Assembly: GCA_900315495.1 (NCBI GenBank)
Contig: OMZJ01000046.1
Span: 1-64,000 of the forward strand
Origin: an uncultured Lachnospiraceae bacterium
Lineage (GTDB): Bacteria; Bacillota; Clostridia; Lachnospirales; Lachnospiraceae
DNA: 64,000 nt
Direction of reading: 5' to 3'
This document shows, one piece after another, positions 1 through 64,000 of this stretch (position 1 is the stretch's first letter; the number at the start of each line of letters is the position of its first letter). The notes beneath the pieces are model-generated. The model worked only from the letters and a program-made list of their open reading frames with translations, was not told where the DNA came from and did not search any database. Made by a program: the position numbers and the translations under genes.

Positions 1-249
1 AGCAGTTCTGAGACTGAGAGCAGCTCGGAGACCGAGACCAGTACGGAGACGCAGGCCACAACCGCTCCGACGACTTCCAGCGAAACTGCAACAGCGGAAA
101 CCACAACGGGGCAGACAGTGAAGATCCTCGGAATTGAGGATGACAGCCAGACGATCGGCTGGATTCTGATGATCGGTGGAGCTGCACTGGTACTGATCTT
201 TGCGGCAGCCGGAATTGCGGCAGTATCCAGAAAAAAGCACGATAATTGA
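1..249 (+). CDS. 3' end of a membrane-anchored surface protein (partial)
   Basis: The window opens inside this gene; frame 1 reads 82 residues to a TGA. The first ~48 residues are almost only Ser, Thr, Glu and Ala (SSETESSSETETST type), as in the wall-spanning stalk of Gram-positive surface proteins. A short segment (VKILGIEDDSQT) is followed by one hydrophobic helix starting WILMIGGAALVLI and a basic tail SRKKHDN. This is a C-terminal membrane anchor. I see no LPXTG motif before the helix, so sortase attachment is not supported. The functional domain lies upstream of the window and cannot be named. The gene ends about 230 nt before the promoter of the next operon. Confidence 0.7.
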   Translation, partial: SSSETESSSETETSTETQATTAPTTSSETATAETTTGQTVKILGIEDDSQTIGWILMIGGAALVLIFAAAGIAAVSRKKHDN

Positions 250-367
250 TGAAAGAGGCGGATGACTGGCAGAACAGCCATTCGCGGTGCATGTACGGCC
301 AGGGTCTGCAGTCAGCTATGGACAGCAGAGGCCGGACAGCAGGCAGCTGATCTGTCTGCCATTCACG

Positions 368-399
368 GGCGGGCGCTCCGGGGATCCGGGGCGCCCGCC
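368..399 (+). terminator. GC-rich hairpin downstream of the surface-protein gene
   Basis: The arms GGCGGGCGC and GCGCCCGCC pair over 9 bp, with further C/G pairing inside the loop. No T-run follows, so this is a weak candidate terminator. Its right arm belongs to a 15-bp direct repeat that recurs at 451-465. Confidence 0.35.
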
Positions 400-465
400 T
401 GCGTAACTTATATGGCTCCGACGCTCGGAGCTGTTTAGCGGACGGTGGATGGCGCCCGCCTGCGT
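390..465 (+). repeat. 15-bp direct repeat pair upstream of kdgK promoter
   Basis: GGCGCCCGCCTGCGT occurs exactly at 390-404 and at 451-465, with 46 nt between the copies. The second copy ends 12 nt before the -35 box of the kdgK promoter, so the pair could be an operator or a leftover duplication. The 250-607 interval otherwise holds only the hairpin, this pair and the promoter. Confidence 0.6.
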
Positions 466-477
466 GCAAAAGGTCTG

Positions 478-506
478 TTGCAATTCAGGGTACGGTGTCT
501 TATAAT
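478..506 (+). promoter_or_regulatory. Promoter of the kdgK-eda operon
   Basis: TTGCAA (478-483), a 17-nt spacer and a perfect TATAAT (501-506). Transcription would begin near 513, leaving a leader of about 95 nt before the kdgK start. Confidence 0.75.
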
Positions 507-607
507 ACGAACAAAGAGGCAGAGTGAAAGCGTACGAAATTTCGGCTCTGCTTTAGTGCCGCGGGCATTTTCCGCGGGAATCAAGAGACAAACGGAGGAA
601 AACCGGA

Positions 608-1705
608 ATGGAACTGAATTTAAGAGATCCCAAAGACTGCAAATTTGACGCAGTTTCCCTTGGCGAAGTCATGCTCAGACTGGATCCGGGCGAAGGAAGA
701 ATCCGCACCGCAAGGTCGTTCCGCGCATGGGAAGGCGGCGGAGAGTATAATGTCATCCGCGGTCTGCATAAGTGCTTTGGAATGCATACTGCTGTCATCA
801 CAGCCTTTGCGGACAATGAAGTCGGCAAGCTGATGAAGGATTTCATCGAAGAGGGCGGCGTGGATACTTCCCTGATCTACTGGAAGAAGACCGACGGTAT
901 CGGCCGGATTTGCCGCAACGGCCTGAACTTCACCGAGAGAGGATTCGGTGTCCGCGGTGCGGTCGGCTGCTCTGACCGTGCGAATACCGCCATTTCTCAG
1001 GCAACCCCGGAAGACTTCGATTTTGACTACATTTTCGGCACCCTCGGCGTCCGCTGGCTGCACACCGGCGGCATTTACGCGGCGCTGTCCGAGCAGTCCT
1101 GCGAGACGGTCATTGAGGCCATCAAGACGGCAAAAAAGTATGGCACCGTGGTTTCCTACGACCTGAACTACCGTCCGTCCATGTGGAGCGCCATCGGCGG
1201 CCAGAAGAAGGCACAGGAAGTCAACAAAGAGATCGCAAAGTACGTTGATGTCATGATCGGCAACGAGGAAGACTTCACGGCCTGCCTGGGCTTCCAGATT
1301 GAGGGGCAGGATGCCGGCCTCAAGAAGCTGAACATCGACGGATACAAGAAGATGATTGACAAGGCGGCGGAGACCTATCCGAATTTCAAGGCCATCGCAA
1401 CGACGCTTCGTACCGTGAAGACGGCGACCGTCAACGACTGGAAGGCAATCTGCTGGGCAGACGGCAAGATCTATCAGAGTAAGGAATACAACGGCCTGGA
1501 GATCATGGACCGTGTCGGCGGCGGCGATTCCTTCGCTTCCGGTCTGATCTACGGCCTGATGACGACCGGCGATCCGGAGAAAGCTGTCAACTATGGTGCA
1601 GCACACGGCGCTCTGGCAATGACGACACCGGGCGATACTTCTATGGCAAGTGTCGATGAGGTGGAAGGCCTGATGGGCGGCGCAGGCGCAAGAGTCAAGC
1701 GCTGA
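608..1705 (+). CDS. kdgK: 2-dehydro-3-deoxygluconokinase-like sugar kinase (PfkB family)
   Basis: Predicted to phosphorylate 2-keto-3-deoxygluconate to KDPG in the cytoplasm, using ATP. The 365-residue protein has PfkB signatures: an N-terminal SLGEVMLRLDPGEGRIRT stretch, a substrate-side GGGEYN around residue 43, and the C-terminal anion-hole/catalytic-base motif GGGDSFASG at about residue 303. The family covers many sugar kinases, so substrate choice rests largely on context: a KDPG aldolase gene follows 186 nt downstream, which completes the pathway to pyruvate and glyceraldehyde-3-phosphate. The start is supported by AAACGGAGGAAAACCGGA just upstream. A strong promoter lies about 100 nt upstream. 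Confidence 0.88.
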   Translation: MELNLRDPKDCKFDAVSLGEVMLRLDPGEGRIRTARSFRAWEGGGEYNVIRGLHKCFGMHTAVITAFADNEVGKLMKDFIEEGGVDTSLIYWKKTDGIGRICRNGLNFTERGFGVRGAVGCSDRANTAISQATPEDFDFDYIFGTLGVRWLHTGGIYAALSEQSCETVIEAIKTAKKYGTVVSYDLNYRPSMWSAIGGQKKAQEVNKEIAKYVDVMIGNEEDFTACLGFQIEGQDAGLKKLNIDGYKKMIDKAAETYPNFKAIATTLRTVKTATVNDWKAICWADGKIYQSKEYNGLEIMDRVGGGDSFASGLIYGLMTTGDPEKAVNYGAAHGALAMTTPGDTSMASVDEVEGLMGGAGARVKR

Positions 1706-1847
1706 GTCTTTCCGGCGTGAAGTGAGAATGGAAAACGATTCATCGGCAAAGCAGGAATCGGTTCCGCGGCTTCACAGCGATGACTGCGACGTAGATACAG
1801 ACTCTGCGGCAACGGCATCGCACAGATAAACAATATTCGATTCATAC

Positions 1848-1872
1848 GCCGGATTTCCGTGGGAAATCCGGC
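1848..1872 (+). other. Intercistronic hairpin between kdgK and eda
   Basis: GCCGGATTTCC and GGAAATCCGGC form an 11-bp perfect stem with a 3-nt loop, ending 19 nt before the eda start and immediately before its ribosome binding site. No T-run follows, so it is more likely an RNA stability or processing element than a terminator. Confidence 0.55.
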
Positions 1873-1891
1873 ATTGAGAGGAGAACAGATC

Positions 1892-2557
1892 ATGGCAAAT
1901 TCACCGAAGACACAGAAGGTTCTGGAAAGATTTCATGAGATCGGTATTATCCCGGTTGTCGTGCTGAACGATCCGAAGGATGCGAAGCCGCTGGGCGCCG
2001 CGCTGATGAAGGGTGGTCTGCCGGCAGCTGAGGTGACTTTCCGCACGGACGCAGCAGAGGAGTCCATCCGCATCATGGCGAAGGAGTACCCGGATATGCT
2101 GGTCGGCGCAGGGACAGTTCTGACGACGGATCAGGTGGACCGCGCAGTGGCGGCCGGCGCAAAGTTCATTGTTGCACCGGGATTTGATCCGGAGCTCGTG
2201 AAATACTGCCTGGAGAAGGATATTCCGGTATGCCCGGGAACTGCAACTGCCAGTGAGATCACCGGCTGCGTGAAGCTTGGCCTGGACCATGTAAAATTCT
2301 TCCCTGCAGAGCTGAACGGCGGCCTGAAGAAGATCAAGGCCATCGGCGCTGCGCTGGTGAATGTGAAATTCATGCCCACCGGCGGTGTCAATGCCACGAA
2401 TGTCGTTGATTACCTGAAGGACGACAAGATCTTCTGCGCAGGCGGCTCCTGGATGGTCAAGGGTGACCTGATCAAGGCCGGAAAGTTTGACGAGATCGAG
2501 GCGAAGGTTGCAGAGGCAGCGGAGATCGTAAAGAAGGTCCGCGCAGAAAAGGCCTGA
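1892..2557 (+). CDS. eda: 2-dehydro-3-deoxyphosphogluconate (KDPG) aldolase
   Basis: Class I aldolase that cleaves KDPG to pyruvate and glyceraldehyde-3-phosphate; 221 residues, normal for the family. The Schiff-base lysine sits in HVKFFPAE (about residue 134), the conserved glutamate in AAEVTFRT (about 46), and the phosphate-binding region includes PTGGVN. ATG 1892 is chosen because GAGAGGAGA lies 8-15 nt upstream; an earlier in-frame ATG at 1859 falls inside the intercistronic hairpin and has no such site. It follows kdgK in the same direction without an obvious new promoter, and a terminator follows, so the two form a short KDG-catabolic operon. Confidence 0.93.
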   Translation: MANSPKTQKVLERFHEIGIIPVVVLNDPKDAKPLGAALMKGGLPAAEVTFRTDAAEESIRIMAKEYPDMLVGAGTVLTTDQVDRAVAAGAKFIVAPGFDPELVKYCLEKDIPVCPGTATASEITGCVKLGLDHVKFFPAELNGGLKKIKAIGAALVNVKFMPTGGVNATNVVDYLKDDKIFCAGGSWMVKGDLIKAGKFDEIEAKVAEAAEIVKKVRAEKA

Positions 2558-2705
2558 GTCCGGCAGACGTCGGAACCAGGCAGAAAAACTGCCGATTCTG
2601 ACCGCCGCAGGGCGTCCCGGCTGTGTGCGGAGAAGATTCGCCGGTGCGCGTTTGGCGCGCCGCGGGAGTCCGGCACACTGGCCGGAACCAGGACGTGAAA
2701 ATCAC

Positions 2706-2738
2706 AGAAGACCCGGCCGGACGCCGGGTCTTCTGTTT
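2706..2738 (+). terminator. Terminator after eda
   Basis: AGAAGACCCGGC and GCCGGGTCTTCT form a 12-bp perfect stem with loop CGGAC, followed by GTTTC. The T-run is short but the stem is strong, and it sits between two operons of unrelated function. Confidence 0.65.
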
Positions 2739-2776
2739 CAGAAGAGAGTACCAGCCAGGACAGACCGGAGGCAGAT

Positions 2777-3721
2777 ATGTTTGGTATGATTGCAAAAATC
2801 GTTGGAACGATCACGGTGTTTACCGCGATTGTCAGTTTCATTCTTTCCATTGCGGAGCAGATTCGCTGCCGTCTATGCCGCCGGCAGAAGGGAACAAAAT
2901 ACGTCTCTGCCGCGGTAGCCGGCGCGGTGCCGCAGGGTGCCCGACGGATTGCGGTCATCACAGGGGCTTCGGGTGGCTTAGGCCGCGAATATGCCCTGCA
3001 GGTCGATGCCGCGGAAAAGGACATCGACGAGATCTGGCTGATCGCGCGGAAGAAAGAAGCGCTGGATGAGACGGCCGGCATGCTGAAGAATCATCGGGCG
3101 CTGGTGCTCCCCATGGATCTCTCCCTGCCGAATGCCGCGCTGGTCCTTGCGGAACGGGTGCGGGAAGAACATGTCCGCGTCGGACTTCTGATCAACTGTG
3201 CGGGCTACGGCAAAATCGGTACCTGGAAAGAGCTGACCGGGGCGGATGTCCGGGGGATGACGGATCTGAACAGCCGGGCGGCTGCGGATATCACGCAGGA
3301 ACTGCTCCCGTTCATGCAGGCCGGCGACCGCGTGATGGAAATCTGCTCGACGGCCGCATTTCAGCCGCTGGGCGGCTTTGCGGTTTACGGGGCGTCCAAG
3401 GCTTATCTTCTCAGCTATTCGCGCGCGCTGCGGATGGAACTGCTTCCCTCCGGCGTCTGCGTGACAGCTGTCTGCCCCTACTGGATCCGCGATACCCGCT
3501 TTATCCCGACGGCAAAACAGGCGGAGGGAAACGGCAGGGCCGTGAAAAACTTTGCTTTCTCCTCGAAGGCAGTGGGAATTGCAAAGCAGTCCCTGCGGGA
3601 CAGCAGATGGGGCTTCGCCGTGTCTACGCCGGGACCATTCTGCACCATTCACCGGATCTTCTCCTCCTTCATCCCGACAGAATTTCTGGTTTACGCGTGG
3701 GAGGTTCTGCGCAGAATCTGA
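2777..3721 (+). CDS. Membrane-anchored short-chain dehydrogenase/reductase
   Basis: The 314-residue protein begins with one hydrophobic helix (about residues 5-28) and a basic Cys-containing stretch (CRLCRRQK), which predicts membrane attachment with a cytoplasmic enzyme. The Rossmann domain shows the NAD(P) motif TGASGGLG near residue 62, NCAGYG, a catalytic Ser in CSTAAF, and YGASK (the YxxxK pair). Substrate is not deducible; lipid, sterol-like or sugar-linked substrates are all possible for such anchored SDRs. GGAGG lies 7 nt upstream of the ATG. Its stop is close to the murI start, so the two are probably cotranscribed. Confidence 0.8.
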   Translation: MFGMIAKIVGTITVFTAIVSFILSIAEQIRCRLCRRQKGTKYVSAAVAGAVPQGARRIAVITGASGGLGREYALQVDAAEKDIDEIWLIARKKEALDETAGMLKNHRALVLPMDLSLPNAALVLAERVREEHVRVGLLINCAGYGKIGTWKELTGADVRGMTDLNSRAAADITQELLPFMQAGDRVMEICSTAAFQPLGGFAVYGASKAYLLSYSRALRMELLPSGVCVTAVCPYWIRDTRFIPTAKQAEGNGRAVKNFAFSSKAVGIAKQSLRDSRWGFAVSTPGPFCTIHRIFSSFIPTEFLVYAWEVLRRI

Positions 3722-3749
3722 GATGAAACAGAGCAGAGAGGAGCGGAGT

Positions 3750-4547
3750 ATGTCAGAAGAAGCGGAAGAACGGCGGAATCTGCCGGTCGGATTTTTTGAT
3801 TCCGGGCTCGGAGGATTGAGCGTGCTGAAGGCGGCGCTGCAGCTCCTGCCTGATGAGAATTATCTGTATCTGGGTGATTCCGCAAATGCACCGTACGGAT
3901 CGCGGCCGGTGGAAGAAATCCGGGCCCTGACGTTTACGGGAATTGAGAAGATGAGAGAGCGGGGCATCAAGGCTCTGGTGATCGCCTGCAACACCGCAAC
4001 CGCGGCAGCGGTCACACAGGTGCGAGAAAAATACCCGGAGATGCCGGTGATCGGCATTGAGCCGGCACTCCGGCCGGCGGTGGTGCGAAGCCGCGGCGGG
4101 CAGATCGTGGTGATGGCCACACCGATGACGCTCCGGCAGCAGAAATTTCAGAATCTCCTTCACCATTTCAGCGATCAGGCATGGATTACGCCGCTCCCCT
4201 GTGAGGGACTGATGGAATTCGTGGAGCAGGGAAACCTGGAAGGTCCCGAGCTGGATGAATATTTCCATACCCATCTGGATCCTCTGGTGACGGACCGCCT
4301 GGAATCCATCGTCTTGGGCTGTACCCATTATCCCTTTCTGCGGCCGCATCTGCGGAGATATTTTGCAGGCAGAAAGGTTGATCTGATTGACGGCAGCGAG
4401 GGAACTGTCCGGGAACTGCGGCGGAAGCTTGCGGCAAAAGGAATGCTTCGAGCGGGCACGGAACCGGGAAATCTGACTCTGTGGAATACCGCCGGGCCTG
4501 AGATGGTGGATCGGAGCCGGCGGTTGCTTTCCATGCCGACGGACTGA
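3750..4547 (+). CDS. murI: Glutamate racemase
   Basis: Interconverts L- and D-glutamate for peptidoglycan; 265 residues from the chosen start, normal size. Motifs: DSGLGGLSV at the N-terminus, the first catalytic Cys in ACNTATAAA, and the second in VLGCTHYP. ATG 3750 is preferred because GAGAGGAG lies 7 nt upstream. An in-frame ATG at 3723 starts 2 nt after the SDR stop and would add nine residues (MKQSREERS) with no clear ribosome site of its own. The last 21 nt of the gene lie inside the first copy of a 43-bp tandem repeat. Confidence 0.93.
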   Translation: MSEEAEERRNLPVGFFDSGLGGLSVLKAALQLLPDENYLYLGDSANAPYGSRPVEEIRALTFTGIEKMRERGIKALVIACNTATAAAVTQVREKYPEMPVIGIEPALRPAVVRSRGGQIVVMATPMTLRQQKFQNLLHHFSDQAWITPLPCEGLMEFVEQGNLEGPELDEYFHTHLDPLVTDRLESIVLGCTHYPFLRPHLRRYFAGRKVDLIDGSEGTVRELRRKLAAKGMLRAGTEPGNLTLWNTAGPEMVDRSRRLLSMPTD

Positions 4548-4654
4548 AAGCCGCATTTGTCAGGCCGGCTTTCCGTGCCGTCGGATTGAAAAGCCACATT
4601 TGTCAGGCCGGCTTTCCATGCCATCGGGATTGAACAGGCGCTTCTGACAGGCAC
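4527..4654 (+). repeat. Three imperfect ~43-bp tandem repeats covering the murI stop codon
   Basis: Copies at 4527-4568, 4569-4611 and 4612-4654 share the frame CTTTCCrTGCCr-CGG-TTGAA followed by TTTGTCAG or CTTCTGACAG. Copies one and two are nearly identical; the third is degenerate. The first copy contains the murI TGA. The repeats abut without spacers, so this is not a CRISPR array. Confidence 0.75.
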
Positions 4655-4689
4655 CCTGCGGACGCGGACCATCACATGAGGAGAAGGCT

Positions 4690-6063
4690 ATGAAAAACTG
4701 GAAGAAAGAAAAATGGGCCGCGAGCGCGACTGCCCTGTGCATTGCCGTGTTCTTTTACATGGTTCTGTCACATCTGCGTCAGATCATCTCGGGGATCGGG
4801 AGCTTTATGAATTTTCTCTCCCCGGTGCTCTGGGGCGTGGTGATCGCTTTTATCATGGAACCCCTGGTCCGGCTCTTTTCGGAGCACGTCTTTCGAAGAG
4901 TACCGAAAAAACCGCGGAAATATCTGTCTGTCGCAGTGTCCTGGATCCTGATCGTGGTATTGATTATCCTTCTTCTGGTTGCGCTGATCCCGCAGCTGAT
5001 GTCCACGGTGTCGACCATGGTCTCCAACCTGGATGTCTATGCCGACAGCTTTCAGTCCCTGATACAGCAGCTGGAGAGCTTTGCCTCCGCGCACAACATT
5101 GATCTCTCCAGCCTGACCAGCCTGACGGATGATCTGATCGGAACGGTCACGAACTATATCCGTTCCAACAGCACACAGATTCTCTCCGCGTCCTATGATG
5201 TCGGTACCGGCATTATGAACGGCGTCATCGCCTGCATCATGGCGATCTATTTCCTGGTGGGAAAGGAACGGATCCGCCGCTTCTTTTCACGCTTCTTCCA
5301 CCTCCTGATCCGCACGGAGAAGAGATACCGCGAGACCTCTGCGTTCTGGAATCAGTGTATCCGGATCCTGTCAGATTTCATTGCGGGAGACCTCCTGGAC
5401 GGGCTGATCATCGGCGTCGCGAATTTCTGCTTCATGCTGATCACCGGAATGCCGGCTGCGGTCCTGATTTCCGTGATTGTCGGCGTGACCAACCTTGCGC
5501 CGACCTTCGGCCCGATCGTCGGGGCCGTTCTGGGTGCGTTCCTTCTGGTCTGGGAGAATCCGTGGAATGCGCTTGTTTTCCTGATCTTCACGATCATTCT
5601 GCAGACGATTGACGGGTATGTCCTTAAGCCACGGCTCTTCGGCACGACCCTCGGCGTTTCTTCCATCTGGATTCTGATCTGCATCATTGTGGGCGGACGG
5701 ATGTTCGGCGTGATCGGCGTCCTCTTTGCCATCCCGTTTGCTGCGATTTCCGATTATATCTACGACAACATGATTCTCGTGAGCCTGAAGGCGCGGAAGG
5801 AAAAATATGCCGTGGATCATCCGGACGTGCAGGTGACCACAGACCCGGAGGGAAATGAGGCAGTGAATCCTGGGGAGAACGAGAGGAAAGATTCGGACGG
5901 GAATGAGCCGACGGATCCGAAGGAGGAAAAGGCTCTGGATACAGACGGAAACGGGCGGCCGGATCTGGCAGGGAAAGTTTCCGCCGATTCAGATATACCG
6001 AAGGTGGCAGACACGGCAGAGAAAGCGCCGGAGGATCAGTCGCAGCCGGAAGAGAGGGCATAG
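4690..6063 (+). CDS. AI-2E family (PerM/YdiK-like) polytopic membrane transporter
   Basis: A 457-residue protein with the AI-2E family layout: two N-terminal helices (about residues 12-32 and 40-60), a third near 75-100, an extracytoplasmic segment around 105-165, then several helices between about 170 and 360. GDLLDGLIIGVANF and LAPTFGPIVGA resemble the conserved core of the family. Members are linked to autoinducer-2, Na+/H+ or other small-solute export, and the substrate is not readable from sequence. The last ~90 residues are a hydrophilic acidic tail (repeated DPEGNE / DSDGNEPTDP type). AGGAGAAGGCT precedes the ATG. A bidirectional terminator follows. Confidence 0.85.
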   Translation: MKNWKKEKWAASATALCIAVFFYMVLSHLRQIISGIGSFMNFLSPVLWGVVIAFIMEPLVRLFSEHVFRRVPKKPRKYLSVAVSWILIVVLIILLLVALIPQLMSTVSTMVSNLDVYADSFQSLIQQLESFASAHNIDLSSLTSLTDDLIGTVTNYIRSNSTQILSASYDVGTGIMNGVIACIMAIYFLVGKERIRRFFSRFFHLLIRTEKRYRETSAFWNQCIRILSDFIAGDLLDGLIIGVANFCFMLITGMPAAVLISVIVGVTNLAPTFGPIVGAVLGAFLLVWENPWNALVFLIFTIILQTIDGYVLKPRLFGTTLGVSSIWILICIIVGGRMFGVIGVLFAIPFAAISDYIYDNMILVSLKARKEKYAVDHPDVQVTTDPEGNEAVNPGENERKDSDGNEPTDPKEEKALDTDGNGRPDLAGKVSADSDIPKVADTAEKAPEDQSQPEERA

Positions 6064-6120
6064 GATGATTGTGAGATGCGGTCGGAATCACAGCACAAAA
6101 ATAGATATGAAAATGAAAGA

Positions 6121-6165
6121 AGGAGCCGCGGATTTCCGCGGCTCCTTTTCTGATTTTTTTCTGTA
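6121..6165. terminator. Bidirectional terminator between convergent genes
   Basis: AGGAGCCGCGGA (6121-6132) and TCCGCGGCTCCT (6135-6146) form a near-perfect stem. T-rich sequence follows on the plus side (TTTTCTGATTTTTTT), and an A-rich tract upstream gives T-rich sequence on the minus side. It can therefore end both the AI-2E gene and gpmA. Confidence 0.88.
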
Positions 6166-6173
6166 GTGAGAGA

Positions 6174-6920
6174 TTATTTCTTCTTGCCCTGGTTGGCAAC
6201 AGCCTGCATCTTGGCCTTCAGTGCTTCCTGGTCGCCCAGATAGTAATGGCGGATTACCTTGAAGTTGTCGTCAAATTCATAGACAAGCGGTGTGCCGGTC
6301 GGGATGTTCACGCCGACGATCTCTTCTGCGGAGAGGTTGTCAAAATACTTGACAAGAGCGCGAAGCGAATTGCCGTGTGCGGCAATGATCACGCGCTTGC
6401 CGGCCTGCATATCCTTCTTAATGACGTTCTCGAAATACGGAACCACACGCTCGATGGTGGTTTCAAGGCTCTCGTTCTGCGGAAGAAGCGCCGGATCCAC
6501 GTCGCGGTACATCGGCTGGTTCTTTGCGCTGCGCTCGTCGTCATCGGCAAGTGCCGGCGGCTTGACGTCGAAGGAACGTCTCCAGATCTTGACCTGCTCC
6601 TCGCCGTACTTCTCGGCGGTTTCGGACTTGTTCAGACCCTGCAGTGCGCCGTAGTGGCGCTCGTTCAGCTTCCAGGACTTCACAACCGGAAGCCAGTTGC
6701 GGTCCATTTCATCCAGGATGTGGTTCAGCGTGTGGATCGCTCTCTTCAGATAGGAAGTATAGCAGACATCGAAATCATAACCTTCCGCTTTCAGAAGCCG
6801 GCCTGCTGCCTTGGCTTCCTCATGGCCTTTTTCGCTCAGATCGACATCGGTCCAGCCGGTGAACAGATTCAGCTTGTTCCACTCGCTCTCGCCGTGTCTT
6901 ACAAGAACCAGTTTCATCAT
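6174..6920 (-). CDS. gpmA: 2,3-bisphosphoglycerate-dependent phosphoglycerate mutase
   Basis: Glycolytic and gluconeogenic interconversion of 3- and 2-phosphoglycerate. The protein is 248 residues, the standard size. [12 protein letters not shown] carries the phosphohistidine, [10 protein letters not shown] is the conserved acid/loop motif, and [10 protein letters not shown] holds the second histidine. Two adjacent ATG codons start the frame (MMKLV); AAAGGAAAA lies upstream on the minus strand. Convergent with the AI-2E gene and divergent from the cda operon, so probably monocistronic. Confidence 0.95.
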
Positions 6921-7006
6921 ATTGGCACATTTTCCTTTCTTTGCCGGCTATCTCCGGCCTTGGTTCAGAATAGCATATCCCGCCGCAAAAGTCCATAGTT
7001 TGCGGG

Positions 7007-7036
7007 CTGACAAACAAATGCGACCTGTGTTATACT
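7007..7036 (+). promoter_or_regulatory. Promoter of the cdaA operon
   Basis: CTGACA (7007-7012), an 18-nt spacer and TATACT (7031-7036). It lies about 80 nt before the first gene of the membrane protein-cdaA-cdaR operon. Confidence 0.6.
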
Positions 7037-7116
7037 GTGAGCGGACAGTTGACAACGGACAGACAGAATACGGACCGGCTGTGACCGTGTGCGGCAGGGC
7101 CCAGGAGAGGAGCGGC

Positions 7117-7542
7117 ATGATTGATCAGGAAAAAACAGAGCGGATGAATCATGCGGCCCTCTGCGAGGCGCAGGCGGTGCACGGGGAGAGAGCCATCTGC
7201 CGGCTGCGCCGCCGCGATTATATGACCATCCAGATGATCCTGTCCTGGTGTGCGGCGACGGGAGCGTTTCTCTGTCTCTTTGCGCTCTATCTCCTGTATG
7301 TAATCGGGCGCTCTGCCACCGATACCGTATCCGGCGCGTTCATTGCACGGTTTGTCCGGATCGGCATTCCGGTCTACCTGGTTTATATTGCTGCGGCCCT
7401 TTTCATCTGCCACGCGCTTTTTGCACAGCGGTACCGCCAGGCAAAGGCATGGCAGCGCCGCTGCCGGCAGGCACTGGAGGATTTGAATACCTGGTATGCG
7501 GACAACAGCTCCCCGGAGGGAAAGGAAGGCGGCAGCAGGTGA
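7117..7542 (+). CDS. Small two-helix membrane protein of unknown function
   Basis: 141 residues from ATG 7117, which has GGAGAGGAG 4-12 nt upstream. The N-terminal ~40 residues are hydrophilic. Two transmembrane helices follow (about residues 42-62 and 78-100), and the C-terminal ~40 residues are basic and probably helical (YRQAKAWQRRCRQAL). I do not recognise a family. Its TGA overlaps the GTG start of the next gene (GTGA), so the two are translationally coupled and may work together. It heads the operon that continues into cdaA and cdaR, so a role in the envelope or in c-di-AMP control is possible, but that is inference from position only. Confidence 0.7.
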   Translation: MIDQEKTERMNHAALCEAQAVHGERAICRLRRRDYMTIQMILSWCAATGAFLCLFALYLLYVIGRSATDTVSGAFIARFVRIGIPVYLVYIAAALFICHALFAQRYRQAKAWQRRCRQALEDLNTWYADNSSPEGKEGGSR

Positions 7543-8621
7543 CAGCGCTTCTGGAATGGAAAGAAAAGATCGCCGCGTTTTACGGTAAGTATCAGAAGGC
7601 AATTTCCGCAGCAGTCCGGTTCACCCTGGCCTTTGCGGTTTTCCTCTCAATCCTTCTGCAGATCAGCACACAGGAGATGTGGCAGCAGCTGATTACGGCG
7701 CTGGTTCCGGCGCTGTTCTGCCTGTTTCTGCCGTACGGGACGATCAGTATCTTCGCCGTGGGCGAAGCTGTGATTCTGGCGTGGTTTCTTGACGCCGGTG
7801 TGGGGATTGCGATGCTGCTCATCGCCCTTGCATCGGTCCTTCTGTATTTTGTCTTCCGGCCGGAGTACGGGTGCCTGGCGGGAGTCTCTGTATTTCTGTG
7901 TCTGACCGGGATCCCCGGGGCACTGCCGGTGGCCGCAGGGCTTCTCTGCGGGCCGACCGCGCTGATCCCGATGGTTCTGGGCGTGCTCTACTATGACTGC
8001 ATCTCCGTCATCCAGACCAATTTCAGCGCGCTTTCCTCCTTCAGCACGGCGATGGATGAGACGGAGAAAATCTCCTATTTCCTCGAGCGTTCTGCCGCAA
8101 ACAGCCGTGCGATGGTGGTGGGAATCGCCTATGCGGCGGCCTTTCTGACAACCTGGGTTATCCGCAGAAGGCCGTTTTCCCGTTCGGCCGGGATTGCCAC
8201 GGCATCAGGGATGATTGTATATATTCTGGTGGTTCTGGCGGCCAGCGTATTCTTTTCCGCATCGGTCAGCACGGCCGGGATGGTGGCGGGATGTTCCATC
8301 GGCACCGTTGCGGCGGTGCTGATCATTCTGATGAATTTTACCATGGACGGAAGCCTCACGGAGACGCTGGAGTACGAGGATGAAAATTATCACTACTACG
8401 TGAAGGCGGTTCCGAAACTCAAGGTGGCGCGCAAATCGGTTCAGGTGCGGCGGTTCACGGACGGAGGAGAGGAGCCGCTTGAGGCGGATGACTTTCCGGA
8501 TCCCGAAAAGGATGAGGCAGCCGGAGACGCCGGCATTTCTCCTGCGGCAGGACAGGAGGTGCCGGTACAGGAACAGATGACGGCCGGCCGCGAGAAAGGA
8601 GGAAACGGTGGATATCATTGA
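7539..8621 (+). CDS. Polytopic membrane protein of unknown function, upstream of cdaA
   Basis: A 360-residue protein from a GTG start that overlaps the previous stop; GGAGGGAAAGGAAGG upstream supplies the ribosome site. About eight hydrophobic segments lie between residues 20 and 260. A soluble tail follows with a distinctive aromatic motif (YEDENYHYYVKAVPKLKV, near residues 275-292), and the C-terminus is acidic. I cannot assign a transporter family. The 3' end overlaps the start of cdaA by 14 nt, and the cdaA ribosome site lies inside this gene, so dosage is tied to diadenylate cyclase. It could be a regulator or partner of CdaA at the membrane; this is inferred only from the coupling. Confidence 0.75.
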   Translation: MTALLEWKEKIAAFYGKYQKAISAAVRFTLAFAVFLSILLQISTQEMWQQLITALVPALFCLFLPYGTISIFAVGEAVILAWFLDAGVGIAMLLIALASVLLYFVFRPEYGCLAGVSVFLCLTGIPGALPVAAGLLCGPTALIPMVLGVLYYDCISVIQTNFSALSSFSTAMDETEKISYFLERSAANSRAMVVGIAYAAAFLTTWVIRRRPFSRSAGIATASGMIVYILVVLAASVFFSASVSTAGMVAGCSIGTVAAVLIILMNFTMDGSLTETLEYEDENYHYYVKAVPKLKVARKSVQVRRFTDGGEEPLEADDFPDPEKDEAAGDAGISPAAGQEVPVQEQMTAGREKGGNGGYH

Positions 8622-9477
8622 GGAATATATCATTATTCCGTTCCGCTCGATCGGCGCGAACGACATCATTGAGATTGCCATCTTTACCTTCCTGATCTAT
8701 TACCTGATCGCATGGATTCAGCGCAGCCGCGCATGGACTCTGCTCCGCGGTGCGCTGATTCTGCTGCTTTTTTATCTGGCGGCAACGCTTCTGCATCTCA
8801 ACAACCTGCTGTTCCTGTTCCGCTATCTGGCATCCTACATCCTGATCGGCCTGATCGTGATTTTTCAGCCGGAGATCCGCAAGGCGCTGGAGCAGCTGGG
8901 CCGGCAGACCAGGCTGTCGCGTTTGTTTACCTTTGGCTCGGAGAGCAGGAAGCAGGCCACCTGGTATACGGACCAGGTGGCGGACGATGTGACGTCAGCT
9001 GCGTATGCCCTGGCAGAGACAAAGACCGGTGCCCTGATTGTGCTGGAGCGCAATATCCTGCTCAACGAATATGTGGCAACCGGTATCATGATGAATGCGG
9101 ATATCAGCCCGGAACTCCTGGAGCAGATCTTTGAGCACAATACGCCGCTGCATGACGGCGCGGTGATCGTCCGGGAAAACAAGATCCTGGCGGCGACCTG
9201 CTATCTGCCGATGTCGGCCAACATGAGCATCAGCAAGGAACTCGGCACCAGGCACCGTGCCGGCCTTGGCATCAGTGAGGTTTCGGACTGCATCACGGTG
9301 ATTGTCTCGGAGGAGACCGGCGCGGTGACCATTGCGCTGGAGGGAAAGCTTTACCGCGGACTGAAGCAGGAGGATTTCCGCAGAATTCTGGCAAAGGAGC
9401 AGAAGAAGAGAATGCCGGATCCGGATTTTCTGATCAATCCGGAGGCGGAAGAGCAGGAGGAAAGCGATGAAAAATAA
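8608..9477 (+). CDS. cdaA: Membrane diadenylate cyclase CdaA
   Basis: Makes c-di-AMP from two ATP at the membrane. In Bacillota this nucleotide controls potassium/osmolyte transport and cell-wall homeostasis. The 289-residue protein has three N-terminal helices (about residues 18-36, 44-60, 66-88) and then the DAC domain. Signature motifs are HDGAVIV near residue 180 (DGA) and GTRHRAGLG near 215 (RHR). The start is GTG 8608 with GAAAGGAGGAAAC directly before it. It overlaps its neighbours on both sides (14 nt upstream, 11 nt with cdaR). The usual partner glmM is not next in line; cdaR is followed by the exopolysaccharide locus. Confidence 0.95.
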   Translation: MDIIEEYIIIPFRSIGANDIIEIAIFTFLIYYLIAWIQRSRAWTLLRGALILLLFYLAATLLHLNNLLFLFRYLASYILIGLIVIFQPEIRKALEQLGRQTRLSRLFTFGSESRKQATWYTDQVADDVTSAAYALAETKTGALIVLERNILLNEYVATGIMMNADISPELLEQIFEHNTPLHDGAVIVRENKILAATCYLPMSANMSISKELGTRHRAGLGISEVSDCITVIVSEETGAVTIALEGKLYRGLKQEDFRRILAKEQKKRMPDPDFLINPEAEEQEESDEK

Positions 9478-10837
9478 GATCATTCATTTTTTCATGCACA
9501 ACACCCTGCTCAAGATTCTTGCACTGCTGTTAGGAGTGCTGCTCTGGCTGATCCTCACCAACATGCAGGATCCGAGCATCACGCGGACCCTGTCCGTGCC
9601 GATCACCTATGATGATACCTGGCTCACGGAGAACGGCTACACCGTGACCTCCGCGCCGACTTCCGTAAGCCTGTCAGTGACGCTGCGCCGCAGCAATGTC
9701 ACGCGCCTGTCGGCCAGCGATTTCACGGCCAACGTGAATCTGCAGGAATTTCTGGGCGGAGAGATCAACCCGGCGCCGGAGATCACCCGGTTCAACCTGG
9801 TGGTGACGAAAAATGCCTCGGCCACTTACATCGAATCCTGGGATTTCCAGAGAAATCAGGGGAGCTATGTGGATGCCGTGATTGATACCATGAAGACGAA
9901 CAGCTACCGGGTGCAGTTCCGCATGACAGGGGATGCGCCGGATGGCTACACGGCGGTCAATTTTTCGGCGGATCCCGCGGTGGTCACGGTCACCGGACCG
10001 ACCAGTGAGTTTGCGACGCTTAGTTCGGTGCAGGCAGCGGTGGATCTGTCGCAGATCCAGACGGATTCCTCCGACTGGTCGCAGGAGTGCGCACTGATGC
10101 TCTGCGACGGGAATGACCGGCAGATCACCAGCTCCAACCTGGTGCTGAGCCAGGATGCCGTCACGGTCAGTATGAACCTGAATCAGACGAAGGAAGTGGG
10201 CGTGAGCATCCCGGGCTATACCGGCGAGCCGGCGCAGGGCTACGGGTGCAGCAAATTCGACTATTCGCCCAAGACGGTGAAAATCACGGGGACAACGGCT
10301 GCGCTGGCCACGGTATCGTCGATTACCATTCCGCAGACCGTGCTGGACATTTCCGGTGTCACCGAGAATACAACGCTGACGGTCAGTGTCGCCGATTATC
10401 TGCCGTCGAATGTCGCGCTGGCGGACGGAGAGTCCGGACAGATCTCCGTGGTGTTTGCCATCGGCCAGCTTTCGCAGCAGACATTCTCCATTGATTCTTC
10501 CCTGTTTACCCTGACGGGGATGAATGACGCTTATGACTATCAGATTGTTTCAGATACGGTGGACGTGACTCTGTCCGCGTTCCAGGAGGAGCTGGATTCC
10601 TTCAGCGAGGACAGCGCCAGTATTTCGGGGACAGTCAATGTATCCGGCCTGTCCCCCTCGCCGGACCCGCAGCGGGTTTCGGTCCTGATTTCCGTGGCTT
10701 CCCAGTATTCGCTGGCGGATGAAGTCAGTGTGGAAGTGCTGGTGACGGAAAAGACGCAGGAATCCACCACAGGGCAGCCGCAGACCACGGCTTCCGAAAC
10801 GGCGGAGCCGGTTTCGGAGGGTCAGGAGTCCGAATAG
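9467..10837 (+). CDS. cdaR: CdaR-type regulator (YbbR-domain protein)
   Basis: The membrane-anchored extracytoplasmic partner that modulates CdaA. The 456-residue protein has one N-terminal helix (LLKILALLLGVLLWLIL, about residues 14-30) and then about four YbbR repeats, seen as recurring VTVTGP / VKITGT-type strands. It ends in a Thr/Glu/Ser-rich tail of about 30 residues. The ATG lies inside the 3' end of cdaA, with AGGAGGAAAGCG upstream, so the two are coupled. Weak sequence identity is usual for YbbR repeats; the cdaA linkage makes the call secure. Confidence 0.9.
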   Translation: MKNKIIHFFMHNTLLKILALLLGVLLWLILTNMQDPSITRTLSVPITYDDTWLTENGYTVTSAPTSVSLSVTLRRSNVTRLSASDFTANVNLQEFLGGEINPAPEITRFNLVVTKNASATYIESWDFQRNQGSYVDAVIDTMKTNSYRVQFRMTGDAPDGYTAVNFSADPAVVTVTGPTSEFATLSSVQAAVDLSQIQTDSSDWSQECALMLCDGNDRQITSSNLVLSQDAVTVSMNLNQTKEVGVSIPGYTGEPAQGYGCSKFDYSPKTVKITGTTAALATVSSITIPQTVLDISGVTENTTLTVSVADYLPSNVALADGESGQISVVFAIGQLSQQTFSIDSSLFTLTGMNDAYDYQIVSDTVDVTLSAFQEELDSFSEDSASISGTVNVSGLSPSPDPQRVSVLISVASQYSLADEVSVEVLVTEKTQESTTGQPQTTASETAEPVSEGQESE

Positions 10838-10940
10838 GGATGATCCTGCAGAGGTCGCGCGGCGTTTTTTACCATAACTTTTTGCAAAGTACTCACTGCG
10901 GAATCTGCTGAAAACAGCAACAGAATAAAGGAGAAAGCTT

Positions 10941-10956
10941 TTCCGGACTTCCGGAA
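10941..10956 (+). promoter_or_regulatory. Hairpin between Shine-Dalgarno and start of the polymerase gene
   Basis: AAAGGAG at 10927-10933 is 22 nt from ATG 10956, too far for normal initiation. Between them TTCCGG (10941-10946) and CCGGAA (10951-10956) can pair around a 4-nt loop, which would bring the ribosome site close to ATG 10956 or ATG 10962. No other in-frame start codon lies in the spacer. Confidence 0.4.
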
Positions 10957-12332
10957 TGAATATGAAAAACAGACTGTTCAAAGAATTTCTGATTCCGTCA
11001 CTTCTCTGGTCGGCGGCCACCTGTGCGGGCGGCCTGACCGATCGCAGTTTTCCTGTGCTCTCCGGTGTGATTCTGATCCTCACGGCGCTCGTCTGTGCCG
11101 GATGGTTTCTCGCCCTGGACCGAAGCCTGGTCTCTTTCCGCTTCCTTCTCTCGTTTTCGTGGGGCGTCGGAGAGGGGATGGCGGCGATGCGGCTCAGTCG
11201 GCTCATGGGATACTGGACCTGGATGTCATGGGCTTCTTTCCTTCTGTTTTACGTGTGCTTCCTCGGAGGTTTCCTGATCCTGCAGGAGGCGGAAGCGCAG
11301 AAAGACCGGAGAAACCTGGAACACCCGAAAGCGCTGGAAGGCCTGAAAGACGTGGAAAACCCGGTTTCCCGCAGCCGCCTCCTGACAGCGGTCATTGTTC
11401 TGACCATTGTTTCCACGGCCTGCTTTTTCCTGGAGGCACATCTTTTAGGCTTCATCCCCGCGTTTTCCAAGGAGACGCATGCCTACAATACGTTTCATAT
11501 CACAGGGATTCATTATCTGACCGTGAGCGGGTGTCTGGTCCCGGGGCTGGAAACAGTCTGGTTTCTGTCCGGGAAGAGGACCGGGCGGCAGATGGCCGTT
11601 CTTCTTTTATGCTGTCTGGCCGCGTTCGCCGTTCCGGTGCTGTCCCTGTCCAAGTTTGACCTGGTGGTCTGCCTGGTCCTTCCGATCGGCGTATGGTTTC
11701 TGATGCGGCCGGCACTTTCGCCCAAACAAATGGCCCTGGTGGTCGGCGGCGTCATCCTTCTGATCGCGGCGGCAACGGTGTACACGACGCTCAGCCGGCA
11801 CTATAAGCCCGGCTATATCGGTTCGATCTTTCAGATGCGCGATGAAGACATGCCGGTTGCCCTGCAGTATGTCTACATGTATGTGTCCAACAATTTCGCC
11901 AACTTCAATGTGCTGACCGAGAGACTGCGGGGCGGGACCATTCCCTATCTGTACGGCATCAAGCAGCTGTTCCCGCTGTTTGCGCTCACAGGGCTCAAAT
12001 TTCTGAAGCCGTCGCTGGTCAGCTACCCGCTCCCGATCACAAAGACGGAGCTCAATACGCTGACGATCATCTATGACGCCTATTATGACTTCGGGCTGGC
12101 AGGCGTCATCGGCTTCGGCCTGATCTTCGGTGCGGTGTGCGCGCTTCTCCGGCAAGCGGTGAACCGGTCGGAAAATCCGATTTTCTGCTTCCTGTATGCG
12201 GAAACGGCGCTGTATGCGGCTCTGTCTTTCTTTTCGGCGTGGTTTTCCGTCCCGACGACCTGGTTCTGGTATGCGGTGACGCTTATGATCTGGCTGTTTG
12301 TGCAGGGCAGTTCCCGGAAGAGGCAGGCATAG
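10956..12332 (+). CDS. Wzy-like oligosaccharide repeat-unit polymerase
   Basis: A 458-residue protein with about 12 hydrophobic segments. It matches the oligosaccharide repeat-unit polymerase pattern: a long extracytoplasmic loop containing NNFANFNVLTERL and NTLTIIYDAYYDFGLAG (about residues 308-390), followed by the last helices and a basic C-terminus. Such enzymes join lipid-linked repeat units on the outer face of the membrane. A short charged loop rich in Glu, Lys and Arg lies near residues 108-135. Sequence divergence in this family is high, so ligase or unrelated polytopic functions are not excluded. It opens the exopolysaccharide locus, but a separate promoter lies after it at 12475, and an ABC exporter follows. 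The start is uncertain by two codons (10956 or 10962). Confidence 0.72.
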   Translation: MNMKNRLFKEFLIPSLLWSAATCAGGLTDRSFPVLSGVILILTALVCAGWFLALDRSLVSFRFLLSFSWGVGEGMAAMRLSRLMGYWTWMSWASFLLFYVCFLGGFLILQEAEAQKDRRNLEHPKALEGLKDVENPVSRSRLLTAVIVLTIVSTACFFLEAHLLGFIPAFSKETHAYNTFHITGIHYLTVSGCLVPGLETVWFLSGKRTGRQMAVLLLCCLAAFAVPVLSLSKFDLVVCLVLPIGVWFLMRPALSPKQMALVVGGVILLIAAATVYTTLSRHYKPGYIGSIFQMRDEDMPVALQYVYMYVSNNFANFNVLTERLRGGTIPYLYGIKQLFPLFALTGLKFLKPSLVSYPLPITKTELNTLTIIYDAYYDFGLAGVIGFGLIFGAVCALLRQAVNRSENPIFCFLYAETALYAALSFFSAWFSVPTTWFWYAVTLMIWLFVQGSSRKRQA

Positions 12333-12474
12333 GATTTCCGGCTTTCCTCTGGGCAGGGGAGTCCTTTTCCGGAGCAGGTTTGAATCATGCCGGCGGCCGG
12401 CGCCCTGCCATGTACAGTAGGCAGTGACAGAGAGGGGTTCCGGACAGCCGGCCAAGCGCCGGTGCGGGGGTTGG

Positions 12475-12503
12475 TTGCAAGAGGACCATGCCTGTGGTAT
12501 ATT
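12475..12503 (+). promoter_or_regulatory. Promoter of the glycosyltransferase/ABC exporter operon
   Basis: TTGCAA (12475-12480), a 17-nt spacer and TATATT (12498-12503), about 65 nt before the GT2 start. The -35 is identical to that of the kdgK promoter. The 12333-12569 interval shows nothing else convincing. Confidence 0.65.
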
Positions 12504-12569
12504 AATTGTCTGGCCTGACGCAACCCAGGCCTTTTTCCAGAGCACACATCGCTCAGACGGGGGATTTTC

Positions 12570-13481
12570 ATGGACCAGACAGTAGATGTCATCATTCCGG
12601 TTTACAAGCCGGATCACAAATTTCAGCTGATACTGGACCGGCTGGCAGTGCAGGATCATCCGGTCAGCCGCATCATCATCATCAATACCGACCAGAGATA
12701 CTATCCGAAAAAGATCCGACAGCCGGACAACTGTGAGCTGATTCATATCCGCAAGGAGGAATTTGATCACGGCACCACCAGAAATCTGGGCGCCAGAATG
12801 TCCGATGCGGATTTTATCCTTTTTATGACGGAGGATGCTGTCCCTATGGACCGGCATCTGATCAGCAGTCTGCTGGCGGCCTTTTCGGACGAGAAGGTGG
12901 CGGCGGCCTACGCAAGGCAGGTGCCGAACCGTGAACACAGCCGGATTGAGAAGTTCACGAGAAACTTCAATTACCCGCCGGTCAGCTCCGTCAAGTCGTC
13001 CGCGGATCTGGGGCACCTTGGCATCAAGACATTCTTCTGTTCGGACGCCTGCGCCATGTACCGCAAATCGGTGTTCACACAGCTTGGCGGTTTCCTTCCC
13101 CAGGCGATCTTCAACGAGGATATGCTGTATGCCTCCACACTGATCTACGCCGGGTACAAGATTGCCTACCGCGCGGATGCCCGGGTGATTCACTCGCACG
13201 ACTATTCTCCGGTGCAGCAGTTCCGGCGCAACTTTGACAACGGCGTTTCGCAGGCAGTGAATTTCCGGACCTTCGGCAGCGTCCCCTCCTACGGTGAGGG
13301 CATCCGCCTGGTCCGCGCCACGGCGGATTACCTGATCCGTACCGGACACCCGCTGGACTGCATCCCGCTGTTTGTGCAGTCTGCGGCAAAACTCACGGGG
13401 TTTGTCCTGGGGAGAAATTATTATATGCTGCCCCGTTCCGTCGTTCTGAAGATCACGACCAACCCCGGCTACTGGCAGTAA
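12570..13481 (+). CDS. GT2 glycosyltransferase, rhamnosyltransferase-like
   Basis: 303 residues with a GT-A fold N-terminal half: VDVIIPVYKPD at the start, TTRNLGAR around residue 72, and FMTEDAVPMD near 88 in the place of the metal-binding DxD. GIKTFFCSDACAMYRK and FNEDMLYA lie near the acceptor side. The TTRNLGA / T-D/E-DAVP pattern and the RNFDNGVSQ tail are typical of rhamnosyltransferases of surface polysaccharide loci. Donor and linkage cannot be read. No dTDP-rhamnose genes lie in the window, so the donor would be made elsewhere. GGGGGAT precedes the ATG, and the ABC permease starts 18 nt after its stop. Confidence 0.82.
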   Translation: MDQTVDVIIPVYKPDHKFQLILDRLAVQDHPVSRIIIINTDQRYYPKKIRQPDNCELIHIRKEEFDHGTTRNLGARMSDADFILFMTEDAVPMDRHLISSLLAAFSDEKVAAAYARQVPNREHSRIEKFTRNFNYPPVSSVKSSADLGHLGIKTFFCSDACAMYRKSVFTQLGGFLPQAIFNEDMLYASTLIYAGYKIAYRADARVIHSHDYSPVQQFRRNFDNGVSQAVNFRTFGSVPSYGEGIRLVRATADYLIRTGHPLDCIPLFVQSAAKLTGFVLGRNYYMLPRSVVLKITTNPGYWQ

Positions 13482-13499
13482 TCAGAGGAAAGCATTTTC

Positions 13500-14528
13500 A
13501 TGAATGTAAAAAAGTACAATTTGCGCAAGGTTGCGGGCATTCTCCTTCTGGTGCTGGCCGTGACCTTTGCATTGATTGATGTCATCGGATGGAACCGCCT
13601 GGAAGGATCGCAGGTCGGCCCGGCGGGCGTGATCGCGGTGGAAGCGGTCCTGTACGCCGTCGCCGCGTTTTTCTGCATCCGGATGGTAATAAAGGACCGG
13701 AAGGGTGAGAGTACTGCGCTGGGAAACTTCTTTCAGACAATCGCCCGGTATGAATTCCTGATCCAGCAGCTGGTGGAGCGGGATTTCAAGATCAAGTACA
13801 AAAGGTCCGTGCTCGGCGTCTTCTGGAGCTTCCTGAACCCTCTCCTGATGATGATCGTTCAGTATGTGGTGTTCTCCAACCTGCTCAATGTGCGGGACGG
13901 ATCCATCCAGCATTACGCGATCTACCTGCTCTGCGGTATTGTCATATTCAACGGGTTCAATGACTGCTGCAACCAGAGCATGCGCGCGATCATCGGAAAT
14001 GCCAGCCTGATCACGAAGGTCTATGTGCCGAAGGTGATCTATCCGGTCACAAAGGTGCTCTCCGCGTCGATCAATATCGTCTTGTCGATGGTTCCGCTGC
14101 TTCTGGTCACGGTGATCTACGGGTTGTTCAACGGGCTGTACCTGCACTGGTCCGTGCTGCTGATCCCGATCGCGCTGATTTTCCTGATTGTGTTCTGCAT
14201 CGGGATGGGAATGCTGCTTTCCTGCCTGATGGTATTTTTCCGGGACACCGAATTCCTCTGGAGCGTCTTTTCCACCCTCTGGATGTATGCAACCCCGATT
14301 ATCTACAGCACCGATCTTCTGGAGCGCGGCGGTGCGCACTGGCTGGTCCGCCTGGAGCAGTACAACGCGCTGTATCACTATGTCGATTTCATGCGCAAAA
14401 TCATCATCGACGGGACCTGCCCCGCACTGCGGGAATTTGTGATCTGTCTTGCGTTCAGCCTGGGCATGCTCGCATTCGGCTGGCTGGTATTCCACAAAAA
14501 CGAAGACAAGTTTGTTCTGTATATCTGA
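13500..14528 (+). CDS. ABC-2 type polysaccharide export permease (Wzm/TagG-like)
   Basis: A 342-residue membrane subunit of a glycan exporter that moves undecaprenyl-linked polysaccharide across the membrane. Residues ~75-342 carry the ABC-2 core: LVERDFKIKYKRSVLGVFWSFLNPLLMM is the typical amphipathic N-terminal motif, followed by six helices. The first ~65 residues add two extra transmembrane helices not present in most Wzm/TagG proteins, whose usual length is about 260-270. AGAGGAAAG lies upstream of the ATG. It pairs with the ATPase gene 16 nt downstream. Confidence 0.88.
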   Translation: MNVKKYNLRKVAGILLLVLAVTFALIDVIGWNRLEGSQVGPAGVIAVEAVLYAVAAFFCIRMVIKDRKGESTALGNFFQTIARYEFLIQQLVERDFKIKYKRSVLGVFWSFLNPLLMMIVQYVVFSNLLNVRDGSIQHYAIYLLCGIVIFNGFNDCCNQSMRAIIGNASLITKVYVPKVIYPVTKVLSASINIVLSMVPLLLVTVIYGLFNGLYLHWSVLLIPIALIFLIVFCIGMGMLLSCLMVFFRDTEFLWSVFSTLWMYATPIIYSTDLLERGGAHWLVRLEQYNALYHYVDFMRKIIIDGTCPALREFVICLAFSLGMLAFGWLVFHKNEDKFVLYI

Positions 14529-14543
14529 CCGCGCGGCGGCCAA

Positions 14544-15323
14544 ATGGATCATCGGGATAAGGGTATGGCAGAGAATCAGAAAGCAGAAAATCAGAAAGAC
14601 GACACCATTCTGCGCGTGGACCATGTATCCATGTGTTTTCGAATGGCAAACGACCGGGTGTCCAGTCTCAAGGAGATGGTAACCCTGATGCTTCGCCGGA
14701 AAGTCCAGTTCAATGAGTTCTGGGCGCTGAAGGATATCAGCTTCGACGTGAAGCGCGGGGAGGTGCTCGGTCTCATCGGCCGCAACGGCGCCGGAAAGAG
14801 CACGACCCTGAAGATTATTTCGGGAATCCTGAAGCCCACCGAGGGTAGTGTGTACCGCGGCGGCAACATCGTGCCGATGCTGGAACTGGGATCCGGTTTC
14901 GACTACGACCTGACCGGTCATGAGAATATCTACCTGAACGGCGCCATCCTCGGCTATTCCAGGGAATATCTGGAGGAAAAGTATGACGATATCGTCGCTT
15001 TTTCCGAGCTGGGAGATTTCATCAACGTGCCCATCCGGAATTATTCCTCCGGCATGCTGATGCGGCTGGCCTTCTCCATCGCCACGGTGGTGGATCCGGA
15101 GATCCTGATTGTCGACGAGATCCTTTCGGTCGGCGATGAAAATTTCCAGAAGAAGAGCCGGGCGCGCATGATGGAACTGATGCACGGCGGGACGACAGTC
15201 CTGTTTGTGTCGCACGACCTCAAGCAGATCCGGGAGATGTGCAACCGGGTGGTCTGGCTGGAGGATCACCGCGTGAAGATGTTCGGCGATACCAGGGAAG
15301 TCTGCGACGCCTACCGCCTGTAA
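14544..15323 (+). CDS. ABC polysaccharide export ATPase (Wzt/TagH-like, short form)
   Basis: 259 residues with Walker A GRNGAGKST near residue 78, signature NYSSGMLMRLAFS near 166, Walker B ILIVDEILSVGDE near 190 and a switch histidine in LFVSHDL. The HVSMCFRMAN opening and the inserted LKEMVTLMLRRKVQFNEFWAL segment are typical of polysaccharide exporters. There is no C-terminal carbohydrate-binding domain, so export is unlikely to depend on a terminal cap as in Wzt of the E. coli O8/O9a type. ATG 14544 has no clear ribosome site. ATG 14565 (MAENQK) is preceded by GGGATAAGGG and may be the true start. Confidence 0.9.
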   Translation: MDHRDKGMAENQKAENQKDDTILRVDHVSMCFRMANDRVSSLKEMVTLMLRRKVQFNEFWALKDISFDVKRGEVLGLIGRNGAGKSTTLKIISGILKPTEGSVYRGGNIVPMLELGSGFDYDLTGHENIYLNGAILGYSREYLEEKYDDIVAFSELGDFINVPIRNYSSGMLMRLAFSIATVVDPEILIVDEILSVGDENFQKKSRARMMELMHGGTTVLFVSHDLKQIREMCNRVVWLEDHRVKMFGDTREVCDAYRL

Positions 15324-15442
15324 GGAGAACTGCAGCACCTGAGACAGGAACACCGTGCTCTGGAGAGCAACAAGGCGTTTCTGAATCAGATCAGGAGCAC
15401 CGTGATTCTGAGAAAACCACAGCGCCTGTGAAAGAGGATACG

Positions 15443-17545
15443 ATGAAATATTGTTTTGACACCTGTGTCTATGCCGGGCACCAGATTGTGATTGCGGGAT
15501 GGGCCGCACCGGATCAGCCGGGAAGTACGCCGGCAATTTCGGTCCTGTCTGCGGACGGGCAGAAACTGCCGGGGGTCCACATGGAGAGATCCCGGCGGGA
15601 AGACGCCGGGGAAGCCGTGTACGGTCAGAAAACGGATGCGGATCTCGGCTTTCGGCTTCAGATTCCCTATCGCGGGGAAAAGAGAATTGCAGTATGTTTA
15701 TCCGGCGGCGGAGACGGCGGGGATCATCTTGAGATCCCCGTGTCCCCGTCTGTTCTGTATCAGCAGTTTGCCGCGCCGCACCATGGCCTGAAACTTCTCT
15801 GGCGCTGGCTGAAGGCGGAGGACAAGGATCGCTTCCTGCAGGCGGAGAAATTTGCCGATCTGCTGCCGGAGGACCGGGAGTATGCTCTTTGGAAACTGGG
15901 AACCGAGCCCACGTCCCGGCAGGCAGAGGAGCAGAGGGAGGCGGAGTTCTCCGAAAACATCGTGATAAGCATCGCGGTGCCGGTGTACCGGCCCGATCCG
16001 GCGCAGTTTGCGGCGTTCCTCCGTTCCGTGCAGGAGCAGACGTATCCGCACTGGGAGCTGTGCCTTGCCGCGTCGCAGGAGGAAACGCCGGAGATCCTGG
16101 ACCTTCTGCGGAAGCTTTCCGCCGAGAACCGGAAGATCAAGGTAACCTTCCTGGAGCGCAATGAGGGAATTTCCGGCAATACGAACCGTGCGGTCAGCAT
16201 GGCCTCCGGAAACTTCATCGCCTTTGCGGATCAGGACGACCTGATCCGGCGGGACGCGCTGTACGAATTTGCGCGTGCCGCGCACCTGTTCGGGGGGGAT
16301 GTCTTCTACTCGGATGAGGACAAGCTGGACGACGAGACCGGCGTCTTCTACGAACCCCATTTCAAGCCGGATTTTAACCCGGATCTGCTCTGCTGCAACA
16401 ACTATATCGGGCATATGGTGATGGTGCGGGCATCGGTGCTGCAGGAGACCGGGCCGCTCAGCCCGGCGCTGGACGGGGCACAGGATCATGACCTGCTGCT
16501 GCGCCTGTCCGAGCGCACGAACCGGTTTGTCCATATCAGCAAGGTCCTGTACAGCTGGCGGAGCCACCGGGGTTCAACGGCACAGCGCCCGGAGAGCAAG
16601 GCCTACGCGTACACTGCGGGGGTGAAGGCGATCAACAGCCACTATGAGAGGACGGGAATCCCCGCGGTGGCGTCCGCCATGGATCTGCCAGGGTGGTACC
16701 GCACGGATTTTGCACTGCGGGAGAAACCGCGGATCTCGATCATCATCCCGAACCGGGACCATGCCGACAGCCTGCGGCGGTGCATCACCTCTATCACGGA
16801 AAAATCAGCCTGGAAGGAGCTGGAATTCCTGATCGTCGAGAACGGGAGCACCGAGCCGGAGACCGAGGCGTATTACAGAGAGCTGGAAGCGGGGGAGGTA
16901 AACTGCCGGATCCTTCGCTGGGAGCAGCCCTTCAACTATTCCGCGGTCAACAATTTTGCCGCGGCGCAGGCATCCGGTCCGCTTCTTCTATTCCTGAACA
17001 ACGATACCGAGATGATTTCGCCGGATGCGCTGGAGAGCATGGCAGGATACCTCCTCCGGAAGGAAGTCGGCGCAGTCGGCGCGAAACTGTACTATCCGGA
17101 CGATACCATCCAGCATGCGGGGGTCCTGGTCGGCGTCAGCGACGGCGCGGACCATGTCTTCCTGCACGCAAAGAAGAGCGACCCAGGCTACATGGGGAGG
17201 GCGATTGTCTCCCAGGAGGTCTCGGCGGTTACGGGTGCCTGCATGATGGTGCGAAAGGACGTCTTTGACGAGGCGGGGGGCTTCGACCCGGCATTTACCA
17301 TTGCCTATAACGACGTCGATTTCTGCCTGAAGGTGAGATCCCGCGGATATTACGTCGTGTTTGACGCCTTCTCGGAATGGTACCATTACGAATCGCTGTC
17401 GCGGGGATACGAGACAACGAAGGAAAAGAGCGACCGCTTCGAGACGGAGAAGAAGCTTCTTCGCAGCCGCTGGCCGGAGGCAATGACCGGGGATCCCTAT
17501 TACAACAGAAACCTGAGCCTGAAGCACGGATACTATAAGAGGTAA
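15443..17545 (+). CDS. Double GT2 glycosyltransferase with novel N-terminal domain (paralogue 1)
   Basis: 700 residues from ATG 15443 (AAAGAGGATACG upstream). Residues 1-100 form a beta-rich domain opening MKYCFDTCVYAGHQIVIAGW. A helical linker follows, then GT2 domain A (about 173-400: VISIAVPVYRP, DQDD, metal site YSDEDKLD near 289, FKPDFNPDLL). GT2 domain B spans about 429-680 (RISIIIPNRDH, LNNDTEM near 519, NDVDFCLKVRSRGY near 622). Bifunctional enzymes of this type add two sugars, or alternate linkages, on a lipid-linked chain at the cytoplasmic face. The next gene, 2 nt away, is a paralogue with the same three-part layout. Donor specificity is unknown. Confidence 0.87.
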   Translation: MKYCFDTCVYAGHQIVIAGWAAPDQPGSTPAISVLSADGQKLPGVHMERSRREDAGEAVYGQKTDADLGFRLQIPYRGEKRIAVCLSGGGDGGDHLEIPVSPSVLYQQFAAPHHGLKLLWRWLKAEDKDRFLQAEKFADLLPEDREYALWKLGTEPTSRQAEEQREAEFSENIVISIAVPVYRPDPAQFAAFLRSVQEQTYPHWELCLAASQEETPEILDLLRKLSAENRKIKVTFLERNEGISGNTNRAVSMASGNFIAFADQDDLIRRDALYEFARAAHLFGGDVFYSDEDKLDDETGVFYEPHFKPDFNPDLLCCNNYIGHMVMVRASVLQETGPLSPALDGAQDHDLLLRLSERTNRFVHISKVLYSWRSHRGSTAQRPESKAYAYTAGVKAINSHYERTGIPAVASAMDLPGWYRTDFALREKPRISIIIPNRDHADSLRRCITSITEKSAWKELEFLIVENGSTEPETEAYYRELEAGEVNCRILRWEQPFNYSAVNNFAAAQASGPLLLFLNNDTEMISPDALESMAGYLLRKEVGAVGAKLYYPDDTIQHAGVLVGVSDGADHVFLHAKKSDPGYMGRAIVSQEVSAVTGACMMVRKDVFDEAGGFDPAFTIAYNDVDFCLKVRSRGYYVVFDAFSEWYHYESLSRGYETTKEKSDRFETEKKLLRSRWPEAMTGDPYYNRNLSLKHGYYKR

Positions 17546-17547
17546 CG

Positions 17548-19818
17548 ATGGATTACTGTTTTGATTCAGTTTCGATCAAGGACGGCATCTGCCAGATCGT
17601 CGGATGGGTGACGGCCGGAGACCGGGCGGACCGCATCCGCATCCACGCGGTGGATGAAAAGGGGCAGGAGATTCCCGTGGAAGTGACGAGAGCCGCCCGC
17701 CCGGATGTCGGCCTGGCAAAGTACGGCGATCCGAAGGCGTCCGATGTGGGAATCTTTCTGCGGATCCGGATGAATTCGTCCGGGGAAGTCCGGGTGGTCC
17801 TGGAAGAGATTGACCCTTCCGGAAACCTGGTGGACCGCTTTGCGGAGCCGGTGAACGGCATACTGATTCCGCTCCGGGGCGCGTACCGGGAGCTCAAGAA
17901 GACCGCCATTGACACGCGCATGGCGGTGAGAGACCTGCGGCTTCGCGCCGAGGGCCGGCAGGACGCGCAGTACAATGACTGGTTCAACTGCATGAAGGTG
18001 ACCAACTGGGAGTGGGAGAAGCAGCGGGGAACGGAATTTCCTGTGATGCCGCTGTTTTCCATCGTGGTGCCCCTATATCACACGCCCTCCCGGTATTTCC
18101 GGATGATGGTCCGCTCTGTGATCCGGCAGTCGTATCCAAACTGGGAGCTGATTCTGGTGAATGCGACGCCGCGGGATGCGGTGCTGAGCCGGTCCGTGCA
18201 GGAATACTGCGAATATGACGACCGGATCCGCGAGGTGCGCCTCAAGAAGAATCTGGGGATCGCCCGGAATACCAACCACGGAATCCGCCAGGCGTCGGGC
18301 GATTTCATCTGCTTCCTGGACCATGACGATCTGATCGAACCGGACGCGCTCTATGATTATACGGAATACATCAACGGCCACCCCACAGCGGAGCTTCTCT
18401 ACTCGGATGAGGACAAGGTCGGGGAAAATGACAACTGGTACCGGTATCCGAATTTCAAGCCGGATTTCAACCCGGATTTCCTTCTGTCCAACAACTATAT
18501 CTGCCATTTCCTCTGCATCCGGAAAGCCATGCTGGACCGCACAGGCCTGATGCGGCCGGAGATGGAGGGTGCGCAGGATTATGACCTGATTCTCCGCGTC
18601 ATGCAGGAAGCGGATGCCCTGCATCATCCGGAGACCTTCGGCCATGTGCCGCGCATCCTCTACCACTGGCGCAGTCATGCGGGCTCCACTTCAGCGTCGC
18701 AGTCCAACAAATTTTATGCGATCCACGCCGGGGAACGGGCGCTAAACGATTTTTATGCGGCGTCGGGACTGAGCTGGACCGCACAGATCGGCGCGGTGGA
18801 CGGATGGTATACCACGAACCGCCCGCTGACGCGGCATCCGCTGGTGTCGGTGCTGATTCCCTCCAAGGACCATATCGATGACCTGGATGTCTGTCTGCGG
18901 TCCCTGGAGGAGCGGTGCACCTACGACCGGTTCGAGGTCATCGTCATCGAGAACAACAGCACCGATCCCGAGACGTTTGCCTACTACAAGGGACTGCCGG
19001 CGCGCTTCCCCAATGTGCGCGTGGTGCGGTGGGATCCGGAAGGCCGCGGATTCAACTATTCGGCGATCAACAACTACGGCAGAAAGTACGCGCAGGGAGA
19101 ATACCTGCTGCTTTTGAACAATGACGTCGAGGTGATCACACCGGATCTGTTTGAAAACATGCTCGGCCTGGCCATGCGGGAGGACGTGGGAATCGTCGGG
19201 GCAAAGCTTCTCTATGACGACCATACGGTTCAGCACGCAGGGGTTCTGGTCGGCGCGGGAGGGCTGGCGGATCACGTCTTCAAGGGGATTCACGAGGATG
19301 ATCCGGGATACATGGGCCGCGCATCCTGCGTGCAGGATCTGTCGGCGGTGACAGCCGCGTGCCTGATGGTCCGCACTTCGGTGTATGACGAGGTGGACGG
19401 CCTGAACGAGGATTTCGCGGTGGCGTTCAACGACGTGGATTTCTGCCTGAAGGTCGGCGCAAAGGGATACCGGATTGTGTACGACGCGGATGTAAAGCTC
19501 TATCATTATGAATCCAAATCCCGTGGGAGCGAGGATACCCCGGAACGGTTCGTGCGCTTCGGACGTGAGATGACGATGCTCAACGAGCGGTGGGATATCC
19601 TGCGCAGCTACCGGGACGCTTCCTACAACCCCAACCTTTCCTATGTGAAATATTATTCCCTGAACATGGAAATGATGCGGCAGCGGGAAGACGCGCTCGA
19701 GAAATATCAGAAGGAGCACTATGGCAGAGAATATTGTTACGGTAGTCATCCCCAATTACAATGGAAAAAGGTTCTTAAAAAGGTGCCTCGACTCCTTAAG
19801 AAGACAGTCTTTTCGTGA
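17548..19818 (+). CDS. Double GT2 glycosyltransferase with novel N-terminal domain (paralogue 2)
   Basis: 756 residues. It has the same order as its upstream paralogue: an N-terminal domain opening MDYCFDSVSIKDGICQIVGW (about 1-100), GT2 domain A (about 168-400; YSDEDKVG near 285), and GT2 domain B (about 431-690; LLNNDVEV near 522, NDVDFCLKVGAKGY near 628). The C-terminus is longer than in paralogue 1 and ends in a basic amphipathic segment (KKVLKKVPRLLKKTVFS) suited to membrane contact. The last 98 nt overlap the next gene in another frame. AAGAGGTAACG precedes the ATG, so translation is close-coupled to paralogue 1. The two probably build a common backbone. Confidence 0.87.
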   Translation: MDYCFDSVSIKDGICQIVGWVTAGDRADRIRIHAVDEKGQEIPVEVTRAARPDVGLAKYGDPKASDVGIFLRIRMNSSGEVRVVLEEIDPSGNLVDRFAEPVNGILIPLRGAYRELKKTAIDTRMAVRDLRLRAEGRQDAQYNDWFNCMKVTNWEWEKQRGTEFPVMPLFSIVVPLYHTPSRYFRMMVRSVIRQSYPNWELILVNATPRDAVLSRSVQEYCEYDDRIREVRLKKNLGIARNTNHGIRQASGDFICFLDHDDLIEPDALYDYTEYINGHPTAELLYSDEDKVGENDNWYRYPNFKPDFNPDFLLSNNYICHFLCIRKAMLDRTGLMRPEMEGAQDYDLILRVMQEADALHHPETFGHVPRILYHWRSHAGSTSASQSNKFYAIHAGERALNDFYAASGLSWTAQIGAVDGWYTTNRPLTRHPLVSVLIPSKDHIDDLDVCLRSLEERCTYDRFEVIVIENNSTDPETFAYYKGLPARFPNVRVVRWDPEGRGFNYSAINNYGRKYAQGEYLLLLNNDVEVITPDLFENMLGLAMREDVGIVGAKLLYDDHTVQHAGVLVGAGGLADHVFKGIHEDDPGYMGRASCVQDLSAVTAACLMVRTSVYDEVDGLNEDFAVAFNDVDFCLKVGAKGYRIVYDADVKLYHYESKSRGSEDTPERFVRFGREMTMLNERWDILRSYRDASYNPNLSYVKYYSLNMEMMRQREDALEKYQKEHYGREYCYGSHPQLQWKKVLKKVPRLLKKTVFS

Positions 19819-20713
19819 ATTTGACACGCTTGTGATTGACAATGCCTCCACCGACGGGAGCGTGCCCTGGCTGCAGGAGAACTATCCCTGGGTGAAGGTT
19901 GCGGTGATGAAGCGAAACCTGGGATTTGCCGGCGGGGTCAACGAGGGCATCCGCATGTCCCACACGCCGTTTGTGCTTCTTCTGAACAATGATACGGAGT
20001 CCCATCCGGATATGATCCGCGAGATGGTGCGCTGCATGAAGAGCTCCGACCGCATCTTTTCCGTCCAGGCAAAGATGGTTCAGTTTCACCACCGTGAGCT
20101 TCTGGATGACGCGGGGGATCTGTACACGCTGATGGGCTGGCAGATCCAGCGCGGCGTGGGTCAGAAGGTGAGCATTGCCTGCCGCAGTCAGGAGGATGTT
20201 TTCTCCTGCTGTGCGGGCTGCGCAATGTACCGGAAGTACATCCTGGACCGTATCGGCTATTTTGATGAGATGCATTTTGCCTATCTGGAGGACATTGACC
20301 TGGGGTGGCGCGCGCGGATCAACGGGTTCCGCAATGTGTACTGCCCGAAAGCCGTGTGCTTTCACGTCGGAAGCGGAACCTCCGGTTCCAAGTACAACAG
20401 CTTCAAGGTCCGGCTCTCGGCCAGAAACAGCGTATATATCAATGTGAAGAACATGCCGGCGCCGCAGCTTCTGTTCAACGCGCCCGCCCTTCTGGCCGGG
20501 TATGCGGTGAAATACCTTTTCTTTGCCCGGATCGGTTTTGGGAAAGACTACGCGGACGGGCTCCGGGAGGGAATCCGAAACTGCCGGAAGTGCAAGAAGG
20601 TGTTCTTCCGCGGATCGCAGCTGAAAAACTACTTTGCCATCGAGATGGAACTGATCATCAATACCTTTATTTACCTGTCCGACTTCTTCAAGCGGCATCT
20701 GGAAGTCTTCTGA
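19721..20713 (+). CDS. GT2 family glycosyltransferase
   Basis: A 330-residue single GT2 enzyme. VTVVIPNYNGKRFLKRCLDS opens the fold, LLLNNDTES near residue 89 is the metal site, and YLEDIDLGWRARINGF near 188 is the acceptor/catalytic ED motif; a hydrophobic and basic C-terminal part follows. This pattern is common in rhamnosyl- and other dTDP-sugar transferases. GAAGGAG lies 6 nt before the ATG, and the N-terminal motif begins at residue 6, so the start is secure even though it lies inside the 3' end of the preceding gene. It ends 85 nt before the phosphotransferase gene, which has its own promoter. Confidence 0.87.
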   Translation: MAENIVTVVIPNYNGKRFLKRCLDSLRRQSFREFDTLVIDNASTDGSVPWLQENYPWVKVAVMKRNLGFAGGVNEGIRMSHTPFVLLLNNDTESHPDMIREMVRCMKSSDRIFSVQAKMVQFHHRELLDDAGDLYTLMGWQIQRGVGQKVSIACRSQEDVFSCCAGCAMYRKYILDRIGYFDEMHFAYLEDIDLGWRARINGFRNVYCPKAVCFHVGSGTSGSKYNSFKVRLSARNSVYINVKNMPAPQLLFNAPALLAGYAVKYLFFARIGFGKDYADGLREGIRNCRKCKKVFFRGSQLKNYFAIEMELIINTFIYLSDFFKRHLEVF

Positions 20714-20737
20714 GAACCGACGGGAATGGCAAAAAAC

Positions 20738-20766
20738 TTGTCTTTTCGGGAGCGGTGATGTATAGT
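20738..20766 (+). promoter_or_regulatory. Promoter of the polyprenyl glycosylphosphotransferase gene
   Basis: TTGTCT (20738-20743), a 17-nt spacer and TATAGT (20761-20766), 32 nt before the ATG. It gives the initiating transferase expression independent of the long upstream operon. Confidence 0.65.
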
Positions 20767-20798
20767 AAGAAAGCTTTGCGGGCAGAAAGGGGATTGCT

Positions 20799-22214
20799 AT
20801 GAATCAATCACAGAGAAGTGCTTCGATTTTTCTGGCACTGATCATCGACGCCTGCCTGACCGCCGCAGCTTACTGGCTCAGCTGGTGGATTCAGTTTGGT
20901 GTCCTGGGAAACGGTTCTCCGCTGCGGATTGTGGAGTACAGCTATGCCGCCCGCTTTGTGATTCCGGGCTTCCTGTTTCTGTTTCTGTGCTTCGGCCTGT
21001 ACCATCCGATGACGGTCACCGGCCGGAGAAAGGAAGCGTTTCAGATTATCAAGGCGGTGATCGTCGGCGTTCTGATTTTCATCGCAGTGCTGTTTGCGCT
21101 TTCCACGCATACGTCTTACCGGTGGTCGGTCTATTTCTCCCGCCGGATGGTGATCCGGTTCGGTGCGGTGGAGATTGTCTTCATGGTGGGCTGGCGCAAT
21201 GTCTACCGGCTGTTTCTGATCCGGCGCCGCAAATCCACCGCGCACCGCCGCAATGTCCTGATGGTCGGGTGCGGAAGCGCCGCAAAGCAGTATATTGACC
21301 GGGTTGTCACGCACCTGCAGTGGGGCCTGGAAATCCAGGGAATTCTTGATGACCATGCGCCGGCCGGCGATTACTACCGGGATGTGAAGGTCCTGGGAAA
21401 GCTGTCCGATCTGCAGCAGATTCTGGACCGCAACGAAACCCAGGAAATCGTCATCACGCTGCAGATGACGGAGTTCTACAAGCTGGAAGAAATTGTCAAC
21501 ATCTGTGAGCGCTCCGGCGTGCACACGGTGTTCATCCCCGATTACAACAACGTCATTTCCACCAAACCCTATACGGAAGATTTTCTCGGCCTTCCGATGA
21601 TCCATCTGATGCATGTTCCCCTGATGGAGCCGGGCAACCGGTTCATCAAGCGTCTGATGGATATCATCGGCTCCCTTCTGTGCATTGTGATTTTTTCCCC
21701 GGTCATGGCAGTGACCGCCATCGCGGTCCGCGTCACTTCCCCGGGGCCGGTGCTCTACAAGCAGGAGCGGGTGGGGCTGTACAATCAGCCGTTCCAGATG
21801 TACAAGTTCCGCTCGATGACCGTTCAGCCGCCGGATGAGGAAGTGTCCAAATGGACGACGAAGAATGATCCGCGGGTGACGAAGGTCGGCAGATTCATCC
21901 GGAAGACCAGCATTGACGAGCTTCCGCAGCTGTTCAATGTCCTGACGGGAAAAATGAGCCTGGTGGGGCCGCGGCCGGAGAGGCCCTTCTTTGTCGAGAA
22001 ATTCCGGGATGAGATTCCGCGCTACATGGTCAAGCATCAGGTCCGCCCTGGGATGACCGGCTGGGCGCAGGTCAACGGACTCCGCGGGGATACATCGATT
22101 GCTATGCGCATTGAGTACGATCTCTATTACATCGAAAACTGGACGCTGGCGTTTGATTTCAAGATTTTATTCTTCACAGTCTTCCGGGGGTTTGTCAACA
22201 AGAACGCATACTGA
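20799..22214 (+). CDS. Exopolysaccharide polyprenyl glycosylphosphotransferase (initiating enzyme)
   Basis: Transfers a sugar-1-phosphate from a nucleotide sugar to undecaprenyl phosphate to start each repeat unit. The 471-residue protein has four N-terminal helices (residues ~10-120), a Rossmann-like middle domain (VLMVGCGSAAKQYIDR, about 150-260), and a C-terminal bacterial sugar transferase domain after a fifth helix. Conserved motifs are KRLMDIIGS, YKQERVGL, MYKFRSM, KTSIDELPQLFNVL and LVGPRPERP. The five-segment layout matches WbaP/CpsE/WcaJ-type enzymes; which sugar is used is not deducible. AAAGGGGATTGCT precedes the ATG. Confidence 0.92.
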   Translation: MNQSQRSASIFLALIIDACLTAAAYWLSWWIQFGVLGNGSPLRIVEYSYAARFVIPGFLFLFLCFGLYHPMTVTGRRKEAFQIIKAVIVGVLIFIAVLFALSTHTSYRWSVYFSRRMVIRFGAVEIVFMVGWRNVYRLFLIRRRKSTAHRRNVLMVGCGSAAKQYIDRVVTHLQWGLEIQGILDDHAPAGDYYRDVKVLGKLSDLQQILDRNETQEIVITLQMTEFYKLEEIVNICERSGVHTVFIPDYNNVISTKPYTEDFLGLPMIHLMHVPLMEPGNRFIKRLMDIIGSLLCIVIFSPVMAVTAIAVRVTSPGPVLYKQERVGLYNQPFQMYKFRSMTVQPPDEEVSKWTTKNDPRVTKVGRFIRKTSIDELPQLFNVLTGKMSLVGPRPERPFFVEKFRDEIPRYMVKHQVRPGMTGWAQVNGLRGDTSIAMRIEYDLYYIENWTLAFDFKILFFTVFRGFVNKNAY

Positions 22215-22380
22215 TTTCGGTCAGCAGGGAATTCTGCCGGGAAAACGGCGGACATCGCACAGGGAAGAACGAGGGAAAGACGAAGCGGATCCCTGCGGGG
22301 ATCCGGTTTCGGACCACTGCCGGAAGAACACAGCGCGGGTATTGTGCCCGGATGTGTGCAGGCGGACGGAGGGATAACGA

Positions 22381-23712
22381 ATGGCAGGCAGACAGAATCC
22401 GAGAAAGAAAGCTCCGGCAAAGGTCCGGCATGTTTCCCGTACAAGACGGGGAAGCCGGGCGGGCCGGATTGCGCTGATTCTGATGGAAGTAGTCATGATC
22501 ATGGTGCTGACCGTCGGCGTGTACGGGGTGAATCTCCTGGGCACGCTGGAGCGGACGGACATCGATGAGAATCAGATCTACGTCTACAACGGGAACAATT
22601 CCAACAACGGCAACACGGTGGTTGCCGCCGTGAACGGTGCCGAACAGGCGACGAAAGTGCCGGAATCCGCAGCGGAGGATGCGACGCTGGAGGACGCGAC
22701 GCTGGATGATGTGATCCATGCGGTGAATGTCTCGGATTCGACGGAGGACTGGGAAATTCAGACGGAAGAGATCAATTCCGCGGACGATTTTCTCGCCGAG
22801 CGGGAGACTACCGAGGGCTTCTGGAATATCCTGATCCTGGGCGTGGATGCCCGCATGAATCAGTCGCTGGCCGACGGAGACTACCGCGCGGATGTCATTA
22901 TCATCTGCAGCATCAACGTGGATACCAAGCAGGTGAAACTAGCCTCCGTCTACCGCGATACCGTGATGAAGATGTACGACCAGGACAATTACATCAAGAT
23001 CAATGACGGCGTCTTCACCGCCCTCGGCGGCAGCCCGATGGAAATGATCTCCATGATCAATCTGAATCTGGACTTGAACATCAAGGATATCCTGATCGTC
23101 AACTGGGCTTCCGCGGCCCTGGCGGTCAATGCGCTGGGCGGGCTTGACCTGGAGATCACGCAGGAAGAGATCGACAAAGGTATCATCACCGGCTATCTGA
23201 CGGAAGTGGTGCAGGAGACCGGAATCGGCACGGACGGGCAGTTCACGCAGGGCGGACTGCAGCACTGCGACGGCCCGAAGGTTGTCGCCTACTGCCGCAA
23301 CCGCTATACCACGGGCTCGGATTTCGGACGCACCAGCAGGCAGCGGGAAGTTATGGAAAAGCTGCTGGAAAAGGCAAAGACCGCGGATATCGGCACCCTG
23401 TTCAACCTGGTGCGGATTATTTTCAGCAATATCTACACGACACTGGATTACGGGGAGCTGTTCTCTCTTGCGGGAGACATCAAGAACTACAGTATTGTCG
23501 ACACGATCGGTTTCCCCGAGGACTACAAGACGCAGTCGACGATGGGGCTTCTGACCAGCGAGTACAACATGAAGGATCCGCTGGTCGCGGATACCCTGGT
23601 GTCCAATGTCATTTCGCTGCACCAGTTCCTGTTCGGTGACGACGGGTATTCCCCGTCGGATAACTTGCAGACAATCAGCAGCAATATCGCCTATCTGTCT
23701 GGCACGGATTGA
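22381..23712 (+). CDS. LytR-CpsA-Psr (LCP) glycopolymer transferase 1
   Basis: Attaches undecaprenyl-linked glycopolymers to the cell wall outside the membrane. 443 residues: a very basic N-terminus (KKAPAKVRHVSRTRRGSRAGR), one helix (about 31-52), then an extracytoplasmic low-complexity region rich in Asn, Ala and Glu (about 62-140). The LCP domain (about 145-400) contains ILGVDAR, the catalytic-type Arg/Asp pair in SVYRDT, and CRNRYTTGSDFGRTSRQREV. Placed directly after the initiating phosphotransferase, it is the likely ligase for the exopolysaccharide made by this locus. GGAGGGATAACGA precedes the ATG. Confidence 0.9.
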   Translation: MAGRQNPRKKAPAKVRHVSRTRRGSRAGRIALILMEVVMIMVLTVGVYGVNLLGTLERTDIDENQIYVYNGNNSNNGNTVVAAVNGAEQATKVPESAAEDATLEDATLDDVIHAVNVSDSTEDWEIQTEEINSADDFLAERETTEGFWNILILGVDARMNQSLADGDYRADVIIICSINVDTKQVKLASVYRDTVMKMYDQDNYIKINDGVFTALGGSPMEMISMINLNLDLNIKDILIVNWASAALAVNALGGLDLEITQEEIDKGIITGYLTEVVQETGIGTDGQFTQGGLQHCDGPKVVAYCRNRYTTGSDFGRTSRQREVMEKLLEKAKTADIGTLFNLVRIIFSNIYTTLDYGELFSLAGDIKNYSIVDTIGFPEDYKTQSTMGLLTSEYNMKDPLVADTLVSNVISLHQFLFGDDGYSPSDNLQTISSNIAYLSGTD

Positions 23713-23937
23713 GATCGCCAGTTTCAGGCCGGAGCCGTCTGCGGGAGGGTTCCGGCTTCCTGCATGTATCGGGCGGCCTGTTCCGCATTGCTCGCTGCAG
23801 CGGACTTCCCGCGGCATCCTGCCGCGGTCCCGGCGGCTTACCAGATCCATTGGTACTGAGGCGGAAAACAGCGGACGGGGCGGCAGCCGGCTGACTGGCA
23901 CACATGAAATTTACAGAGCAAAGGAGACGAAAAGAAG

Positions 23938-25728
23938 ATGGATGACAGCAGACTGAAAGCACTTCGCTCGCTGATGGCGGAGAATGGAATCGATCTCTAC
24001 TATGTTCCCTCGGCGGATGATCACGAGACCGAATATGTGGTGGACCATTTCGAGGCCCGGCGTTTCCTCACCGGCTTCACCGGGGATGCGGGCGTCGCGG
24101 TGGTGACGAAGGACAGGGCCGGACTCTGGACAGACGGCCGCTTTTTCATCCAGGCCGAGGAGCAGCTCAAGGGAAGCGGCTTTTCGCTGTACGCGATGGG
24201 ACAGGAGGGTGTCCCTACGGTGGAGGAATTCATGGCGGCCGAACTCCCGCAGGGGGGCGTCATCGGATTTGACGGGAAGGTTGTCAACACCCGCGACGGC
24301 AGAGCTTTCGAACGGATTGCGGCGGCAAAGGGAGGTGCGCTGAAGACGGACCGGGATCTGGCAGATGTGATCTGGACCGATCGTCCGCCGCTGGCTTCCA
24401 GCCCGGTGTTTGCGCTGGAAGAGAAGTACTGCGGTGAGAATACGGCGTCCAAGCTTTCGAGAATCCGCGCAAAGATGCGGGAGGCGGGGACCGGGTGGCA
24501 CCTGGTTTCCAGCCTGGAGGAGATCGCATGGATCCTGAATGTCCGGGGCAATGACATCCCCTCGGTGCCGGTGATCTATTCCTTTCTTCTGATTGGGGAG
24601 GATCGGGCGGACTGGTTTGTGGACGAGCACTGTGTCAGCGATGGAATCCGGAAGACGCTGACAGCGGCCGGTGTGTCCCTCCGCCCGTACGACGCGGTCT
24701 ATGAGGCGGTGTCCTGCCTTCCGGCCGGAAGCTCGGTGCTTCTGGATACCGGAAAGGTGAATTACCGCCTGACCGGGCTGCTGCCGGAGAGCGTGACGAT
24801 CTGCGACGCGGATGATCCGGCGATTCTCATGAAGGCAGTCAAGAACAACACCGAGATCGCGAACATCCGGGAAGCCCACATCTGTGACGGCATTGCGGTG
24901 GCCCGTTTCATGCACTGGCTGAAGACCAATATCGGAAAAATCCCGATGACGGAGCTCTCGGTCTCCGATTATCTGGAATCCCTGCGCGCCGCGCAGCCGG
25001 GCTTCGTGGAGATTTCCTTTACGACGATCAGCGCCTATCAGGCGAATGCGGCGATGATGCACTATGCGCCTACGCCGGAGAACAATGCGGAGCTGAAGCC
25101 GGAGGGCTTCCTTCTGGTGGATTCCGGCGGGCATTACCTGACGGGTTCGACGGATATCACCCGGACTTTCGTTCTGGGGCCGATCACCGCACAGCAGAAG
25201 CGGGATTTCACACTGGTGGTCAAGGGCAACCTGAACCTTGCCAATCAGAAATTCCTGTACGGCTGCACCGGGCTGAATCTGGACATTCTGTGCCGTTCCT
25301 CTCTGTGGAATCTCGGCATCGATTATCAGTGTGGTACCGGCCACGGCGTGGGGTATCTGCTCTGCGTGCATGAGGGACCCAACGGATTCCGCTGGAAGGA
25401 CCGCCGCGGCGCCAACTGTGTGCTGGAGGCCGGAATGGTCACGACGGATGAGCCCGGCGTATACATCGGCGGTGAATACGGCATCCGCATTGAGAATGAG
25501 CTTCTCTGCAAAAAGGCGGAGAAGAACTTCTACGGGCAGTTCCTGGAATTTGAGAACATCACCTATGCCCCGATCGATCTGGATGCCATTGATCCGTCGC
25601 TGCTCTCCGACGCGGATCTGAAACAGCTCAACGACTATCATGCGCGCGTTTACGAGACCCTGGCGCCGCGGATGGAGGAGGATGAGCGCGTCTGGCTGAG
25701 AGAGTATACCAGACCTCTGGAAAGATAA
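23938..25728 (+). CDS. Aminopeptidase P family metallopeptidase (M24B)
   Basis: Removes N-terminal residues before proline, in the cytoplasm. 596 residues, the long form with two creatinase-like N-terminal domains (about 1-305) and a C-terminal pita-bread catalytic domain. Metal ligands are visible in DSGGHYLTGSTDITRT (two Asp), GTGHGVGYLL (His), TTDEPGVYIGGEYG and RIENELL (Glu residues). AAAGGAGACGAAAAGAAG precedes the ATG. It sits between the LCP gene and the acetylation genes but has no obvious glycan role. The 225-nt gap before it shows no clear promoter or terminator. Confidence 0.93.
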   Translation: MDDSRLKALRSLMAENGIDLYYVPSADDHETEYVVDHFEARRFLTGFTGDAGVAVVTKDRAGLWTDGRFFIQAEEQLKGSGFSLYAMGQEGVPTVEEFMAAELPQGGVIGFDGKVVNTRDGRAFERIAAAKGGALKTDRDLADVIWTDRPPLASSPVFALEEKYCGENTASKLSRIRAKMREAGTGWHLVSSLEEIAWILNVRGNDIPSVPVIYSFLLIGEDRADWFVDEHCVSDGIRKTLTAAGVSLRPYDAVYEAVSCLPAGSSVLLDTGKVNYRLTGLLPESVTICDADDPAILMKAVKNNTEIANIREAHICDGIAVARFMHWLKTNIGKIPMTELSVSDYLESLRAAQPGFVEISFTTISAYQANAAMMHYAPTPENNAELKPEGFLLVDSGGHYLTGSTDITRTFVLGPITAQQKRDFTLVVKGNLNLANQKFLYGCTGLNLDILCRSSLWNLGIDYQCGTGHGVGYLLCVHEGPNGFRWKDRRGANCVLEAGMVTTDEPGVYIGGEYGIRIENELLCKKAEKNFYGQFLEFENITYAPIDLDAIDPSLLSDADLKQLNDYHARVYETLAPRMEEDERVWLREYTRPLER

Positions 25729-25782
25729 CGGCGCCGAAGGTCGCGCAAGTCAGACTGCAATAAAAATACAGCTACTCTTTAA

Positions 25783-25821
25783 CCCTGTGCCCCGAAGCAG
25801 AACATGCCCCGGGGCACAGGG
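25783..25821 (+). other. Inverted repeat in the leader of the MBOAT gene
   Basis: CCCTGTGCCCC (25783-25793) and GGGGCACAGGG (25811-25821) are an 11-bp perfect inverted repeat with a 17-nt loop. AAAGGAG of the MBOAT gene follows 7 nt later. No T-run follows; a leader hairpin controlling the downstream gene, or a weak terminator of the peptidase gene, are both possible. Confidence 0.6.
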
Positions 25822-25845
25822 CTGAAGAAAGGAGTTTTTTAAGGG

Positions 25846-27270
25846 ATGGTTTTTTCCAGCCTGTTTTTCATCTTTGTATTCCTGTGCCTGAACCTGATCA
25901 TCTATTTCCGCGTGCAGGACATTCAGAAAAAGAACATTGTTCTCCTCGTCTTTTCCCTGATTTTCTATTCCTGGGGTGGTGTCCGCTACGTGTTTCTGCT
26001 CCTGGGCATGGCCCTTGCCAGCTGGTATGCGGCGGTCCGGATTGACCGGGCCGGCGAAGACGGCACGGAGAAGAAGAAGTGGATGATCGCTGGATGCGTC
26101 ATCCTGCTGGGCCTTCTGGCCGTATTCAAGTATACCGGATTCTTCTTCCGGACCTTTGACGCGGTGACGGGCCTGTCGGACTTTGTCCCGGACATCGCGC
26201 TGCCGATCGGCATTTCGTTCTATACGTTCCAGCTGCTCTCCTATGTCGCGGATGTATACCGCGGGGAGGTGAAGGCGCAGCCGAAGTACTGGAAGATCCT
26301 CCTGTACTGCAGCCTGTTTCACCAGTGCATTGCCGGACCGATCGTGCGCTATCAGACGGTGGCGGAGGAAATTGACAGCCGCAGAGTCACCATCGGCGAC
26401 CTGACGGTCGGCATCCGCCGTTTTTCCGTCGGACTTGCCAAGAAAGCCATCCTGGCCAATGCCTGCGCGTCTGTGGCAGACAAGTTCCTGCAGGATCCGG
26501 CCTCAGCACCGACGGCCGGCCTGTGGCTCGGCATGCTGTTCTACATGTTACAGATCTATCTCGATTTTTCGGCGTACTCGGACATGGCCATCGGGATGGG
26601 CCGGATGGTGGGATTCCATTACTTGGAAAACTTCAATTATCCCTACATCGCCACATCCGTGCAGGAGTTCTGGCGCAGGTGGCATATCTCCCTGTCCACC
26701 TTTTTCCGCGATTATGTGTATATTCCGCTGGGCGGAAGCCGGAAGGGAAACGCGATGACGGTCCGGAATCTGTTCATCGTCTGGTTCCTGACGGGCATGT
26801 GGCACGGCGCCAGCTGGAATTATATCCTGTGGGGACTGTATTTCTTTGTCTTCCTGGTGCTGGAGCGGTTCGTGCTCCGGAAATATCTGGACCGGCTTCC
26901 CGCGGCGGTGGGCTGGATCTATGCGATGTTTGTCGTCCTGATCGGCTGGGTTCTGTTCCGCTTTGAGAGCCTGCCGCAGCTGGGACAGGTCCTGTCCGGC
27001 ATGTTCGGCGCCGGCGGACGTTCCTTCACCAGCATGTCGGTGCACTATTCCTTCCTCAACAACCTGTTCCTTCTGATTTTCTGTGCCATCGCCTGCACAC
27101 CGCTCGGTTCCATGCTTCGTCGGGCCGCCTATGTGGAGGCGGACAAGAGGCAGACACCGGCGGTGGTCTGCTACTGGGCAGACGCCGTGACGCCGGCGGT
27201 TCTCACGATTCTATCCTTCATTGCGCTGGTGGGGAACAGCTACAATCCGTTCCTCTATTTCCAGTTCTGA
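25846..27270 (+). CDS. MBOAT family O-acyltransferase (AlgI/DltB-like)
   Basis: Moves an acyl group, usually acetyl, across the membrane for O-acylation of an extracellular glycan. The 474-residue protein has about ten hydrophobic segments. Family landmarks are PIGISFYTFQLLSYVADVYRG, FWRRWHISLSTFFRDYVYIPLGG, and the catalytic His in MWHGASWNYILWG (near residue 322). AAAGGAGTTTTTTAAGGG lies before the ATG. The DHHW partner follows 22 nt downstream, the same pairing seen between AlgI and AlgJ/AlgX. The most likely target is the polysaccharide encoded just upstream, although cell-wall glycan is possible. Confidence 0.92.
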   Translation: MVFSSLFFIFVFLCLNLIIYFRVQDIQKKNIVLLVFSLIFYSWGGVRYVFLLLGMALASWYAAVRIDRAGEDGTEKKKWMIAGCVILLGLLAVFKYTGFFFRTFDAVTGLSDFVPDIALPIGISFYTFQLLSYVADVYRGEVKAQPKYWKILLYCSLFHQCIAGPIVRYQTVAEEIDSRRVTIGDLTVGIRRFSVGLAKKAILANACASVADKFLQDPASAPTAGLWLGMLFYMLQIYLDFSAYSDMAIGMGRMVGFHYLENFNYPYIATSVQEFWRRWHISLSTFFRDYVYIPLGGSRKGNAMTVRNLFIVWFLTGMWHGASWNYILWGLYFFVFLVLERFVLRKYLDRLPAAVGWIYAMFVVLIGWVLFRFESLPQLGQVLSGMFGAGGRSFTSMSVHYSFLNNLFLLIFCAIACTPLGSMLRRAAYVEADKRQTPAVVCYWADAVTPAVLTILSFIALVGNSYNPFLYFQF

Positions 27271-27292
27271 CGGCGGAGGTGTGACAGAAAAA

Positions 27293-28777
27293 ATGGATTA
27301 CAAGCAGAAAAAGAAAAAAGTTCGCCGGAAGGCGCATACGGTCGGGATACTCCTCTTTGCCGCGGTGATTCTGTTCTTCGCGGTGCTGGGATGGATCCTG
27401 CCGTTACGTCCGTCCGTATCCCAGCGGGAGAAGCGGGAGCTGACGAAATTCCCAAAATTTTCCATATCGGCGCTGATGGACGGCTCCTATTTTTCACAGA
27501 TTTCTACCTGGTACTCCGATACCTTCCCGTTCCGGGATGCCTGGGTTCTGGCGGATTCCGGTCTGGAATCCCTGCGGGGCATCCGCACGGTACAGATCAT
27601 CCAGGGAGATACCGCGAAGGACGAGATCCCGGATGCGCCAATGAGCGGGAACAGCGGCGGCGCACAGACAGAGACGGCACCTGCGGAGGAAGAATCCGCG
27701 GAACCGGTGTCTCTGGAGGCAGAGACAGAAAATTCCGGAGAAGTCACGGAGGTAAGCCGGACGACAGCGGCAGCAGCAGACAGCGGCAGCAGCACGGCTG
27801 TCACGACCTCGGCATCCGTTTCTCCGGCCGAACCCGGTACCACGGCTGCATCTTCGGATGCCTCCTCGGATCTTCCGATGGTGCAGGGACAGGTGCAGAA
27901 CAACCTGATCATCAGCGGCGATACCGCCTATGGCATCTATTATTTCAATCTCAATGCCGCGAATACCTATATTGAGACGGTCAACCGGATGGCAGAAGAG
28001 CTGAAGGGACAGACGAATGTCTACTGCATGCTGGTTCCGATCAGTTCCACACTGTATGTCAGCCGGGACACGCTGGACGCAGCCGAGAGCAGCGATGAAG
28101 CCAAGGCTATGAGCTATTACTATGACTCCATGAACACGGATGTGAAGAAGGTGCCGATTCTGGATACCCTCATGGATCACCGCGACGAGTACATCTATTT
28201 CCGCACGGACCATCACTGGAACGGACGGGGCGCCTACTACGCGGCCTGTGAGCTGCTGAAGGCGATGGGGCAGACACCGCATGATCTCTCCGAGTATCAG
28301 GAGATGGATTTCGGCGGTTTCCTCGGATCCTACTACCAGAGCAGCCTGAATGTGGGACTGCGGGCGAATCCGGATGTGATCAACGCATTTGTGCCGATCA
28401 CCTGCAACACCATGACGTTCACCGAGACGGACGGAACGACGCTGGACTGGCCCATCATCAACGATGTGTCCGGATATTCGGAGGGACAGAAATATTCCAC
28501 CTTCGCGGCGGGGGACAATCCGTACAGCGTGATTCACAACCCCAATGTCACCAACGGGCGGAGTGCCGTCGTCATCAAGGAATCCTACGGCAATGCGGTA
28601 ATTCCGTTCCTGACAGATTATTATCAGGATCTGTACTGGTTTGATTATCGCTATTATAATGGGAGCATCACCCAGTTTATCGAGGAGAACGGCATCGATG
28701 ACCTGATTTTCATCAACGCCACGGAGCCGATTTCGTCGATCGAGCAGGTACAGCGCATGAGCGGACTGCTGCCCTGA
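27293..28777 (+). CDS. DHHW family protein (AlgJ/AlgX-like acetyltransferase partner)
   Basis: 494 residues from ATG 27293; GGAGG lies 13 nt upstream, while a GTG at 27281 is too close to it. A basic N-terminus (KKKKVRRK) and one helix (about 17-38) export the rest. Residues ~45-105 resemble the conserved start of the family (FPKFSISALMDGSYFSQIS). A Ser/Thr/Ala/Glu-rich linker of about 80 residues follows (about 115-200). The SGNH-like catalytic part has the family motif TDHHWNGRGAYYA near residue 305 and KESYGNAVIPFL near 430. It probably receives acetyl groups through the MBOAT protein and places them on exported polysaccharide. Confidence 0.9.
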   Translation: MDYKQKKKKVRRKAHTVGILLFAAVILFFAVLGWILPLRPSVSQREKRELTKFPKFSISALMDGSYFSQISTWYSDTFPFRDAWVLADSGLESLRGIRTVQIIQGDTAKDEIPDAPMSGNSGGAQTETAPAEEESAEPVSLEAETENSGEVTEVSRTTAAAADSGSSTAVTTSASVSPAEPGTTAASSDASSDLPMVQGQVQNNLIISGDTAYGIYYFNLNAANTYIETVNRMAEELKGQTNVYCMLVPISSTLYVSRDTLDAAESSDEAKAMSYYYDSMNTDVKKVPILDTLMDHRDEYIYFRTDHHWNGRGAYYAACELLKAMGQTPHDLSEYQEMDFGGFLGSYYQSSLNVGLRANPDVINAFVPITCNTMTFTETDGTTLDWPIINDVSGYSEGQKYSTFAAGDNPYSVIHNPNVTNGRSAVVIKESYGNAVIPFLTDYYQDLYWFDYRYYNGSITQFIEENGIDDLIFINATEPISSIEQVQRMSGLLP

Positions 28778-28894
28778 CGGACAGACAGGATGCAGCGCAG
28801 CGGCAGCCCTTCCGGCACCCCGATGACAGGGGCAGCCGGATGCCGGAAGAAAACAGCACACCCGGGCGGATGCCGCCGGGAGAAGGAGACAGAG

Positions 28895-30388
28895 ATGGGA
28901 ATCATGTATCACAGCACCAGAGGGGATCAGAGGGCTTACACGGCGTCCCAGGCAATTCTGAAGGGACTGGCACCGGACGGGGGACTTTTTGTACCGGATC
29001 AGATCCCGCCGCTTCCGAAGAGCCTGCGGGAGTTTGCTGCCATGGATTATCACGGCGTGGCGCTGGAAATCCTGTCGTCCTTCCTGACAGACTTCACCAG
29101 GGATGAACTGGAAGAGTGCGTGGAGAAGGCGTACGACAAAAAGTTTGACACCCCGGTGATAGCGCCGGTGGTGAAAAAGAGCGACGCATACTATCTCGAG
29201 CTGTATCACGGGGCGACGATTGCCTTCAAGGATATGGCGCTTTCGATCCTCCCGCATCTGTGTGTGAAAGCGGCGCGGAAGAACCATGAGCAGCGGGAGA
29301 TTGTGATTCTGACGGCAACCTCCGGCGATACCGGGAAGGCTGCCATGGCGGGATTTGCGGATGTGCCGGGAACCCGCATCATGGTCTTTTACCCGGACGG
29401 CGGCGTCAGCCCGATCCAGAAGCTGCAGATGGTCACGCAGAAGGGGAAGAACGTCCGGGTCGCGGCCATCCGAGGAAACTTTGACGATGCCCAGACGGAG
29501 GTCAAGAAGCTGTTCTCGGACCAGGCGCTGAACAGTGAGATCAGCCGCCGCGGATATGTCTTCTCGTCGGCCAACTCGATCAACATCGGACGCCTGATCC
29601 CGCAGGTTGCTTACTATGTGTGGGCTTATGCCAGACTGCTTGCGGCGGGAGAAATCGAGGAGGGGGAGAAGATCAATTTTACGGTTCCCACCGGGAATTT
29701 CGGCAACATCCTCGCAGGTTATTACGCGAAGTGCATGGGGCTTCCGGTCGGCCGGCTGATCTGCGCCTCCAACGAAAACAAGGTGCTGTTTGACTTCTTT
29801 ACGACCGGAACCTACGACCGGAACCGCCCGTTTATCCTGACGTCCTCCCCGTCGATGGACATCCTGGTCTCCAGCAACCTGGAGCGCCTGATTTTCGGCT
29901 GCTGCGGCGATGACGCGGCGAAGACCGCGGAGTTCATGCGCGAGCTGTCGAAGGATGGCCGGTATACCATCACCGCGGAGATGAAGAAGAATCTGGCCGA
30001 TTTCACCGGCGGCTACGCAACGCAGGAGGAGACTTCCGAGCGGATTCACGACGAGTTTGCCTCCGACCATTATGTCCTCGACACCCATACCGCCGTCGCC
30101 TCCGCGGTTTATCAGAAATACGTGAAACAGACCGGCGACCGGACGAAGACGGTCATCGTCTCCACCGCAAGCCCGTATAAGTTTGTGCGGAGCGTGGTTC
30201 CGGCCATCGATCCGGAGGATGCGGCGCAGGATGAGGGAAAAGATTTCGACCTGATCGCCGATCTGGAGCGCGTCTCCGGTGTGCCGCGTCCCGCGGCCGT
30301 CCGCGAGATCGATCACGCGCCGGTGCTGCACAACCTTGTCATCGACCGCAGTGAGATGAAGGCGGCAGTCCTGGATTTCCTGAAATAA
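28895..30388 (+). CDS. thrC: Threonine synthase
   Basis: PLP enzyme converting O-phosphohomoserine to threonine. 497 residues from ATG 28895, chosen for the GAGAAGGAGACAGAG just upstream; this is the long form of the enzyme. The N-terminal MYHSTRGD and APDGGLFVP are diagnostic, and the PLP lysine lies in AFKDMALS near residue 111. TATSGDTGKAAM and PTGNFGNILAGYYA form the phosphate and cofactor pocket. No other threonine-pathway gene is adjacent. A 117-nt gap separates it from the DHHW gene with no clear promoter. Confidence 0.96.
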   Translation: MGIMYHSTRGDQRAYTASQAILKGLAPDGGLFVPDQIPPLPKSLREFAAMDYHGVALEILSSFLTDFTRDELEECVEKAYDKKFDTPVIAPVVKKSDAYYLELYHGATIAFKDMALSILPHLCVKAARKNHEQREIVILTATSGDTGKAAMAGFADVPGTRIMVFYPDGGVSPIQKLQMVTQKGKNVRVAAIRGNFDDAQTEVKKLFSDQALNSEISRRGYVFSSANSINIGRLIPQVAYYVWAYARLLAAGEIEEGEKINFTVPTGNFGNILAGYYAKCMGLPVGRLICASNENKVLFDFFTTGTYDRNRPFILTSSPSMDILVSSNLERLIFGCCGDDAAKTAEFMRELSKDGRYTITAEMKKNLADFTGGYATQEETSERIHDEFASDHYVLDTHTAVASAVYQKYVKQTGDRTKTVIVSTASPYKFVRSVVPAIDPEDAAQDEGKDFDLIADLERVSGVPRPAAVREIDHAPVLHNLVIDRSEMKAAVLDFLK

Positions 30389-30491
30389 TGTTCCGGCGGT
30401 GAGGCCTGACGGGCAGAGCCGGCAGACTCCGCGGGGAAGAATCGAGAGGTGTCCGGGTTTTCCGGCGCCTGCCGGAGTCCCAAATGAGAAA

Positions 30492-30517
30492 AAGAGCCCT
30501 GGAGAACCAGGGCTCTT
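30492..30517. terminator. Terminator hairpin between thrC and the rpiB-like gene
   Basis: AAGAGCCCTGG and CCAGGGCTCTT form an 11-bp perfect stem with loop AGAA. The minus-strand product ends in a T-rich tail (CTCTTTTTCTC), so it mainly terminates leftward transcripts from the isomerase gene. It may also slow rightward transcription from thrC. Confidence 0.75.
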
Positions 30518-30614
30518 ATCTAACCATTCCCATTTCATTCCCATTGCAGGATATAGAAAGACCAAAGTCCTGCGGAGGGGGATATTCCTGTATTGTTTCG
30601 TACTTTCAGAAACA

Positions 30615-30635
30615 GGGCCGGCCGGGTGCCGGCCC
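30615..30635 (-). terminator. Second hairpin downstream of the rpiB-like gene
   Basis: GGGCCGGC and GCCGGCCC pair around a 5-nt loop. Read on the minus strand it is followed by TGTTTCTG. It lies 45 nt beyond the isomerase stop, ahead of the stronger hairpin near 30500. Confidence 0.5.
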
Positions 30636-30679
30636 CGTTCTGTCTCTGCCGGGTTTCTGACCCGTGTTTGTGTTCCGGA

Positions 30680-31321
30680 TTATTCGCCGATGACGGATTT
30701 GATGTAATCCCGGATGGCGTCGTTCGTGCAGTCGCGGTAGAAATACTCCTTGAAGTGCTCTCCCGCGATCGCCTGCTTCAGGAAATCCTGATCGATGGTC
30801 TTTAACACGGTCAGAATATCCTTGTGGGTTACGGTCTTGACCTGATCCAGGATCTTCTTGTTGCGCTGCTCCGGAACAACTCTTTCCGGCGGATAGCCGC
30901 CGCCCGGTGCGGCCTCGAACAGTTTTTCAAAGCAGTATTTCAGGTTGAGCTCGCCGCCCCAGCCGAATCCTTTGGCAAACGGAAATGCTGCCGCGTTGCC
31001 GGCATTGATCTGGGAGAACAGGTAAGCGTCCGACGGATCCACGATGTGGCCGCAGAGAACGCCGGGGAAGGCATTCATCGCAAGGGTTGCGCCCTCGCCG
31101 GTTCCGCAGCCGGTCACGACAAAGTCAGCGGCGCCGCTGTTTAAGAGAATGGCGGCCAGAAGCCCCTCCTGCACGTAGGTCAGCTGTGCCTTGTCATCCG
31201 CCGAATACATGCCGTAGTTCACGACGGTAAATCCCTTCGGCTCGACCACCTCGCGCAGCGTCTTCTCGATCAGCGCGTTTTTCGCCGCCTGGCTGTTCTC
31301 ATTGATCAAAGCGATTTTCAT
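30680..31321 (-). CDS. RpiB/LacA/LacB family sugar-phosphate isomerase
   Basis: Aldose-ketose isomerase fold for a phosphorylated sugar. The N-terminal ~150 residues match the family: MKIALINENSQAAKN, a catalytic-site GCGTGEGATLAMNAFPG near residue 88, and HIVDPSDAYLFSQINAGNA near 112. At 213 residues it is about 65 longer than ribose-5-phosphate isomerase B; the extra C-terminal part is helical (VTHKDILTVLKTIDQDFLKQ). The long form belongs to a subgroup whose substrate I cannot state. AGAAAGGAGATT precedes the ATG on the minus strand, and a very strong promoter lies upstream. Confidence 0.83.
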   Translation of the reverse strand: MKIALINENSQAAKNALIEKTLREVVEPKGFTVVNYGMYSADDKAQLTYVQEGLLAAILLNSGAADFVVTGCGTGEGATLAMNAFPGVLCGHIVDPSDAYLFSQINAGNAAAFPFAKGFGWGGELNLKYCFEKLFEAAPGGGYPPERVVPEQRNKKILDQVKTVTHKDILTVLKTIDQDFLKQAIAGEHFKEYFYRDCTNDAIRDYIKSVIGE

Positions 31322-31373
31322 GGTATAATCTCCTTTCTGATACGGGTTTCCCGGAGGAACCCATGCTGAAATG

Positions 31374-31402
31374 ATCATAGCCGGGAATGCGGGAAATGTC
31401 AA
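31374..31402 (-). promoter_or_regulatory. Strong promoter of the rpiB-like gene
   Basis: On the minus strand: TTGACA (31402-31397), a 17-nt spacer, TATGAT (31379-31374). This is a near-consensus promoter about 45 nt from the ATG. Confidence 0.75.
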
Positions 31403-31595
31403 ACAGCGCGGGTTCCGGAGGCTTTGCCGAGCGGCCCGGCGGATGCGGACAGAAGCGTCATTGCCGTCCATGCAGATAAGACTGTGCATCCCCTTTGCAG
31501 GTATCGGACTGCGGGAGTCTGCGGCACGTCTGGGAGCCGGCAGTGAGCCTGTCGGAGGCGTGAACGGCTGTGCCGCAAGGACAGGGAGGAAAAAG

Positions 31596-31871
31596 ATGGC
31601 GGAAGAGAAACCAATGCCGGATCTCCGGTGCAGAAAATGCCTGGTGCGCGAGATGGCGGATGAAGACCTGAAAAACAAGATCGCGCAGCTCATCGAGGAC
31701 GTTCCGGAGGAGGGGCGGACAGATCCCGCGGAATACGAGAAACGCCTGGCCGCCTGCCGGGCTTGTGAGAAGCTTCTGGCCGGGACCTGCCGGATCTGCG
31801 GCTGCTTCGTGGAAGGCCGCGCCGCGGTTGAAATGCTGCACTGCCCGATGCCGGGAAATCCACGCTGGTAA
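31596..31871 (+). CDS. Cys-rich small protein, DUF6171-like
   Basis: 91 residues from ATG 31596, with AGGGAGGAAAAAG directly upstream. Eight cysteines occur as RCRKC near the N-terminus, CRAC, CRICGC and a final HCP, spaced like a pair of zinc knuckles or treble-clef sites. The pattern and size resemble the uncharacterised DUF6171 group of Clostridia; function is unknown. A hydrophilic helix separates the first pair from the rest. The ORF is open further upstream, but only this start has a ribosome site. It is convergent with the GNAT gene. Confidence 0.72.
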   Translation: MAEEKPMPDLRCRKCLVREMADEDLKNKIAQLIEDVPEEGRTDPAEYEKRLAACRACEKLLAGTCRICGCFVEGRAAVEMLHCPMPGNPRW

Positions 31872-31937
31872 AGGGGATCCCCTTCCTGCGGCCCCTGGAA
31901 GCCTTTTCAGGGCACCCCGCTGGTGAAGGGATCCGGC
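31871..31937. repeat. Palindrome and repeated segment between convergent genes
   Basis: AAGGGGATCCCCTT (31871-31884) is a 14-bp perfect palindrome starting at the last base of the small-protein stop codon. The surrounding CGCTGGTAAAGGGGATCC (from 31863) recurs as CGCTGGTGAAGGGATCC (from 31918). No T-run marks it as a standard terminator. Confidence 0.5.
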
Positions 31938-32031
31938 AGTCCATTTCGCACCGGGACTCTGCCGGACAGATGTGCTGCCGGCCTGTCTGTCAGAAGAAGG
32001 TCTTTGCAAACCACGGCTCCGGAAGATTTGT

Positions 32032-32865
32032 TCAGTACCAGTACTCCTGCAGTTCCTGTGCCGTCTGGAAGCCCTCATGGCAGTACAGTGCGTACGCTGC
32101 GGCATCCTCCTCGGAGACCTGAATCTTCACAGTCTTATAATTTCCCTTCAGGCTGGAGAGGAGAAGATCCATCGCCTGCGTGCCGATTCCCTTCCCCTGA
32201 AAATCGGGGTCGATGGCCAGGCCGAAGAGGTAGACCTCGTCCTCCCCGGCCGTGCCGAGACACAGGCCGCAGGGCTTTCCCGCCGAGGTGATCTCCCAGA
32301 GAACGGAACCGTCCGATACTGCCTGTCGGAGATAGTCCCGGGATTCCTTCTGTTTTACATCGAAGGCCCGGCTGTGAATCCGGGACAGAAGCGCGATGTC
32401 GCTGCTGTCTTCCAGCGCCGTGTCCCCGGAGGGGTGCTTCTCCGGATACTTCGAGAGGTCCAGCGTCATCAGGTGCTCCGTCGAGGTATACTGCGCGCCG
32501 AGGAAGAACTCCAGCGTGGCAAAGGCGTCATAGCTGCAGCCGTCCGTGTAGATGCAGAGCGCGGCCTCCTCGCCGATCTCGGAGATCAGGCGGTCGAAGA
32601 GCTTCGTGAAATAGCCCTTCTGCCGGCATTCCGGGCGGGTAAACGCGGTCATCTCATAATAGTCGCCGTTGTCGTAGGTGACGAGAAAGGCATTGAGCCT
32701 GGAGGGATCCTCGTCGTCCAGATACAGATAGACCCGTTCCTCCGGGGCGATGAGATCCGGAGCCGAGAGCGTCAGCCCCTCATAGGCGGCGCAGGCCGCA
32801 AAAAGGTCCTCCGCCTTCTTCTGAAGCGCAGGGGTCAGCTCTTTTTCATTACAGACTTTGATCAA
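32032..32865 (-). CDS. Tandem GNAT-type N-acetyltransferase
   Basis: 277 residues from a TTG start; AAGGGAGGAAAAACA lies immediately upstream on the minus strand, and no ATG has such a site. The C-terminal half (about 140-277) has the acetyl-CoA signature in DPDFQGKGIGTQAMDLLL. The N-terminal half (about 1-130) looks like a second, degenerate GNAT fold (TAFTRPECRQKGYFTKLFD). Double GNAT proteins acetylate diverse small molecules or proteins, and the substrate is not predictable. It appears monocistronic, with a candidate promoter and inverted repeat about 160-190 nt upstream. Confidence 0.8.
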   Translation of the reverse strand: MIKVCNEKELTPALQKKAEDLFAACAAYEGLTLSAPDLIAPEERVYLYLDDEDPSRLNAFLVTYDNGDYYEMTAFTRPECRQKGYFTKLFDRLISEIGEEAALCIYTDGCSYDAFATLEFFLGAQYTSTEHLMTLDLSKYPEKHPSGDTALEDSSDIALLSRIHSRAFDVKQKESRDYLRQAVSDGSVLWEITSAGKPCGLCLGTAGEDEVYLFGLAIDPDFQGKGIGTQAMDLLLSSLKGNYKTVKIQVSEEDAAAYALYCHEGFQTAQELQEYWY

Positions 32866-33010
32866 TGTTTTTCCTCCCTTTCTGCCGCTGCCCGGAGGGC
32901 AGGAGAATGCCGCCGGATGACTCCGGCACGTTTCCCTGCATAGAGTCCGCGGCGCCGGATGCTGCCGCAGCCGGCGTCCCTGCAGACATCCTGTATCCTC
33001 ACGGTTGCAG

Positions 33011-33058
33011 TCTTTTCGTGCGAACCAAGTATAGCATGCCGGGAATGTTACGAAAAGA
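33011..33058 (-). promoter_or_regulatory. Candidate promoter and operator of the GNAT gene
   Basis: On the minus strand TATACT (33033-33028) is a good -10, but the -35 is weak. It is flanked by a 9-bp inverted repeat, TCTTTTCGT (33011-33019) and ACGAAAAGA (33050-33058), which spans the -35 and the start-site region, as expected for a repressor pair. The rest of the 32866-33130 gap shows nothing recognisable. Confidence 0.4.
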
Positions 33059-33130
33059 AAACATACAGGATATTCCGGACGAGAATCCCATGACGAATTT
33101 AACCCAAATGAACATATTAAGTAATGCTTC

Positions 33131-33159
33131 TTGACAAAAAGTATATCCGTCACTAAGAT
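33131..33159 (+). promoter_or_regulatory. Promoter of ilvN-ilvC
   Basis: TTGACA (33131-33136), a 17-nt spacer and TAAGAT (33154-33159). The same pair of hexamers precedes serC and dapA. The ~105-nt leader is too short for a T-box and shows only small GC-rich hairpins. Confidence 0.75.
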
Positions 33160-33269
33160 TTGTTTTAGCTTTTTCGGAGCGCTCCCGCCGGTGAGCGGCG
33201 GAAAGTACCTGGAAAAGCCTGCGATAACCCGTGCGGCGTGCCGCACCAGACCAGTGACTCGGAGACGGA

Positions 33270-33764
33270 ATGGATAATAAGATTGTAATTTCCCTGATGG
33301 TGGAGAATGAATCGGGTGTTTTAAGCCGTATCGCCGGCCTCTTCAGCCGCCGCGGCTTCAACATCGAGAGCATCACGGCCGGCAAGACGACCGATCCGCG
33401 CATGACCAGAATCACGGTTGTGGCGCTCGGGGATGAGGACGCGCTGAACCAGATCTGCAGCCAGCTGCGGAAGCTGATCGATGTCAAGACCATCGAGGTG
33501 CTGGATCGTGATCCTGTCTGCCGGGAGCTGATCCTGATCAAGATCGCCGCCGGCTCGAAGGACCGCCAGCAGGTGATGTCCATCGCCGACATTTTCCGGG
33601 CCAAGATCGTGGATGTCGCCACCGATTCCATGATTCTGGAGATGACGGGAACCGAGAGCAAGATCGATGCGATCACGCGCCTTCTGGAGGAGTTCGGCAT
33701 CCTGGAGATTGCGCGCACGGGCATTGTCGGAATGTCCCGCGGCACCCACGACGACGCACAGTAA
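33270..33764 (+). CDS. ilvN: Acetolactate synthase small (regulatory) subunit
   Basis: Regulatory subunit for valine feedback on acetohydroxyacid synthase, first step of branched-chain amino acid synthesis. 164 residues: an N-terminal ACT domain ([29 protein letters not shown]) and the typical C-terminal domain ending in [22 protein letters not shown]. The catalytic subunit gene ilvB is not in the window; it must lie elsewhere, because here ilvN is the first gene after the promoter. ilvC follows 109 nt later with a structured gap (ATCTCCG / CGGAGAT inverted repeat) and no separate strong promoter. Confidence 0.94.
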
Positions 33765-33873
33765 CAAATTCGGTTACAGAGCAGCCCTTCGGAGCGGCTT
33801 TGCAGCATCTCCGTATGTTCCGCGGAGATCTGGGCCTTTTTCAGCCCAATATCATTTTTGGAGGTATTTACAA

Positions 33874-34899
33874 ATGGCAGAAGCAAGAATTTTCTATGAG
33901 CAGGACTGCGATCTTTCCTATATCCAGGGCAAGAAGATTGCTGTGATCGGTTACGGCAGCCAGGGTCACGCACATGCGCTGAACCTTCACGATTCCGGCA
34001 TGGATGTCGTTGTCGGTCTTTACGAGGGATCCAAGTCCAAGGCGAAGGCAGAGGCACAGGGGCTTACCGTATATCCGGTTGCGGAAGCGGTCAAGATGTC
34101 TGATATCATCATGGTTCTGATCCCGGATGAGAAGCAGGCAGCTGTCTATCAGAAGGACATCGCTCCGTACCTGAAGGCCGGCGATATGCTGATGTTCGCT
34201 CATGGATTCAATGTACATTTCGGCCTGATCAAGGCACCGGCAGATGTCGATGTCACCATGATCGCGCCGAAGGCTCCGGGCCATACCGTCCGCTCCGAGT
34301 ATGAAGCTGGAAAGGGTACCCCGATGCTGGTTGCCGTACAGCAGGATGCGACCGGCCAGGCACTGGAGAGGGCAAAGGCTTACGGCGCTGCGCTTGGCGG
34401 TGCAAGAGCAGGACTTCTGGAGACGACCTTCAAGACCGAGACCGAGACCGACCTGTTCGGTGAGCAGGCAGTTCTCTGCGGCGGTGTCTGCGCTCTGATG
34501 CAGGCTGGATTCGATACACTGGTGGAAGCCGGCTACGATCCGCGCAATGCTTATTTCGAGTGCATCCACGAGATGAAGCTGATCGTCGACCTGATCTATC
34601 AGTCCGGATTCGCAGGGATGAGATATTCCATCTCCAACACTGCTGAGTACGGCGATTACATCACCGGCCCGAAGATTGTCACCGACGAGACCAGAAAGGC
34701 CATGAAGAAGATCCTTTCCGATATCCAGGACGGCACCTTCGCAAAGGACTTCCTGCTCGAGATGAGCGATGCAGGCGGCCAGGTTCACTTCCGTGCGCTT
34801 CGTGAGAAGGCGGCAAATCATCCGTCCGAGAAGGTCGGCGCTGAGATCCGCAAGCTGTACAGCTGGAACAAGGAAGAGGACAAGCTGATCAACAACTGA
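33874..34899 (+). CDS. ilvC: Ketol-acid reductoisomerase
   Basis: Converts acetolactate to dihydroxyisovalerate with NADPH. 341 residues from ATG 33874 (TTGGAGGTATTTACAA upstream), a class I enzyme. The dinucleotide motif [14 protein letters not shown] lies near residue 24. Metal and substrate residues are in the knotted C-terminal domain ([29 protein letters not shown]). Codon choice is strongly biased toward a small set, as expected for a highly expressed gene. A strong intrinsic terminator follows. Confidence 0.97.
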
Positions 34900-34950
34900 T
34901 CGGCGGCCTGATTCATCAGACGGCTCCAATACCGTATGAAAGCTGGAAAA

Positions 34951-34979
34951 AACCCCCGGGCGAGAGCCCGGGGGTTTTT
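34951..34979 (+). terminator. Terminator of ilvN-ilvC
   Basis: AACCCCCGGGC and GCCCGGGGGTT form an 11-bp stem with a GAGA loop, followed by a T-run. Upstream A-richness gives the stem extra A-T pairs. Confidence 0.93.
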
Positions 34980-34982
34980 GCG

Positions 34983-35012
34983 TTGCGGGAGTTCTTCCCT
35001 TTGTGGTATCAT
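34983..35012 (+). promoter_or_regulatory. Candidate promoter of the clpX-like gene
   Basis: TTGCGG (34983-34988), an 18-nt spacer and TATCAT (35007-35012), just after the ilvC terminator and about 100 nt before the start. The -10 is good and the -35 moderate. Confidence 0.5.
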
Positions 35013-35110
35013 AGAAAAACAGAATGGTGCGGAATTCCTGTTCCGGGCCGCGGCGCGGTCCGGAACAGGAAGGGAAAATCAGCCGTACAGGCTTTCAGGA
35101 GAATATGTAT

Positions 35111-36586
35111 ATGATGAATGACACGGACGATACCAATCAGAACGGCACAGGAGAGACAGATACCGCGAGCATGACAGAAAACGGTGGGATGGACGGAAAC
35201 GGCAATGGCAATGAAAACGGCGGCGGGAACGGCACACAGCACTTCTGCTATGTCTGCCGCAGGCCGGAGAGCGTCACAGGCCCCCTGATCGGCATCCCGG
35301 GAGGGATTTACATCTGCCACGACTGCCTGCAGAATGCCTTCAACATGGCTTCTTCCGGGCAGTTCCCGAAGATGAATTTTCCGGGTGGGCAGATTGCAAT
35401 CACCACACCCGAGGATCTGGAGAAAATGGGATTCCAGCTGCCGCAGCAGCAGACGGTGACCCGTCGGAAGGAAGAGGACAAAAAGAAGGATCCGGGGATT
35501 GACCTGAAGCATATCCCGGCGCCGCACCAGATTCATGCGCTTCTGGATGAGTATGTGGTGGGGCAGGACTACGCCAAGAAGGTGATGTCCGTCGCCGTGT
35601 ACAATCATTACAAGCGGCTGGCCAACAAGGACCAGGATGTGGAGATCGAAAAATCCAACATGCTGATGATCGGCCCCACCGGAAGCGGCAAAACCTATCT
35701 CGTGAAGACCCTGGCCAGAATCCTGGACGTTCCGCTGGCGATCGCGGACGCGACCTCCCTCACGGAGGCCGGCTATATCGGTGACGACATTGAGAGCGTG
35801 GTGAGCAAGCTCCTGGCCGCGGCCGGAAACGACATCGACAAGGCGGAAACCGGCATCATCTTCATCGATGAGATTGACAAGCTTGCGCGGAAGAAGGATA
35901 CCAGCCAGCGGGATGTGAACGGAGAGAGCGTGCAGCAGGGACTCCTGAAGCTCCTGGAAGGATCGGAGGTCGAGGTTCCGGTCGGCGCGAGCAGCAAGAA
36001 TGCCATGGTGCCGATGGCCAATGTCAACACGAAGAACATCCTCTTCATCTGCGGCGGCGCGTTCCCTGACCTGGAAGTGATCATCCGGGAACGGCTGGCA
36101 AAGAAGGCCGGCATCGGCTTCAACGCGGAACTGCGGGATCAGTATGCGCAGGACCCGGATATCCTGAGCAAGGTGGAGATTGAGGACCTGCGGCATTTCG
36201 GCATGATTCCGGAATTTCTCGGAAGGCTTCCGGTGGTCTTCACCTTAAGCGGCATGGATGAGGATATGCTGGTGCGCATCCTGAAGGAGCCGAAGAACGC
36301 CATCTTAAAGCAGTATAAAAAGCTTCTGGCGATGGACCAGGTCGATCTGGAATTCACGGACGGCGCGCTGCACGCCATCGCAAAGAAGGCACTGAAGAAG
36401 AATACGGGAGCCCGCGCGCTGCGCGCGGTCATTGAGAAGTACATGCTGGATATCATGTATGAGATTCCCAAGGACCGCAATATCGGGCGGGTGACCATTA
36501 CGGAGGAGTACATTGCGGGCACAGGCGGCCCGGTGATTGAGCCGCGCGGCGCCTATACACCGATGCTGGAGGGCAGTACCAACTGA
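35111..36586 (+). CDS. clpX: ClpX-type AAA+ unfoldase with altered pore loop
   Basis: 491 residues. ATG 35111 is 9 nt after AGGAG; ATG 35105 is too close. The first ~40 residues are an Asp/Asn/Gly/Thr-rich extension. The four-Cys zinc domain follows (CYVC ... CHDC), then the AAA+ domain: Walker A GPTGSGKT near residue 193, pore-1 loop AGYIGDD (GYVG in most ClpX), and Walker B IIFIDEIDK. GIGFNAE supplies the IGF loop that docks ClpP. The segment that in typical ClpX reads PPQGGRKHP is here PVGASSKNAMVP, so the RKH substrate-recognition loop is missing. No clpP or tig is adjacent. It may be a second, specialised ClpX. Confidence 0.85.
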   Translation: MMNDTDDTNQNGTGETDTASMTENGGMDGNGNGNENGGGNGTQHFCYVCRRPESVTGPLIGIPGGIYICHDCLQNAFNMASSGQFPKMNFPGGQIAITTPEDLEKMGFQLPQQQTVTRRKEEDKKKDPGIDLKHIPAPHQIHALLDEYVVGQDYAKKVMSVAVYNHYKRLANKDQDVEIEKSNMLMIGPTGSGKTYLVKTLARILDVPLAIADATSLTEAGYIGDDIESVVSKLLAAAGNDIDKAETGIIFIDEIDKLARKKDTSQRDVNGESVQQGLLKLLEGSEVEVPVGASSKNAMVPMANVNTKNILFICGGAFPDLEVIIRERLAKKAGIGFNAELRDQYAQDPDILSKVEIEDLRHFGMIPEFLGRLPVVFTLSGMDEDMLVRILKEPKNAILKQYKKLLAMDQVDLEFTDGALHAIAKKALKKNTGARALRAVIEKYMLDIMYEIPKDRNIGRVTITEEYIAGTGGPVIEPRGAYTPMLEGSTN

Positions 36587-36667
36587 CAAAGGCGAGTCCG
36601 GCGGCCGCAAGGACAGACGGATGCGGATCCGTCCGACCGCCCGGCAGAGGCATCAGAAAGGAAAGTC

Positions 36668-38473
36668 ATGGAATCCAAAGAGCAGAATCCGGCTGTCCTG
36701 ACGCAGCTGGAACAGTATCTGGAGCAGGAGAAGGAGGATCTCCGGGCGCTGACCGAAGAACTCCGGAACCAGGACATGCCTCCCCTCACGGAGGAGTTGT
36801 TTGCGCTGTACGAGAAAAACGGCAACCGTCTGGAATATGAGCGGTTCTACTTCCGCCGGCGGGAGTTTCTGGCTGTCTTCGGCATCGCCGCCATCCTCTG
36901 GCGCAGAAAGGAAGACATCCGCAAGCTGGAGGAAGTCGTCCTCTCGGTGTGCCGGGAGACGTGCTGGGCGCTTCCCGCTCATGTGAACCGGGCGGAGAAT
37001 CCCGACTGGGCGGTGACGGTCGACCTGTTTGCCTCCGAGACGGCCGAGGCATTTGCCGAGATCTGTCACGGGCTCCGCACCTACCTGGATCTCTCCCTGC
37101 TGGCGCGGATGAAAGAGGAAGTCTGCCGACGGGTCCTCTTCCCGGTGATGGCGAAGGAACCCTATGCCTGGTGGGAAACCTGCACCATCAACTGGAACGC
37201 CGTCTGCTGCGGCTCGGTCGGAATCGCCGCCCTGGTTCTGATGGGGGACGATCCGAAGGGGAAGGCGCTTGCCCTGCGGATGGCAAAGGCCCAGAAATCC
37301 GGGTACCTCGCCGGTTTCGGCGCGGACGGTGCCTGCACCGAGGGCCTTGGGTACTGGAATTACGGCTTCAGCTATTTTGCGGCGTTTGCGGATGTGTGTG
37401 AGCAGGAGGGACTTCCCTGCGATCTGTTTGACGGCGAAAAGCCCGAAAAGATCGCGCAGTTTCAGCAGGCCTGCTTCTTTGCCGGCGGACGCACGGTCAG
37501 TTTCTCGGACGGCGACCGCCGCGGCCGCTGGAGAGCGGGACTGACCTCCTGGCTGGCAGACCGGTATAACCGGGGCGGGAAGACAGAGATTCTGTTCCCG
37601 GATTTTTCCTACTGCCTGCGGCCCGGGGAGGATGAATGCTGGCGTTTCTCCCAGATGTACCGGGATATTGTGTGGACAGAGCGCCTGTGCAGCGATCTGA
37701 GGAAGGGAATCTGTTCCGCTGGCCTCCTGACCGATGCGGATCAGGTCACGATTCTCCCGGAGGCACAGTGGGTGATCTGCCGCCGGTCGCAGGGATTCTC
37801 CTGGGCAGCAAAGGGCGGAAACAACGATGAGCCGCACAATCACAACGACGTCGGCAGCTTTTTCCTGCTGTACGGGGACACGGAGGTGCTCTGCGACCTG
37901 GGCTCCGGCGAGTACACCAAGGCCTATTTCTCCGACGGGCGCTATGACATCTTCTGCAATAACTCAGAGAGCCACAACGTGCCGCTGGTCCGCGGGGCGC
38001 TGCAGAAAGAGGGGTCCGCGCACCGCTGCACAGAATTTGCACCGGAGGCGGCGGGGACCGTGCGGATGCGCTTTGACCGCGCCTACGAAACATTGCCGAC
38101 GAATGTCCTTGTCCGGAGAATCGATGGATCCCTGCCCGAATCCTTTGCGGTGGAGGACAGCCTGCAGACGGCGGATGCCACGGCAGGAAATCCGTGTGCG
38201 GGCTCCGGCACGCAGAGCGGGGAACCGGCGCTCCTGACCGAGAACTTTGTCACACAGCTTTCCGCAGAAATCCGGGAGGGCGCGGTGGTCCTCACCGCAG
38301 CAGACGGGCAGGCCTTTCGGATGACGCTTCCGGCGGGGTGCGGTCCTGTGGAACTTCTGCACCGGGCCCACAGCAATCACGCGGGAGAGATGGAGGACGT
38401 GACGCTGATCCGCTTTGCTGCACCTGCGGCCGGGTCTGCCGCTTCCTGCAGGGTGACCATCTGCCCGGTTTGA
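36668..38473 (+). CDS. Heparinase II/III-like polysaccharide lyase, cytoplasmic
   Basis: 601 residues: an alpha-barrel N-terminal half (WWETCTINWNAVCCGSVGIAAL, TEGLGYWNYGFSYF, about 155-245) and a beta-sheet C-terminal half opening with NDEPHNHNDVGSFFLLYGD near residue 388, which holds the conserved His and metal/active-site residues of the heparinase II/III fold. Members eliminate uronic acid-containing glycosides to give unsaturated products. There is no signal peptide (MESKEQNPAVLTQ), so it would act on imported oligosaccharides. GAAAGGAAAGTC precedes the ATG, and it lies 81 nt after clpX. Exact substrate (alginate-, heparin- or other uronate-like) is unknown. Confidence 0.82.
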   Translation: MESKEQNPAVLTQLEQYLEQEKEDLRALTEELRNQDMPPLTEELFALYEKNGNRLEYERFYFRRREFLAVFGIAAILWRRKEDIRKLEEVVLSVCRETCWALPAHVNRAENPDWAVTVDLFASETAEAFAEICHGLRTYLDLSLLARMKEEVCRRVLFPVMAKEPYAWWETCTINWNAVCCGSVGIAALVLMGDDPKGKALALRMAKAQKSGYLAGFGADGACTEGLGYWNYGFSYFAAFADVCEQEGLPCDLFDGEKPEKIAQFQQACFFAGGRTVSFSDGDRRGRWRAGLTSWLADRYNRGGKTEILFPDFSYCLRPGEDECWRFSQMYRDIVWTERLCSDLRKGICSAGLLTDADQVTILPEAQWVICRRSQGFSWAAKGGNNDEPHNHNDVGSFFLLYGDTEVLCDLGSGEYTKAYFSDGRYDIFCNNSESHNVPLVRGALQKEGSAHRCTEFAPEAAGTVRMRFDRAYETLPTNVLVRRIDGSLPESFAVEDSLQTADATAGNPCAGSGTQSGEPALLTENFVTQLSAEIREGAVVLTAADGQAFRMTLPAGCGPVELLHRAHSNHAGEMEDVTLIRFAAPAAGSAASCRVTICPV

Positions 38474-38512
38474 ACGAACCAGCGGCAGAAAGCGGTACCT
38501 CTTTTTTGTCTG

Positions 38513-39760
38513 TCAGGACTGGCTGGCGCTGCGCTTCATCTCTTCCAGATCTGCCCGGGTGCAGGGCTGGCCGGAATAGCGCGCCTTCTCGTACAGCCGG
38601 TGCAGCGCGTCCCGGCGGTCCCCCGCCGGGATCTCCGCCAGGTCTTCCAGCCGTTTTGGCGTGGCGCATTTCGGGATTTCCTCCTTGGGCCGGTGCTTTT
38701 TCCGGCCTTTTTCAATGGCCGCGGTGTAGATCCGGCGGATGGAAGCCTCCGGGGAAAAGCGGGACAGAAAGCTGCGGCGGCCGGTCTGTCCCGCTTTTGT
38801 GATTGGATCTGCCTGCTGCATCCCGATGAATTCCCGCTCGTCATCGTTTTCGCGGATCGGGCGGTAAAAACGTCGGAACAGAGCGATCACGGCGGCCGCG
38901 GCTGCGATGAGAAGACCGGCGATCACCAGGATTGTGACGATGACCGACAGCACATTCAAAAGCGCCTCCAGCCAGGCGGGCGTCACCGCGGGTTCGCCGA
39001 AGCCGGGGTTCTGCATAGCTTCCTCGGCGGGAGCGGTCTCAACAGGCAGAACCTCTTTCTCTCCGCGGTGCGACAGCAGGACACGCAGAAGCCGGGACAG
39101 GAGACGTCCGGCCTCGAGGATCAGGCGGTCCAGACCGACCCGCGGAAGGATCAGCATCGCCGCGGCTGCAATTCCCAGCAGAACGCCCATGAGGATCCGG
39201 TTGGTCGAGCGGATCTGTCCGCCCGGAAGATTGGCGGTTTCCAGGTTCTGGATCAGAAAGGCGTTCAGCTCAGTGAGGTTGGTGTAGAGATAGAGATTGA
39301 TCAGATACGCGAAGATCATTCCGTTCAGCGCGCGGCACAGGGGAGGAATCCCGATCGACAGTCCCGCGATATAGAGGATTGCAAACGGAATGACGCAGAA
39401 GGGTGTGGGCTGCGAGAAGAATCCCTTTTCCCCAGCCAGGCGTCCGGGAATTCTTCCCAGAAACAGAATTGCCGAGCCGACGGCCAGGCAGATCCGGACG
39501 ATCAGGCCGAAGGGAAGAAGCCAGAGCGCCGCGGTGACGGCTGTGCCGGTGAGAAGGTAGGATGCAAGGTGCGCCTGTCCCGCGATGGCTGCGGCGGAGA
39601 TGACCGCCGCGGCATACAGCGGGGCCGCGTGCAGGAACACGGCGGGCATGGAATCGCCGGCAGCCGCGGTGAAGGGCAGAGCAGCCACAGCGGATACCAG
39701 AAGCCAGGCGTGCAGGGATTCCAGAAGAAGCATCCGGATGCGCATTTTTCGATCAGGCAA
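38513..39760 (-). CDS. Polytopic membrane protein with DUF4129-like C-terminus
   Basis: 415 residues if read from TTG 39760, which has GGGAGGTGG about 7 nt upstream on the minus strand; the first ATG (MRIRM, five codons later) lacks one. Seven or more helices fill residues ~10-225. An extracytoplasmic stretch of about 70 residues and one further helix (about 285-310) follow. The cytoplasmic tail ends with ALHRLYEKARYSGQPCTRADLEEMKR, resembling DUF4129. With the MoxR ATPase and DUF58 genes upstream it forms a recognised operon type, but the usual transglutaminase-domain protein is absent here. It overlaps the DUF58 stop by 8 nt. Confidence 0.72.
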   Translation of the reverse strand: MPDRKMRIRMLLLESLHAWLLVSAVAALPFTAAAGDSMPAVFLHAAPLYAAAVISAAAIAGQAHLASYLLTGTAVTAALWLLPFGLIVRICLAVGSAILFLGRIPGRLAGEKGFFSQPTPFCVIPFAILYIAGLSIGIPPLCRALNGMIFAYLINLYLYTNLTELNAFLIQNLETANLPGGQIRSTNRILMGVLLGIAAAAMLILPRVGLDRLILEAGRLLSRLLRVLLSHRGEKEVLPVETAPAEEAMQNPGFGEPAVTPAWLEALLNVLSVIVTILVIAGLLIAAAAAVIALFRRFYRPIRENDDEREFIGMQQADPITKAGQTGRRSFLSRFSPEASIRRIYTAAIEKGRKKHRPKEEIPKCATPKRLEDLAEIPAGDRRDALHRLYEKARYSGQPCTRADLEEMKRSASQS

Positions 39761-40883
39761 TTCGTTCCACCTCCCATCGGACCACGTCCATTTCCGCGGA
39801 TGCGGCAACGCGCAGATCCATGTCCGGATGCAGCGGCGCAATCCAGAGCCCGGCGCTTCCCTTCGCGGAGAGCGCGCGGAACGCGCCCGCAAGATCCTTT
39901 TTCTGACAGCTGGAGATCATCACAAAGAGCGGCAGATCCGGGAGCGCGGAGGATGCGGCCTCCTCTACCTGGCGGATACAGGGCACGCAGGGTTTCGTCA
40001 GGTCAATGCGGGCCAAAAGCTCATTGACGGTGTCCATCTGCCGGCCTCCGCTGCCGGCCGGAAGAAGGGATGCCGACCCGGTCAGCACATCAATCCCGTT
40101 GCAGTACAGGCGGACCGGGACGGATTCCGCCAGAAGCCGCTGACACAGGGCGGACGCGACGCGGATGGCCTCCTCATGCAGCTGCTCGAATTTCCAGATC
40201 GTCTCGTCCTCCACGTTCAGAAAAATCACCGCTTCCCGCGATGCGGTGGAATCGTGCAGGTTGACCAGCATCTGTCCGGTGCGCGCCGTCGCCTTCCAGT
40301 TGATCCGGCTCATCGGGTCCGTTGGTGCATAGCCGCGCAGACCGCGGAACTCAAACGGATCCTCGTACAGCATCTTCTGTGCCGTCACGGCGCCGATCAT
40401 CCGGCGGAAGGGGAGATCGACCGGGGAAAGGTCCACGGTTTTCGGATAGACATAGAAGAAGGTATTCTGCGGAAAGGTATCCACCAGGCGCCCGGTCATC
40501 AGAAGGTCGGCGGAGATGCAGTCTGCCTGCGTGATGGTATAAAAGCCCCTCTTGCCGCACACAAAGGAGAGACGCCTGGTGATCCTCTGGTTCGACAGAA
40601 TCGAAAAGACGTCGCTCTTGTAGTTCCAGTCCGAGGTGGAGGTGTTCTCCATCGAGGCGAAGCGAAGATTGCGGCTGATCCGGAATTTGACGTTCAGCCA
40701 GGAAAGGGGCAGAATCTTCCGGTTTTCAATGACCTCGGTCAGGACGGCCTCCTCCCCCTCCATGGCCGGTTTGTCGGGAAAGCGGACCGAGACCGACAGG
40801 CCTTTGTCCCAGAAATGATTGCTGATGGCGCGCTCTGCCAGAAAAATCAGGCCGGCTCCGGCCAGAATCAGAAAGAAAGTCAT
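39753..40883 (-). CDS. DUF58 domain protein, membrane-anchored
   Basis: 376 residues: one N-terminal helix (FFLILAGAGLIFLAERAI), a beta-rich segment, and the DUF58 signature DPMSRINWKATARTGQMLV near residue 195. A vWA-like part follows (EAVIFLNVEDE, LPLFVMISSC). DUF58 proteins act with MoxR AAA+ ATPases, probably in assembly or maturation of envelope complexes; the molecular role is not established. GGAGGGATTCCT precedes the ATG on the minus strand. It starts 21 nt after the MoxR stop and overlaps the next gene. Confidence 0.9.
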   Translation of the reverse strand: MTFFLILAGAGLIFLAERAISNHFWDKGLSVSVRFPDKPAMEGEEAVLTEVIENRKILPLSWLNVKFRISRNLRFASMENTSTSDWNYKSDVFSILSNQRITRRLSFVCGKRGFYTITQADCISADLLMTGRLVDTFPQNTFFYVYPKTVDLSPVDLPFRRMIGAVTAQKMLYEDPFEFRGLRGYAPTDPMSRINWKATARTGQMLVNLHDSTASREAVIFLNVEDETIWKFEQLHEEAIRVASALCQRLLAESVPVRLYCNGIDVLTGSASLLPAGSGGRQMDTVNELLARIDLTKPCVPCIRQVEEAASSALPDLPLFVMISSCQKKDLAGAFRALSAKGSAGLWIAPLHPDMDLRVAASAEMDVVRWEVERIA

Positions 40884-40904
40884 AGGAATCCCTCCGAAGG
40901 CTGC

Positions 40905-41852
40905 TTACCGGGCCGTCTTCCAGTCTTCGGTCGGCATGGGAGTCTTCTCCAGGATGTCTCTGATGACAGCGCTTCCGTCGGAGAGGCTTCCCATCCCGCG
41001 GTTGACGATCAGCCGGTGCGCGAGAACCGGAACCGCCACGGCGGTAATGTCCTCCGGGACGGCGTAGGCGCGCCCGTGCAGCCAGGCATAGGCCTGCACC
41101 GCATGCAGCAGTGCGAGGCTTCCCCGCGGACTGACGCCGGAGGCGGCATACGGGTGATTCCTCGTGGCCTGCACCAGATCCACCATCGTCCCCTTCAGCG
41201 CGGGGTGGACAAAGACCGAGGGATAGGCGCGGTGCGCCTCCCGGATCTCTTCGGCGCCGCAGACCGGCTGCAGTGCATTCTGGGGCTGTGACCGCTCAAA
41301 CCGGTCCAGGATGGCAAGCTCCTCGTCCCGGTCGGGAAGCCCCATCGACAGCTTCATGAAGAAGCGGTCCAGCTGTGCCTCCGGCAGCGGGAACGTGCCG
41401 GTGGTTTCCACCGGATTTTCCGTCGCGATGACCAGAAACGGATCCGGAAGCTTCCGGGTCTCGCCGTCGATCGTCACCTGCCGCTCCTCCATGCACTCCA
41501 GAAGAGCCGACTGGGTTCGCGGCGTCGCCCGGTTGATCTCATCCGCCAGGAGGATGCTGCAAAAGACGGGGCCCGGGCGGAAGGTGAATTCGCCGGTTTT
41601 CTGGTTGTAAAAATTCAGTCCTGTAATGTCCGAGGGAAGGAGATCCGGCGTGAACTGCACGCGGGAGAACTCCGCGCGGATGGAAGCGGCCAGCGCCTTG
41701 GCCAGCATGGTTTTTCCGGTGCCGGGCACGTCCTCCAGAAGCACATGCCCGCCGGCGATCAGTGAAGTCAGTACCAGATCCGTTACCTGTGATTTGCCGA
41801 TGATCACGGTGGCAATATTGTCCCGGATCCGGCGGAAAATTTCGTTGTCCAT
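40905..41852 (-). CDS. MoxR family AAA+ ATPase
   Basis: 315 residues: Walker A DVPGTGKTMLAK near residue 43, the family motif FTPDLLPSDITG, GPVFCSILLADEINRA (Walker B near 104), sensor-1 ATENPVE, and a C-terminal lid domain. MoxR proteins are chaperone-like ATPases that partner with vWA/DUF58 proteins. First gene of the leftward operon; AGGAGAAG precedes its ATG. Its upstream region, shared with the divergent LCP gene, contains a 19-bp palindrome and repeated GATTCCTG elements that could regulate it. Confidence 0.94.
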   Translation of the reverse strand: MDNEIFRRIRDNIATVIIGKSQVTDLVLTSLIAGGHVLLEDVPGTGKTMLAKALAASIRAEFSRVQFTPDLLPSDITGLNFYNQKTGEFTFRPGPVFCSILLADEINRATPRTQSALLECMEERQVTIDGETRKLPDPFLVIATENPVETTGTFPLPEAQLDRFFMKLSMGLPDRDEELAILDRFERSQPQNALQPVCGAEEIREAHRAYPSVFVHPALKGTMVDLVQATRNHPYAASGVSPRGSLALLHAVQAYAWLHGRAYAVPEDITAVAVPVLAHRLIVNRGMGSLSDGSAVIRDILEKTPMPTEDWKTAR

Positions 41853-41879
41853 CGATTCTTCTCCTGCCTTTTCCTGTAT

Positions 41880-41968
41880 GATTCCTGGTTCGTATTTGCA
41901 TGCGTGATTTGCGTCCGTGGATTCCTGATCCGTGTACCCTGATCAGCGGATTCGATTCCTGATCGAAT
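41880..41968. promoter_or_regulatory. Palindrome and GATTCCTG repeats in the moxR/LCP intergenic region
   Basis: ATTCGAT-N5-ATCGAAT (41950-41968) is a perfect 7-bp inverted repeat. GATTCCTG occurs at 41880, 41920 and 41954; the last two copies extend to GATTCCTGATC. This clustering upstream of a regulatory-type operon suggests a transcription-factor site, but no known consensus is recognised. Confidence 0.5.
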
Positions 41969-42011
41969 ATGCGTGTACTTTCTGGAACGCTGTTTCCCGG
42001 ATTCTTCTGCC

Positions 42012-42040
42012 AGTATGCCGTCTGTGCCGGTGCCGAACAA
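42012..42040 (-). promoter_or_regulatory. Candidate moxR promoter
   Basis: On the minus strand: TTGTTC (42040-42035), a 17-nt spacer, CATACT (42017-42012). It is moderate in quality. The palindrome at 41950-41968 would lie in the early transcribed region. Confidence 0.4.
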
Positions 42041-42093
42041 AATTTGAACTGAGGCCATTTTATCACAAAATCTGCGTGAATGCCTTCCTTTCC

Positions 42094-42122
42094 TTGACAC
42101 AATACGCTGTTTATGCTAATTT
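42094..42122 (+). promoter_or_regulatory. Promoter of LCP gene 2
   Basis: TTGACA (42094-42099), a 17-nt spacer and TAATTT (42117-42122), with TG one base before the -10 (extended -10 type). Confidence 0.6.
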
Positions 42123-42196
42123 GCACTTGTTTGTGCGGCGATGGCCGCACGATCTTTGTATGCATTTTGATCGAAAGGATCAGAAAGAGGCAGATT

Positions 42197-43444
42197 TTGG
42201 ACGAGAATTCGTCAAGGGACCGCAGCCCGGAGAAAGCGGACGGCATGCGGCAGAATTCAGAGCAGGAGCAGCAGGAAAAGCACGGCAAACAGCAGCCGCC
42301 GCAATCGGCCGCACCGGAATACAGAGGGGGAGGAGAATCAGAACCAATGGAGAATAGGAAAAAGCACGGAAAAGCAAAAAAAGTCTTTCAGATCGTCCTG
42401 GCCGTTGTCCTGATTCTTCTGTGCGTCGTGCTCGGCGCCCTGTATTTCGGGCTGCGCTACATCAACCAGCGCTCCAACTATGTGGCCGACAAGGATGTCA
42501 CGATCAACAGGGACATCGTGAACGCGACGGATGAGGAGGGGGAGCAGGCCATCGAGGAAGTTTCCCTGGACCCCGAGGAGCAGAGCGCGATTGACGAACA
42601 GATTGCGAATGTCGGGACCATGGCTTCTGACGAACAGAAGGCGGCCGACAATATCTATGATATTCTCCTGATCGGTTCGGACCGGCGGCAGGACAACTGG
42701 TACGGAAATTCGGATGCCATGATCCTGATCACGCTCAATGATTATACGAAGACGATCTATATGACCTCGTTCATGCGCGATCTCTATGCCAACATCCCGA
42801 ATGTCGGCGTGCGCAAGCTGAACGCGGCTCACGCGATCGGCGGCGGACCTCTCCTGGTCACCACCCTGGAATCCAACTATGGCGTTGCTATTGACAACTA
42901 TGCCTCCGTGGACTTCAATTCGATGTCGGATATCATCGATCTGATCGGCGGGGCGGATGTCAACATCACAACGGCGGAGGCAAAGGTCGCCAACAGCTAC
43001 ATCGCGGAGATCTGCAAGCTGCGGGGGCTGGACCCCTCCGCCTATCAGGTCACCGGGCGTGACGACGGCGTGACGACGCATCTCAACGGAATCCAGGCCG
43101 TCGGATATGCGCGGATCCGCTATGTGGGGAATGCCGACTACGAGAGAACGGAGCGGCAGAGAGAGGTTCTGTCCTCGCTGATCGAAGAGATGAAGGGGAT
43201 GAGTGTGACGGACATTGTGTCCCTGGTCAATCAGATTCTGCCCATGATCACCCACAACATTGATTCGGCCACGGAGATGGACCTGATCACAAAGATCCCG
43301 GATCTGATGAAATATCAGCTGGTTCAGATGCGCGTTCCGTTTGACGGAACCTATACCTCCAGCAATGAAATCCTGATTCCGGATTTCAATTACACCATCA
43401 GCACGCTGCGCGGAACGCTGTATGCCACCGAGCCAGCGGAGTAA
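42197..43444 (+). CDS. LytR-CpsA-Psr (LCP) glycopolymer transferase 2
   Basis: Cell-wall glycopolymer ligase. From TTG 42197 (AAAGAGG 6 nt upstream) it has 415 residues, with a ~50-residue hydrophilic Gln/Glu/Pro-rich cytoplasmic tail before the helix. An alternative ATG at 42347 (AGGAG 11 nt upstream) gives 365 residues starting MENRKKHGK. One helix precedes an acidic spacer. The LCP domain has LLIGSDRR, the Arg/Asp motif SFMRDLYA, RKLNAAHAIGGG, and RIRYVGNADYERTERQREV. It is next to a nucleotidyltransferase-aminotransferase fusion, suggesting that the polymer it attaches carries an unusual amino-containing group. The in-frame opening further upstream precedes the promoter and is not expressed. 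Confidence 0.85.
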   Translation: MDENSSRDRSPEKADGMRQNSEQEQQEKHGKQQPPQSAAPEYRGGGESEPMENRKKHGKAKKVFQIVLAVVLILLCVVLGALYFGLRYINQRSNYVADKDVTINRDIVNATDEEGEQAIEEVSLDPEEQSAIDEQIANVGTMASDEQKAADNIYDILLIGSDRRQDNWYGNSDAMILITLNDYTKTIYMTSFMRDLYANIPNVGVRKLNAAHAIGGGPLLVTTLESNYGVAIDNYASVDFNSMSDIIDLIGGADVNITTAEAKVANSYIAEICKLRGLDPSAYQVTGRDDGVTTHLNGIQAVGYARIRYVGNADYERTERQREVLSSLIEEMKGMSVTDIVSLVNQILPMITHNIDSATEMDLITKIPDLMKYQLVQMRVPFDGTYTSSNEILIPDFNYTISTLRGTLYATEPAE

Positions 43445-43467
43445 AGAGAAGCAGCAGGAATTTTTTC

Positions 43468-43504
43468 CCGCCCCGCGTCCGGCCTCCCGCCGGGTGCGGG
43501 GCGG
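43468..43504 (+). other. GC-rich hairpin between LCP 2 and the fusion gene
   Basis: CCGCCCCGC (43468-43476) and GCGGGGCGG (43496-43504) pair, with more complementarity inside. A T6 tract lies before, not after, the stem, so it is not a standard rightward terminator. The two genes may still be cotranscribed. Confidence 0.45.
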
Positions 43505-43525
43505 AATCAGAGAAGGAGACAACCA

Positions 43526-45355
43526 ATGCAGGCTATTATTCTGGCAGCCGGGATGGGCCGGCGCCTGAAGGAACTGACGGCGGACAATACCAAGTGCATG
43601 ATCGAGGTCAACGGCGTGCGTCTGATCAACCGGGTGCTCCATCAGCTGGACCGGCTGCATCTGACGCGCGTCGTGATCGTGGTCGGCTACCAGGGGCAGA
43701 AGCTGAAGGATTACATTGCCACCCTGACCGATATTCAGACGCCGATTGTCTATGTGGAAAATCCGATCTACGACAAGACCAACAACATCTATTCGCTGGC
43801 GCTCGCCAAGGAATATCTGGCGGAGCAGGACACGCTGCTTCTGGAGTCGGATCTGATCTATGAGGACAGCGTCCTGCACGCCCTGACGGACGATCCGCGG
43901 GATACGCTGGTGCTGGTGGACAAGTATGAGAGCTGGATGGACGGCACCGTGGTCAAGGTCGGGCCGAATGACGAGATCCTTGCCTTCGTTCCCGGCAAGA
44001 ATTTTGATTTCAACGACGTCTCACAGTACTACAAGACGGTCAATCTCTACAAGTTCAGCAAAGAGTTTTCAAACCAGAAATATATTCCGTTCCTGGAAGC
44101 CTACGAGATGGCCCTCGGCAACAACGAGTACTATGAGCAGGTGCTCCGCGTGATTGCCATGCTGGACGATCCGGGGATCCGTGCCAAGAGGCTGAACGGA
44201 CAGCGCTGGTATGAGATCGATGACGTGCAGGATCTGGACATCGCGGAATCGCTGTTTGCAGAGGATGACGAGCGCCTCTCCCGCGTGCAGCGGCGCTACG
44301 GCGGATACTGGAGATACCCGAAGATGGTGGATTTCTGCTATCTGGTCAACCCATTCTTCCCGACCCAGCGCATGAAGGATGAGATGCGCGTGAATTTTGA
44401 CACCCTGCTCACCGAGTATCCGTCCGGCATGGAAGTCAACGCGCTGCTGGCTTCCCGCAACTTCGGCGTGCATCAGGACCACATCCTGGTCGGAAACGGC
44501 GCGGCTGAGCTGATCAAATCCCTGCAGGAGAAATTCACGGAGGGGAAGACCGGCGTGATCCGGCCGACGTTTGAGGAGTACCCCAACCGGCTGCCGGCGG
44601 ACCGCACCGTCATTGCGGTTCCGGAGACCGACGATTTTTCCTATACGGTGGAGGACATCGAAGGCTGGTTCTTCGGAAAGGTGCAGAACATCATCCTGAT
44701 CAATCCGGACAACCCCAGCGGGCACTATCTTCCGAAGAAGGATGTGCTGCGCCTGGCGGCAGACTGTGAGCGGGAGGACATCCGCCTGGTCTATGACGAG
44801 TCCTTCATCGATTTTGCCGACGAGGAGAATCCGTCGTTTATGGATGAATCGGTGCTGGCGGCCTGCCCGCACATGGTCGTCGTCAAGAGCATCTCCAAGT
44901 CCTACGGCGTGCCGGGCGCAAGGCTGGGAATCCTGGCCTCCGGGGACAGCGGGCTGATCGCTGCGATGAAGAAGGATGTCGCGATCTGGAATATCAACTC
45001 GTTCGGCGAGTTTTTCATGCAGATCTATGAGAAATATGAAAAGGCTTACCGGCAGTCGCTGCAGCAGCTCTCGGATGCACGCCGGATTTTCGAGGAAAAT
45101 CTGCGCGCCATTCCGGGGGTGAAGGTGCTTCCGTCGCAGGCAAACTACATCACGGTGGAGCTGACAGGCTCGAAGTCCTCCCGCGCGGTGACCCGAAGGC
45201 TCTATATCGAGCGGAATTTCCTGGTCAAGGACCTCACGCCGAAGATGAGGCGGCCGGGGCGGCAGTATCTGCGTCTCTCTGTGCGGACGGAGGCGGAGAA
45301 CAAGGCCCTGACCGACGCGCTGCAGGACATCCTGGCGGCCGGAGCACAGGAATAA
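43526..45355 (+). CDS. Nucleotidyltransferase - PLP aminotransferase fusion protein
   Basis: 609 residues, two enzymes in one chain. Residues 1-240 are a LicC-like nucleotidyltransferase: MQAIILAAGMGRRLKELT with the G-x-G-x-R nucleotide loop, TKCMIEV lysine, and the metal-binding LLLESDLIYED near residue 112. Residues ~265-609 are a class I/II PLP enzyme of HisC/CobD type: NPDNPSG near 395, Schiff-base lysine in SISKSYGVPGARLG near 458, and C-terminal RLSVRT. Together they could make or decarboxylate an amino-alcohol or amino-phosphonate phosphate and activate it as a CDP derivative for decorating a surface polymer. The substrate is unproven. GAGAAGGAGACAACCA precedes the ATG. Confidence 0.85.
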   Translation: MQAIILAAGMGRRLKELTADNTKCMIEVNGVRLINRVLHQLDRLHLTRVVIVVGYQGQKLKDYIATLTDIQTPIVYVENPIYDKTNNIYSLALAKEYLAEQDTLLLESDLIYEDSVLHALTDDPRDTLVLVDKYESWMDGTVVKVGPNDEILAFVPGKNFDFNDVSQYYKTVNLYKFSKEFSNQKYIPFLEAYEMALGNNEYYEQVLRVIAMLDDPGIRAKRLNGQRWYEIDDVQDLDIAESLFAEDDERLSRVQRRYGGYWRYPKMVDFCYLVNPFFPTQRMKDEMRVNFDTLLTEYPSGMEVNALLASRNFGVHQDHILVGNGAAELIKSLQEKFTEGKTGVIRPTFEEYPNRLPADRTVIAVPETDDFSYTVEDIEGWFFGKVQNIILINPDNPSGHYLPKKDVLRLAADCEREDIRLVYDESFIDFADEENPSFMDESVLAACPHMVVVKSISKSYGVPGARLGILASGDSGLIAAMKKDVAIWNINSFGEFFMQIYEKYEKAYRQSLQQLSDARRIFEENLRAIPGVKVLPSQANYITVELTGSKSSRAVTRRLYIERNFLVKDLTPKMRRPGRQYLRLSVRTEAENKALTDALQDILAAGAQE

Positions 45356-45434
45356 TACGGGCAGAGTCTTCTTCGCAGAAAGCAAAGTGCGTCAGAGAGC
45401 AGGAATTCAGCGCCCTGCAGAGCCGGAGACCGGC

Positions 45435-45482
45435 GGATCCGAAGTTCGTGGGATCCGGAGTTCGTGGAATCCGGAGAGCATC
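45435..45482 (+). repeat. 16-bp tandem repeat
   Basis: GGATCCGAAGTTCGTG (45435-45450) and GGATCCGGAGTTCGTG (45451-45466) differ at one base; a third partial copy, GAATCCGGAG, follows. It lies in the noncoding gap before clpB. Confidence 0.7.
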
Positions 45483-45509
45483 GAACATCAGATCCAATCA
45501 TTCAGAAAG

Positions 45510-45558
45510 ACCGGCGGGCATTCGTCAGAATCACGGAGAATGCCCCGCCGGCCTCTTT
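45510..45558 (+). terminator. Terminator of the LCP 2-fusion operon
   Basis: ACCGGCGGGCATTC (45510-45523) pairs with GAATGCCCCGCCGGCC (45538-45553) with one bulge, followed by TCTTTT. It lies just before the clpB promoter. Confidence 0.75.
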
Positions 45559-45589
45559 TGAAATCAGCAGAATTTTTCTCTGAATTTCA

Positions 45590-45628
45590 TTAGCACTCAT
45601 TGACATCGAGTGCTAACAATGATATACT
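45590..45628 (+). promoter_or_regulatory. CIRCE operator overlapping the clpB promoter
   Basis: TTAGCACTC-N9-GAGTGCTAA (45590-45616) is a perfect CIRCE element, the binding site of the heat-shock repressor HrcA. It overlaps a promoter TTGACA (45600-45605), 17-nt spacer, TATACT (45623-45628), so bound HrcA would cover the -35 and spacer. This marks clpB as a class I heat-shock gene here. Confidence 0.96.
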
Positions 45629-45746
45629 GCACTCAGAACGGCGGGGTGTCAGATGAATGACCATTCCGCATCTGACAGCCGTTTCCTTCCGCCGGAAGCG
45701 GAAGACCGGAGCAATCCGGGAATTCAGGAAAAGGAGGAATGGTTTT

Positions 45747-48353
<2,607 letters not shown>

Positions 48354-48439
48354 CCAGCCGCCACTTCCCGGGGGTTGCCTGAACGGCTGCTGGAAGTAAC
48401 CAGGATCCGGCCGGCGATGGTCATTCAAAGATCCGTGAG

Positions 48440-48468
48440 TTGCGTGTGCTTTTGTTTCCGGCTATAAT
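48440..48468 (+). promoter_or_regulatory. Promoter-like element abutting a terminator
   Basis: TTGCGT (48440-48445), a 17-nt spacer and a perfect TATAAT (48463-48468). The expected start site (~48475) lies inside the terminator stem that begins at 48469. It may drive the MurE-like gene, with the truncated hairpin in its leader, or be fortuitous. Confidence 0.4.
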
Positions 48469-48505
48469 AAGGCCGTGCCGCAGATTCCTGCGGCACGGCC
48501 TTTTC
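48469..48505 (+). terminator. Terminator of clpB
   Basis: AAGGCCGTGCCGCAG and CTGCGGCACGGCCTT form a 15-bp perfect stem with loop ATTC, followed by TTCC. It lies 115 nt after the clpB stop. The rest of the 48354-48732 gap shows only the promoter-like element. Confidence 0.85.
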
Positions 48506-48732
48506 CTGTTCTGACGGCACGTCGAATTTTCATTCTCCCGGCCAAATCAGACACCGCGGTGCATGCCGGCTGAATTTCCGTCGGATTCAGAGTTGTTTCG
48601 TGTGCGGCGTCATTCCGGAAGGGGCGGTCAAAAACGTATGACAGTATGACAACGGTCAGTCCGGGCTCCTCCCGCCGCCGGCGTGCGGCAAAAAAGGAGA
48701 GCGGACCGGCTGACGGCGAAAGGATTTCATCG

Positions 48733-50349
48733 ATGAAGATCAAGGATCTGATCCGGAACATCCCCTGCACATGGCTTCAGGGCAGTCCGGAAACGGAAGT
48801 CACGGGGCTGTGCCACGACAACCGGAAGCTGCGCCCGGGGGACGCGTTCATCTGTGTGGCCGGCGCCCGCTTTGACACCCATGCGCTGGCGGCAGAGATT
48901 GCCGCCGGCGGCGCCTCCCTTCTGGTGGTGGAGAAGGATACATCGATTCCGGCCGGGACGGCGGCAATCCGGGTAGAGGATTCCAGGCTGGCCTGCCCGC
49001 TCCTGGCGGCGGCCTTCTACGGGCATCCCGCCGAAAAGCTGGTGACGGTCGGCATCACCGGGTCCAAGGGGAAAACCACGACGACGCACATGCTGGCGCA
49101 GATCCTGCGCTGCGGCGGGAAAACCGTCGGCACCCTCGGCACAAACGGCGCGATCATGCCCGACCGGCCGGAGCGGAACAATGTTCCGGGCGCGGACGAG
49201 AAGGAAAGCCATCCCTGCGGGGAGACGCCGGGCAGCGTCGTCTATGAGCTGGACAACACCACGCCGGATCCGATCGAGGTGCAGATGTATCTGGCCATGA
49301 TGGTGCAGGCGGGCTGCACCCATGCGGTGGTGGAGGTTTCCTCCCAGGCCATGAAGCAGCACCGGGTGGATGGCTTTACCTTTGACTATGGCATCTGGAC
49401 CAACATCGAGGAGGGCGATCACATCGGTCCCGGGGAGCACAAGGACTTCGCTGAGTATCTCTCCTGCAAGGCCGGGCTGATCAACCACAGCCGGATCGGG
49501 TTCATCAACGCCGATGATCCGCATCTGGAGGCCTTTCTCCGGTATGTGACTCTCTCGGACGGGTCGGACGGAAAAGAAAAGAAACTGTATTTCTTCGGGA
49601 CCTCGGATCGGGCGGATTACCGGCTTTCAGACTGGGAAGAGACCTTCGACCCGCAGGAAAAGAAGCCGGGGATTGCCTTCCGCGTGACGGCGGCGGAGGG
49701 AGCGCATCCCGGTTCCGTCCAGCTGACGGCGGCCTTCCCCGGCCGGTTCAACATGTACAATGCTGCGGCCGCCTACTGCGCCGCAGACCGAATGGGGATT
49801 CCTGTCTCTGCCGCCTGCGACGGGCTGACGCATCTGCAGATCCGCGGGCGCTTTGACATCGTCTTTGACAACGGCCATTTCCGCGTGTGTGTGGATTTCG
49901 CCCACAACGGGTACAGCACCAGAAACCACCTGCAGGCGCTGCGCGAATACCGCCCGAAGAGGATCGTCTGCGTTTTCTCCGCCGACGGCAACCGGAGCGT
50001 ATACCGGCGCACCGAGATGGGGGAGGCCAGCGCAAAGCTGGCCGATTTCTCGATTGTCACGGAGGGGCACAACCGGTTTGAAACCTTTGAGGCCATCTGC
50101 ACGGATATCCTCCGGGGCATTGAGAGCGCCGAGAAGAAGTTGGGGCACAAGGCGGACTACTGGGTGATCCCGAACCGGGAAACCGCCATCCGCTTTGCCA
50201 TCGAAACCGCGCGGGAGGGGGATTTCATCACCATCCTGGGGCTCGGCCACGAGACCTATCAGGAAGAAAACGGGAAGAAATATCCCCATGCCGACATCGA
50301 ATATGTCCGCAGGGTCTGCGACGGGCTCGGCCTGAAAAACCGGGTCTGA
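48733..50349 (+). CDS. MurE-like UDP-N-acetylmuramyl-tripeptide synthetase homologue
   Basis: Mur ligase fold, 538 residues from ATG 48733 (AAAGGAT upstream); canonical MurE is about 480-500. Domain 1 opens VTGLCHDNRKLRPGDAFICV. The ATP loop is GITGSKGKTTTTHM near residue 107, with DNTTPDPIEVQ near 174, VEVSSQAMKQHRVDG and a VDFAHNGYSTRN motif near 397. About 25 extra residues lie before DNTTPD (RPERNNVPGADEKESHPCGE). Where MurE enzymes carry DNPR to bind diaminopimelate, this protein reads TEGHNRFETF. Either the amino acid added differs, or this is a paralogue with another role. Not adjacent to other mur genes. Confidence 0.85.
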   Translation: MKIKDLIRNIPCTWLQGSPETEVTGLCHDNRKLRPGDAFICVAGARFDTHALAAEIAAGGASLLVVEKDTSIPAGTAAIRVEDSRLACPLLAAAFYGHPAEKLVTVGITGSKGKTTTTHMLAQILRCGGKTVGTLGTNGAIMPDRPERNNVPGADEKESHPCGETPGSVVYELDNTTPDPIEVQMYLAMMVQAGCTHAVVEVSSQAMKQHRVDGFTFDYGIWTNIEEGDHIGPGEHKDFAEYLSCKAGLINHSRIGFINADDPHLEAFLRYVTLSDGSDGKEKKLYFFGTSDRADYRLSDWEETFDPQEKKPGIAFRVTAAEGAHPGSVQLTAAFPGRFNMYNAAAAYCAADRMGIPVSAACDGLTHLQIRGRFDIVFDNGHFRVCVDFAHNGYSTRNHLQALREYRPKRIVCVFSADGNRSVYRRTEMGEASAKLADFSIVTEGHNRFETFEAICTDILRGIESAEKKLGHKADYWVIPNRETAIRFAIETAREGDFITILGLGHETYQEENGKKYPHADIEYVRRVCDGLGLKNRV

Positions 50350-50437
50350 GGAGACAGTTTGCCTGCGGCAGGGCCTGCAGCCTGCTGCGGCAGCGGTTTG
50401 TTTGTACGGGGAGCCGGGGAGAATCAGGCCGGAAGGC

Positions 50438-50466
50438 TTGACACTCCCCGGCGATTTGTCTAAGAT
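50438..50466 (+). promoter_or_regulatory. Promoter of serC-serA-DUF1015
   Basis: TTGACA (50438-50443), a 17-nt spacer and TAAGAT (50461-50466), the same hexamers as the ilvN promoter, about 90 nt before serC. Confidence 0.75.
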
Positions 50467-50556
50467 GGGGAAAGAGCACGCCGGTGCTCGTATGCTGCCG
50501 CAACTCCGGTATTCCGGAACGATAATCTCTGAAACGGCAGCAGGGAAGGAAAAAGA

Positions 50557-51642
50557 ATGAAACGTGTCTACAATTTTGCCGCAGGGCCGGCAACGTTACC
50601 GGTCGAGGTGCTTCAGCAGGCAGCCGACGAGATGCTGGATTACCATGGCACGGGGGAATCCGTGATGGAGATGTCCCACCGCTCCCCGGAATTTCAGGCG
50701 ATCATCGATCAGGCTGAGGCGGACATCCGCACCCTGATGGGTATTCCGGACAACTACAAGGTTCTCTTCCTGCAGGGCGGCGGATCCACGCAGTTTGCCA
50801 TGGTCCCGCTCAACCTGATGAAGAACCGCGTGGCGGATTACATCATCACCGGCAACTGGGCAAAAAAAGCGGCAGAGGAAGCCGAGAAATACGGCAAAGT
50901 CAACCGCATCGCCTCCAGCGCGGATCGGAATTTCACCTACATTCCGGACTGCTCGGATCTTCCGGTCGACAGTGACGCGGATTACGTGTACATCTGCGAG
51001 AACAACACCATCTATGGAACCAAGTACAAGAAGCTTCCGAACACGAAGGGCAAGATCCTCGTTTCCGATATTTCCTCCTGTTTCCTTTCCGAGCCGATGG
51101 ACGTGACGAATTACGGCATGGTTTTCGGCGGCGTTCAGAAAAACGTCGGTCCAGCCGGCGTGACCATTGCGATCATCCGGGAGGATCTGATCCGCGATGA
51201 CGTGCTTCCGGGCACCCCGACGATGCTCAAGTACAAGACCCATGCGGACAAGGGCTCCCTCTACAATACGCCGCCCTGCTACAACATTTATATCTGCGGT
51301 CTGGTCTTCCAGTATCTTCTCGCACACGGCGGGCTTGCCGGCGCGAAGGAGAGAAACGTGGCCAAGGCAAAGCTCCTTTACGGCTATCTCGACCAGAGCA
51401 GGCTTTTCCATCCAACAGTCACGGATCCCGATTCCCGCTCTCTGATGAACGTGCCGTTTGTCACCGGCAATGCAGATCTGGACAAGAAGTTCTGTGCGGA
51501 GGCAAAGGAAGCCGGACTGATCAACCTGAAGGGTCACCGCACCGTCGGCGGCATGCGCGCGAGCATCTACAACGCCATGACGATCGAGGGCGTTCAGGCA
51601 CTGGTGAATTTCTGCGAGAAGTTTGAAAAGGAGAATGCGTGA
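50557..51642 (+). CDS. serC: Phosphoserine aminotransferase
   Basis: PLP enzyme converting 3-phosphohydroxypyruvate and glutamate to phosphoserine. 361 residues, class V fold: VYNFAAGPATLPVEVL at the N-terminus, MSHRSPEF, LQGGGSTQFAM, and the PLP lysine in FGGVQKNVGPAG near residue 195. KGHRTVGGMRASIYNA closes the active site. AAGGAAAAAGA precedes the ATG. Its TGA overlaps the serA start (TGATG), so the two steps of serine synthesis are coupled. Confidence 0.97.
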   Translation: MKRVYNFAAGPATLPVEVLQQAADEMLDYHGTGESVMEMSHRSPEFQAIIDQAEADIRTLMGIPDNYKVLFLQGGGSTQFAMVPLNLMKNRVADYIITGNWAKKAAEEAEKYGKVNRIASSADRNFTYIPDCSDLPVDSDADYVYICENNTIYGTKYKKLPNTKGKILVSDISSCFLSEPMDVTNYGMVFGGVQKNVGPAGVTIAIIREDLIRDDVLPGTPTMLKYKTHADKGSLYNTPPCYNIYICGLVFQYLLAHGGLAGAKERNVAKAKLLYGYLDQSRLFHPTVTDPDSRSLMNVPFVTGNADLDKKFCAEAKEAGLINLKGHRTVGGMRASIYNAMTIEGVQALVNFCEKFEKENA

Positions 51643-52820
51643 TGGCCAGAATCAAATGCCTGAATCCCATCGCACAGGTCGGCCTGGATCGGCTGGCGGA
51701 CGGGGATCAGATGACGGAGAAGCTGGAGGATGCGGACGCGGTTCTGGTGCGGTCCGCCAACATGCATGAGCTTGCACTTCCCGAAGGGCTCAAGTGCATC
51801 GCCCGGGCCGGCGCCGGCGTCAACAACATTCCGATTGACGAGTGCGCGAAGAAGGGCATTATCGTTTTCAACACCCCCGGCGCCAATGCCAACGGCGTGA
51901 AGGAGCTGGTGATTGCAGGCCTCCTTCTCGGTTCCCGCGATATCATCCAGGGATCCGAATGGGTCAGCGCCAACCGGGATGATCCGGCGATCAGCAAGAC
52001 GATGGAGAAGGCCAAGAAGAATTTTGCCGGCACGGAGATCCGCGGTAAAAAGCTGGGTGTCATCGGCCTGGGCGCGATCGGCGTTCTGGTGGCCAATGCG
52101 GCGCACGACCTCGGCATGGACGTCTACGGATGCGATCCGTACCTGTCCATCTCCAATGCCATCCGTTTGTCCCGCTATGTGCACATCGTCAAGACCAACG
52201 AGGAGCTTTACCGCACCTGCGACTACCTGACAATCCATGTGCCGGCGCTGGATTCCACCCGTGGAATGCTCAACAAGGCCGCCTTTGACCAGATGAAGGA
52301 CGGTGTGGTGATTTTAAACTATGCCCGGGATATCCTGGTCAACGACGCGGACATGGCGGAAGCCCTTGCTTCCGGCAAAGTGCGCCGCTATGTATGCGAC
52401 TTCCCGAATCCGAACAACGTAAAGCTTCCCCACACCGTGTTCACGCCGCACCTGGGCGCTTCCACACAGGAGTCCGAGGACAACTGCGCGGTGATGGCGG
52501 TGGATGAGATCAACGATTACCTGGCCAACGGAAACATCACCAATTCGGTCAACTATCCGGCCGCTTCCCTGGGAACCGCGCGGAAGGCAGCCCGGATCTG
52601 CGTGGCCCATTACAACCGGCCGAACGTCATTTCCTCGCTGACCGCACTCTGCGGACAGGAGGGAATCAACATCAGCGACATGGTTTCCAAGAGCCGCGGC
52701 GACTACGCGTACGCAATGTTTGATGTGGAAACCCCGGTCAGCGAGAACTTCAAGGAGAAGATCTCCGCCATGGACAACGTGATCCGTGTGCGCATTCTGA
52801 CCCCGGCGGGAGAGGCCTGA
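51642..52820 (+). CDS. serA: D-3-phosphoglycerate dehydrogenase
   Basis: First step of serine synthesis from 3-phosphoglycerate, using NAD. 392 residues from ATG 51642 with AAAGGAGAATGC upstream; a GTG three bases earlier is possible. Nucleotide motif VIGLGAIGVLVAN near residue 140, RAGAGVNNIPIDE near 58, catalytic HLGAST near 268, and a C-terminal ACT domain (SSLTALCGQEGINISDMVS, about 327-392), a likely site of serine feedback. This is the short form without the extra intervening domain. Confidence 0.95.
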   Translation: MARIKCLNPIAQVGLDRLADGDQMTEKLEDADAVLVRSANMHELALPEGLKCIARAGAGVNNIPIDECAKKGIIVFNTPGANANGVKELVIAGLLLGSRDIIQGSEWVSANRDDPAISKTMEKAKKNFAGTEIRGKKLGVIGLGAIGVLVANAAHDLGMDVYGCDPYLSISNAIRLSRYVHIVKTNEELYRTCDYLTIHVPALDSTRGMLNKAAFDQMKDGVVILNYARDILVNDADMAEALASGKVRRYVCDFPNPNNVKLPHTVFTPHLGASTQESEDNCAVMAVDEINDYLANGNITNSVNYPAASLGTARKAARICVAHYNRPNVISSLTALCGQEGINISDMVSKSRGDYAYAMFDVETPVSENFKEKISAMDNVIRVRILTPAGEA

Positions 52821-52823
52821 CCG

Positions 52824-54053
52824 ATGGCAGTGGTAAAACCGTTCCGGGCGGTGCTGCCGGCACCCGGCCTGGAGAAAGACACCGCGGCGCTTCCCTATGA
52901 CGTCTATAACGAGGAGGAGGCCCGTGCGGCGGTCGCCGGGCATCCGCTCTCGTTCCTGAATATCGACCGGCCGGAGACCCAGTTTCCAGCCGGCACGGAT
53001 TCCTGCAGCACGCCGGTCTATGAGAAGGCCCGGCAACTCCTCGAAAGGCGCATGGCGGACGGGACTTTCGTGCAGGATCCGTCTCCCTGCTATTACCTCT
53101 ACGCGCTGACGCGAAACGGCAGAACGCAGACGGGGATCGTCGGGTGTTCCTCGGTGGATGACTACCGGAACGGGATCATCCGGCGCCATGAGAACACGCG
53201 TGCGGACAAGGAAGAAGACCGGGTCCGCCATGTGGACACCTGCAATGCCCAGACCGGTCCGATCTTCCTGACCTACCGCCAGACCGGCGAGATGAAGCGC
53301 CTGATCCGGGAAGCGCAGAAGACGCCGCCCTTCTTTGACTTTACATCTGAGGACGGGGTGCGCCATACCGGGACCCGGATCCAGGATCCGGCGATGGTCG
53401 CGAAGCTGGAAGCGGCGATGGAAAAGCTTCCGGCGACCTACATCGCAGACGGCCACCACCGGGCGGCTTCGGCGGTCCGCGTGAGCATGATGCGGCGGAC
53501 GGCAGATCCGTCGTATACCGGAAAGGAGCCGTACAACTATTTTCTCTCCGTCCTGTTCCCGTCGGATGAGCTGGAAATCCTGCCGTACCACCGTGTGGTG
53601 AAGGATCTGAACGGCATGACGCCGGCGGAATTCATGAAGAAGATTTCCGCCCACTACCGCATTCTCTCGGTGGATCGGCCGTTCCAGCCGGCAAGAAAGG
53701 GAACGGTGGGGCTGTACGTGGCCGACAACTGGTTTGAGCTGGCCCTGCAGGACCCCATCCCGGATGACCCGATCCGCGGGCTGGACTGCTCGATTCTGCA
53801 GGATACGGTTCTCGGGCCCATCCTTGGCATCACGGATCCCCGGACCGATCCCCGGATCGATTTTGTGGGCGGGGTCCGCGGCCTCTCCGAGTTGGAGCGG
53901 CGCGTTCACAACGACTGCAGGGCGGCATTTGCCATGGTACCGACCCGGATTGATGAACTTCTTCGGGTGGCGGATGCACATCTTCTCATGCCGCCGAAAT
54001 CCACTTGGTTTGAGCCGAAGCTTCGAAGCGGCCTGTTCATCCATCTGATCTGA
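52824..54053 (+). CDS. DUF1015 family protein in the serine operon
   Basis: 409 residues matching the DUF1015 layout: VVKPFRAVLPAPGLEKDTAALPYDVY at the start, SFLNIDRPE, RRHENTRADKEEDRVRHV near 120, and a YIADGHHRAASAVR motif near 208 with two adjacent histidines that may be catalytic or metal-binding. The biochemical function is not established. It begins 3 nt after the serA stop, so it is cotranscribed and probably coupled with serine synthesis. Homologues are known beside serA/serC in other Bacillota. A strong terminator follows. Confidence 0.9.
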   Translation: MAVVKPFRAVLPAPGLEKDTAALPYDVYNEEEARAAVAGHPLSFLNIDRPETQFPAGTDSCSTPVYEKARQLLERRMADGTFVQDPSPCYYLYALTRNGRTQTGIVGCSSVDDYRNGIIRRHENTRADKEEDRVRHVDTCNAQTGPIFLTYRQTGEMKRLIREAQKTPPFFDFTSEDGVRHTGTRIQDPAMVAKLEAAMEKLPATYIADGHHRAASAVRVSMMRRTADPSYTGKEPYNYFLSVLFPSDELEILPYHRVVKDLNGMTPAEFMKKISAHYRILSVDRPFQPARKGTVGLYVADNWFELALQDPIPDDPIRGLDCSILQDTVLGPILGITDPRTDPRIDFVGGVRGLSELERRVHNDCRAAFAMVPTRIDELLRVADAHLLMPPKSTWFEPKLRSGLFIHLI

Positions 54054-54070
54054 GAGAATCGTTTCCTTGC

Positions 54071-54102
54071 AGAGCCCCCGGCGCAGAGCCGGGGGCTCTT
54101 TT
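54071..54102 (+). terminator. Terminator of the serine operon
   Basis: AGAGCCCCCGGC and GCCGGGGGCTCT form a 12-bp perfect stem with a 5-nt loop and a TTT tail. It lies 18 nt after the DUF1015 stop. Confidence 0.92.
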
Positions 54103-54180
54103 CTGCCCGTTTTTGTGGCTTGAAGACCCGAGGACACAGAATAGACACAAAATCGTTCAGATTTGTTCACATTTACCCTC

Positions 54181-54186
54181 TATACT
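54181..54186 (+). promoter_or_regulatory. Candidate -10 of the Gld-type ABC operon
   Basis: TATACT lies about 85 nt before the ATPase start, in an AT-rich island (54140-54190) unlike the surrounding DNA. No good -35 is spaced at 16-18 nt (TTCAGA at 54156 gives 19), so an activator may be needed. Confidence 0.35.
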
Positions 54187-54270
54187 GAGCAGGAATGTGA
54201 GAACGCAGGCCGGCGGATGAAACCTGTAAACGTCTGCGCATCGCGAAAATCGTCAGGATGGAGGTCTGAA

Positions 54271-55368
54271 ATGATCGAGGTAAAAAATCTGGTGAGACGC
54301 TACGGAAATACCGTCGCGGTGGATCACCTGAGCTTTACGCTGGAAAGCGGAAAGATCTACGGATTCCTCGGGCCGAACGGCGCGGGCAAATCTACGACCA
54401 TGAACATGATGACAGGCTACATCGGGGCAACCGAGGGGACTGTTGTCATCAATGGCCACGACATTTTAAAGGAGCCGACGGAGGCCAAGAAATGCATCGG
54501 CTATCTCCCCGAGATCCCGCCGCTGTACATGGATATGACGGTGGAGGAATATCTGGAGTTCGTCGCCGAGCTCAAGGAGATTCCGGCAAAGGAGAGGAAA
54601 GAACAGATCAATACGGTGGCGGACCGCACGGGTGTCACAGATGTGCGCAAGCGCCTGATCCGGAACCTCTCCAAAGGATACAGACAGCGTGTCGGACTGG
54701 CCCAGGCAATCCTCGGAAAACCCGAGTTCATCATCCTGGATGAGCCGACGGTCGGCCTGGACCCGAAGCAGATCATTGAGATCCGCGCGCTGATCCGGGA
54801 TCTGGGCAGAGACCACACGGTCATTCTGAGCTCGCACATTCTGTCAGAGGTCAGCGCGGTCTGCGACCATATCATGATCATCTCCCACGGCAGGCTGGTT
54901 GCCAGCGACACGACAGACAACCTGATGCAGATGATGGATGCACGTCATACCGTGGATGTGGAGCTGAAGGGCCCGGCAGACGAAATCCGCGCCAGCCTGA
55001 ACGCGATGGAGAGCGTCACCAAAGTGGAAGAGACGGAAGCACCGGAGGGATTCTTCTCGGCACACCTCTACACCGACGGCAGCGAGATCCGCGACCGGCT
55101 GTTCCATCTGTGCGCGTCCAATGAGTGGCCGATCTACGAGGTTCACTACGCCAAGGCCAGCCTGGAGGATGTCTTCATGAAGCTGACCTCTGACGATCGG
55201 GAGGAAAGCCTGGCGGAGGCAGCGCAGGACAAGGAGGAAACCGCGGCGGAATGCGGTGCGGACAGCCCGGAAGATCCGGCGGGTTCCGATGCAGAGAACG
55301 ACGCGGCCGCGCCGGAAGAATCCGGAAGCAATGCGTCTGACGACGGCAATACGGAGGCACAGGAATGA
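54271..55368 (+). CDS. ABC transporter ATPase, GldA-like
   Basis: 365 residues from ATG 54271 (ATGGAGGTCTGAA upstream). Walker A GPNGAGKSTT near residue 38, signature LSKGYRQRVGLAQA near 133, Walker B FIILDEPTVGLDP near 152, and switch His in LSSHIL. After the nucleotide-binding domain comes the DrrA-type C-terminal region, ending near residue 310. The last ~55 residues are an acidic Glu/Ala/Asp/Ser tail unusual for the family. Its stop overlaps the permease start (ATGA). Partners downstream make a GldA-GldF-GldG-type exporter; in non-gliding bacteria its cargo is unknown. Confidence 0.9.
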   Translation: MIEVKNLVRRYGNTVAVDHLSFTLESGKIYGFLGPNGAGKSTTMNMMTGYIGATEGTVVINGHDILKEPTEAKKCIGYLPEIPPLYMDMTVEEYLEFVAELKEIPAKERKEQINTVADRTGVTDVRKRLIRNLSKGYRQRVGLAQAILGKPEFIILDEPTVGLDPKQIIEIRALIRDLGRDHTVILSSHILSEVSAVCDHIMIISHGRLVASDTTDNLMQMMDARHTVDVELKGPADEIRASLNAMESVTKVEETEAPEGFFSAHLYTDGSEIRDRLFHLCASNEWPIYEVHYAKASLEDVFMKLTSDDREESLAEAAQDKEETAAECGADSPEDPAGSDAENDAAAPEESGSNASDDGNTEAQE

Positions 55369-56234
55369 AGGCAATCTTTAAGAGAGAGCTGAAATATCAG
55401 TTCAATACAGTGACGGCTCCGCTTTACATCGCCGTGCTTGTGATGGTCTGCGGAATCTATTTCTTTGTCTACAACATGAATTACGGCTATCCGTACTTCT
55501 CCTACACCCTGCAGTCCATTCTGTTCATCTTCACGATGATCACACCGCTTCTGACGATGCGGATCATGGCCGAGGACCGCAGGCAGAAGACCGATCAGCT
55601 GCTTCTGACTTCCCCGGCAACCGTCCGGCAGATTGTCCTGGGCAAATATTTCTCCATGGTCGCGATTCTCGCCATCCCGTGCGCGATTTTCTGCCTCTGC
55701 CCGCTCATCATCCGGCTGTACGGCACGGCGCACTTTGCGATTGATTACGTCGGTATCTTCGCATTCTTCCTGATCGGCTGCACGTATCTCTCCATCGGAC
55801 TTCTGATCTCGTCCCTGACGGAGAGCCTGATCATCTCGGCAGTCGCGACGATCGGCGTTTTCCTGCTGCTGCTTCTCGCACCGTCCCTGGCGCAGAATTT
55901 CCTGCCGACGACCGCTTCGGCGTCCCTGATCGGCTGCATCGTAATCCTGCTTCTGATTGCGCTGATCTATTACGGATTTTCCAAAAACTGGATTGTAACC
56001 TTCCTGATCCTGATCATCGGCGGCATTGCACTGATGGCGGTTTACACGCTGGATTCGGCGGTTTTTGAGAACCTGATCACGAACCTTCTGCAGAACCTTT
56101 CCATCGGTGATGTCCTGTATAATTTCACGCAGTACTATACGTTTGATGTCGCCGGCATCGTGAAGCTTGTGACGATCACCGCGCTGTGCCTGTTCGCATC
56201 CGAACAGACCGTGCAGAAGAGAAGATGGAGCTGA
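55365..56234 (+). CDS. ABC-2 permease, GldF-like
   Basis: 289 residues with six hydrophobic segments. MKAIFKRELKYQFNTVTAPLYIA is the typical amphipathic start, and TMRIMAEDRRQKTDQLLLTSPATV between helices 2 and 3 is a strongly conserved GldF/NatB-type loop that contacts the ATPase. It is coupled to the ATPase gene by ATGA and lies 15 nt before the GldG-like gene. Substrate is unknown. Confidence 0.9.
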   Translation: MKAIFKRELKYQFNTVTAPLYIAVLVMVCGIYFFVYNMNYGYPYFSYTLQSILFIFTMITPLLTMRIMAEDRRQKTDQLLLTSPATVRQIVLGKYFSMVAILAIPCAIFCLCPLIIRLYGTAHFAIDYVGIFAFFLIGCTYLSIGLLISSLTESLIISAVATIGVFLLLLLAPSLAQNFLPTTASASLIGCIVILLLIALIYYGFSKNWIVTFLILIIGGIALMAVYTLDSAVFENLITNLLQNLSIGDVLYNFTQYYTFDVAGIVKLVTITALCLFASEQTVQKRRWS

Positions 56235-56249
56235 CAGGAGGCCAGTGAG

Positions 56250-57914
56250 ATGAAGAAGAAAAATGAGAATGCGGCTTCGCAGGTACAGGAGGCCGCCGAA
56301 AAGAAAGAGAAATCCGCAGAGAAGGGATCTCTCGGGCGCACGGTACGCGCGCAGTTTTCCAGCGCGTCTTCCCGCAACGGAAGTTTCTCGGTGATTCTGG
56401 TGGCAGTGGCGCTGGTCATTGTCGTTCTGATCAACCTGATCGTCGGACAGCTCCCCGCTTCGGCGCGCTCCATTGATATCAGTGATACGAAGATCTACCA
56501 GATCAGCGATACGACAAAGGATCTTCTGAGCAGTCTGACCAGCGACGTGGATGTCATCGTCGTGGCCGAGGACAATTCCGTGGACCAGAGAATCGTCCGT
56601 TTCCTGGACCGCTACAATGATTATGAACATGTGAATGTGTCCTATCAGGATCCGGTGCTGCACCCGAACGTGCTCACCGACTACGGTGTGGACACCAATA
56701 CCATCGTCGTGAAGGACGAGACGACCGGAAAGAGCGCCACCGTCGCCATCAGCGACATGATCACCTACGACCAGTATTACAGCTATTACTACGGCCAGCA
56801 GGTGGAGGATACCTTCGACGGAGAGGGGCTTCTCACTTCGGCGATCAACACCGTCGCCAGGGATTCCGGACATGAGATTCTGCTGCTGCAGGGCCACGGG
56901 GAGTCGGACCTTTCGGATTCCGTGAACGATATGCTGTCCAAGTCCAACCTGACGACCTCCACGGTCAACCTCCTCACAGACAACGGCATCCCGGAGGGAG
57001 CAGAGCTTCTGGTCGTGAACAATCCGACCTCGGATCTGGCGGCAGATGAGCTCTCCGAAATCCGCACATACCTCGCAGGGGGCGGCAGCCTCTTCCTGAT
57101 CCGCGGCGTGACGGACAGCGATCTTCCGAACTTCGACGCACTGATGGAAGAGTACGGCCTGACGATGGTCAACAGCTACATCGGAGACTATACGAATTAC
57201 TATCAGCAGTCCAGAAGCCCGTACAACTTCTTTCCGACCATTGTGAGCAACACGAGCAATGTCGATACGGGAAGCACCATCCTGGTCTCCGCGGCCGGCG
57301 GTATGACGGTATCCGAGGACAAGGACGCAGCGGTGACGGTCACGCAGCTTTTGACAACCAGCGATTCCGGATTCCGTCAGGATCAGGCGGCGACGCTGCA
57401 GCAGTCTGATTTCGCGAAATATGTGCTGGCGGCCCGCAGCGTGAAGGATTACAGCGCCGACACAGGAGCGGCCGAGGCGGAGACCTCCCAAGATGAGGGG
57501 CTGATGTCGGAGGAAGTCACGGTTGCCGAGACGGAACCGGAATCGGAAGCTGCGGAGGCCGCGGCAGAGGAAGTGCAGACAGAGGAAGTGCAGTCGGCGG
57601 AAGACGGGACGGAAGAAGAAACCGAGGCCGCGGACAGCACCAAGGGAACCATGGTGGTCCTGACGGCGCCCTCCATGATTGATTCGGAGATCACCGACCG
57701 GTTCAGCAACCTCGCAAACCTCACGGAGTTCACCAACCTGGTGTCCTCGTTCTTCGGCGACATGAACAACATTTCCATCCCGGCCAAGAGCCTTGCCGTC
57801 ACCTACAATACTGTGACCAACGGGAACATCTGGAGCGTGCTGTTCATTGCGGTCATTCCGATCTGCTTCCTGGCGGCCGGACTGGTCGTCTGGATCCGGA
57901 GAAGAAAAGCCTGA
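56250..57914 (+). CDS. GldG-like ABC auxiliary protein
   Basis: 554 residues: a basic cytoplasmic N-terminus (~45), a helix (about 46-68), then a large extracytoplasmic domain of the ABC-auxiliary (IFT52/GldG) type (YQISDTTKDLLSSL, LLLQGHGESDLSDSV near 212, LADELSEIRTYLAGGGSLFLI near 270). A Glu/Ala/Thr-rich stretch of about 65 residues (about 405-470) interrupts it and includes a tandem 15-bp DNA repeat. A second helix near the C-terminus ends in RRRKA. GAGGCCAGTGAG precedes the ATG. It probably works with the permease and the DUF4340 protein outside the membrane. Confidence 0.88.
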   Translation: MKKKNENAASQVQEAAEKKEKSAEKGSLGRTVRAQFSSASSRNGSFSVILVAVALVIVVLINLIVGQLPASARSIDISDTKIYQISDTTKDLLSSLTSDVDVIVVAEDNSVDQRIVRFLDRYNDYEHVNVSYQDPVLHPNVLTDYGVDTNTIVVKDETTGKSATVAISDMITYDQYYSYYYGQQVEDTFDGEGLLTSAINTVARDSGHEILLLQGHGESDLSDSVNDMLSKSNLTTSTVNLLTDNGIPEGAELLVVNNPTSDLAADELSEIRTYLAGGGSLFLIRGVTDSDLPNFDALMEEYGLTMVNSYIGDYTNYYQQSRSPYNFFPTIVSNTSNVDTGSTILVSAAGGMTVSEDKDAAVTVTQLLTTSDSGFRQDQAATLQQSDFAKYVLAARSVKDYSADTGAAEAETSQDEGLMSEEVTVAETEPESEAAEAAAEEVQTEEVQSAEDGTEEETEAADSTKGTMVVLTAPSMIDSEITDRFSNLANLTEFTNLVSSFFGDMNNISIPAKSLAVTYNTVTNGNIWSVLFIAVIPICFLAAGLVVWIRRRKA

Positions 57915-58049
57915 CCGGGGAAACAGAATCATTGCATCATTCCGCCGGGTCCGGTTCTCTGCGGCCGGAGGAATTCCCTGCGTCCGAGCAGGACAGGGAA
58001 TCCCTCCGGCGGGAACGGATCCGGCGTTTCGGGAGGAGAGTTTCATACC

Positions 58050-59318
58050 ATGACAAAGAATGCGAAAAGCCTTGTCTCCCTGGTTGTGGCGGCTGCGGTT
58101 CTCGGCGGTGCGTTTGGCGGACTCCGGCTGTACAACAAACGGAGTGAGGAGAAAAAGCAGGAAGAGGCAGATGCCGCTGTCATTCACCTGGCACAGCTTG
58201 CAGATGTGAACAAGATGTCCGTCACCAATGCCAACGGGACCTTTTCTTTTACCTATGATTCCGATGCAGACACCTGGAGCTATGACGGCGACGCCAACCT
58301 TCCGCTGCTGCAGTCCAAGATGACGACGCTGACGGGCGATGTGAAGGACCTCACGGCAGAGCGGGAGCTCACCGGTGCGGATGATCTGTCCGAGTACGGT
58401 CTGGACAGCCCGCAGATCACCTTCACGGCGGAAAATGCGGACGGACCGGTCACGCTGCAGTTCGGCGACAAGAGCGCGGCATCCAGCGATTACTACGTAA
58501 AGCTTTCTGATTCAGATACCGTATATACGGTTTCCCCGACGATTTTCTCCGCGCTGAATTTCACGGAGGATGATCTGGTGCAGACGGTGACCTTCCCGAC
58601 AATCACCGCGGCCAATATCACGAAGCTTGTCTGGACGTCCGGCGATGATACGGTCACCTGGCATCAGGAAACCCGCGAGGTCGAGGAAACCTCCGCGGAG
58701 GACGCCTCTGTGGAAGAGGTTTCGGCGGAGGACGGAACCGACGAATCGGCAGAACGCTCCGCGCAGACGGCAGCGGATGGAACGGCCGCCGCGGCGGAGG
58801 CACAGACAGATGCGGCAGATCTGAACGCAGTGCCGGAGGGATCCCAGGAGGAGACCTCGGAGGAGTCTGAGACGGAATCCTACTGGGTGACCGACCTCGG
58901 AGGCACAGATGCCGAGCCGGAAGACACGACGAATTTCCAGGCAGGCCTCGATCTGATCGCTTCGCTCAGCTACGACGGATGGGCGGATTACTACATGGAC
59001 GATGATGAGGCAAAGACCTACGGGCTGGATGAAGCCTCGAATCCGGAGACACTCACCATCACCTACACCAGCCTCGGGGATGAGAAGACCGTGAAGCTCA
59101 CGATCGGCACAACAACCGAGGACGGAACCGATTATTACTGCGTCCAGGACGATTCCACCTTTGTCAACAAGATTGCGGCATCGACGGTGGTGCAGCTGGT
59201 GACAGATCTCACCGAGGAGGGCAGTCCGGAATCCGCGGCAGAGGAAGAAACCGCTGCGGATGCAGGAATGGCACTTCCGCTGTCTGAGCCGGAGAGCGAA
59301 ACGGCTTCCGAAGACTGA
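58050..59318 (+). CDS. DUF4340 domain protein, membrane-anchored
   Basis: 422 residues: N-terminal helix (LVSLVVAAAVLGGAFGGLRL), then repeated beta-rich DUF4340 units (MSVTNANGTFSFTYDSDADTWSYDG, DLSEYGLDSPQITFTAEN, and a second unit near 310-340 with AKTYGLDEASNPETLTITY). An acidic Glu/Ala/Ser/Thr insert of about 75 residues lies near 208-285, and the C-terminus is another acidic tail. It is regularly found as the fourth gene of Gld-type ABC operons. GGGAGGAGAG lies upstream of the ATG. A terminator-like hairpin follows about 120 nt later. Confidence 0.88.
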   Translation: MTKNAKSLVSLVVAAAVLGGAFGGLRLYNKRSEEKKQEEADAAVIHLAQLADVNKMSVTNANGTFSFTYDSDADTWSYDGDANLPLLQSKMTTLTGDVKDLTAERELTGADDLSEYGLDSPQITFTAENADGPVTLQFGDKSAASSDYYVKLSDSDTVYTVSPTIFSALNFTEDDLVQTVTFPTITAANITKLVWTSGDDTVTWHQETREVEETSAEDASVEEVSAEDGTDESAERSAQTAADGTAAAAEAQTDAADLNAVPEGSQEETSEESETESYWVTDLGGTDAEPEDTTNFQAGLDLIASLSYDGWADYYMDDDEAKTYGLDEASNPETLTITYTSLGDEKTVKLTIGTTTEDGTDYYCVQDDSTFVNKIAASTVVQLVTDLTEEGSPESAAEEETAADAGMALPLSEPESETASED

Positions 59319-59438
59319 CGCGAAAGTCTGCGGACAGCGGCAGAACAGACATGAAAAACGGTTTGTTGGCCCGGTGTTCCTGGTTGCGCGTCCGAAAAAC
59401 CTTCCGATTTTGCGAAACACCCGATCCCGGGAATCCAT

Positions 59439-59478
59439 GGCGGTCTCATGATTTTTTATCATGGGACCGCCTTTGATT
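59439..59478 (+). terminator. Terminator of the Gld-type operon
   Basis: GGCGGTCTCATGAT (59439-59452) pairs with ATCATGGGACCGCC (59458-59471) through one T-G wobble and a T5 loop, followed by TTTGATTT. Confidence 0.85.
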
Positions 59479-59526
59479 TATCTCTCCGGATTAAATTTGC
59501 ATTGTGATTGCCATACATTTCATATC

Positions 59527-59556
59527 TTGACGGTCTCTGCGTACCGGGGGTACAAT
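59527..59556 (+). promoter_or_regulatory. Promoter of leuC-leuD
   Basis: TTGACG (59527-59532), an 18-nt spacer and TACAAT (59551-59556). The ~100-nt leader contains AACGGAT / ATCCGTT (59583-59613), a small hairpin. No leader peptide rich in Leu codons is visible. Confidence 0.65.
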
Positions 59557-59661
59557 ATTTTTCGACCCATTTATCAAAGATCAACGGATCAGAGAGCAAC
59601 GAAACAATCCGTTATTCTATCTGGATACCGCGTCAGGCGGCAGGAACAGGAGGAAGCTGCA

Positions 59662-60924
59662 ATGGGAATGACAATGACGCAGAAAATACTTGCGGCGGCG
59701 GCCGGACTGGAGTCTGTGAAGGCCGGTCAGCTGATCATGGCCAGTCTGGATCTGGTGCTTGGCAACGACATCACCTCGCCGGTCGCGATTCACGCGATGG
59801 AGGGCTTCCGGAAGCAGGGCGTCTTTGACCGGGATAAGATTGCGCTGGTCATGGATCACTTTGTGCCGAACAAGGACATCAAGTCGGCGGAGCACACGAA
59901 GACCGTGCGCCAGTTCGCGAAGAAATACAATATCACGCATTTCTATGACGCGGGAGAGATGGGGATTGAGCACGCACTTCTTCCGGAGAAAGGCCTGGTG
60001 ACAGCGGGCGATGTTGTCATCGGCGCGGATTCCCACACCTGCACCTACGGCGCCCTCGGCGCTTTCTCTACCGGCGTCGGCAGCACCGATATGGCGGCGG
60101 GCATGGCCACCGGCAAGGCCTGGTTCAAGGTCCCCGCGGCAATCCGCGTGGTCCTGACCGGAAAGCCCGGAAAGTATGTGACGGGCAAGGATGTGATCCT
60201 GCACCTGATCGGTGAGATCGGCGTGGACGGCGCACTGTACCAGTCGCTGGAGTTCACGGGGGACGGATGCTCCAGCCTGACCATGGATGACCGGCTGTGC
60301 ATCTGCAACATGGCCATCGAGGCGGGCGGCAAGAACGGGATCTTCCCGGTGGATGACAAGACCATCGCCTATCTGAAAGTCCACGGGACAAAGCCGATGA
60401 AGGTCTATACGGCGGACCCGGATGCGGAGTACACAAGAACTGTGACGATCGACCTGTCGACACTGAAGCCTACGGTTTCCTTCCCGCACCTTCCGGAAAA
60501 CACCCGGACCATCGACGAGGTTGGCGACGTGGAGATCGATCAGTCCGTGATCGGCTCCTGCACGAACGGCCGGATCCAGGATCTGCGGCAGGCTGCCGAA
60601 ATTCTGAAGGGAAGAAAGGTGAAGAAGGGCCTGCGCTGCATCGTGATCCCCGCCACACAGGCAGTTACGCTGCAGGCCATGGACGAAGGGCTGCTGAAGA
60701 TCTTCCTTGAGGCGGGCTGCGTGGTATCCACGCCGACCTGCGGGCCATGTCTCGGCGGCTATATGGGAGTTCTGGCGTCCGGGGAGCGCGCCGTTTCCAC
60801 GACCAACCGCAATTTCGTCGGCCGGATGGGCGCTGTGGACAGTGAAGTGTATCTGGCAAGCCCCTATGTGGCAGCGGCCAGCGCGGTTGCAGGCAGAATC
60901 TGCGGACCGGAAGATCTCGAGTGA
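59662..60924 (+). CDS. leuC: 3-isopropylmalate dehydratase large subunit
   Basis: Isomerises 2- to 3-isopropylmalate in leucine synthesis with a [4Fe-4S] cluster. 420 residues from ATG 59662 (AACAGGAGGAAGCTGCA upstream), the short LeuC form common in Bacillota and archaea. Cluster cysteines lie in VIGSCTNGR (near 298) and [10 protein letters not shown] (near 357). [23 protein letters not shown] near 115 and [10 protein letters not shown] near 65 form the active site. leuD follows 15 nt later. leuA and leuB are not in the window. Confidence 0.96.
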
Positions 60925-60939
60925 CAGGGAGGATGAATC

Positions 60940-61428
60940 ATGGAAGCACAGGGAAAAGTATTTCGCTTTGCGGATAACGTGGATACCGATGTCATTATTC
61001 CGGCGCGCTACCTCAACTCCTCGGATCCCGCGGAGCTGGCAAAGCACTGCATGGAGGACATTGATCCGGAATTTGTGACCAGGATGCAGCCGGGAGACAT
61101 CATCGTGGCCGGGCGCAATTTCGGCTGCGGCTCCTCCAGAGAGCACGCGCCGATCGCCATCAAGGCCTGCGGCGTCTCCTGCGTGATCGCGGAGACCTTT
61201 GCCCGGATTTTCTACCGGAATGCGATCAACATCGGCCTGCCGATCATCGAGTGCGCCGAGGCCAGCCGTGAAATCCGTGGAGGAGATGAGGTCCGTATCA
61301 ACTTTGACAGCGGTGAGATCACGGACTGCACGACCGGAAAGGTTTACCAGGGGCAGGCCTTCCCGCCGTTCATGCAGGAACTGATCTCGGCAGGAGGCCT
61401 GGTCAATTACATCAACCGGCAGGCGTGA
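60940..61428 (+). CDS. leuD: 3-isopropylmalate dehydratase small subunit
   Basis: Swivel domain of the LeuCD enzyme. 162 residues: [18 protein letters not shown] at the start, [14 protein letters not shown] near 55, and [17 protein letters not shown] near 86, all diagnostic. CAGGGAGGATGAATC precedes the ATG. The last 17 nt overlap the 3' end of the oppositely oriented OB-fold gene, so no terminator can lie between them. Confidence 0.97.
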
Positions 61429-62206
61429 CGGGGAAAGTCACTGCGGCTGCCCTGCCCGGAACATCCGGGGAATCGGCGGCAGCCGGGCCTTCGGGCCCGG
61501 ACGCGTGGTAGACTGACGGCGGGTCGGCGATGTACTGCGCCTGCTCCGTCTGCTCCGGGTCTTCGCCGATCTTCATCTGGCTGACGGAAATCTCGATGGA
61601 CAGGCCGTTTTCCAGCGTGCCTTCGGCGTTTTTACGCTGGAATTCCCGGCTCTGGATCCGGCCGGTGATATTCAGCCAGAGTCCGGCAGGCCTTCCGCTC
61701 AAGGCGAGCGCATTGCGGTTCCAGATGACAAGCGGGATGAAATCCATCTTGTGGTAATACCGCCGCACCGCCAGCTCGATGTCGGCGACCGTTCTTCCCT
61801 TGGGCGTGATCCGCAACTCGGGGAGGTTCGTAACTTTTCCGGACAGGGAAATCCGGTTGTTCGCGGTACAGGGCAGGAGCCTCCGGCCGGTCTCGATCTT
61901 CAGCGCAAAGACGGCAACATATTTGTGGCGCACGTGATTGACGTGCAGAATGTGGCTTCGCACCTGGCCCGTGATCTGTACGCTGCATCCGACGGCCAGG
62001 TTCTTGCCGGCGGTCAGCTTCTCCGACAGAATGACGGGGATGAAATCGCACCCGCCGCTGAGCCGTGCGATCTCGACGCGCATGATGTAGAACAGTTCCT
62101 GATACATCCGGTGGCTGTAAACAGGCGGTTCCGCGATGATTCCGCTGATCTCCGCCGTATTGGGCGACGGCGGTAAAACAATGTTCGTTTCCTGATTTTC
62201 TTGCAT
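61412..62206 (-). CDS. Tandem OB-fold, SSB-like single-stranded DNA-binding protein
   Basis: 264 residues from ATG 62206 (GGAGGAAACGATTT upstream on the minus strand). Two OB folds in one chain: residues ~17-110 ([31 protein letters not shown]) and ~115-225 ([51 protein letters not shown]). Each resembles half of an SSB/PriB-type protein. The C-terminal ~35 residues are Pro/Ala-rich and end TPAG, without the DDIPF-type tip that bacterial SSB uses to recruit partners. A specialised role separate from the replicative SSB is likely. It is tail-to-tail with leuD with a 17-nt overlap. Confidence 0.78.
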
Positions 62207-62346
62207 AAATCGTTTCCTCCGGGTTCTGGTATTCTGCGCAGGCCTGACATCAACGTTGAAACGTTTCGGAAAAAGTGTAAGATACGGAAGCGCCTTTTGC
62301 ACGTTTTTGATTTCGACTCTTTCGATGGGATGGAATGGAAGGTCGA

Positions 62347-62387
62347 AAGCCGCAGACGAACCGGACGGGCCGGGGCGTCTGCGGCTT
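62347..62387. other. Long inverted repeat between the OB-fold gene and dapA
   Basis: AAGCCGCAGACG (62347-62358) and CGTCTGCGGCTT (62376-62387) form a 12-bp perfect stem with a 17-nt GC-rich loop, 15 nt before the dapA -35. It may separate the divergent promoters or bind a regulator. The 62207-62507 gap also holds a GAAACGTTTC palindrome at 62258-62267. Confidence 0.6.
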
Positions 62388-62402
62388 CCTGCGTCTGGTC
62401 TA

Positions 62403-62432
62403 TTGACACCGGAATGTCCCCTGCGATAAGAT
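62403..62432 (+). promoter_or_regulatory. Promoter of dapA
   Basis: TTGACA (62403-62408), an 18-nt spacer and TAAGAT (62427-62432), the third occurrence of this hexamer pair in front of an amino acid gene in this window. Confidence 0.72.
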
Positions 62433-62507
62433 AAAACAAACAGGCGTTCCGCGCCGGAGGGCACCGGAATGTCTTCGTGAGGCCGAAGGGCCCGGAAAGG
62501 AAGAAAA

Positions 62508-63401
62508 ATGTCTATTTTTGAGGGAGCAGCGGTTGCCATTGCCACGCCGTTTACAGAAGATGACCGGGTGAATTTTGACGAACTGGGCAGGATGATCGAT
62601 TACCAGATCGAGAACGGGACAGACGCCATTGTGATCTGCGGTACCACGGGAGAGTCCTCCACGCTTTCCTATGAGGAGCATGATGCGTGCATCCGCTATG
62701 CGGTGCACCACACGGCGGGGAGAGTACCGGTCATCGCCGGAACCGGATCCAATTCGACCGCCGAGGCCATCCGCTTGTCCACCCACGCGGAGGCAAACGG
62801 GGCAGACGCGCTTCTTCTGGTGACGCCGTATTACAACAAGGCAACGCAGTCCGGCCTGATCCAGCACTATACGAAGATTGCGCAATCGGTCTCGATCCCC
62901 GTCATTCTGTACAACGTTCCCTCCCGGACTGGTGTGAACATCCTTCCGGAGACAGCGGTGACACTGGTGCAGAATGTGAAGAATATCGTCGGCGTCAAGG
63001 AGGCCAGCGGCAACATCGACCAGGTGGCAAAGCTGGCGGCGCTCGGCGGCGATGAGCTGGAGATCTATTCCGGCAATGATACGGAAATTACGCCGATCTG
63101 CTCGCTGGGCGGCAGAGGCGTGATTTCGGTGCTCTCCAATGTGGCGCCGAAGCTGGCACACGACATTGTCCGCAATTATCTGGACGGTAACGCAGCGGAG
63201 AGCCGCAGGCTTCAGCTGGCGGCGCTTCCCCTCATCCATGCGCTGTTCTGTGAGGTCAACCCGATTCCGGTCAAGTATGCCCTGAATCTGATGGGATTCA
63301 ACGCCGGAAAGACCCGTCTGCCGCTGTCCGAGATGAGCGACGCCCACAAGGAGCTCGTGAGAAATGAGATGAAGAAGGCTGGTCTTCTGAAGGAAGAGTA
63401 A
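62508..63401 (+). CDS. dapA: 4-hydroxy-tetrahydrodipicolinate synthase
   Basis: Condenses pyruvate with aspartate semialdehyde, the first committed step to diaminopimelate and lysine. 297 residues, standard size. GTTGESSTLS near residue 43 binds pyruvate, YNVPSRTG near 134 holds the catalytic Tyr, and VGVKEASGN near 161 holds the Schiff-base lysine. GAAAGGAAGAAAA precedes the ATG. dapB follows after 278 nt with a terminator-like hairpin between, so the two may be transcribed separately. Confidence 0.97.
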   Translation: MSIFEGAAVAIATPFTEDDRVNFDELGRMIDYQIENGTDAIVICGTTGESSTLSYEEHDACIRYAVHHTAGRVPVIAGTGSNSTAEAIRLSTHAEANGADALLLVTPYYNKATQSGLIQHYTKIAQSVSIPVILYNVPSRTGVNILPETAVTLVQNVKNIVGVKEASGNIDQVAKLAALGGDELEIYSGNDTEITPICSLGGRGVISVLSNVAPKLAHDIVRNYLDGNAAESRRLQLAALPLIHALFCEVNPIPVKYALNLMGFNAGKTRLPLSEMSDAHKELVRNEMKKAGLLKEE

Positions 63402-63433
63402 ACTTCTGAAGGAAGAAGAATCTTCGAGAGGAT

Positions 63434-63475
63434 AGAAGCCCGCCACTTGTTCCGGCGGGCTTCTGATATTTTTCG
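63434..63475 (+). terminator. Terminator of dapA
   Basis: AGAAGCCCGCC (63434-63444) and GGCGGGCTTCT (63454-63464) form an 11-bp stem with a 9-nt loop, followed by GATATTTTTC. Confidence 0.85.
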
Positions 63476-63576
63476 GTGCACGGAAATTTTCAGCTTGCGG
63501 GACAGGCGGTGCATCAGGACCGGAGGGGGAGAGGTGACAGCCGGTCATCCTGGCCGATGTCATTCGCAGCGGTGCA

Positions 63577-63613
63577 CCGGGAGCCTGGGATAGAAATGCA
63601 TGCCGGCTCCCGG
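63577..63613 (+). other. Inverted repeat in the dapB leader
   Basis: CCGGGAGCC (63577-63585) and GGCTCCCGG (63605-63613) are 9-bp perfect arms with a 19-nt loop, about 65 nt before the dapB start. No T-run follows. I see no clear promoter in the gap. Confidence 0.5.
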
Positions 63614-63679
63614 CGGCAGAACCTTACAGAGATAAAAAGTCAAAAATAGAGACAGAAAGCGAAAGACAGGAGAAAACGG

Positions 63680-64000
63680 ATGGTACGAATCATTTTGAAC
63701 GGATGTCTTGGAACGATGGGGCATGTCATCACAGAGACCTTCGCAAAATCCGCGGAGGTGAAGATTGTCGCCGGCGTGGATATCCGCGCGGATGCAGGCG
63801 CGGCAATGCCTTACCCTGTGTATGCGGCGTGGAGTGAGGTGAAGGAGGAAGCGGACTGCGCGGTGGATTTTGCGGTCGCCGCCGCGACGGATACGACGAT
63901 TGCCGCCTGCGCGGAGAGAAGACTTCCGCTGGTGCTGGGGACCACCGGACTGTCTGATGCACAGCTGGAGAAGGTCCGCAGGCTGTCGGAGCAGGTCCCT
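63680..64000 (+). CDS. dapB: 4-hydroxy-tetrahydrodipicolinate reductase (partial, 5' end)
   Basis: Second step of the diaminopimelate pathway, NAD(P)H-dependent. The window ends after 107 codons. The N-terminal nucleotide motif IILNGCLGTMGHVI (GxxGxMG type), VAGVDIRAD, VDFAVAAATD and PLVLGTTGLSDAQLEKV agree with DapB. GACAGGAGAAAACGG precedes the ATG. Its product step follows that of DapA upstream. The catalytic C-terminal domain lies outside the window. Confidence 0.93.
   Translation, partial: MVRIILNGCLGTMGHVITETFAKSAEVKIVAGVDIRADAGAAMPYPVYAAWSEVKEEADCAVDFAVAAATDTTIAACAERRLPLVLGTTGLSDAQLEKVRRLSEQVP

Follow-up and report, generated by a model that had tools for sequence, protein, structure and literature searches.

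Tandem Double Glycosyltransferases of a Lachnospiraceae Bacterium Carry a Putative Sugar-Holding Module That Resembles a Domain of Enterococcal Lysins

Two adjacent genes, P0001 and P0002, were analyzed in a stretch of 64,000 nucleotides (the window) from an uncultured Lachnospiraceae bacterium. The account that we consider the likelier one is that they encode tandem-duplicated bifunctional GT2 polymerizing enzymes, whose N-terminal domain (N-domain) is a mobile CBM-like module with an Ig fold that holds the glycan near the catalytic pair. Double GT2s form an ordinary family that spans the bacteria, to which the finding on the N-domain is a modest, testable addition.

The Gene Pair and Its Catalytic Modules

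The initial annotation had described two adjacent double-GT2 genes of 700 and 756 aa, with the same order of modules and a 2-nt spacing, and the open reading frames and Pfam matches confirm this. Both genes are complete and adjacent, with a gap of 2 nt (TAA-cg-ATG). PF00535 is matched twice in P0001 and twice in P0002, and the AlphaFold model of P0002 shows both GT-A modules. The mechanical list of open reading frames starts P0001 at GTG 15239, but the homologous N-domains begin at ATG 15443. The features of the pair are as follows:

15443..17545, + strand: P0001, N-domain and two GT2 modules, 700 aa (Pfam and motif alignment)
15443..15742, + strand: N-terminal Ig-like "GW" domain of P0001, residues 1 to ~100 (profile match and alignment)
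15953..16678, + strand: GT2 module A of P0001, ~residues 171-412, DxDD at 263-266 (Pfam and motifs)
16724..17518, + strand: GT2 module B of P0001, ~residues 428-692, NND at 519-521 (Pfam and motifs)
17548..19818, + strand: P0002, N-domain and two GT2 modules, 756 aa (Pfam, motif alignment and AlphaFold full-length model)
17548..17856, + strand: N-terminal Ig-like "GW" domain of P0002, residues 1-103, seven strands (full-length model)
17857..18042, + strand: helical linker of P0002 from the N-domain to module A, residues 104-165 (model, lower confidence)
18043..18783, + strand: GT2 module A of P0002, residues 166-412, DxDD at 258-261 (Pfam, model and motifs)
18835..19647, + strand: GT2 module B of P0002, residues 430-700, NND at 524-526 (Pfam, model and motifs)

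The two proteins are 40% identical over their full length; identity rises from 32% in the N-domain through 39% in module A to 50% in module B. That the N-domain is the least conserved region would fit a change of specificity and also relaxed constraint. The motifs DxDD (DQDD/DHDD), SDEDK, FKPDFNPD, GAQDxD, NND, QHAG, NDVDF, and HYES are intact in both proteins. Helical stretches resembling the P0002 linker are present in relatives without the N-domain.

A Surface Polysaccharide Locus

The pair lies in a surface polysaccharide locus of the Wzm/Wzt type, whose product is probably wall-linked. The locus contains genes for YbbR, CdaA, an O-antigen-polymerase-like protein, a GT2, Wzm, Wzt, P0001, P0002, another GT2, a WcaJ-type transferase, and an LCP ligase, and L079, a further genome of the genus, shows synteny with it all the way from YbbR to LCP. 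The neighbors of the pair include:

10956..12332, + strand: O-antigen-polymerase-like protein (TIGR04370; profile match)
13500..14528, + strand: ABC-2 permease, Wzm-like (profile match; syntenic in L079)
14544..15323, + strand: ABC exporter ATPase, Wzt/TagH-like, 259 aa, without the C-terminal carbohydrate-binding domain (profile match)
19721..20713, + strand: single GT2 enzyme, with a 98-nt overlap between its start and the end of P0002
20799..22214, + strand: WcaJ-type undecaprenyl-phosphate sugar-phosphate transferase, for initiation (above the TIGR03023 curated cut-off)
22381..23712, + strand: LCP (LytR-CpsA-Psr) glycopolymer ligase (profile match)

The overlap of P0002 with the next GT2 gene recurs in L050 and L079 and suggests translational coupling. 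Since rmlA and rmlD are found elsewhere in the genome, both above curated cut-offs, a supply of dTDP-rhamnose is probable, which concerns donor availability only. Downstream of the glycan locus, at 25846-28777, an MBOAT acyltransferase adjoins a DHHW/AlgX-like protein, a typical pair for the O-acetylation of surface glycans.

An Old Local Duplication

A local duplication had been proposed from the resemblance of the two genes, and the phylogeny upholds it. In a maximum-likelihood tree of 50 sequences, restricted to the GT part, the P0001 clade and the P0002 clade are sisters (UFBoot 100), each with orthologues within the genus, and the next relative outside them is L031. Because the clades are sisters and each holds orthologues from the genus, the duplication was local and took place before the sampled genomes of the genus diverged. 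It is thus old, the tandem pair being shared by two further genomes of the genus. Separate tandem pairs exist in other genera, for example in L081, where the copies are sisters, and in L080, where they are not. An apparently closer relationship of P0002 to proteins of other genera than to P0001, which would speak against a local duplication, was overturned by the tree, where the P0001 branch is long. "Family" and "genus" are used here as the ranks assigned by the search tool. A scan of contigs with the full P0001/P0002 pair was insensitive, finding two loci.

Sequence and Predicted Fold of the N-Domain

The N-domains of P0001 and P0002 are homologous, with a Smith-Waterman score of 100, where shuffled sequences average 26.2 (SD 4.6, z ~16). 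A phmmer search of the whole genome with the P0001 N-domain found only the P0002 copy (E = 4e-6). For the opening motifs of the initial annotation, "M-[KD]-Y-C-F-D" is exact in both proteins, whereas "G-x2-I-x-G-W" is loose; "I-x-G-W" is shared and the spacing of the preceding G differs. The conserved positions of the domain are G-W, R-x-D-V, and G-F. Its richness in beta strands, noted earlier, was rightly seen according to the AlphaFold models: the AlphaFold2 model from 43 copies is an Ig-like beta sandwich (mean pLDDT 96.4, pTM 0.83), to which the full-length model of P0002 adds a seventh strand at residues 94-103 and the lower-confidence helical linker.

No usable match to the N-domain was found among the Pfam, NCBIfam, and PHROG profiles, and Foldseek searches of the PDB and of viral models returned generic Ig-like folds only, with no match at E ≤ 1e-3 and a TM score of ~0.5. 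The N-domain is a module separate from the GT2s, not their linker, and it has no name in Pfam, NCBIfam, or PHROG. To this extent the earlier description as "uncharacterised" stands, but homologues are in print, namely the C-terminal domain of EfAmi1 (PMC10167349) and UCWB1 (PMC10630273).

Distribution and Modularity

The N-domain is not special to P0001 and P0002. With the 43-sequence profile it was found in 67 of the 150 sampled genera of the host family. The family-derived profile also detected it in at least 11 of 146 genomes sampled across the order and at least 5 of 398 sampled across the phylum, both of these counts being lower bounds because the samples are sparse and the profile comes from the family.

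The placement of the domain varies widely. At the N terminus of double-GT2 relatives it is absent, present once, or present twice, or is replaced by a coiled coil. Moreover, the domain is C-terminal on a GT4 (L106) and on a GT2 (L109), and it lies between a GT2 and a GT4 in L093. A 1243-aa protein of L047 (3988-7701) consists of a methyltransferase, a kinase-like part, a GW domain, and a double GT2. In the Wzt of L089, a GW-like C-terminal stretch is found at the place where the Wzt of L081 has Wzt_C. This tail scores 36 bits in an iterated profile possibly trained on it and 13.6 bits in the strict profile, making it a suggestive candidate for a relative of the N-domain. The double GT2s of Azospirillum (L110, L113) have two N-terminal "GWA" repeats that may be distant proteobacterial relatives, with only 6.8 bits against the N-domain profile. 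Overall, the N-domain is probably a reusable, putatively sugar-holding module.

Two further arrangements were observed. A short protein of L107 (4553-5825), split over two open frames, has a hydrophobic N-terminal stretch and three consecutive GW-domain repeats. In L033 (319-7192), two of four consecutive glycosyltransferase genes carry the N-domain, one of them seemingly without a normal second GT2 module.

Relationship to Lysins and Wall Hydrolases

Among PDB sequences, the N-domain profile matched residues 218-306 of EfAmi1, an E. faecium prophage amidase (E = 1.9e-5). The C-terminal domain of this enzyme is missing from the crystal, and a new carbohydrate-binding module was proposed by its authors from a predicted model (PMC10167349). 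A tblastn search with this domain gave 57 phage records, mostly of enterococcal endolysins. Phages 9181, 9184, Aramis, Zip, and IME199 are among the matches, and their lysins have in common UCWB1, the unknown cell-wall-binding domain of enterococcal endolysins, for which glycan binding has been proposed (PMC10630273).

The likeness of the EfAmi1/UCWB1 domains to the N-domain is a significant sequence-profile match. A non-circular profile, made from 34 N-terminal GT copies only and thus without lysins, gave 36.8, 29.9, 26.6, 24.4, and 17.5 bits with five enterococcal lysins (E down to 8.5e-10), against a best score of 4.3 bits among 1,089 shuffled sequences; a sixth lysin (L121) was not a significant match. 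The two groups differ in their partners, since the EfAmi1/UCWB1 domain is fused to amidase_2 in the lysins and the N-domain of the window to glycosyltransferases. As for predicted folds, the EfAmi1 domain has been described from an AlphaFold model as an eight-stranded barrel with helices, and our model of the window domain is a seven-stranded Ig-like sandwich.

Weaker matches of 15-22 bits, with a profile not trained on these proteins, place the domain directly after Peptidase_M23 (L134), Phage_lysozyme2 (L137), and CHAP (L132). All three are large secreted bacterial proteins, which also have other binding repeats, lectins, and Ig repeats. A further large secreted protein (L133), with no assignment for its catalytic part, has a weak GW-domain match. 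We tentatively propose that the domain could represent a new carbohydrate-binding family common to the builders of surface polysaccharides and to bacterial and phage wall-cutters. The glycans recognized by the lysin and GT domains would then belong to a single class, perhaps rich in rhamnose, and one of the two domains may have arisen from the other.

Proposed Function of the N-Domain

In the mechanism that we propose, the N-domain, tethered by the helical linker, would bind the growing or acceptor glycan, which would stay close to both catalytic modules. This tethering would raise efficiency or processivity and would discriminate between acceptors. Modules A (DxDD) and B (NND) would add successive sugars, plausibly from dTDP-L-rhamnose, and probably in different linkages by analogy with a characterized polymerase (see below). 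We infer the glycan binding of the N-domain, its ligand, and the rhamnose donor. Domain architecture indirectly supports the glycan-acceptor role, and a glycan-binding module is the simplest account because polysaccharide synthases and wall hydrolases share the domain by shuffling, and because it is repeated in tandem and has no catalytic motifs.

The Ig-like matches returned by Foldseek for the predicted model are equally typical of protein-protein domains. The main rival explanation is one in which the N-domain would dock to a protein, binding Wzm/Wzt, the other paralogue, or the adjacent GT2, or would orient the enzyme at the membrane. Ig-like folds are frequent interaction modules, and the best Foldseek matches are Ig domains; the tandem paralogues and the strict synteny with Wzm/Wzt suggest a complex, and protein-protein complexes have been described in such assembly systems (PMC11231755). 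However, no common intracellular partner is possible for a domain that has further copies in phage endolysins and, by weaker matches, in secreted wall hydrolases, and its C-terminal or internal position in unrelated enzymes likewise argues against this role, which we regard as unlikely.

More doubtful still is a purely structural part for the N-domain, as a spacer or an aid to folding that has no ligand of its own. Such a part would fit the low conservation of the region between P0001 and P0002, as well as the existence of intact-looking double-GT2 relatives that lack it, but the GW, RxDV, and GF motifs are kept across highly divergent copies, and the domain forms tandem repeats and has moved between classes of enzymes. 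Finally, the domains are short, their identity is low, and Foldseek against viral models gave no lysin, as would be the case if small Ig-like sandwiches had converged, but the same ordered motifs recur (for example, "KYNIDLVNINSKAFQIKGW" in L119 and "MKYKIDIVRIRENSITLNGW" in L041) and the E-value of the lysin-free profile, with the scores of shuffled controls far below those of the lysins, makes convergence in place of homology very improbable.

If the N-domain binds glycan, as we favor, it would be a recognizable carbohydrate-binding marker in many unannotated glycosyltransferases of gut bacteria, and a family would be found for the wall-binding domain that is labeled "unknown" in many Enterococcus faecium lysins. 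It could then be asked whether polymerases grip the growing chain with the type of module that wall-cutters use to find the finished chain.

Comparison with Known Systems

ORF6-C of Klebsiella pneumoniae O7 is a tandem GT2 TDP-rhamnose polymerase, whose DxDD module transfers two Rha residues in alpha-1,2 linkage and whose NxD module transfers a single one in alpha-1,3 linkage (PMC11231755). P0001 and P0002 share with it the tandem GT2, the order of a DxDD first and an NxD second module, and the setting in an ABC-transporter-linked glycan locus. A P. asturiensis protein (L123) with the same tandem-GT2 architecture is ~40% identical to the GT part of P0001/P0002. In contrast to ORF6, P0001 and P0002 have neither the methyltransferase-kinase terminator nor the coiled coil, as judged by Pfam/NCBIfam profiles.

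The ORF6 polymerase-terminator also has a predicted CBM of unknown role (PMC11231755). Identity of the N-domain with this CBM was considered and is unsupported, as L123, a Pseudomonas proxy for the Klebsiella sequence, was not matched; the CBM is therefore an analogous module at the same position and not a demonstrated relative. The L047 protein described above is laid out like the Klebsiella O7 polymerase-terminator, except that its GW domain stands where ORF6 has the different predicted CBM. Wzt_C (PF14524) of ABC O-antigen exporters is likewise an accessory beta-sandwich module for glycan recognition in these pathways, and the Pfam model PF14524 gave no match to the N-domain.

For the two-GT architecture, the best PDB matches are the chondroitin polymerase K4CP and heparosan synthase 2. 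Their sequence matches leave the N-domain of the window uncovered, and identity in the fold alignment is 13-16%. A double GT2 is also found in the ABC-type polysaccharide locus of the E. coli IncY plasmid pEC81-2 (L112, 9668-11560), where weak GW-like matches fall at the end of one GT2 and within a hypothetical protein of 211 aa.
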